A DNA stretch of 33,851 nucleotides from Prevotellaceae bacterium (GTDB lineage Bacteria > Bacteroidota > Bacteroidia > Bacteroidales > Bacteroidaceae), in assembly GCA_021204845.1 (NCBI GenBank), contig JAJPYT010000177.1, positions 1 through 33,851 on the forward strand. The letters are read 5' to 3'. Under the pieces are notes generated by a model, which did no database searches, had not been told where the DNA came from, and was given only the letters and a program-made list of their open reading frames with translations. The position numbers and the translations under genes are program-made. Positions 1 to 33,851 of the stretch are shown piece by piece (position 1 is the stretch's first letter; the number at the start of each line of letters is the position of its first letter).

Positions 1-73
1 TTTCTATAGGTATTTCGGTATTTTCGGTAATATTTTTTCAACCTGATAAAAACAAATAAAGCTATGTCACAGA

Positions 74-100
74 CAACGGTGCAACCCTCAGCGAAGCTAA
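74..100 (+). repeat. Dispersed repeat, core CAACGGTGCAACCCTCAGCGAAGCTAA (copy 1)
   Basis: Matches 10739-10764 at 25/26 nt; reverse complement matches 2427-2451 (23/25) and 2408-2425 (18/18). Confidence 0.85.
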
Positions 101-160
101 ACGAACTTGGGCTACCTGTTCCGCCTCTCCTGAATCTCCGCACCACCGCACCGCGTTATC

Positions 161-228
161 GCACTGACGCGCGTGAATCAGTGCGGTGACGCGGCTTAGT
201 TCGTGCGGCAAGCAGCCTTAGTTCGTGC
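161..228. repeat. 22-bp degenerate tandem repeat, 3 units, starting with palindrome GCACTGA-N10-TCAGTGC
   Basis: TCAGTGC/TTCGTGC unit ends at 184, 206 and 228 (exact 22-nt spacing); same architecture at 14996-15063. Confidence 0.75.
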
Positions 229-393
229 TGTGATTATGCGTATACGAGAACTAAGCTGGTGTCCCCTGTAGTAGGAGCAAGTGTAAAATACACAGTTTAT
301 TGCTTGGAGAATTCAAAATAAAACACGTAATTTGCCATTTATAATTTCCGTCCCTCTACTGGATAGGGACAGGAATAGGTAGATACAAGGCAA

Positions 394-1164
394 ATGAAGA
401 TGGGACAACAAGCTTTTGAATGGTTGCTCTGGGGAATGAGTGCTATGGCGGTGGTGGTGTTCATCTCTCTCTATTTCGTGCGTGCTGGTTATGGCATCTT
501 CCGCACGTCGAGATGGGGCGTTTCTGTGGGCAACCGCCTTGGTTGGGTGCTTATGGAGGCGCCGGTCTTTATAGTAATGCTGCTTATGTGGGCTTTCAGC
601 CCCCAGCGTTTCAGCGCGGCTCCGTTGGTGTTCTTCCTCTTGTTTGAGCTGCATTATTTCCAGCGCTCCTTTGTGTTCCCCTTCCTGATGAAGGGAAAGA
701 GCCGCATGCCCATATCCATTATGCTCATGGGCGTGGTGTTCAATGTGCTGAACGGTCTCATGCAGGGAGAATGGCTCTTCTACCTTGCTCCAGAGGGGCT
801 ATACACCGTCGCTTGGCTCTCTACCTTGCCCTTCATGGCCGGCACTGTGGTCTTCTTTGCAGGCATGGTAATAAATATGCATTCCGACTATGTTATCCGC
901 CATTTGCGTGAGGCGGGGGACACGCGCCACTATTTGCCGCAGAAGGGGATGTACCGTTACGTCACCTCGGGCAATTACTTTGGGGAACTTCTGGAATGGA
1001 CGGGGTTCGCCATTCTCACCCAGTCGCCCGCGGCATGGGTGTTCGTGCTGTGGACTTTTGCCAATCTGGCGCCCCGTGCCCATGCCATACGCAGTCATTA
1101 TCGTGAAGAGTTTGGTGTCCAGGCTGTGGGCAAGAGAAAGCGGCTTATTCCTTTTGTATATTAA
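394..1164 (+). CDS. Steroid 5-alpha-reductase family (SRD5A-like) membrane protein
   Basis: Hydrophobic ORF with family-like motifs LHYFQRSFVFPFLMKG, GMYRYVTSGNYFGELLEWTGFA, FANLAPRA and C-terminal RLIPFVY. Confidence 0.85.
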   Translation: MKMGQQAFEWLLWGMSAMAVVVFISLYFVRAGYGIFRTSRWGVSVGNRLGWVLMEAPVFIVMLLMWAFSPQRFSAAPLVFFLLFELHYFQRSFVFPFLMKGKSRMPISIMLMGVVFNVLNGLMQGEWLFYLAPEGLYTVAWLSTLPFMAGTVVFFAGMVINMHSDYVIRHLREAGDTRHYLPQKGMYRYVTSGNYFGELLEWTGFAILTQSPAAWVFVLWTFANLAPRAHAIRSHYREEFGVQAVGKRKRLIPFVY

Positions 1165-1178
1165 AATACACTTACATA

Positions 1179-2411
1179 ATGAGTTCTAAATTATTTACTT
1201 CAGCCTCCATAGGTCCACTTACCCTGCGCAACCGCACCATACGTTCGGCAGCGTTTGAGAGCATGTGCCCCGGCAACGCGCCTTCCCGCCAGTTGCTGGA
1301 TTATCATCGCTCTGTGGCGGCAGGCGGGGTGGGGATGACCACAATCGCATACGCCGCTGTCACACGCAGCGGACTCTCTTTCGACAGACAATTGTGGATG
1401 CGCCCGGAGATTCTGCCTGGGCTTAGGGAGATAACAGACGCCATACACCACGAGGGAGCGGCGGCAAGCATCCAGCTTGGGCATTGCGGAAACATGTCAC
1501 ACAAGAACATTTGCGGAGAGACACCTGTGGGGGCATGCACTGGCTTCAATCTCTATTCGCCCACCTTTGTGCGAGGCTTGCGCGAGGACGAGCTGCCTGT
1601 CTTGGCGAAGGCATACGGAGACTCAGTGCGCATGGCGCGTGAGGCTGGCTTCGAAGCGGTGGAGATTCATGCCGGGCATGGTTACCTCATAAGCCAGTTC
1701 CTCTCGCCCTATACCAATCACCGCAAAGACCGCTTTGGCGGCTCATTAGAGAATCGCATGCGTTTCATGGATCTCGTAATGGAGGAAGTGATGAGTGCGG
1801 CGGGCAGTGACATTGCCGTGCTGGTGAAGATGAACATGCGCGACGGTTTCAAGGGCGGAATGGAGCTGGAGGAGTCTTTGCAAGTGGGGAAGCGCTTGGT
1901 AAGCGATGGGGCGCAGGCTCTGGTGCTTAGCGGCGGTTTTGTCAGTAAGGCGCCCATGTATGTCATGCGGGGGGCTATGCCAATACTTAGCATGACTCAT
2001 TACATGGAGTCGTGGTGGCTGAAATATGGTGTCAGAATGGTAGGCAGTAAGATGATTCCCACCGAGCCCTTCCGCGAGGCTTATTTTTTGGAAGACGCGC
2101 TGAAGTTCAGGGAAATCATTACGGACGTTCCCTTGGTTTACGTAGGTGGCCTTGTGTCTCGGAAGAAGATAGACGAGGTGCTGGACTGTGGCTTTGAGTT
2201 CGTGCAGATGGCTCGTGCCTTGCTCAACGAGCCTGCTTTTGTGAACCGCATGAGAGCGGAGGAGAAGGCGCGTTGCAATTGTGGGCACAGCAACTATTGC
2301 ATAGCCCGCATGTACACAATTGACATGGCTTGCCACAAGCATTTGCAGGAAAAGCTGCCGCCCTGCCTTGAACGTGAAATAGACAAGTTGGAGAAGAAAT
2401 GGGTAGATTAG
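1179..2411 (+). CDS. NADH:flavin oxidoreductase / Old Yellow Enzyme family ene-reductase (candidate 5-beta-reductase-like)
   Basis: OYE TIM-barrel motifs (SIGPLTLRNRTIRSA, HAGHGYLISQFLSPYTNHRKDRFGGSLENRMRF); C-terminal Cys cluster CNCGHSNYC...C; lacks the C-terminal pyridine-nucleotide reductase domain of long OYE/BaiCD-type proteins. Confidence 0.85.
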   Translation: MSSKLFTSASIGPLTLRNRTIRSAAFESMCPGNAPSRQLLDYHRSVAAGGVGMTTIAYAAVTRSGLSFDRQLWMRPEILPGLREITDAIHHEGAAASIQLGHCGNMSHKNICGETPVGACTGFNLYSPTFVRGLREDELPVLAKAYGDSVRMAREAGFEAVEIHAGHGYLISQFLSPYTNHRKDRFGGSLENRMRFMDLVMEEVMSAAGSDIAVLVKMNMRDGFKGGMELEESLQVGKRLVSDGAQALVLSGGFVSKAPMYVMRGAMPILSMTHYMESWWLKYGVRMVGSKMIPTEPFREAYFLEDALKFREIITDVPLVYVGGLVSRKKIDEVLDCGFEFVQMARALLNEPAFVNRMRAEEKARCNCGHSNYCIARMYTIDMACHKHLQEKLPPCLEREIDKLEKKWVD

Positions 2412-3355
2412 CTTCGCTGAGGGTTTGGCTTCGCCGAGGGTTGCACCGTTGCTGCGCTCGGCAAACCGAACAAGTTCGTTCGCTCTCGCTTGCGGCACCG
2501 TTAGCAGTCATAACAGGTGCCGATGGGGGCATGGGCACCGAAATCACCCGTGCTGTGGCGCGGGCTGGCTATAGCGTTGTCATGGTGTGCCTCACCTCCT
2601 CAAAAGGAGAGGAGCGCAGGCGCCAGTTGATTGCCGATACAGGCAACAGTTCCATTGAGGTCATGCAGGCAGACCTCTCGTCCATGTCGTCTGTCAAGCG
2701 TTTGGCTGATGCTCTCCTGCGTCGTGGCGAGCCTCTTAGTTTGCTCATGAACAATGCTGGTACAATGAGCATCAGTGGGCTCCAGCAGACGGAAGACGGG
2801 CTGGAGCGCACTGTGGCTGTGAACTATGTGGCTCCTTTCCTGCTTACCAATAGTCTTATCCCCTTGATGGGTAAGGGAACACGTGTCGTTAGCATGGTGT
2901 CTTGCACGTATGCCATAGGCAAAATCACTCCCTCTTTCTTCACACGCGGGGGCGAAGGCACGTTTTGGCGCATCCCCGTCTACAGCAACACCAAGCTGGC
3001 TCTCTGGCTCTTCACCCGTGAGATGGCTGAGCGTCTGGCACCGCAGGGTATCACAGTAAATGCGGCGGACCCAGGCATAGTCTCCACCGACATTATACGC
3101 ATGCACATGTGGTTCGACCCTCTCACTGATATCTTCTTCCGCCCCTTCATACGCAAGCCCGCTAAAGGGGCAGCCACTGCTGTAAGTCTGCTCTTAGACA
3201 GCCAGTGGGAGGGCGTAAGCGGACAGATGTTCGCCTCAGAGAAGCAGAGAAAACTTGGCGATAAGTATTTGCGCCATCCACAGGCGAAACAGCTGTGGGA
3301 AGACACAAGCGCCTTCCTTAAACGCCTGAAATTGGACGGTGAGGCAGCAGAGTGA
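2399..3355 (+). CDS. Short-chain dehydrogenase/reductase (candidate hydroxysteroid dehydrogenase)
   Basis: TGADGGMG nucleotide-binding motif, NNAG, Ser in VVSMVS and YSNTK catalytic motif; N-terminal ~38 codons are repeat-derived, so the true start is uncertain. Confidence 0.8.
   Translation: MGRLASLRVWLRRGLHRCCARQTEQVRSLSLAAPLAVITGADGGMGTEITRAVARAGYSVVMVCLTSSKGEERRRQLIADTGNSSIEVMQADLSSMSSVKRLADALLRRGEPLSLLMNNAGTMSISGLQQTEDGLERTVAVNYVAPFLLTNSLIPLMGKGTRVVSMVSCTYAIGKITPSFFTRGGEGTFWRIPVYSNTKLALWLFTREMAERLAPQGITVNAADPGIVSTDIIRMHMWFDPLTDIFFRPFIRKPAKGAATAVSLLLDSQWEGVSGQMFASEKQRKLGDKYLRHPQAKQLWEDTSAFLKRLKLDGEAAE
2408..2451 (-). repeat. Dispersed repeat (copy 2, inverted, partly duplicated) inside the 5' end of the SDR ORF
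   Basis: TTAGCTTCGCTGAGGGTT and GGCTTCGCCGAGGGTTGCACCGTTG are reverse complements of the 74-100 core. Confidence 0.8.
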
Positions 3356-3397
3356 TGCTTATGAGTGGTATCAAAATGGTATCATTGTCGTTAAACA

Positions 3398-3434
3398 AGA
3401 ATCCCCGAGTCAACAGAAAAAGAAAGACTTGGGG
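3398..3434. terminator. Hairpin terminator between SDR and tRNA-Lys (likely bidirectional)
   Basis: Inverted repeat AGAATCCCCGAGTC ... GACTTGGGGATTCT, T-rich flanks. Confidence 0.7.
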
Positions 3435-3444
3435 ATTCTCTTTG

Positions 3445-3517
3445 TAACCCGCCCGGGGTTCGAACCCGGGACCCCTTCATTAAAAGTGAAGTGCTCTACC
3501 AACTGAGCTAGCGAGTC
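3445..3517 (-). tRNA. tRNA-Lys (anticodon TTT)
   Basis: Reverse complement GACTCGCTAGCTCAGTTGGTAGAGCACTTCACTTTTAATGAAGGGGTCCCGGGTTCGAACCCCGGGCGGGTTA folds into a cloverleaf; anticodon loop CTTTTAA. Confidence 0.95.
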
Positions 3518-3557
3518 AACCACAAAATGAAGCTGCCGTGTTAATTGACAGCGGCTG

Positions 3558-3565
3558 CAAAGGTA
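3558..3565 (-). promoter_or_regulatory. Bacteroidetes-type -7 element for tRNA-Lys
   Basis: TACCTTTG on the minus strand about 40 nt upstream of the tRNA 5' end; matches TAnnTTTG. Confidence 0.6.
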
Positions 3566-3632
3566 CAAAAAGAATCGGCTCGAAAGAAACAAAACGGAAG
3601 TTTTTTAACGCTTCTTCCCTCATTCTCTCCCG

Positions 3633-5921
3633 TCAACTTATTCTGGTGACGGTCTTTATCTCCGCTATTTGTCTGATGTCGGCGCAGATGGTGCGCAGGT
3701 CGTCAGCGTCGTGCACCTCCATCTGTATCTCACCCTCGAAGATGCCGTCGTGGGTGTCGACAAGCAAGTGGCGGATGTTGACGTTGAACTGGCGGGAGAG
3801 CACGTCGGTTAGCTGGTGGAGCACGCCTATGTGGTCTATGCCGTCGAGGCGGACTGTGGCTGGGAAGAAGAGCTTCTTATGGGTATCCCACTTGGCGGCG
3901 AGGATGCGGTTGCCGTCGCTGGTCTTCAGCTTGGCTGCCTGGGGGCACTGGCGCTTGTGGATGGTGATGTGCCCTTGCCTGTCGAGATAGCCTAAGACAT
4001 CGTCGCCTGGTATGGGGTGGCAGCAGGGGGCTATGAGGTAGCGCCCTATGGTCTCCTCGTTGAGTATGAGTTCCTTTCGGCGGTCGACAGTCGGGACTGC
4101 CTGGGCGGTGGGCTGTATGGAAACTGGCTCTGTGGCTGTGCCTGTAGTCTCTTCCTCCTGCTTGCTGCGGCGGAAGAGCTTGAGGTATCTGCGCCATGAG
4201 CGGTTGCCTCCAGTGCGGTGCTTGTCGTGGAGCATGTCTATGTCTTCTTTGCCGAGGGTTACGGTCTGCGCCCCGATGGCGGCGTAGAGGTCCTCCCGCG
4301 TGGCCATGGAATGGAGAAGGCAGAGCTTGTCGATGTTGAGGCTGTTGGCCTCCATATCTATCTGCTGGAAGAAGTCGCGCAGCTTATGCTCTCCCACCTT
4401 CTGCCGCTCCCGTTCCTTGCGGCGCAGAATGGCCACCACCTTGCTGCGTGCCTTGGCGGTGGTGATGAAATCGAGCCAAGAAGCCTCCACAGTCTGCTGC
4501 TTGGAGGTGAGCACCTCCACCTGGTCGCCGCTGCGCAGCACGTAGTTGAGCGGCACAAGATTGTGGTTGACCTTGGCCCCTATGCAGTGGGTGCCGAGGA
4601 AGGTGTGGATGCTGAAGGCGAAGTCGAGAGCTGTGCAGCCCGCAGGCATGGTCTTGAAGTCGCCCTTGGGGGTGACCACAAATATCTCGTTGGCGTAGAG
4701 ATTGAGCTTGATGGCGTCGAGAAAGTCGATGGCGTTGGGCTGTGGATTGTCGAGAATCTCCTTGATGGTCTGGAGCCACTTGTTGAGCTCGTTCTCGCTG
4801 TCCTCGGAGGTCTTCTCGCCCTCCTTGTATTTCCAGTGGGCTGCAAAGCCCTGCTCCGCTATCTCGTCCATGCGCTGGCTGCGTATCTGCACCTCTATCC
4901 ACTTGCCCGTCTTGCTCATGAGAGTGGTGTGGAGAGCCTGGTAGCCGTTTGCCTTCGGGTGGCTGAGCCAGTCGCGGAAGCGTTCAGGGTGGGGCTTGTA
5001 GATGTAAGAAGCGATGGCGTATATCTGGAAGCATTCTGCTATCTCGTTCTGAGGGTCGCGGGGGGTGAAGATGATGCGCACGGCAAGAATGTCGTAGACC
5101 TCGTCGAAGGGGATGTGCTTGTTCTGCATCTTCATCCAGATGCTGTAGGGAGCCTTTATGCGGGCCTTGAGCGTGTAGTGGATGCCCTGCTTGTCGAGCT
5201 CCTCCTTGATGGGCGCTATGAAGTCGCTGAAGGTGGAGTGCAGCTTCTCCTGTATGCCGGCAAGCTGGCCGCGTATGGTGTTGTATTCCTCTGGATGCTC
5301 GTAGCGGAAGCTGAGGTCCTCAAGCTCCTCCTTTATCTTGTTGAGTCCGAGGCGGTGTGCCAGTGGGGCGTAGATGTAGAGTGTCTCGCCCGCAATCTTG
5401 TATTGCTTGTTAGGAAGCTGGCTGCCGAGAGTGCGCATGTTGTGGAGGCGGTCGCTTATTTTCACAAGAATGACACGTATGTCCTCGCTCATGGTGAGCA
5501 GCAGTTTCTTGAAGCTCTCTGCCTGGGCTGAGGCTTTCTCTCCGAAGATGCCTCCGGAGATTTTGGTCAGTCCGTCCACTATCTGGGCTATCTTAGCCCC
5601 GAAGATGTTGTCTATGTCCTCCACCGTGTAGTCCGTGTCTTCCACCACATCGTGGAGCAGGGCGGCGCAGATGCTTGTGCTGCCAAGCCCGATCTCCTCA
5701 CACACTATCTGCGCCACGGCAAGGGGATGCATGATGTATGGCTCGCCGGAGAGACGGCGCACGCCCTTGTGGGCATGGTTGGCAAAGTTGAAGGCGCGGG
5801 TGATGAGCTCCACCTTCTTGCGATGGCGGCTGCGGAGATAGGTGTCGACAAGATGCTTGAAAGCCTCTTGCACCATCTGCTCTTCGCGGGCTTCCTGGTT
5901 TATCTGCTGCTGAGTGTCCAT
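3633..5921 (-). CDS. spoT: RelA/SpoT homologue, bifunctional (p)ppGpp synthetase/hydrolase
   Basis: HD domain (AALLHDVVEDTDYTVEDI, RLHNMRTL), synthetase region (YDILAVRIIF, GYQALHTTL), TGS-like domain and C-terminal ACT-like domain. Confidence 0.95.
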   Translation of the reverse strand: MDTQQQINQEAREEQMVQEAFKHLVDTYLRSRHRKKVELITRAFNFANHAHKGVRRLSGEPYIMHPLAVAQIVCEEIGLGSTSICAALLHDVVEDTDYTVEDIDNIFGAKIAQIVDGLTKISGGIFGEKASAQAESFKKLLLTMSEDIRVILVKISDRLHNMRTLGSQLPNKQYKIAGETLYIYAPLAHRLGLNKIKEELEDLSFRYEHPEEYNTIRGQLAGIQEKLHSTFSDFIAPIKEELDKQGIHYTLKARIKAPYSIWMKMQNKHIPFDEVYDILAVRIIFTPRDPQNEIAECFQIYAIASYIYKPHPERFRDWLSHPKANGYQALHTTLMSKTGKWIEVQIRSQRMDEIAEQGFAAHWKYKEGEKTSEDSENELNKWLQTIKEILDNPQPNAIDFLDAIKLNLYANEIFVVTPKGDFKTMPAGCTALDFAFSIHTFLGTHCIGAKVNHNLVPLNYVLRSGDQVEVLTSKQQTVEASWLDFITTAKARSKVVAILRRKERERQKVGEHKLRDFFQQIDMEANSLNIDKLCLLHSMATREDLYAAIGAQTVTLGKEDIDMLHDKHRTGGNRSWRRYLKLFRRSKQEEETTGTATEPVSIQPTAQAVPTVDRRKELILNEETIGRYLIAPCCHPIPGDDVLGYLDRQGHITIHKRQCPQAAKLKTSDGNRILAAKWDTHKKLFFPATVRLDGIDHIGVLHQLTDVLSRQFNVNIRHLLVDTHDGIFEGEIQMEVHDADDLRTICADIRQIAEIKTVTRIS

Positions 5922-5922
5922 A

Positions 5923-7203
5923 TCATCTTATTCTTAGTTTCTGGCCAGCCCGTATGTTTGTGCCGCGCAGTCCATTTAGCCGCTTTAGCTGCGATACTGT
6001 GGTGTGGTTGCGGCTGGCAATTGCCCCAAGGGTGTCTCCCTTGCGCACCGTGACGTATGAGGCGCGCGAACTGCTTGTCTTCTTCGCCTGTGGAGCCTGG
6101 ACCGGCACTTCCGTCTCGTGCTTGCTGAAGAGCTCGTCGGCACGGTGGGTGTAGACACTGTCGCCAGCCTCTATGAAAGCTGTGATTGCCTCGGGGGTAA
6201 GGCGTAGCGTGCAGGGACGCGCGGAGCCGGGGATAAGGGAAGTGCGGTATTGCGGATTGAGCGCGCGCAACTCGTCCATAGTGACTCCGCAGAGCTCGGA
6301 CACTTGCTCGAAGTGGAGGTCACGGTTGACAATGATGGTGTCCGAGCCTTCGGGCAGCTGCGCGGAGGCTGGGCAGATATTGTGCTCGCAGTAATAGTTC
6401 ATAACATAGTTGGCGGCTATGAAGGCTGGCACGTAGCCGCGTGTCTCCTTGGGCAGATAGGGGTAAATCTTCCAGTAGTCCTGCACTCCGCCCGCACGTT
6501 TGATAGCCTTGCTCACGTTGTTGGGACCGCAGTTGTAGGCGGCTATCACGAGCGTCCAGTCTCCGAAGAGCTCATAGAGGTCCTTCAAGTAATGGGCTGC
6601 CGCCCATGAAGATTTGATGGGGTCTTGGCGCTCGTCCACGAGACTTGTTATCTCAAGGCCGTACTCCTTGCCCGTGGTGATGACTATCTGCCACAGGCCC
6701 ACCGCTCCCACACGGCTGACGGCACGGGGATTGAGAGCGCTCTCTATGACAGGCAGATATTTCAGTTCGAGTGGTAACTGGTAAGCCTCGAGGGCATCCT
6801 CGAAGATGGGGGTGTAGAAATTGCTGGCGCCCAGCATGACGGCGACTGAGCGGCGCAGGCGGGTGCAATACTGGTCGATGCACTGGCGCACAGCGTCGTT
6901 GTATGGCATCTCTATCACGTTAGGCAGGCGGCTTAGTCGTGTGACGTATTCCTCTTTAGAATATTCGGGGTTTGCTGCGGTGGTGTCGCAAGTCTCGTCG
7001 AGGGTGATGTAGTTGTGGGTGTTCCACTCTCTGAGCAGACTGTCGGTCTGGGCTGTGGTCATGCCCTCGGGCAGCGCTATTTCCTCGTTGCGCCCCGTCT
7101 GTTCGTTGTAGACGGAGAGGTCTGTCTGTGCATGCAGAAGCGTTGGCGCCGCAAGGGCGAATGCCAGGCAGGCAAAGCTAATGTATTTCTTGTCAGTCGT
7201 CAT
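5923..7203 (-). CDS. mltD: Membrane-bound lytic murein transglycosylase D-like, with C-terminal LysM
   Basis: SLT motifs (ESALNPRAVSRVGAVGLWQI, AAYNCGPNNVSKAI); LysM YVTVRKGDTLGAIASRNHTTVSQLKRLNGL; signal peptide. Confidence 0.9.
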   Translation of the reverse strand: MTTDKKYISFACLAFALAAPTLLHAQTDLSVYNEQTGRNEEIALPEGMTTAQTDSLLREWNTHNYITLDETCDTTAANPEYSKEEYVTRLSRLPNVIEMPYNDAVRQCIDQYCTRLRRSVAVMLGASNFYTPIFEDALEAYQLPLELKYLPVIESALNPRAVSRVGAVGLWQIVITTGKEYGLEITSLVDERQDPIKSSWAAAHYLKDLYELFGDWTLVIAAYNCGPNNVSKAIKRAGGVQDYWKIYPYLPKETRGYVPAFIAANYVMNYYCEHNICPASAQLPEGSDTIIVNRDLHFEQVSELCGVTMDELRALNPQYRTSLIPGSARPCTLRLTPEAITAFIEAGDSVYTHRADELFSKHETEVPVQAPQAKKTSSSRASYVTVRKGDTLGAIASRNHTTVSQLKRLNGLRGTNIRAGQKLRIR

Positions 7204-7237
7204 GGCTATATATGTTCGCTATATGTTATGTTCATTG

Positions 7238-8059
7238 TCAGAATGCCAGGTTCATTTGCAAACCGAAAGCCCGTCTCTCGCCCAAGAACGCCGCTGTAGG
7301 CGATGTGCCGAAGACAGCGGGCTCGAGGTGAAGGCTGAGGTCGCCCGATATGTCGAAGGTGCTTAGCTCCGCGTCGACGTAAGCGTCAACGATTGAGAGC
7401 CCATACACCGCTATGAAAGCGAATACACTCAAGTCCCGGTACTTGCGGTAGCGGTCTTTCTTGTTCTTGAAGATGGTTTTGAAGCGCTCTTCTTTCCCTT
7501 CTATGTTATACCCCAGAGGGAGCATCTGCTCGTAGCTCTTGGTCTCTGGGTCGTCGTCCATTATGTCGAGATAGGCTTGCGAATAGTCGCGCAGCATCAT
7601 GTTGTTCCACGTCAAGGCATACATGCAGCCGAGGAAGCCTCCGTAGAAGACTGGCAATTTCCAGAACTTGCGGTTGTATATCTGTCCGCCTCCGGGAAAT
7701 ACTATGCCTATCCACATGGCCCGCATTGGCTCGGGCGTGAAGTTCTCCTTGCGGTCTCGCAGCAGGGCGTTGACGTTGAACGCTATGCGTGCCGTGTCGC
7801 TCACGTAGACAGAATCGGAGCGCAAGAGCGAGTCTATGCCTGCCAGCTGTGCGGAGTCCAGCTTTAGCTGGAGGACACTGTCTGCCAGTTGCACGAGTGC
7901 CGCCGTGTCTGTCGGCAACGCTATGGGCTCATCCTGGCTTTGCGGAGCTGGAGTCACCACCGTGTCGGCAGGTGTCACGTCCTGACAGAATGCCATCTCT
8001 CCTCGCAGAGACAGGAAGAGCAGCGGTACCAGAAAGAGTGTCAGCCTACGTTGTCTCAA
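7238..8059 (-). CDS. DUF5683 domain-containing protein
   Basis: Signal peptide; MRAMWIGIVFPGGGQIYNRKFWKLPVFYGGF motif; typical position downstream of parB in Bacteroidetes. Confidence 0.8.
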   Translation of the reverse strand: MRQRRLTLFLVPLLFLSLRGEMAFCQDVTPADTVVTPAPQSQDEPIALPTDTAALVQLADSVLQLKLDSAQLAGIDSLLRSDSVYVSDTARIAFNVNALLRDRKENFTPEPMRAMWIGIVFPGGGQIYNRKFWKLPVFYGGFLGCMYALTWNNMMLRDYSQAYLDIMDDDPETKSYEQMLPLGYNIEGKEERFKTIFKNKKDRYRKYRDLSVFAFIAVYGLSIVDAYVDAELSTFDISGDLSLHLEPAVFGTSPTAAFLGERRAFGLQMNLAF

Positions 8060-8949
8060 TGTCTTAACTGGTCAAGCATTTCAATAATCCGCACCAGGTC
8101 TTTCTCGCTGGTGAAGGCGATGCTGATGCGTCCGTGTCCCTTGTCGGTGCATGAGAGCTGAACTTTAGCGTTGAAGACATTGGACAGCTCCTTCTTCAAC
8201 TCGGCATACTGGGCGGAGAGATTGTTTCTCTTTCCTTTCGTCTTCTTGCCGCCTGTGTTCTCTTGGCCGCTGACCACGAGTTCCTTCACTATTTGCTCCA
8301 CCTTGCGCACGCTCAGGTTGTCTGCCTTTATCTGGTCGAACACCTGGTTTTGCAGCGTCGGGTTGTTAAGCGACAGCAGGGCACGAGCGTGTCCCATGTC
8401 TATCTCCCTCTTCTCGAGCGCCACCTGTATGGAGGCGGGCAGCTTCAGCAGCCGCAGGTAATTGGTCACGGTGGCACGGTTCTTGCCCACCTTCTCAGAC
8501 AGGCGCTCCTGTGTGAGGTCATATTGTTCTATGAGGTGCTGGTATGCCAGCGCTATCTCCATTGGGTTGAGGTCTTGCCGCTGTATGTTCTCCACCAGCG
8601 CCATTTCCATCATGTTCTCGTCGTCCACGGTGCGTATGTAAGCGGGTATGCTGGTGAGCCCCGCCATCTGCCCCGCTCTCCAGCGGCGCTCTCCCGCCAC
8701 TATGGTGTAGGTGTCGTCATCCATCTTGCGCACCGTGATAGGCTGCACCAGACCTATTTCTTTTATGCTCTCCGCCAGTTCCTCGAGGGACTGCTCGTCA
8801 AACTCGCGGCGGGGCTGGTTGGGGTTGGCTCTAATCTTGCCTATCTCTACCTCGTTGATGGACGAGGAACCCTGTGTCCTCACTTCTTCTGTGCTGATGA
8901 GGGCATCGAGACCTCTGCCCAAAGCCGGAAATTTCTTGTGTACTGCCAT
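8056..8949 (-). CDS. parB: Chromosome partitioning protein ParB
   Basis: ParB/Srx motif (NPNQPRREFDEQSLEELAESIKEIGLVQPITVR, VAGERRWRAG) and HTH region. Confidence 0.95.
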   Translation of the reverse strand: MAVHKKFPALGRGLDALISTEEVRTQGSSSINEVEIGKIRANPNQPRREFDEQSLEELAESIKEIGLVQPITVRKMDDDTYTIVAGERRWRAGQMAGLTSIPAYIRTVDDENMMEMALVENIQRQDLNPMEIALAYQHLIEQYDLTQERLSEKVGKNRATVTNYLRLLKLPASIQVALEKREIDMGHARALLSLNNPTLQNQVFDQIKADNLSVRKVEQIVKELVVSGQENTGGKKTKGKRNNLSAQYAELKKELSNVFNAKVQLSCTDKGHGRISIAFTSEKDLVRIIEMLDQLRH

Positions 8950-9029
8950 TTGTGTGTGTCTTTAAGGAGGCTGGCGCGCCGGCGTCACTTAAGAGGGGAC
9001 CGGCAGGACAGCGGCTCCGCTTTGAACTC

Positions 9030-9797
9030 TTATTTCTCGTGTTTCGCTATTACTTCCCTTGCCAGCGAGAGGTGATTCTTGGCTCCTGTGGAGTCGGCGT
9101 CGTAGAGTATGCAGGGCAGCCCGTGGCTGGGAGCCTCGGAGAGCCTGACGTTGCGCTGAATCACTGTATTGAACACCAGCTCCTGGAAGTGGCGCTTAAC
9201 CTCGTCGTATATCTGGTTGGCAAGGCGCAGGCGGCTGTCGTACATGGTGAGCAGGAAGCCCTCCACCTCAAGGCTGGGGTTGAGGTTCGATTTTATTATG
9301 CGTATGGTGTTCAGTAGTTTGCTTATGCCCTCCAGTGCGAAATACTCGCACTGCACGGGAATTATCACACTGTCTGCCGCTGTCAGTGAGTTCACCGTTA
9401 TCAACCCCAGCGAGGGGCTGCAATCTATAAGCACGAAGTCGTAGTCCCCCCTTACAGGCTCAAGCAGATTTTTTATCACCTTCTCGCGGTTTTTCAGTTG
9501 TAGCATTTCTATTTCCGCGCCTACCAAGTCTATGTGCGACGGGATTATGTCCAGTCCCTCTATGTCGGTGGTATAGATAGCCTCACGGGCATCCACGTTG
9601 TCAATGATGCAATTGTATATGGAACAATCTACTTGCGACACGTCCACGCCTAAGCCTGACGAGGCGTTTGCCTGCGGGTCGGCGTCAATAAGTAGCACTT
9701 TCTTTTCCAGGGTGGCCAACGAGGCAGCGAGGTTTATGGCGGTGGTGGTCTTGCCTACTCCGCCCTTTTGGTTTGCCAATGCAATTATTCTGCCCAT
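9030..9797 (-). CDS. parA: Chromosome partitioning ATPase ParA/Soj
   Basis: Deviant Walker A NQKGGVGKTTTAINLAASLA; LIDADPQANASSGLG. Confidence 0.97.
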   Translation of the reverse strand: MGRIIALANQKGGVGKTTTAINLAASLATLEKKVLLIDADPQANASSGLGVDVSQVDCSIYNCIIDNVDAREAIYTTDIEGLDIIPSHIDLVGAEIEMLQLKNREKVIKNLLEPVRGDYDFVLIDCSPSLGLITVNSLTAADSVIIPVQCEYFALEGISKLLNTIRIIKSNLNPSLEVEGFLLTMYDSRLRLANQIYDEVKRHFQELVFNTVIQRNVRLSEAPSHGLPCILYDADSTGAKNHLSLAREVIAKHEK

Positions 9798-9945
9798 AGT
9801 TCTTTGTTATGTTTATGACCGTTTAACGCACAAATGTAATAAAAATAATGCGTGGAACATTCTAAAACCGCGAAAAGATTCACTTTTGTGTTCATAACTT
9901 GCGCCTTTTGTTGATAAATAGAGCCTTTTTCATTAGTTTTGTGTC

Positions 9946-10764
9946 GTGAAACCATCAGAATGCATGCGACAGAGAAAACTCATATTGGTGACTAACGACG
10001 ACGGCTTTCAGTCGCAGGGTATAGCCCAGCTTGCGGAGCTTATGATGCCTTTGGGCGAGGTTATTATTGTAGCTCCTGAGGGTGGGCGCTCAGGTACTGC
10101 ATGTTCCGTGTCTTCCACCACCACTGTGAGGCTCACCGAACTTTCACCTCGTGGCGATGCAAGAGTGGTCTCATGCTCTGGCACTCCTGTGGATTGCGTG
10201 AAGCTTGCCCTGGAGCGGGTGTGCCCTCGCCAGCCTGACTTGGTGGTCAGCGGCATTAACCACGGCGACAATGCCAGCATAAGCGTGCATTACAGCGGAA
10301 CCATAGGCGCAGTAATAGAGGCTTGCATGAAAGGTATACCTGCCATAGGCTATAGCCTGCGCACCAGGGAGAAGCATTGCGATTTCTCTCCCTACGCCAA
10401 TGTCATAGTGCGTGTGGCGGAGCACGTGCTGGAGAACGGACTGCCTGTGGACGTTTGCCTGAACGTCAACTTCCCTGAGGTTGAGCGTCTGGCTGGAGTC
10501 AGGGTCGCCCGTCTTGCTCGTGGCAAATGGAGTGCCGAGTGGGCTTCTGCTCATCACCCGAGGGGAGAGAACCACTTCTGGCTGACAGGGTATTATACTA
10601 ATTTGGAGCCAGAAGCCACCGACACCGACTATTGGGCGTTGGACCAGGGCTACGCCGCCATAACTCCCCTGAAGCTTGACATGACCGCCCACGAGTGTCT
10701 CGCCGCTCTCACCGGGCTTAACCAAGATTTTCCGCGGGAACGGTGTAACCCTCAGCGAAGCTAA
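9946..10764 (+). CDS. surE: 5'/3'-nucleotidase SurE
   Basis: ILVTNDDGFQSQGI, GTPVDCVKLAL, VVSGINHGDNASISVHYSGTIGAVIEA motifs; C-terminal tail encoded by the dispersed repeat. Confidence 0.95.
   Translation: MKPSECMRQRKLILVTNDDGFQSQGIAQLAELMMPLGEVIIVAPEGGRSGTACSVSSTTTVRLTELSPRGDARVVSCSGTPVDCVKLALERVCPRQPDLVVSGINHGDNASISVHYSGTIGAVIEACMKGIPAIGYSLRTREKHCDFSPYANVIVRVAEHVLENGLPVDVCLNVNFPEVERLAGVRVARLARGKWSAEWASAHHPRGENHFWLTGYYTNLEPEATDTDYWALDQGYAAITPLKLDMTAHECLAALTGLNQDFPRERCNPQRS
10739..10764 (+). repeat. Dispersed repeat (copy 3) at the surE/lpxB junction
   Basis: AACGGTGTAACCCTCAGCGAAGCTAA, 25/26 identical to 75-100; supplies the surE stop codon and abuts the lpxB start (TAATG). Confidence 0.85.
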
Positions 10765-11918
10765 TGAGATACTACCTTATAGCCGGTGAGGCAAGTGGTG
10801 ACCTGCATGCCTCGCGCCTTATGGGCGAGCTGCGAAGAGGAGATGCCCGTGCCGAGTTCCGTTGCATAGGCGGCGACCTCATGCGGGAACAGGGAGGCAC
10901 GCTCCTGCGCCACTATAGCCAGTTGGCATATATGGGTGTGGTGCCTGTGCTTATGCACCTTCCCACTATCCTGCGAACCATGAAGGAGTGTCTCGGTGAC
11001 ATTCTCCACTGGCATCCCGACGCGCTCATTCTTGTGGACTATCCTGGCTTCAATCTCGAGATTGCCCAGCGTATAAAGAAGCACTGCGACATTCCTGTCT
11101 TTTATTACATTGCCCCCAAGCTTTGGGCGTGGAAGGAGTATCGCATAAAGTACATACGCCGTTATGTGGACAGCGTGTTCAGCATTTTGCCTTTCGAGGT
11201 CCCCTTTTTCGAGGGAAAGCACCACTGCCCCGTCAACTATGTGGGCAACCCAACAGTTGACGAGGTGGCGGCATACCTTGCCGCCAACCCTGCCGACCCT
11301 GAGGCTTTCCGCCTTGAAAGCGGACTTGACCAGCGTCCTGTCATAGCTCTTCTGGCAGGTAGCCGTAGGCAGGAGATAGCCGACAACCTGCCCCGCATGC
11401 TCCGTGCCGCCCAGCCTCTCACTGGTGACTATCAGTTGGTGGTGGCTGGCGCTCCTGGCATAGAGCCCGACTTTTACAGGCGTTATGCCAAGGGTTCTCC
11501 AGCCCATGTGCTCTATGGACAGACCTATCGCATCTTGCAACACAGCCAGGCTGCTCTGGTCACCAGCGGCACAGCCACATTGGAGACTGCCCTCTTTGGA
11601 GTTCCCCAAGTAGTTTGCTATTACATGAAGGCTGGCTGGCTGGCCAATCTCGGACGGCGTGTCATCATCAAGGCACCATACATTTCCCTCGTCAATCTCA
11701 TTGCTGACCGTGAGGTGGTGCCGGAGCTTGTTGCGGCACGCATGACGGTCACCCGTGTCCGTCAGCATCTGCTTTCCATTTTGCCAGACGGCTCCTCGCG
11801 TGGGCTAATGTTGGAGGGCTATGCTCTCATGTCTGCCCGCCTTGGCGCTCCAGGCGCACCAGCCCGTGCCGCCAGTGCCATGCTGCGTCTCATCGCGCGG
11901 CAGAGGAAGGAATCCTAA
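10764..11918 (+). CDS. lpxB: Lipid-A-disaccharide synthase
   Basis: MRYYLIAGEASGDLHASRLM, VDYPGFNL, YYIAPKLWAWKEYR, LLAGSRRQEI, TSGTATLETALFGVPQVVCY motifs. Confidence 0.95.
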   Translation: MRYYLIAGEASGDLHASRLMGELRRGDARAEFRCIGGDLMREQGGTLLRHYSQLAYMGVVPVLMHLPTILRTMKECLGDILHWHPDALILVDYPGFNLEIAQRIKKHCDIPVFYYIAPKLWAWKEYRIKYIRRYVDSVFSILPFEVPFFEGKHHCPVNYVGNPTVDEVAAYLAANPADPEAFRLESGLDQRPVIALLAGSRRQEIADNLPRMLRAAQPLTGDYQLVVAGAPGIEPDFYRRYAKGSPAHVLYGQTYRILQHSQAALVTSGTATLETALFGVPQVVCYYMKAGWLANLGRRVIIKAPYISLVNLIADREVVPELVAARMTVTRVRQHLLSILPDGSSRGLMLEGYALMSARLGAPGAPARAASAMLRLIARQRKES

Positions 11919-11975
11919 GCCTTATTGGACTGAGTTACCGCACTGATTACCTGCGAGAAGCGGTAGAGAAGAAAA

Positions 11976-12004
11976 AGCCCCGAAGGAGCGAATCCCCCGG
12001 GGCT
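11976..12004. terminator. Bidirectional hairpin terminator between convergent genes
   Basis: AGCCCCG-N15-CGGGGCT stem with upstream A-rich tract. Confidence 0.75.
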
Positions 12005-12029
12005 AAATTGTGTTGTATGCTTGTGAATG

Positions 12030-14846
12030 TTACTTCACGAGAATCTTCTTGCCGTTCTGGATGTAGATGCCAGGCTGGCTCATCCCGCTTATGCGGATGC
12101 CTTGGATGGTGTAGATGGCTCCATTCTCCACCTCGGCTGCCTCGGCAGCGTTGATGCCAGTCTCCTCATCGACAACTGCCGGAACGAGCTTCCACAAGCA
12201 GTCGCTGTCACTGCCTGCCCAACTATATATATATCCGTGTGTGCCTGTGCCGTCGCTCGTGTTCTGTGCCCACATATAGCCGACGTTGTTGGTGCTTGTG
12301 TGGACCTTCACGATATACTCTCCAGCCTCGTTGGTGTCGCTGTATTCGAACACGAGCTTTATCTCGCTGTCTTCCGAGACGGTGACATAAGCGTAGCTCG
12401 TGGTTACAAACTCGTCGAACGCCTTGTTTGTCTCAACGTTTCTCACGTCGTAAGAGCCGTCGCCCTGTGCTGTGAGACTCCAGGCGAAGCGCTTGTCTGT
12501 CGTGTCCAGCGGCCCCCAGCTGACGTAGGACGTATAATCCGGATCATCATATATCGCCATCTCTTCTATGAACTCATAGCCAGCTGGCTCTATGTAGTAG
12601 TTGCCGTCCTCTGGTGTCACTACGCTTACTTTTCCGGCGCGCGCGATGCTGTAAGCATCGTTCATGGCAACAGTCAGGGCGTTCCACTCTTCAGTAGACT
12701 TGGAGGTGGCTTCTGCCTCGGCACAACCGTCAGCGGCGGCTACAGCTGCGCTCAGCACGCTCAGTGCCTCCTCCGAGTAGTTGCCCGGCTCGGTGCCAGT
12801 CTGGGCTGTGGCCAGGAATGCGGTGTATCTGTTGTATGTCTCCACGCAACTTGTCCATGCTGCCTCTTGCAGTTCCTCGTCGGTGAGTTCCATGGCGGGA
12901 ATGATAGCAAAGTCGTAGCTGCCGTTGAGCGTGCTTGTCTGTCCGCTGCTCCAGGCGCAGGTCCATCCGTCTTCCGTGCCCGCCCAGGCGTAGAGTCTGA
13001 AGTTGCTGCTGTCGGTGTCGTATATGCCGAAGTGCTGTGCCGTCTCCGCTATGTTGTATATGCAAACCGGGTTTGCGTCATCAATATTCTCGTAAGCTTT
13101 GCAAGTTGCGTTCGACGAGTTTGGTATGCGCAGGTATCTGCCCGTGGCAAACTGGATATAGTAGGTGTCCTCGTAGCCCTCAACGCTTGCTGGGATGAAG
13201 CGCACGAGAGTCCGCTGTGCTGCCTCGCTGTCGACTGGTTGCCCAGTTTCAACCTGTCCTTCGCCTCCCCATACATACACGTAATCATAATCGTAGTCTG
13301 TTGCCTTCTGGTAGAGGAATGTGTATGGCTCGTAGTAAATGCTGCTGCTGTTGCTGGCAATCACGTACCACTGCCCCTGTTGTATGTCGGCGACAGTCTC
13401 AATTGGCTCGCTTAATGTCAGGGTCCGTTCCTCGGTGGTGTCATTAGGCTCCGTCTCTATGCCAAGTATTTCGTAAACCTCCTCGGCGCTCGCCTCCACG
13501 AGCTTGAAGTAACTCTGGTTGCTTGTGCCTGTCCAGCTATATACCGAGCCGCTTGTGCTCTGAGTAGGACCGCTGCTTGAGTCGCCCGTTATATACATGC
13601 GGCTCTTGGTGTTCCCGTACTGCTCTAAGGTGAACACCACCTCGCCTTCATCGTTCAACTTTACAAAATTGAACACGAAGGCGTTCTCGTTTATCGACAT
13701 GGTGGTCCAGTCGCTGCCCGATGTCACGAAGTCGTCAAACGTCTCCTCCGTGGCGGTGTTTGTTATCGTGTACGAGCCGTCGCCCTGTGCGGTCACAGCC
13801 CAGAGATACTTCGCCTCTTTCTGCAGGTCTGCCCAGACGGCATAGTTGTTGTCGTTCTCGTAAATGGCGGGTTCGTTGGCCATGGTCGTAACGCCAGCCA
13901 GTTCCAGGAAGTAATAGCCGTCCGTGGGGAAGTAATCCTTAACCATAGTCGCTTCTGCGGCATTCAGCGCGCTATTCAGCGATGAGGTCAGGGACTGCCA
14001 TGTCTCTTTGTCATTATCGCTTGCCTGGGCATCATCCTTGCCACAGTCGGCGGCAGCGTCAACAGCTGCCTGCAGAGCTGCCAGAGCGTCAGCGTCGTAG
14101 CAACCTGGGGCTGTGCCAGCCACTGCCGTGGCGAGGAACTCCACACACTCTGTGTAAGCTGCCACACAGTCTTCAAAAGCGGCCTTAAGCAAATCGTCAT
14201 CCTCCAATTTCACCGCAGGATAGATAGCAAAGTCGTACTGTGCGTTTACCACTGAGGCTGGACCAGAGCTATATGAGGTTACATATAGGTTGTCTTTTGA
14301 AGCGCCGCCGTATAAACGGGTTTGGGTCTCGCTTGCCACGTAGAAGCCAAAGTGTCCTATAGAATCAGAGATGTTATAGGCGTAGATTGCCGTTTTATAT
14401 TCACCGTTGAGATATAGGCGCACGTAGTTGTTGTCGTTGTTGTCATACAGATACGCCATTCTTCCTGTGGCGAACTCCAAGTAGTAAGTGTTGCCCTCGT
14501 CGTAGCCGCTCACCTCTACGGGGACGAACCTTACCAGAGTTCTCAAAGCGTCGTCTTCAGTCGCGTCCATGCCAGTGTACACAGCGTCGTTCTTGTCCCA
14601 GAAATACAGGCGGTCATAACTGTCACTGTAGTACTTGTCGTACATGTACATGTTGTCATAGAGCCTTGAGTCGTAACGTGTCGCCACCACGTACCACGTG
14701 CCTTCCTCTATGTCAGCAGGTGTCTGCAATGCCTCTCCTAAGGAGATGGTCTTGCCGGCGAGCTGCTCGCTGTAGTCAGCGAATGCAGCGCAAGGGAGCA
14801 GCGACAGCGTCGCGACAATTGTTGATAGAGTAAATAGTTTTCTCAT
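12030..14846 (-). CDS. Large secreted protein with two tandem ~440-aa repeat modules and a short C-terminal sorting-like tail
   Basis: Signal peptide MRKLFTLSTIVATLSLLPCAAFA; modules align throughout (ADIEEGTWYVVA / ADIQQGQWYVIA; RTLVRFVPVEVSGY / RTLVRFIPASVEGY; AQGDGSYTI / AQGDGSYDV); C-terminus IYTIQGIRISGMSQPGIYIQNGKKILVK. Confidence 0.85.
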   Translation of the reverse strand: MRKLFTLSTIVATLSLLPCAAFADYSEQLAGKTISLGEALQTPADIEEGTWYVVATRYDSRLYDNMYMYDKYYSDSYDRLYFWDKNDAVYTGMDATEDDALRTLVRFVPVEVSGYDEGNTYYLEFATGRMAYLYDNNDNNYVRLYLNGEYKTAIYAYNISDSIGHFGFYVASETQTRLYGGASKDNLYVTSYSSGPASVVNAQYDFAIYPAVKLEDDDLLKAAFEDCVAAYTECVEFLATAVAGTAPGCYDADALAALQAAVDAAADCGKDDAQASDNDKETWQSLTSSLNSALNAAEATMVKDYFPTDGYYFLELAGVTTMANEPAIYENDNNYAVWADLQKEAKYLWAVTAQGDGSYTITNTATEETFDDFVTSGSDWTTMSINENAFVFNFVKLNDEGEVVFTLEQYGNTKSRMYITGDSSSGPTQSTSGSVYSWTGTSNQSYFKLVEASAEEVYEILGIETEPNDTTEERTLTLSEPIETVADIQQGQWYVIASNSSSIYYEPYTFLYQKATDYDYDYVYVWGGEGQVETGQPVDSEAAQRTLVRFIPASVEGYEDTYYIQFATGRYLRIPNSSNATCKAYENIDDANPVCIYNIAETAQHFGIYDTDSSNFRLYAWAGTEDGWTCAWSSGQTSTLNGSYDFAIIPAMELTDEELQEAAWTSCVETYNRYTAFLATAQTGTEPGNYSEEALSVLSAAVAAADGCAEAEATSKSTEEWNALTVAMNDAYSIARAGKVSVVTPEDGNYYIEPAGYEFIEEMAIYDDPDYTSYVSWGPLDTTDKRFAWSLTAQGDGSYDVRNVETNKAFDEFVTTSYAYVTVSEDSEIKLVFEYSDTNEAGEYIVKVHTSTNNVGYMWAQNTSDGTGTHGYIYSWAGSDSDCLWKLVPAVVDEETGINAAEAAEVENGAIYTIQGIRISGMSQPGIYIQNGKKILVK

Positions 14847-14901
14847 AAGTTTAAAATTTTGAATTTGTGATGTTCTTCTCTTGATTTATTGACTCTGCGT
14901 G

Positions 14902-14909
14902 CAAATATA
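14902..14909 (-). promoter_or_regulatory. Bacteroidetes-type -7 element (TATATTTG) upstream of the secreted protein
   Basis: Matches TAnnTTTG, about 55 nt upstream of the start codon; -33 element weak. Confidence 0.45.
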
Positions 14910-14995
14910 CGGAATTTTGGCTTTACTTGTACTATGATGGTGTGTCAAAACATAAACATACTGGCTATTTACCCTACCATCGTAATGTGGTCACC

Positions 14996-15063
14996 GCACT
15001 GACGCGTGTGAATCAGTGCACTGACAGGTTCTCGTTCGTGCACTGACCAGCCCTCATTCGTGC
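14996..15063. repeat. 22-bp degenerate tandem repeat, 3 units (second locus)
   Basis: GCACTGACGCGTGTGAATCAGTGC then ACTGAC...TTCGTGC units; unit ends at 15019, 15041 and 15063; aligns without gaps to 161-228. Confidence 0.8.
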
Positions 15064-15072
15064 AGTAATGAT

Positions 15073-15126
15073 TAGTTTCGCAGAGCTTGCTGGCGCTCGG
15101 AAGAGTGTGCAAGCTCTGCGAAGCTA
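15073..15126. repeat. Long inverted repeat/hairpin related to the dispersed repeat family (copy 4)
   Basis: Arms TAGTTTCGCAGAGCTTGC and GCAAGCTCTGCGAAGCTA are 17/18 complementary around an 18-nt loop. Confidence 0.8.
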
Positions 15127-15147
15127 AATGTAAGACGGGAGGGGAGC

Positions 15148-16056
15148 TTATCTTCTGGACGAGCCAGAGCTGCGGCTGCTTGAGCCAGAGCCGCTGGAAC
15201 TGCGACTGCTGCCTGAAGAACTTGAACTGCGGCTGCTGCCCGAGGAACTTGAGCTCCTGCTGGTGCTGGAACTGCCGCTTCCGCTTCGTGCTGAAGAGGA
15301 TGAGCTTCCGCTACTGGTGTTGCGGTTTGTTGTGCTTGCCTTGCTTGTCGAGGTAGATGTCTTGTTCGAGGAGCTTGTCGTCTTATTGGTGGAGCTGCTC
15401 GTTTTGCCAGTAGAGCTGGTGTTGCGGTTGGTCGTGCTGCTGGTGGTGCTGGAACTGCGGCGAGTGGATGTGTTGGTGGTGCGGTTGGAGCTGGTGGAGG
15501 CTTGCTGGGCGCCGCCCAAGTTTACCTTGCCGGTGCCTTTCTGCGTGATGGTGTGCTTCCCGGTGATATTGCCCTTGGTGACGTTGATGTTGCCCGCGCC
15601 ATGTGAGCGAAGGTCGAGATTCACAGCGTTCACTATGCCCAAAGTGACATTGCCCGCTCCCGTGATGGTGAAAATGGTGTTCAGGAGGTTTAGGGCAGTC
15701 ATGGCAATGAAGTTGCCGGCACCAGTTCCCGTGTACATGACCAGACGGTTCTTTGGGCAGTAGAGCTCCACATAGGGGGCAGTGCCGCGGAAGCGGTGGT
15801 CGGGGGCCACGGTGACGGTGAGAATGCCGTCGCGCAGCACGGTGCGTATATAATTAACGTCGCGTGAGGGACCCACTACTCGCACCATGTAGTCGTCGCT
15901 CTCGTAGAAGTGGATGTCGTAGGGGCATTCGTTTACTATCTGCGTGAAGCCGAAAATGTTGCGGTCCACGGTTACGATGGTCACCTTTGCCGCTCTTGCG
16001 CTTGTGATGCCGGCTATAGCCACGAGCATCAGAATAATGATTTTCTTCATGGTCAT
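15148..16056 (-). CDS. GIN-domain (DUF2807) putative adhesin with long Ser/Thr/Arg low-complexity C-terminus
   Basis: Signal peptide; repeated TGAGN / GAGNINV beta-helix motifs; C-terminal ~120 aa of S/T/N/K/R repeats ending GSSSRSSGSSRR. Confidence 0.75.
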   Translation of the reverse strand: MTMKKIIILMLVAIAGITSARAAKVTIVTVDRNIFGFTQIVNECPYDIHFYESDDYMVRVVGPSRDVNYIRTVLRDGILTVTVAPDHRFRGTAPYVELYCPKNRLVMYTGTGAGNFIAMTALNLLNTIFTITGAGNVTLGIVNAVNLDLRSHGAGNINVTKGNITGKHTITQKGTGKVNLGGAQQASTSSNRTTNTSTRRSSSTTSSTTNRNTSSTGKTSSSTNKTTSSSNKTSTSTSKASTTNRNTSSGSSSSSARSGSGSSSTSRSSSSSGSSRSSSSSGSSRSSSGSGSSSRSSGSSRR

Positions 16057-16069
16057 ATAAGTTTAGTTG

Positions 16070-16567
16070 TTATGTTCTTGTCAACTCTATGACATCAAGG
16101 TCGGAGATGTTATCCTTGTCGATGGTGAAACGCACGAGTGTGCGCACCTGTTGCCACCCCTGCAGGCCAGCAGCTCCAGGGTTGATGTGGAGCAAATGCA
16201 GTGTCTTGTCGTACTGCACCTTCAGTATGTGGCTATGGCCCGAGATGAAGAGGGTAGGCGGATTCTCCAGCAGGAGGGGGCGCACGGCAGGGGCGTAATG
16301 CCCTGGATAGCCGCCTATGTGAGTCATCATCACATCTACCTGCTCGCAGCGCCACCTCAGCAGCTCGGGGAAGAGGAGGCGCAAGTTTGCCCCGTCCACG
16401 TTCCCGCAAACAGCGCGGAACTCCCTAAACTCGGAGCGGAAGCGCCGCACCAGCTCGAAGGAGCCTATGTCGCCAGCGTGCCACACCTCGTCGCACTCGC
16501 TGAAATGGCGGAGATAGCGGTCGTCCCAGTAGCCGTGGGTGTCACTTAGCAATCCTATTCTCAGCAT
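16070..16567 (-). CDS. YfcE/MJ0936-type metallophosphoesterase
   Basis: IGLLSDTHGYWD, VWHAGDIGS, VCGNVDG, HIGGYPGHY, ISGHSHI, HINPGAAG motifs. Confidence 0.9.
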   Translation of the reverse strand: MLRIGLLSDTHGYWDDRYLRHFSECDEVWHAGDIGSFELVRRFRSEFREFRAVCGNVDGANLRLLFPELLRWRCEQVDVMMTHIGGYPGHYAPAVRPLLLENPPTLFISGHSHILKVQYDKTLHLLHINPGAAGLQGWQQVRTLVRFTIDKDNISDLDVIELTRT

Positions 16568-17927
16568 GGCTGATGCGTTTTACGAGCCAAGCCAGCATGG
16601 CGAGGGCGATTACGAAACTTACCATGTCGGCTATGGGTATGGCGGCCCACACACCGTCCAAGCCCCAGAGGAGAGGCAGCAGATAGAGTCCCGGGAGCAG
16701 AAAGAGCGCCTGGCGCGTGAGCGACAGGAAAATGCTCTTGCCCGCATGACCGATGTTCTGGAAGAGATTGCCTATCACCATCTGCGAGCCTACGACGGGG
16801 AACACGAGCACGTCGATGCGGAATCCACGAGCCGCCAGGCGGATGATGTGCTGGTCGGTGGTGAAGAAACCCACCACGAACTCCGGCACCACTTCACCTA
16901 TCAGGAAACCTATTGTGGTGATGAAGGAAGCTGCCAGAATAGCGTAGCGCAAGACCAGCCAGACACGGCTGTTCTGGCGCGCTCCCCAGTTGTAGCCGGC
17001 AATGGGCTGCATGCCCTGGTTGATGCCTATGACTATCATGAGGAAAAAGAAAACCACGCTGTTAACTATTCCGTAAGCCGCTATGGCCATGTCTCCGCCG
17101 TCGGGTATGGGCATGAGGTCGCCATACTTGCGCATGCCAGTGTTTATGAAAAGCACCACCACACAGGCGCACAGGTTCATGAGGAAAGGACTAAGGCCTA
17201 TGGCTATAATCTGCCTGACGATGGTGAGACTCATCCTGTAGATGCCCCTTTGCAGATGCAGCACCTGCCGCTCGTCGCTGAGAATGAAGAGCTGCCACAC
17301 GAAACTCGCGGTCTGTGCCAGCACGGTGGCTATGGCGGCACCGCGGATGCCCATGTGGAAGCCGTAGATGAAGAGGGGGTCGAGAATGGTGTTGAGGCAC
17401 ACCGCCAGTATGGTGCACATCATGGCTTTTGTGGGATGGCCCGCTGAACGTATGACGTTATTCAGCCCGAGGTAGCTGTGGCTGATGACATTGCCTATGA
17501 GCAACACCTGCATATAGTCGCGGGCGTAGGGGAGGGTGTTCTCGCTGGCGCCGAAGAGGAAGAGCAAGGGCTTAAGGCAGAACCAGCAAACCACGGAGTA
17601 AAGGAGACCAATGACTATGTTCAGCGTAACCGTGTTGCCCAGCACACGTTGCGCCACCTCGTACTTGCCTTGCCCAAGCCTGATGCTGATGACAGCGCCT
17701 GAGCCTACTCCCACCATGGCACCGAACGCCGCGCCTAAATTCATGAATGGCAGAGTTGTGGCGAGACCGCTGATGGCCAGCGCGCCTACGCCGTGACCGA
17801 TGAAGACACGGTCTACGATGTTCAAAACAGAGGTTGCCGTCATGGCGATGATGGCGGGCGTGGCATACTGGAGCAACAGCTGTGGAATGCTCTTTGTGCC
17901 TAATTCTAAAGGGGCTTGCTGTTCCAT
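16542..17927 (-). CDS. MATE family efflux transporter
   Basis: MATE-like multi-TM ORF (LGTKSIPQLLLQYATPAIIAMTATSVLNIVDRVFIGHGVG). Start moved from 17960 to the Met at 17927 because a -7 element overlaps the upstream codons. Confidence 0.85.
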   Translation of the reverse strand: MEQQAPLELGTKSIPQLLLQYATPAIIAMTATSVLNIVDRVFIGHGVGALAISGLATTLPFMNLGAAFGAMVGVGSGAVISIRLGQGKYEVAQRVLGNTVTLNIVIGLLYSVVCWFCLKPLLFLFGASENTLPYARDYMQVLLIGNVISHSYLGLNNVIRSAGHPTKAMMCTILAVCLNTILDPLFIYGFHMGIRGAAIATVLAQTASFVWQLFILSDERQVLHLQRGIYRMSLTIVRQIIAIGLSPFLMNLCACVVVLFINTGMRKYGDLMPIPDGGDMAIAAYGIVNSVVFFFLMIVIGINQGMQPIAGYNWGARQNSRVWLVLRYAILAASFITTIGFLIGEVVPEFVVGFFTTDQHIIRLAARGFRIDVLVFPVVGSQMVIGNLFQNIGHAGKSIFLSLTRQALFLLPGLYLLPLLWGLDGVWAAIPIADMVSFVIALAMLAWLVKRISHAENRIAK

Positions 17928-17934
17928 CTTAAGT

Positions 17935-17942
17935 GCAAAGGT
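17935..17942 (-). promoter_or_regulatory. -7 element TACCTTTG for the MATE gene
   Basis: Minus-strand TACCTTTG just upstream of Met 17927. Confidence 0.5.
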
Positions 17943-18009
17943 ACATAAATTCCGATGCATGAAAGCTAAAAAATTCGTTAAGAAAGGTTGATTTGTAAAT
18001 TAATTGCTT

Positions 18010-18017
18010 ACCTTTGC
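18010..18017 (+). promoter_or_regulatory. -7 element TACCTTTG for the decarboxylase operon, with upstream TTTG as -33
   Basis: TTTGTAAATTAATTGCTTACCTTTG upstream of ATG 18053. Confidence 0.55.
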
Positions 18018-18052
18018 GGTGAATTGGGAAACAAACAAGTGTATATAGAAAA

Positions 18053-19624
18053 ATGAACACACAAGCAGAAAAAATCACAGAGTTAGTGGAATTGCGCGCC
18101 AAAGCCCGTTTAGGCGGTGGCGAGAAAGCCATTGAGAAACAGCATGCCAAGGGCAAGTACACAGCACGCGAGCGTGTGGCCATGTTGCTTGACGAGGGAA
18201 GCTTCGAGGAGATGGACATGTTCGTGGAGCACAGGTGCACAAACTTCGGCATGGAGAAGACCCATTATTTAGGCGACGGCGTGGTGACCGGCAGCGGCAC
18301 AATCAACGGTCGTCTGGTTTATGTCTTCGCCCAGGACTTCACAGTGAGCGCCGGCTCGCTCTCTGAGATGCTGGCAAGCAAGATTTGCAAGGTCATGGAC
18401 ATGGCCATGAAGGTGGGAGCCCCCGTGATAGGTCTGAACGACTCGGGTGGCGCGCGCTTGCAGGAGGGCATCAACGCCCTGGCGGGTTACGCTGAGATAT
18501 TCCAGCGCAACATCATGGCAAGCGGTGTGATTCCCCAGATTAGCGCCATCATGGGTCCGTGTGCTGGAGGTGCGGTTTACAGCCCCGCACTGACTGACTT
18601 CACCTTGATGATGGAGAACACGTCGTACATGTTCCTCACAGGTCCTGCTGTTGTGAAGACTGTGCTTGGAGAGGAAGTTACCCAGGAGCAGTTGGGCGGA
18701 GCCAGCGTGCACTCCACCAAGAGCGGTGTGACCCACCTGACGGCAAGCACCGAGGAGGAGGCAATGGAGACCATAAAGCAACTGCTGAGCTACATCCCTC
18801 AGAACAATCTGGAGCAGACTCCACGCGTGGAGTGCGACGACCCGATTGACCGCATGGAGGACTACCTGAACGAGATAATTCCCGAGAACCCCAATATGCC
18901 ATACGATATGTACCAGGTGATTGCCGGTATTGTGGATAACGGGGAGTTCTTCGAGATTCAGCCAGCCTTTGCCAAGAACCTGATAATAGGTTTCGCAAGG
19001 TTCAACGGCCAGAGCGTGGGCATCGTCGCCAACCAGCCAAAGCAGCTGGCAGGTGTGCTCGACAGCAATGCCAGCCGCAAGGGCGCTCGTTTTGTGCGTT
19101 TCTGTGACGCTTTCAACATCCCAATCGTCACACTTGTAGATGTTCCGGGCTTCTTGCCAGGCACGGGCCAGGAGTACAACGCTGTGATTCTGCACGGCGC
19201 GAAACTGCTTTACGCCTACGGAGAATGCACGGTGCCCAAAGTTACGGTCACACTGCGCAAGTCTTATGGCGGTTCGCACATAGTGATGAGTTGTAAGCAA
19301 TTGCGCGGCGACCTCAACTATGCATGGCCCACAGCCGAGATAGCGGTCATGGGCGCTGCAGGTGCGGCATCAGTGCTCTATGCCAAGGACACGAAGGCTA
19401 TGATAAAGGAAGGCAAGAACGAGGAGGCAAAGGCATTCCTTGATGAGAAGGAGGCGGAATACACCAAGCTCTTCGCCAACCCATACAACGCAGCCAAGTA
19501 CGGCTATATCGACGACGTGATAGAACCGCGCAACACCCGCTTCCGCGTGATACGCGCTCTGGCGCAGCTGGCTAACAAGAAGATGCGCAACCCGAAGAGG
19601 AAGCACGGCAATATACCTTTGTAA
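18053..19624 (+). CDS. mmdA: Acyl-CoA carboxylase carboxyltransferase / methylmalonyl-CoA decarboxylase alpha subunit
   Basis: Carboxyltransferase motifs ([61 protein letters not shown]); followed by Na+-pump subunits. Confidence 0.9.
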
Positions 19625-19654
19625 TCAGGCATCTAAAGAAGGAGACAAACGGAA

Positions 19655-19993
19655 ATGATAGCATTGACAGTTAATCTCACGGGTTGGGCCGACCGTTGGG
19701 CCCTGGCGGGAATATCGGTAGCTACGGTGTTCGTGATACTGGTGATTCTCGTGTTAGTGTTGCAGATATTCAGCTACGTCGCGCGGAAGGCAAAACTTCC
19801 CGTGCACCATGCTGGGCACAACGCCGATGGCTCCCCTGCGAGCCTGGCTGAGGCTTCCGAGGCCGACAAGGCAGCGATTGCCACAACCCTGTATTTGTAC
19901 TACAGCAACCAGCATGACGTGGAGAGCGGTATACTTACCATCAACCCCAACCGTTCATCGGCTTGGCATGCTCTTGTGGACGAGAATCAATAA
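19655..19993 (+). CDS. OadG-family sodium-pump decarboxylase gamma/delta subunit
   Basis: Small protein, single N-terminal TM, then charged/flexible tail; located between carboxyltransferase and biotin carrier. Confidence 0.75.
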   Translation: MIALTVNLTGWADRWALAGISVATVFVILVILVLVLQIFSYVARKAKLPVHHAGHNADGSPASLAEASEADKAAIATTLYLYYSNQHDVESGILTINPNRSSAWHALVDENQ

Positions 19994-20027
19994 AAACACC
20001 CCCAGATTTAAAACATAAAACACCAAA

Positions 20028-20717
20028 ATGAAAGAATACAAATTTAAGGTAGACGGCCAGGACTACACGAGTAGCGTGGAAGAAGCGGAGAGCGGAAAAC
20101 TCACGGTGACCGTTAACGGGAAAGCCTACACGGTTGAGGTCCCCGAGCAGAAGTCGGTGCTCCCGAAAGTTATTCACCATGTTGTGCACCACGTAGGGGC
20201 GGGTGTCGCTCCAGTGGCTAAGGCCAAGAAGGTTCCTGAGAAGGTGGTTTCCCCCATGCCTGGCACCGTTATAAAGATAAACGTGAAGAACGGGCAGAAG
20301 GTGAAAACAGGCGATGTGCTGCTGGTGATAGAGACCATGAAGATGGCCAACGACATTGTGGCAGAGGCTAACGGCACCGTGAAGGCTGTGCTGGTCAATC
20401 TGGGGCAGAACGTCATGCAGGGCGACATACTCGTCGACTTTGAGGGCGCTCCCGAGGTTATCGAGGCGGCTCCCGCTCATGCTCCCGCGGCAGCGGCTGG
20501 CGGCTCAAAGACCGTTGTGGCTCCTCTGCCAGGCACCGTCAAGAAGGTGTTGGTTAAACCGGGTCAGATGGTGAAGCGAGGCGAGACAGTGCTTACTATG
20601 GAAGCCATGAAGATGGAGAATAACATAGCCGCCGAGAGCGACGGCAAGGTGAAGGCTGTGCATGTCAACCCCGATGCCCAGGTGAACCAGGGAGACTTGC
20701 TCATAGAACTTGAATAA
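20028..20717 (+). CDS. Biotin carboxyl carrier protein with two biotinyl domains
   Basis: Two biotinylation motifs, ETMKMAN (Lys codon 20340-20342) and EAMKMEN (Lys codon 20610-20612), each in a PMPGT/PLPGT...GD fold. Confidence 0.9.
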   Translation: MKEYKFKVDGQDYTSSVEEAESGKLTVTVNGKAYTVEVPEQKSVLPKVIHHVVHHVGAGVAPVAKAKKVPEKVVSPMPGTVIKINVKNGQKVKTGDVLLVIETMKMANDIVAEANGTVKAVLVNLGQNVMQGDILVDFEGAPEVIEAAPAHAPAAAAGGSKTVVAPLPGTVKKVLVKPGQMVKRGETVLTMEAMKMENNIAAESDGKVKAVHVNPDAQVNQGDLLIELE

Positions 20718-20737
20718 GGCTAAGCTGAAGAGGGAAC

Positions 20738-22027
20738 ATGAAAAACAAGATTCTTTTCTGTTGTGTTGTGGCTGTGCTCTGCTTGTGGGCTATGCCACTG
20801 ATGGCACAGGACTTTAACATCCACGACGGTGTGCAGAAGTTCTTCAATGAGATGGGCTTCATCACCTTCTTCATTCAGGAGGGAGGCTGGAAGAACGCCA
20901 TCATGTTGGTTGTGAGCTGTTTCCTGATGTATCTGGCCATAAAGAAAGAATACGAGCCGCTCCTGCTGTTGCCCATTGCCTTTGGAATGGCACTGGCTAA
21001 CCTGCCTGAAGCAGGACTCTACGACACTGACCTTTGGACCGAGTTCCTCGACGAGAACAGCGAACATTTCCACAGCTACGGCTACATAATGGCTCATGGC
21101 GGACTGCTCGACATCCTTTATATGGGCGTTAAGGCTGGTGTTTACCCCTGCCTCATCTTCGTGGGCGTGGGTGCCATGACGGACTTCGGTCCCCTGATAG
21201 CCAACCCTAAGAGCCTGCTCTTGGGCGCTGCCGCACAAATTGGCATATTCGCCACATTCCTCATCATGCAGATTGGCGTGCCAGGCTTCGACTTCACAGC
21301 ACCCCAGGCTGCCTCCATCGGCATCATCGGAGGAGCCGACGGTCCTACCGCCATCTTCCTTACCTCGAAACTTGCGCCTGAGCTCTTGGGTCCCATTGCC
21401 GTCGCGGCTTATAGCTACATGGCGTTGGTGCCTGTGATTCAGCCGCCTATCATGCGTGCGCTCACCACAAAGAACGAGCGTATGATTCACATGGAGCAGC
21501 TGCGCACCGTGAGCAAGAAGGAGAAGATAATCTTCCCCATCATCGTGGCCATCATCGTGTCGCTGGTAGTACCTTCAGCCGCTACGCTTATTGGCTGCCT
21601 CATGCTTGGTAACCTCATGAAGGAGAGCGGTGTGGTAGAGCGTTTGAGCAAGACTGCCCAGAACGAGCTGAACAATATTGTAGTCATATTCCTGGGTCTT
21701 ACCGTGGGTGCCACTGCTACTGCTACCTCATTCCTCAATATGCATACCCTCGGAATCCTCATTGTCGGTGTTGTAGCCTTTGGCATCGGCTCCGCCTCTG
21801 GTGTGCTCATGGCTAAACTGATGAACATTTTCCTGCGTAAGAAGATTAACCCGCTCATCGGTTCTGCCGGTGTAAGCGCCGTGCCAATGGCAGCGCGCGT
21901 CAGCCAGAAAGTGGGGCAGGAAGCGGACCCCACCAACTTCTTGCTCATGCACGCCATGGGCCCCAATGTGGCTGGTGTCATTGGTTCTGCTGTGGCGGCA
22001 GGTATCTTGCTGAGCTTCTTAGGCTAA
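20738..22027 (+). CDS. mmdB: Sodium-translocating decarboxylase beta subunit (MmdB/OadB)
   Basis: Multi-TM protein with [30 protein letters not shown] and VPMAARV motifs. Confidence 0.92.
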
Positions 22028-22117
22028 TATATGAATGAGATTACCTCTACAGCCCTATAGGGGCTGAACAAGCGTAACCGCTTGCCTTTAGGCTGGCGGG
22101 GAGAGAAGACATAAATT

Positions 22118-22157
22118 AAATCCAAGTGGCACTCGTGTGTGTCGCTTGGATTTTTTT
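22118..22157 (+). terminator. Rho-independent terminator after the decarboxylase operon
   Basis: AAATCCAAG...CTTGGATTT stem followed by T-tract. Confidence 0.8.
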
Positions 22158-22159
22158 CG

Positions 22160-22167
22160 TACCTTTG
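22160..22167 (+). promoter_or_regulatory. -7 element TACCTTTG for the GH30 gene
   Basis: Follows the terminator T-tract; 23 nt before ATG 22191. Confidence 0.5.
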
Positions 22168-22190
22168 CCAGTAACTTAACTACTACTACC

Positions 22191-23579
22191 ATGATGCGTT
22201 ATCTCTCTTTATCGTTAGTTCTTCTTTTTGCCCTTTTGTGCAAGGCTGAAACATATAGCATCGACCCCTCCCGTCAGACACATGAGTGTGGGGGATGGGG
22301 TGTGTCACTGGCCTGGTGGGCTGCGCAGTGCGGCAAGTGGCCAGAGGAACAGTTAGATTCGCTTGTCGACTGGCTGGTCTCTCCCGACGGGCTCAACTAC
22401 TCAGTGTTCCGCTATAACATAGGCGCTGGCGACGACCCCGCTTGGACCAACTGTGACCCTCATCATTTCTCCATGCCTGGCGGTAAGGGATTGAGGGCAG
22501 AAATGGAGGTGTTCAAAGACGGTGCTGACGAGGACTACAACTGGAATCGCGACGAGGCACAACGTCGTGTCCTGCTTATGATACACGAGAAGCGGCCCGA
22601 CGCTGTGTTTGAGGCTTTCGCGAATAGCGCCCCATGGTGGATGACGGTGAGTGGTTGCTCGGCAGGGGCGGCTAAGTCTACCGATGACAATCTCTCACCC
22701 ACTATGTACAGCGATTTTGCCAACTTCCTCGTTGATGTGTGCACTCATTTCGAGGAAGAGTACGGCATCCATTTTTCCACACTCGACCCCTTCAACGAGC
22801 CTATGACCGACTACTGGTATCAGAATGGTAGCCAGGAAGGTTGCCACTTCTCCGTCGATAGCCAGATAGAGATGGTCAGGATACTTGCAGCAGCATTGGA
22901 CGATAGTGAGCTGGAAACCCGCGTTTCCGTACCCGACGAGACCAGCGTTGCCCAAGCTATACAAGACATTCAGGCATACCGCAAGGCAGGAGTGCTACCA
23001 CTGGTTGGGCAGTGGAACACCCACACCTACAAGGGTACTCAAAAAGAAAAGGCAAAGCTCGCCGCACTCTGCGACACGCTTGGCATACGTCTCTGGCAGA
23101 GCGAGACTGGCGATGGCGGCCGCGGTCTCATGGGCAACCTGCGCATGGCTCAGCGACTTGTCGACGATATACGCTATCTCCGTCCCGCCGTCTGGTGCGA
23201 CTGGCAATACGTGGAGCAGAACTACGATCAGTGGAGCCTGGTTACTGCCGATAAAGATTGGGCACACTATTCGCGCAACAACAATTACTACGTCCGCTCC
23301 CATTTCAGCCGTTTCGTTCCCGCTGGCTATCGATGGTTAGACATAGCCGATTCACAGGGACTGGCAGCCGTCAGCCCCGATGGGGCGCGGCTCGTCTACG
23401 TTACTATAAATGTTTCGCCGCGTGACGAGCGTAGAGTTACACTCGCTCTGCCCGATGGGACACAGTTGCAGGCGGTTTACCGCACCTCCCAGAGGGAGCA
23501 TTGCCAGCAGGTAAGCGCTGAAGGCGAGGCTCTCGATCTACCTCCCATGAGCATTATCACTGCCATATATAGCTTGTAG
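22191..23579 (+). CDS. Secreted glycoside hydrolase, GH30-like (endo-beta-1,6-galactanase type)
   Basis: Signal peptide MMRYLSLSLVLLFALLCKA; GGWGVSLAWWA, ANSAPWWMT, DPFNEPMTDYW (acid/base), LWQSETGDGG (nucleophile). ORF start moved from 22137, which lies inside the terminator. Confidence 0.8.
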   Translation: MMRYLSLSLVLLFALLCKAETYSIDPSRQTHECGGWGVSLAWWAAQCGKWPEEQLDSLVDWLVSPDGLNYSVFRYNIGAGDDPAWTNCDPHHFSMPGGKGLRAEMEVFKDGADEDYNWNRDEAQRRVLLMIHEKRPDAVFEAFANSAPWWMTVSGCSAGAAKSTDDNLSPTMYSDFANFLVDVCTHFEEEYGIHFSTLDPFNEPMTDYWYQNGSQEGCHFSVDSQIEMVRILAAALDDSELETRVSVPDETSVAQAIQDIQAYRKAGVLPLVGQWNTHTYKGTQKEKAKLAALCDTLGIRLWQSETGDGGRGLMGNLRMAQRLVDDIRYLRPAVWCDWQYVEQNYDQWSLVTADKDWAHYSRNNNYYVRSHFSRFVPAGYRWLDIADSQGLAAVSPDGARLVYVTINVSPRDERRVTLALPDGTQLQAVYRTSQREHCQQVSAEGEALDLPPMSIITAIYSL

Positions 23580-23646
23580 ACGAGAGCGATCACAGGATAG
23601 CAAATAAAATATAAATAATGTTTCACGCAAGTTGAATTATTTTATT

Positions 23647-23654
23647 TATCTTTG
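23647..23654 (+). promoter_or_regulatory. -7 element TATCTTTG for the peptide transporter operon
   Basis: Matches TAnnTTTG upstream of ATG 23689. Confidence 0.5.
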
Positions 23655-23688
23655 TGGGCACAATAACTAAAAAAAACAGTTTAAAGAT

Positions 23689-25197
23689 ATGTTTGAAGGT
23701 CAGCCCCGAGGTCTATGGACCTTAGCTATCGCGAACACGGGAGAGCGGTTTGGTTATTACACCATGCTGGCAGTGTTCGCTCTTTTTCTCGGTGAGAACT
23801 TCGGGTTCTCGGCAGGTGCGGCATCGGAGATCTACACCTGGTTCTTAACTCTTGTGTATTTCCTGCCGCTTTTCGGTGGCATGGCGGCCGACATGTGGGG
23901 ATACAGCAGGATGGTGGTTATAGGCATTGTGGTTATGTTCTTAGGCTATCTGTTGCTGAGCATTCCGCTTGGCGGAGGCATGGCGGGAGCTGTGGCCATG
24001 GGAGCGGCGCTGCTGCTGGTGAGCGTCGGCACGGGTCTGTTCAAGGGCAACCTGCAGGTAATGGTAGGCGACCTCTACAACGACGCGCGTTATGCCCCGA
24101 AGCGTGACAGTGGTTTCTCGTTGTTCTATATGCTCATAAACGTTGGTGCGCTATTCGCCCCCACTGCGGCCGTGAAGATAATGGAGTGGGCGCAGGTGTC
24201 GCTGGGCTACTCGAAAGCGGATTCTTATCACTTCGCCTTCGCTGTGGCTTGTGTGTCGGTGATAGTGTCCATACTGATATATTATTTAGGTAGGCGCACG
24301 TACGCACAGGTGCTGACCCCGACGAAGAAGACTGCCGCCAAGAAGGAAGAACAGCCGAAGGAGGAAGCCCAGATGAGTCCCGCAGAGACGAGAGAGCGCA
24401 TAGTATGCCTCTGCTTAGTGTTTGCCGTGGTGGTATTCTTCTGGATGGCTTTCCACCAGAACGGACTGACACTCACGTGGTTCGCCGATGAGTTCACTGC
24501 CCGCTCGGCATCTGGGGCTCAGGCAATGATGTTCGACGTGATAAACCTGGTGCTCTGCATAATCGCGGTGTTCTGCCTGTTCTCTGTGTTCCAGAGCCGG
24601 AGCAAGAAGACGAGAGTGCTGAGCGGAGTGGTGATTCTCGCCATCATCTGCTTCTTCGGCTACCGCTACACTCAGGCTGGCACGATAGAGCTGGAAGCGC
24701 CCATCTTCCAGCAGTTCAATCCCTGCTTCGTGGTAGGTCTGACACCAGTGAGCATAGCCCTTTTCGGCTGGCTCGCCAAGAAGGGAAAGGAGCCCAAGGC
24801 GCCCGTGAAGATAGGTCTGGGCATGCTGGTGGCAGGTGTGGCCTATCTGATAATGATGTGCTATTCGTTCACCCTGCCAATGTCTGACCATCCCAACCAC
24901 GTGGCGGACGCGACACCTAATCTGCTGGTTCTCATATATCTGATAATGACGTTTGCCGAGCTGCTGCTTAGCCCGATAGGCATCTCCTTCGTCTCTAAGG
25001 TGGCTCCTCCGAAGTACAGGGGCATGATGATGGGCGGATGGTTCGTGGCGACGGCGTTGGGCAACAAGCTCGTCTCCATACCAGGTCACATGTGGCACAT
25101 GCCTCTGCCAGTTGTCTGGGGCACGCTGATGGGCATTTGCTTAGTAGCGGCGCTGTTCATATTCTCCATCATAAAGAAGCTGAACAAGGTCGCGTAA
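23689..25197 (+). CDS. POT/PTR2 family proton-dependent oligopeptide transporter
   Basis: IANTGERFGYYTMLAVFALFL, GTGLFKGNLQVMVGDLY and FSLFYMLINVGALFAP motifs; multi-TM. Confidence 0.92.
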   Translation: MFEGQPRGLWTLAIANTGERFGYYTMLAVFALFLGENFGFSAGAASEIYTWFLTLVYFLPLFGGMAADMWGYSRMVVIGIVVMFLGYLLLSIPLGGGMAGAVAMGAALLLVSVGTGLFKGNLQVMVGDLYNDARYAPKRDSGFSLFYMLINVGALFAPTAAVKIMEWAQVSLGYSKADSYHFAFAVACVSVIVSILIYYLGRRTYAQVLTPTKKTAAKKEEQPKEEAQMSPAETRERIVCLCLVFAVVVFFWMAFHQNGLTLTWFADEFTARSASGAQAMMFDVINLVLCIIAVFCLFSVFQSRSKKTRVLSGVVILAIICFFGYRYTQAGTIELEAPIFQQFNPCFVVGLTPVSIALFGWLAKKGKEPKAPVKIGLGMLVAGVAYLIMMCYSFTLPMSDHPNHVADATPNLLVLIYLIMTFAELLLSPIGISFVSKVAPPKYRGMMMGGWFVATALGNKLVSIPGHMWHMPLPVVWGTLMGICLVAALFIFSIIKKLNKVA

Positions 25198-25210
25198 GGC
25201 TGGAAACGGC

Positions 25211-26035
25211 ATGAAGAAAGTGGCGGACTACATAGAGAGAATAGAGATAGACTCGCTGTGGAGCGGAAGACATCACGTGGACTGGCAGCTGAATCGCCAT
25301 GTGAACGTGCTGAGCGGAGTGAACGGCGTGGGCAAGAGCACCATACTGAACCGAGTGGTAAAGCATCTGATGGCGCTCTCAAATGAGGAGCGCACAGACG
25401 ACGGGGTGCACATAACCTACAACGACACCGAGGCGGAGACAGTGCGCTTCGATGTGATACGCTCGTTTGACCGCCCCGTGGTGAACAGCGAACTGCTGAA
25501 CAAAATCACTGACATACAGCTGAGTACCGAGCTGGACCTGCAACTCTACCAGCTCCAGAGGGAATACCTTGACTACCAGGTGAACCTGAGCAATCGCATG
25601 CTCGCTTTTTTCACCAGTCAGGCGGCTGACGCAGCCCAGAAGGCGGCGGAGACGGCGATGGAAAAGACTCACTTCTTCGACCTCGTTGACAGGTTGTTCC
25701 TCGACACCAACAAGAAGATCATGCGAGAGAGGAACGAGATACTCTTCATGCAGCACGGGGAGGTGATACCGCCTTACCGCCTGAGTAGCGGCGAGAAGCA
25801 AATACTCATAATACTGCTTACCGTGCTGGTGGAGAACAGAAGACCCTGCGTGTTGTTGATGGATGAGCCAGAGGTGAGCCTGCACGTGGAGTGGCAAGAG
25901 AAACTGATAGGGCTGATTCGTGACCTGAATCCCGAGGCCCAGATAGTGTTGACCACTCATAGCCCTGCTGTGATAATAGACGGGTGGGGGGACTGCGTTA
26001 CCGACGTGGCAGACATAGTGACCGACCCCGATTAA
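25211..26035 (+). CDS. AAA/ABC-type ATPase (SMC/OLD/RecF-like)
   Basis: Walker A GVNGVGKST, signature LSSGEKQ, Walker B CVLLMDEPE, H-loop TTHSP. Confidence 0.9.
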   Translation: MKKVADYIERIEIDSLWSGRHHVDWQLNRHVNVLSGVNGVGKSTILNRVVKHLMALSNEERTDDGVHITYNDTEAETVRFDVIRSFDRPVVNSELLNKITDIQLSTELDLQLYQLQREYLDYQVNLSNRMLAFFTSQAADAAQKAAETAMEKTHFFDLVDRLFLDTNKKIMRERNEILFMQHGEVIPPYRLSSGEKQILIILLTVLVENRRPCVLLMDEPEVSLHVEWQEKLIGLIRDLNPEAQIVLTTHSPAVIIDGWGDCVTDVADIVTDPD

Positions 26036-26050
26036 AAGGCCTGCCTGGGG

Positions 26051-27049
26051 ATGAAACGCCTGAAGGACAACCTCAGCTCGCAATACCTTGAGGCGGCTAA
26101 CCGCCTTAAGCCCAATAATGCGAGACGGCGCGTGGTAGCATACGTGGAGAGTTACGACGATGTTTTCTTTTGGCGTACCGTGCTTGACGAGTTCGAGACG
26201 GATAAGCTATACTTCGAGGTGATGTTACCCTCGCGCACCACGTTGGGGAAGGGGAAGAAGAACGTGCTCACCAACCAATTGGGCAGCAATTTAGGCAACT
26301 ACATGATAGCTTGCGTGGACGCGGACTACGACTATCTGATGCAGGGGCGCACCGAGACTTCGCAGACCATACTGGAGAATCCTTACATATTTCACACCTA
26401 TGTCTATGCCATAGAGAATTACCAGTGCTACGACGCGGGGTTGCACGAGGCTTGTGTGATGGCGACCCTGAACGACCATGAACTGGTGAACCTGGTGGCG
26501 TTCATGAAAGAGTACAGCAAGATAATATGGCCGCTCTTTGTCTGGAATATCTGGTGCTACAGGTATGGGTGTCAGCATAGCTTCTCTCTTTTGGACTTCT
26601 GCAACGTGGTCACCTTTCGGGAAGTGTCCATCAGCCACCCCGAGCAGACCTTGGAACTTGTGCGCCGACAGGTGAACCGCTCAATAGCTACCATGCAGCG
26701 CAAGCATCCCGAAGGGAAAAAAACGTATGCGCCGCTCCGTCAGGAACTGCTGAGCCTTGGTCTCACGCCTGAGACAACCTACCTTTACATGCAGGGGCAC
26801 CGCCTGTTTGAGGGTGTGGTCTTGCCGTTGCTTGAACCCATTTGCACTTCGCTGCGCAAGGAGAGAGAGAGGGAGATACGCCAGTTGGCTTGCCACGAGA
26901 CACAGAAGCAGAACGAGCTCTCATGCTATCGCAACAGCCAGTTCCCCCTGGAGACCATGTTGAAGAAGAACACCAGTTTCAAGCGTTCCGAGCCCTACCA
27001 GCGCTTGCGGGCTGACCTGCGGAAGTTTATCGAGAAGATGTCGATGTAA
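26051..27049 (+). CDS. DUF4435-type (TOPRIM-like) protein, partner of the upstream ATPase
   Basis: VVAYVESYDDVFFWR and MIACVDADYDYL acidic motifs, PYIFHTYVYAIENYQCY typical of DUF4435; 15-nt gap to the ATPase. Confidence 0.75.
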   Translation: MKRLKDNLSSQYLEAANRLKPNNARRRVVAYVESYDDVFFWRTVLDEFETDKLYFEVMLPSRTTLGKGKKNVLTNQLGSNLGNYMIACVDADYDYLMQGRTETSQTILENPYIFHTYVYAIENYQCYDAGLHEACVMATLNDHELVNLVAFMKEYSKIIWPLFVWNIWCYRYGCQHSFSLLDFCNVVTFREVSISHPEQTLELVRRQVNRSIATMQRKHPEGKKTYAPLRQELLSLGLTPETTYLYMQGHRLFEGVVLPLLEPICTSLRKEREREIRQLACHETQKQNELSCYRNSQFPLETMLKKNTSFKRSEPYQRLRADLRKFIEKMSM

Positions 27050-27054
27050 GGCCG

Positions 27055-28425
27055 CTACTTCCACAAGCCAAGAGGCTTATGGAAATAACGGTCAATCTTC
27101 TTTATCATATTGCCTATGGAGAAGACCACTACATAATCGCCAGGCATTATTTGCGTGTTGCCGTTTATGGAGGTGCCCACACCGTTTCTCACCAGACCGC
27201 CAAGAGCCACGCCCTTGGGCAGCCCCAGGTCTTTCACGGGCTTCTTCACGGCGAGGCAATCCTCTGTAGCCACGAACTCAGCCACGTCGGCATTGGCGAG
27301 CGTGAGGCATTTCACGTCTGCCACGTCGGCGTTCAGTATCATCTTATATATGTGGCTGGCGGCAATCATGTTCTTGTTTATGATGGTTCCGATGTCGAGC
27401 TTCTCCGCCAGATTCATGTAGTCCGTGGCGTTTACCATTGCCACTGTCTTGCGAACTCCAAGCCGTTTTGCCACAAGGCAGGCGAGTATGTTCCTCTCGT
27501 TCTCCTCGCTTAGCGCTACGAAGGCCTGGCATTCGCGTATGCCCTCGTCCACCATGGTCTCTGAGTCGCGTCCGTCGCCGCAGATGATTATCACGTCGTC
27601 GTTCTCCAGCACCTCGTTGAGGCGGCGGCAGCGCTCCTTGCTTTGTTCTATGATGCGCATGTTCAGCCAGCTGGGCTTGTGGTGCGCCAGGTGTGCGGCT
27701 GTCTTTCCTCCGCCCATCACCATCACGTTCGTCACATCCTGGTATTTCTCCTTGCCCACGAGTTCCCTTATCAGGTTCATGTATTTCCTTGTGGTCATGA
27801 AGTAAGCTATATCACCCAATTGCAGACAATCGTGTCCGCCAGGTATTATGGTGTCATCGCCGCGCTTTATCGCCACAATGTGGAAGGGGCTGTCGGGGGT
27901 GCAGAGCTTCATCAGCGGCACATCCAGCACACGCGCGTCGTTACGTAACTTTATTCCCAGCATTACCAAAGCGCCGTTGTGCACCTCCCAATACTGACGC
28001 ACCCAGGAGTATTGCAGGGCCTCGATGATTTCCTGCGATGCGAGTTTCTCCGGATAGATGAGCGAGTCGACACCCATGGAGCGGAACATCTCCAGCGCCT
28101 GGGTCTGCAGATATTCGGAATTGTCCACCCTCGCCACGGTCTTTTGCGCTCCCAGTGTGTGCGCCAGCATGCAGCAGGTTATGTTTCTTGGCTCTTCAGG
28201 CGTGACCGCAATGAAGAGCGATGCCCGTTGCACTCCAGCCTCTTTAAGGCAGCTAATGCTTGTGGGCGACGAGTTTATCACCATCAGGTCGTTGTTGCCC
28301 GAGTCGGTCAAGGCATCCACCTTTTCCTGGTCCTCGTCTATAACCACGATGTCCATGTTGTCCCTCGACAGCAGTTGGGCGAGATGAGTGCCCACAGCAC
28401 CTGCTCCTGCAATGATTATCTTCAT
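27055..28425 (-). CDS. trkA: Trk system potassium uptake protein TrkA
   Basis: Two RCK/NAD-binding halves ([46 protein letters not shown]) with TrkA-C domains. Confidence 0.93.
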
Positions 28426-30326
28426 GCCATCACACTTAATATGGTCCGTTTAATGCTTTGCGCGTCTATGCCACATAGTTGTTGCAGCTCGGCTATGGTG
28501 CCGTGTTCCACGAAGTGGTCGGGCAACCCCATGCGCACAATCCGTGGGGTGTAGCCATGGTCTGCCATATATTCCACCACGGCGCTGCCCAGTCCTCCGT
28601 TCCTCACCCCGTCTTCCAGGGTGATGACGCGTGTGAATTGTCTGCCCACGTGGGCCAGTATCTCCTCGTCTATGGGGCGCAGGAAGCGCATGTCGTAGTG
28701 GGCTATGCTCAGTCCGCTCTCCTGTTCCACCTCAGCTATAGCCTGTGCCGCCGTATTGCCGAGTGGGCCCAAGGTGAGAACAGCCACATCCTTGCCATTT
28801 TTTATCAGTCTTCCTTTTCCCACCGGCACTTCTTCCATCTCGTTTCGCCAGTCCATGTGTTCTCCTTTGCCCCGTGGGTAGCGAATCACGAAAGGACCCT
28901 TATTCTCCAGTTGTGCGGTGTACATCAGGTTTCGCAGCTCGTGTTCGTCCATGGGCGACGAGATGGTAAGCCCTGGTATGGGGCGCAAAGCGGCAAGGTC
29001 GAAGGCCCCGTGGTGTGTGGGACCGTCCTCGCCCACAAGACCTGCGCGGTCCAGACAGAGAACCATGCTGAGGTGGCTTATTGCCACGTCGTGTATCACG
29101 TTGTCGTATGCCCGCTGGGCGAACGAACTGTATATGTTGCAGAATGGCAGCATTCCGTCTATCGCCATGCCGGCAGAGAAGGTTACAGCATGCCCTTCCG
29201 CAATGCCCACGTCGAAGCAGCGGTCTGGCATCTCCGCCTGCATTATGCATAGTCCGCAGCCCGATGGCATGGCAGGTGTCACACCCACTATGCGCTTGTT
29301 CACGCGTGCCAGTTCCAGCAGAGTTTCTCCGAACACGTCCTGATAGAGTGGCGGCATTTCCCCGTCGCTCGAGGGGTCTATCAGTTTTCCCGTTTCTGGG
29401 CAGAAGCGCCCTGGCGCGTGGAACAGCAAAGGATTCAGCTCAGCGGGCAGGTAGCCTTTCCCCTTCACCGTGTTTATGTGCAGCATCTTTGGTCCCCTCA
29501 TTTCTATAATCTGCCTGAGCGTCTGTACCAGTTGCACCACGTTGTGCCCGTCTATGGGACCGAAGTAGCGTATATTCATGCCCTCGAACATGTTTTGCTG
29601 GCGGTTAAGCAACGACTTCACCGAGTTGTTGAACCTCAGGAGTATCTTGCTCCTCTCTTGATTCAGTATTTTCCACTTCAGCAACTGCTTGGCCGCCTTA
29701 TAGCGCAAGTCGTTGTATGTCTTGCTGGTATGCAGTTGGTGCAGATATTCCTTCAGTCCTCCCACAGAGTGGTCTATGCTCATGTTGTTGTCGTTCAGCA
29801 CCACCAACAGGTCATTTTCGCTTTCCGAGACATTGTTGATTCCCTCGAATGCCAGTCCGCCACTCATGCTGCCGTCGCCTATCACCGCCACCACGTGCCT
29901 CTTCTGCCCCTCCATGTGTGCCGCCACTGCCATGCCCAGAGCGATGGAGATGGAGTTAGAGGCATGTCCGCAGGTGCATGTGTCGTATTCGCTCTCGTCT
30001 GGCGAGGGGAAAGGTCGCAGTCCGTGCAGTTTCCTGTTTGTGCAGAACTTTTCCCTTCTGCCTGTCAGTATCTTGTGTGCGTATGCCTGATGCCCTACGT
30101 CCCAAACGATGCGGTCTTCGGGCGTGTCCAGCACGTAGTGCAGTGCCACGGTAAGCTCCACCACTCCCAGCGACGAGCCCAAATGCCCAGGGTTGTCCGC
30201 CAGTTCTTTTATTATGGTATGTCGCAATTCTTGGCATACCTGCGGCAACTGTTCCAGTGGAACTTTCCTCAGGTCGTCTGGATACTGTATCGAGTTTAAC
30301 AGGCTCTCCTGCTTTTTTTCTTCCAT
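28422..30326 (-). CDS. dxs: 1-deoxy-D-xylulose-5-phosphate synthase
   Basis: [66 protein letters not shown] motifs. Confidence 0.97.
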
Positions 30327-30346
30327 GAGCCACGAAATATTCTTTG

Positions 30347-30354
30347 CAAAGATA
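30347..30354 (-). promoter_or_regulatory. -7 element TATCTTTG for dxs-trkA
   Basis: Minus-strand TATCTTTG about 21 nt upstream of the dxs start. Confidence 0.5.
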
Positions 30355-30376
30355 ATGTAAAATCACCAAACTGTTG

Positions 30377-30384
30377 TATTTTTG
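30377..30384 (+). promoter_or_regulatory. -7 element TATTTTTG for GSCFA-murF/alr
   Basis: TAnnTTTG match about 20 nt upstream of ATG 30405. Confidence 0.45.
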
Positions 30385-30404
30385 CTCCATAATTTCTGGA
30401 CTAT

Positions 30405-31388
30405 ATGAGAAAGCATTCCACTGCCGTTGCCCCTTTTCCCGACTGTGACTTCCGCACTGTAGTGCCTGTGTCTCGTCCGCTCAGGCAGTTGGGGGTGGCG
30501 GATCGCAATGTCTTTCTTGGCTCTTGCTTTGCCGACAGTGTGGGCGGAATGTTCCAAGAGTCGCGCCTCCTTTCTGTGGTCAATCCTCTCGGAACGGTCT
30601 ATTCTCCTGCCTCCCTTGCCCGTCTTCTTAGTGAGGAGGGCAGCCATCTTCAGGCTGTGGAGGGACCTGACGGATGGCATACGTGGCTGTCTGGCACAGC
30701 GCTTACGCGGCCTACCAGTGACGAGTGCCTGAGCCTAACCAGTGAGGCGCTCCGCTCTCTGCAAGAGAAACTCGCTGAGGCGGACAATCTTTTCCTCACC
30801 CTTGGCACGAACCATGTATACCGTTTGGCGGACACTGGTGAGGTGGTGACCAATTGCCACAAACATCCTGCCCGTGAGTTCCGCGAGGAAGCCCAGAGTC
30901 CGCTGCAAATGGCGGAGGCTCTTTCTGAGGTTCTTTCAAGTCTCCACGAGCGTAATCCGCGCCTTCTCGTGACGTTCACTGTCAGCCCTTACCGCTATGC
31001 CAAATACGGCTTCCACGAGAGCCAGCTCAGCAAGGCGGCTCTTTTGCTTTGCGTCAAGCAGTTGCAGGAGAGTCATCCTCTTTGGGTGCAGTACTTTCCT
31101 GCATACGAGCTTCTTCTCGACGAGTTGCGCGATTACCGTTTCTATGCCGACGACATGCTTCATCCCTCACCCCAAGCGGTTCGCTACATTTGGCGGCGTC
31201 TCCACGAGTGGATGGATATTGACCTGCTCACGTATTTGCAGCGCTGGCAGTCTACCAGCGAGGCTCTTAGCCACCGTCCCTTCCGCCCCCAGAGTGCCGC
31301 GGCACGCCAGTTTGCCGAGCGCACGGAGGAAGCCCTGCGACGTTTGCAAACCGATTATCCCATGTTACAAATAATCACACCACAATGA
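30405..31388 (+). CDS. GSCFA domain-containing protein
   Basis: Signature NVFLGSCFADSVGGMF; FLTLGTNHVY; VTFTVSPYRY. Confidence 0.92.
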   Translation: MRKHSTAVAPFPDCDFRTVVPVSRPLRQLGVADRNVFLGSCFADSVGGMFQESRLLSVVNPLGTVYSPASLARLLSEEGSHLQAVEGPDGWHTWLSGTALTRPTSDECLSLTSEALRSLQEKLAEADNLFLTLGTNHVYRLADTGEVVTNCHKHPAREFREEAQSPLQMAEALSEVLSSLHERNPRLLVTFTVSPYRYAKYGFHESQLSKAALLLCVKQLQESHPLWVQYFPAYELLLDELRDYRFYADDMLHPSPQAVRYIWRRLHEWMDIDLLTYLQRWQSTSEALSHRPFRPQSAAARQFAERTEEALRRLQTDYPMLQIITPQ

Positions 31389-33769
31389 CATACAGCACCG
31401 ATGCCCTTGAGGCTATTTTCCTCTCCATTGGGGGCAAACGGATAGGTACCCGTAATTGCCTCGTTCATTGGCTCCTTACCGACAGCCGTTCCCTTCGTTC
31501 GCCAGAGGAGACCATGTTTTTCGCCCTTGTCACGGCCGTTGGCGACGGTCATCGCTACATCGAACAACTTTATCAGCGTGGAGTGCGTGTCTTTGTGGTC
31601 AGTAAGCCAGTAGACCCTGTGCGGTCCGACGCTGTATATTTCCTGGTCACTGACACCCTGGCGGCTCTGCAACACTTGGCTGCCCGGCATCGTGAGCGCT
31701 TCAGTGTGCCCGTAGTGGGTGTGGCTGGCAGCAACGGCAAGACCACCGTCAAGGAGTGGCTTTTCCAGATGCTTTCGCCCGACCGTGTGGTCACCCGCTC
31801 GCCCCGCAGTTACAACAGTCAGGTGGGCGTTCCCTTAAGTGTCTGGAATCTATCCTCCTCCACCGAGGTTGCCATCTTCGAGGCTGCCATCTCCCGCCCT
31901 GGCGAGATGCCTGCCCTCGAGCGTATACTGCGCCCCACCATAGGAGTGTTCACCTGTTTAGGCGATGCTCATCAGGAGAATTTCACGTCGTTGGAGCAGA
32001 AGTGCCGCGAGAAGCTCCAGCTCTTTCGCCACTCCGACGTGCTCGTGTGGGCTGAGGGTAACCCTGTAGTGGATACTTGTGTCCACTCTTTCGGCTTTTC
32101 TGGTCGTCTTGTGCCGGTGCATGTCGGTGGGGCGGCTCCTTCTTCTCTCGAGGTCAACCGCCTGCTCTGCTCTGCCGTTTGCCGTGAGCTCGGCATGGCT
32201 GAGGAGGAAATCCAGCGCCGCTCCGCCCAGTTGCAACCCGTGGCCATGCGCCTCGAGGTTAAGCAAGGGTTGCGCGGTTGCACGCTCATAAACGATTCTT
32301 ACAACAGCGACCTCGCCTCGCTCGACATAGCCTTAGACTTCATGCAACGCCGCCCTGGCGAGGAACATCTGCCTCACACGCTCATTCTTAGTGATATACA
32401 GCAGACAGGCTTCGATGCTGAGACGCTTTATTCCCTCGTGGCGTCTCTTGTCGCAAGCCGTGGTGTCTCCACGTTCATTGGCGTGGGACCCGAGCTCTCC
32501 CGTTGTGCTTCCCTCTTCTCTTTCCCCGGGCTTCAGTGCTACTTCTTCCCTTCCACTGAGGCGTTGCTGCTAAGTCCAGTGTTCGCCTCGCTCAGCGGTC
32601 AGGTTATTTTGGTGAAGGGGGCTCGTGCCTTCCATTTCGAGAGCCTTGTCTCCCGCCTTGAGCAACGTGTGCATGAGACAGTGCTGGAGGTGGACCTCAG
32701 CGCTCTTGTGGCGAATTTGCGATACTACCGCTCTTTCCTCCGCCCCGACACTCGTGTCGTTTGCATGGTGAAGGCCGGGGCTTACGGGGCAGGCAGTCTT
32801 GAGGTTTCGCGCGTTCTGCAAGACAATGGTGTGGACTATCTTGCTGTGGCTGTTGCCGATGAGGGAGTTGAGCTGCGCCGTGCGGGCATCTCTGCCGGCA
32901 TTATGGTGATGAATCCTGAGATGAGCAGCCTGCGTCTCCTCTTCCGCTTTGGGCTTGAGCCGGAGGTCTACTCCTTCCGCCTTCTCGACGCTCTTGTTGA
33001 GGCGGCTGAGCGTGAGGGAGTAACCGCCTTCCCGGTTCACATAAAGTTAGACACTGGCATGCACCGTCTTGGCTTCGACCCGGAGAAGGATATGTCAGCT
33101 CTTGCCGAGCGCCTGAGCCGTCAGCATGCCTTGCTGCCCCGCAGTGTCTTCTCCCATTTCGTGGGTAGCGACAGCCTGGAGTTCGATTCTTTCTCAGCCC
33201 GCCAGTTCCAGCTTTTCACGTTTGGCGCGGATGCCCTCCAGAAAGTTTATCCCGACCATCACATTCTGCGCCATATCTGCAACACGGCGGGCATAGAGCA
33301 CTTCCCCGAGCGGCAGATGGATATGGTGCGCCTTGGTCTTGGTCTCTATGGAGTGAACAGTATCACTAACCAGATTATTAATAATGTGTCAACGCTTCGC
33401 ACTACTATTCTGCAAATTCACTCCGTTCCTGCTGGCGACACGGTGGGTTATTCGCGCAAGTGGACCGCGAAGCGTCCCAGCCGCATTGCGGCTCTGCCTA
33501 TTGGCTACGCCGACGGACTGGACCGCCGCCTTGGAGGTGGCGTGGGTTATTGCTTGGTGGGTGGGGAGAAAGCCCCCTACGTTGGCAATATTTGCATGGA
33601 TGTCTGCATGATAGACGTTACGGATATCCCCTGCAGTGAGGGCGACGCGGCCATTATTTTCGGTAAGGACTTGCCCGTGACTGTGCTTTCCGACACCCTT
33701 GGAACCATCCCTTACGAGATTCTCACCAGCGTGTCCGCCAGGGTCAAGAAGGTTTATTTCCGTTCTTGA
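31385..33769 (+). CDS. Bifunctional UDP-MurNAc-tripeptide:D-Ala-D-Ala ligase / alanine racemase (MurF-Alr fusion)
   Basis: MurF half: VVGVAGSNGKTTVKEWL; Alr half: VVCMVKAGAYGAGSLEVSRVLQ, KLDTGMHRLGF, RLGLGLYG, NICMDVCMIDVTD. Confidence 0.95.
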   Translation: MTYSTDALEAIFLSIGGKRIGTRNCLVHWLLTDSRSLRSPEETMFFALVTAVGDGHRYIEQLYQRGVRVFVVSKPVDPVRSDAVYFLVTDTLAALQHLAARHRERFSVPVVGVAGSNGKTTVKEWLFQMLSPDRVVTRSPRSYNSQVGVPLSVWNLSSSTEVAIFEAAISRPGEMPALERILRPTIGVFTCLGDAHQENFTSLEQKCREKLQLFRHSDVLVWAEGNPVVDTCVHSFGFSGRLVPVHVGGAAPSSLEVNRLLCSAVCRELGMAEEEIQRRSAQLQPVAMRLEVKQGLRGCTLINDSYNSDLASLDIALDFMQRRPGEEHLPHTLILSDIQQTGFDAETLYSLVASLVASRGVSTFIGVGPELSRCASLFSFPGLQCYFFPSTEALLLSPVFASLSGQVILVKGARAFHFESLVSRLEQRVHETVLEVDLSALVANLRYYRSFLRPDTRVVCMVKAGAYGAGSLEVSRVLQDNGVDYLAVAVADEGVELRRAGISAGIMVMNPEMSSLRLLFRFGLEPEVYSFRLLDALVEAAEREGVTAFPVHIKLDTGMHRLGFDPEKDMSALAERLSRQHALLPRSVFSHFVGSDSLEFDSFSARQFQLFTFGADALQKVYPDHHILRHICNTAGIEHFPERQMDMVRLGLGLYGVNSITNQIINNVSTLRTTILQIHSVPAGDTVGYSRKWTAKRPSRIAALPIGYADGLDRRLGGGVGYCLVGGEKAPYVGNICMDVCMIDVTDIPCSEGDAAIIFGKDLPVTVLSDTLGTIPYEILTSVSARVKKVYFRS

Positions 33770-33851
33770 CTTCTCTTTCCAATTTCAGCAGAGTTTGTTT
33801 AGCGTTCAGTCCGCCGCCGTAGCCAGTGAGCGAGCCCTCGCTGCCTATAAC
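33744..33851 (-). CDS. Methylated-DNA--protein-cysteine methyltransferase-like, C-terminal fragment (truncated by window edge)
   Basis: Reverse complement translates to VIGSEGSLTGYGGGLNAKQTLLKLEREVKNGNKPS*, matching the post-catalytic '(PCHR)VIGSxGSLTGYxGGLxxKxxLLxLE' region of Ogt/MGMT. Confidence 0.75.
   Translation of the reverse strand, partial: VIGSEGSLTGYGGGLNAKQTLLKLEREVKNGNKPS

Follow-up and report, generated by a model that had tools for sequence, protein, structure and literature searches.

Does a contig of a Prevotellaceae bacterium encode an enzyme set for reducing the A ring of steroids, and which steroids would such a set act on? We addressed this for three plus-strand genes near the start of contig JAJPYT010000177.1 (assembly GCA_021204845.1), using the whole 33,851-nucleotide stretch analysed, hereafter the window, and the host assembly, which is metagenome-assembled (2.27 Mb, estimated 84% complete, 4.1% contamination). 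Because protein families, folds, active-site residues and a conserved gene order all point the same way, the trio very probably constitutes a module for redox reactions on the A ring of 3-oxo steroids, comprising a 5β-reductase (5BR) of the Old Yellow Enzyme (OYE) family, an SRD5A-type 5α-reductase (5AR) and an SDR.

Three adjacent genes of a predicted steroid-reduction module

The open reading frames (Table 1) agree with a sequence-only reading of this DNA, which had placed a 14-nt gap between the SRD5A and OYE genes (1165–1178) and a 13-nt overlap between the OYE and SDR genes (2399–2411). The families it had named were likewise recovered by a Pfam search, with 133 bits for Steroid_dh (cut-off 22.6), 155.9 for Oxidored_FMN and 107.4 for adh_short. 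A profile search of the whole assembly gave no further matches to PF02544 or PF00724 elsewhere in it. The trio probably forms one transcription unit. A tRNA gene marks its downstream border, and tRNAs lie beside the trio in just one of 34 other loci (L008), which excludes tRNA-linked integration as a general rule.

Table 1 Positions in the window of the trio, its sequence features and its downstream border
Feature	Position	Strand	Basis or remark
SRD5A-type membrane steroid 5α-reductase (5AR)	394..1164	+	256 aa; PF02544, fold
Glu55 codon (human SRD5A2 Glu57, steroid C3-carbonyl side)	556..558	+	Alignment with SRD5A2 and PbSRD5A; invariant in 21 homologues
Tyr88 codon (human SRD5A2 Tyr91, catalytic pair with Glu57)	655..657	+	Same alignment; invariant in 21 homologues
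NYFGELLEW: Asn194, Glu198, Glu201, Trp202 (SRD5A2 Asn193, Glu197, Glu200, Trp201)	973..999	+	Alignment
OYE-family flavin ene-reductase, candidate 5β-reductase (5BR)	1179..2411	+	410 aa; PF00724
OYE H-A-G-H substrate-binding pair His164/His167	1668..1679	+	Both invariant in 31 homologues
OYE C-terminal Cys366-x-Cys368-x5-Cys374-x10-Cys385, probable Fe–S ligands	2274..2333	+	Cysteine conservation
SDR, candidate 3β-hydroxysteroid dehydrogenase	2399..3355	+	318 aa; PF00106
In-frame dispersed-repeat insertion in SDR start	2414..2506	+	93 nt = 31 residues, directly after first five codons
tRNA-Lys (TTT), downstream border of trio	3444..3517	−	ARAGORN

The first protein is a steroid 5α-reductase homologue

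The first gene product is a true homologue of steroid 5α-reductases, with a predicted activity of that kind. Among solved structures it matched PbSRD5A (7c83; E = 1.7e-51; 41% identity over 245 aligned residues) and human SRD5A2 (7bw1; E = 2.9e-36; 35% over 240), and its AlphaFold2 model (pLDDT 81.8) reached TM scores of 0.85 and 0.76 to these two proteins, respectively. It shares with both the fold, the Glu/Tyr pair and most NADPH-site residues. In the alignment, Glu57, Tyr91, Arg94, Asn160, Asp164, Arg171, Asn193, Glu197, Glu200 and Tyr235 of human SRD5A2 are conserved, and Glu55, Tyr88, Asn161, Asp165, Arg172, Asn194, Glu198 and Tyr236 of the bacterial protein are invariant in 21 Bacteroidales homologues with identities down to 41%. 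Glu57 and Tyr91 of SRD5A2 bind the steroid C3 carbonyl. The bacterial protein differs in the alignment by carrying Lys for Arg105, Met for Tyr107 and Ile232 for His231, the last of which counts against the module reading.

Instead of a steroid, the substrate of the protein might be an isoprenoid, a polyprenol or an enoyl-CoA, as for SRD5A3 or TECR, in which case the cluster would not be a steroid module. We consider this very improbable. The TECR-type chain 22of is a weak relative (E = 7.5e-07), and DUF1295 and PEMT profiles give weak matches (27 and 22 bits), but the SRD5A match is far better, a PDB fold search with the model returned nothing besides 7c83 and 7bw1 at E ≤ 0.001, the carbonyl-binding Glu/Tyr pair is invariant and the gene has kept its ene-reductase and SDR neighbours across loci. 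A TECR-, ICMT- or PEMT-type identity was rejected on profile score and fold. The isoprenoid- or methyltransferase-like grouping that the sequence-only reading had named as grounds for abandoning its proposal is not what profile scores, structure matches and the fold search indicate.

A short ene-reductase with a putative Fe–S site

The second protein consists of a barrel followed by a short cysteine-containing tail, without an FAD/NAD domain. Its AlphaFold2 model (pLDDT 90.5) superposes on Thermus OYE and YqjM, with TM scores (over the query) of 0.78–0.79 to 6qkg and 1ps9 versus 0.67–0.73 to single-domain OYEs. Besides the histidine pair, Tyr169 is invariant among homologues. Three cysteines of the tail, Cys368, Cys374 and Cys385, are invariant in 31 sequences, and the fourth lies upstream of them in 65 alignment rows and downstream in a CHxC-type arrangement in 10; a further 3 rows have a cysteine at both positions and 2 at neither. 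The shift of this fourth cysteine between homologues points to a putative metal site, most likely Fe–S, in C-x-C-x5-C-x10-C. A barrel followed by a cysteine segment is also the arrangement of the Fe–S enzymes 2,4-dienoyl-CoA reductase (1ps9) and 2-naphthoyl-CoA reductase (6qkg), which differ in having a second FAD/NAD(P) domain. The ligand spacing in 1ps9 is presumably CX2CX3CX11C, versus CX1CX5CX10C here. Membership of the BaiCD family was rejected: the NCBIfam BaiCD equivalog model scored 150 bits against a cut-off of 825.

A repeat insertion at the start of the SDR

The third protein satisfies the classical SDR criteria (TGxxxGxG, NNAG, Ser and YxxxK), with TGADGGMG from residue 39, NNAG from residue 118, Ser168, Tyr195 and Lys199. 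Four of these residues (Asn118, Ser168, Tyr195, Lys199) do not vary among the 58 homologues whose alignment covers them, bearing out the intact catalytic motifs claimed earlier. The most likely role is that of a candidate 3β-hydroxysteroid dehydrogenase (3β-HSDH), a specificity that is not readable from sequence.

The amino terminus of this SDR is not native. Relatives start with MSKLA-I/V-ITGADGG, whereas here 31 Arg- and Cys-rich residues separate MGRLA from VITGADGG, as compared with MSKLAIITGADGG in Phocaeicola vulgatus. The corresponding 93 nt are absent from the same place in L003 and in the closest relative, L070, and represent a dispersed repeat of 17-nt units (TTAGCTTCGCTGAGGGT, many with CACCGTT as their end) with 51 matches in the host genome; its 26-nt core was absent from twelve related genomes when three mismatches were allowed. 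Other copies in the window lie at 74–102 and 10733–10765, and the repeat is frequent near contig ends. A structured RNA at the OYE/SDR junction was rejected, as the insertion folds no better than shuffled sequences (z = 0.35). Gene damage in L070 was likewise dismissed: the gap in its SRD5A gene is a run of N, and its SDR lacks the insertion.

An insertion that is unique to the host copy and adds 31 such residues ahead of the Rossmann fold could be taken as a sign that the operon is decaying, with the third gene disabled. We regard decay as improbable, as the insertion keeps the reading frame, the catalytic residues and the remainder of the SDR are intact, and no stop or frameshift occurs in any of the three genes.

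The trio is a conserved unit in Bacteroidales

A single scan of 84,980 genomes yielded 72 loci, all from Bacteroidales or near kin. The SRD5A and OYE genes are adjacent in 62 of the 72, and the SDR gene also follows in 50 of those 62, often joined by a 4-nt overlap in related loci. Because flanking genes differ between genera, it is the trio that is conserved as a unit, in line with the earlier description of a characteristic, known trio. Among relatives with a species name, P. vulgatus and P. massiliensis come closest, and the P. vulgatus proteins are 78% (SRD5A), 85% (OYE) and 72% (SDR) identical to those of the window. That SRD5A homologues are uncommon in bacteria, as also stated earlier, needs a qualifier: in evenly drawn samples, 31 of 247 genomes from the order and 17 of 151 from the family contain a close homologue (E < 1e-70), so the gene is not rare within Bacteroidales. 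In the order-wide sample, an OYE gene lies within about 300 nt of 25 of the 31 close homologues.

Variants of the cluster were also seen. L018, L033, L035 and L058 carry an additional or different SDR; in the first three, from Coprobacter and Alistipes, a second SDR sits between OYE and SDR and is possibly a candidate for a second hydroxysteroid dehydrogenase specificity. In L064–L067, SRD5A occurs without OYE, and a different conserved gene encoding 335–344 aa precedes it. OYE is also missing from L037 and L039, where the SDR directly follows SRD5A. The missing OYE in some relatives and the additional or different SDR in others are further points against the module reading.

The trio and its neighbour have discordant phylogenies

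The next protein gene in the window encodes RelA/SpoT, and in its tree the window protein joins those of its genus mates (support 98 and 96), with 70–72% identity to most genus mates versus 66% or less to Phocaeicola. By contrast, in the SRD5A and OYE trees the window proteins join Phocaeicola sequences (support values of 97 and 96); constraining them to the genus mates was rejected (AU test, p = 0.0004 for SRD5A and 0.017 for OYE). Because the trio groups with Phocaeicola and RelA with its own genus, horizontal transfer of the trio is suggested as the simplest reading of these trees. In a metagenome-assembled genome, the trio could also have been joined to the RelA gene of another genome by misassembly; this is less likely than horizontal transfer because the GC3 of the trio (62–66%) falls within the range of the contig. 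If the operon was indeed inherited discordantly with its neighbourhood, its presence would therefore not be predictable from taxonomy alone.

The window also contains a PARIS-like anti-phage pair, AriA (25211–26035; E = 4.6e-61) and AriB/DUF4435 (26051–27049; E = 4.1e-62), about 22 kb from the trio. In L002–L007 (P. vulgatus, P. massiliensis and four others), only about 1 kb separates the trio from the same pair downstream of it, with identities of 59–61% and 53–56% to the window copies.

Proposed pathway and candidate substrates

Activity, stereochemistry and substrate of the window proteins are predictions from sequence, and the following route is proposed on that basis. OYE (5BR) would interconvert 3-oxo-5β and 3-oxo-Δ4 steroids. 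The membrane-bound SRD5A (5AR), using NADPH, would irreversibly reduce the Δ4 bond to give the flat 5α (allo) form, and the SDR would then reduce the 3-ketone, most likely to the 3β alcohol. The net outcome would be that 5β bile acids, 3-oxo-LCA for example, are turned into products of the isoallo type, that hormones such as testosterone and progesterone are reduced, or both. Sequence alone fixes no substrate, and on this point we agree with the sequence-only reading.

The SRD5A–OYE pair also occurs in 11 loci from records named rumen or omasum (RUG in record names is, we assume, 'rumen uncultured genome'). Ten of these 11 OYEs fall into one clade of 17 (support 100), which also includes genus mates of the window. 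The existence of such a rumen-dominated clade suggests substrates of the trio besides bile acids. Since bile joins the digestive tract only behind the foregut, bacteria of the foregut meet little of it, and feed sterols would be plausible substrates there.

The same module could have sterols from the diet or from plants (or the corresponding 3-keto compounds) as its main natural substrates, with bile-acid activity a by-product in intestinal species. We hold this to be possible but doubtful. The rumen clade and the site of bile entry speak for it, as does the lack of a BSH gene (PF02275) in the 84%-complete host genome, which also counts against the favoured module reading. However, the activities reported in the literature searched concern bile acids and hormones only, bile-acid genes are annotated in rumen MAGs (PMC11193847), and the window copy belongs to an intestinal Phocaeicola-type clade. 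A further reading, in our estimate unlikely, makes the trio an ancient and mobile module of Bacteroidales for the reduction of sterols. It would originally have served dietary sterols in herbivore foreguts and then passed to intestinal lineages, with bile acids as substrates there, and its OYE would be a short ene-reductase that receives electrons by way of an unusual Fe–S site (C-x-C-x5-C-x10-C) with a variable fourth ligand.

Comparison with known systems

With the A-ring module favoured here, one more lineage of Bacteroidaceae joins those with the known operon for modifying bile acids and hormones, and the rumen-dominated clade offers a place for testing the bile-acid explanation. What is added to the known module is modest: a cysteine site in the OYE, a repeat insertion in the SDR, a phylogeny discordant with that of the neighbouring gene, and a clade dominated by rumen loci. 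The enzyme set in Bacteroidetes and its products are already covered in reviews (PMC10672800, PMC12697870), and conversion of 3-oxoLCA to isoalloLCA by Bacteroides appears in PMC11271093. Citing Sato 2021 (Nature 599:458), PMC12789469 lists 5α-reductase for P. merdae, Odoribacter laneus (Odoribacteraceae), B. dorei and Alistipes. PMC9645264 covers the indirect allo pathway and sets the membrane-associated 5α-reductases of Bacteroidetes apart from clostridial BaiP/BaiJ.

The clostridial Δ4-3-ketosteroid 5β-reductase (ci2350 family, PMC12238238) and BaiCD belong to the OYE superfamily and share the proposed reaction of the trio OYE, but the latter is short (410 aa) and lacks their usual second (FAD/NAD) domain. 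With the Bacteroidetes 5AR–5BR–3β-HSDH set, the trio has in common the same three families, arrangement in one operon and the same bacterial order; through taxa and gene order, we infer a likeness to the assayed enzymes of P. merdae and Odoribacteraceae. Unlike that set, the window SDR carries a 31-residue N-terminal insertion. Thus, the trio is a new copy of an already known Bacteroidetes module, ordinary apart from its repeat insertion and discordant history.
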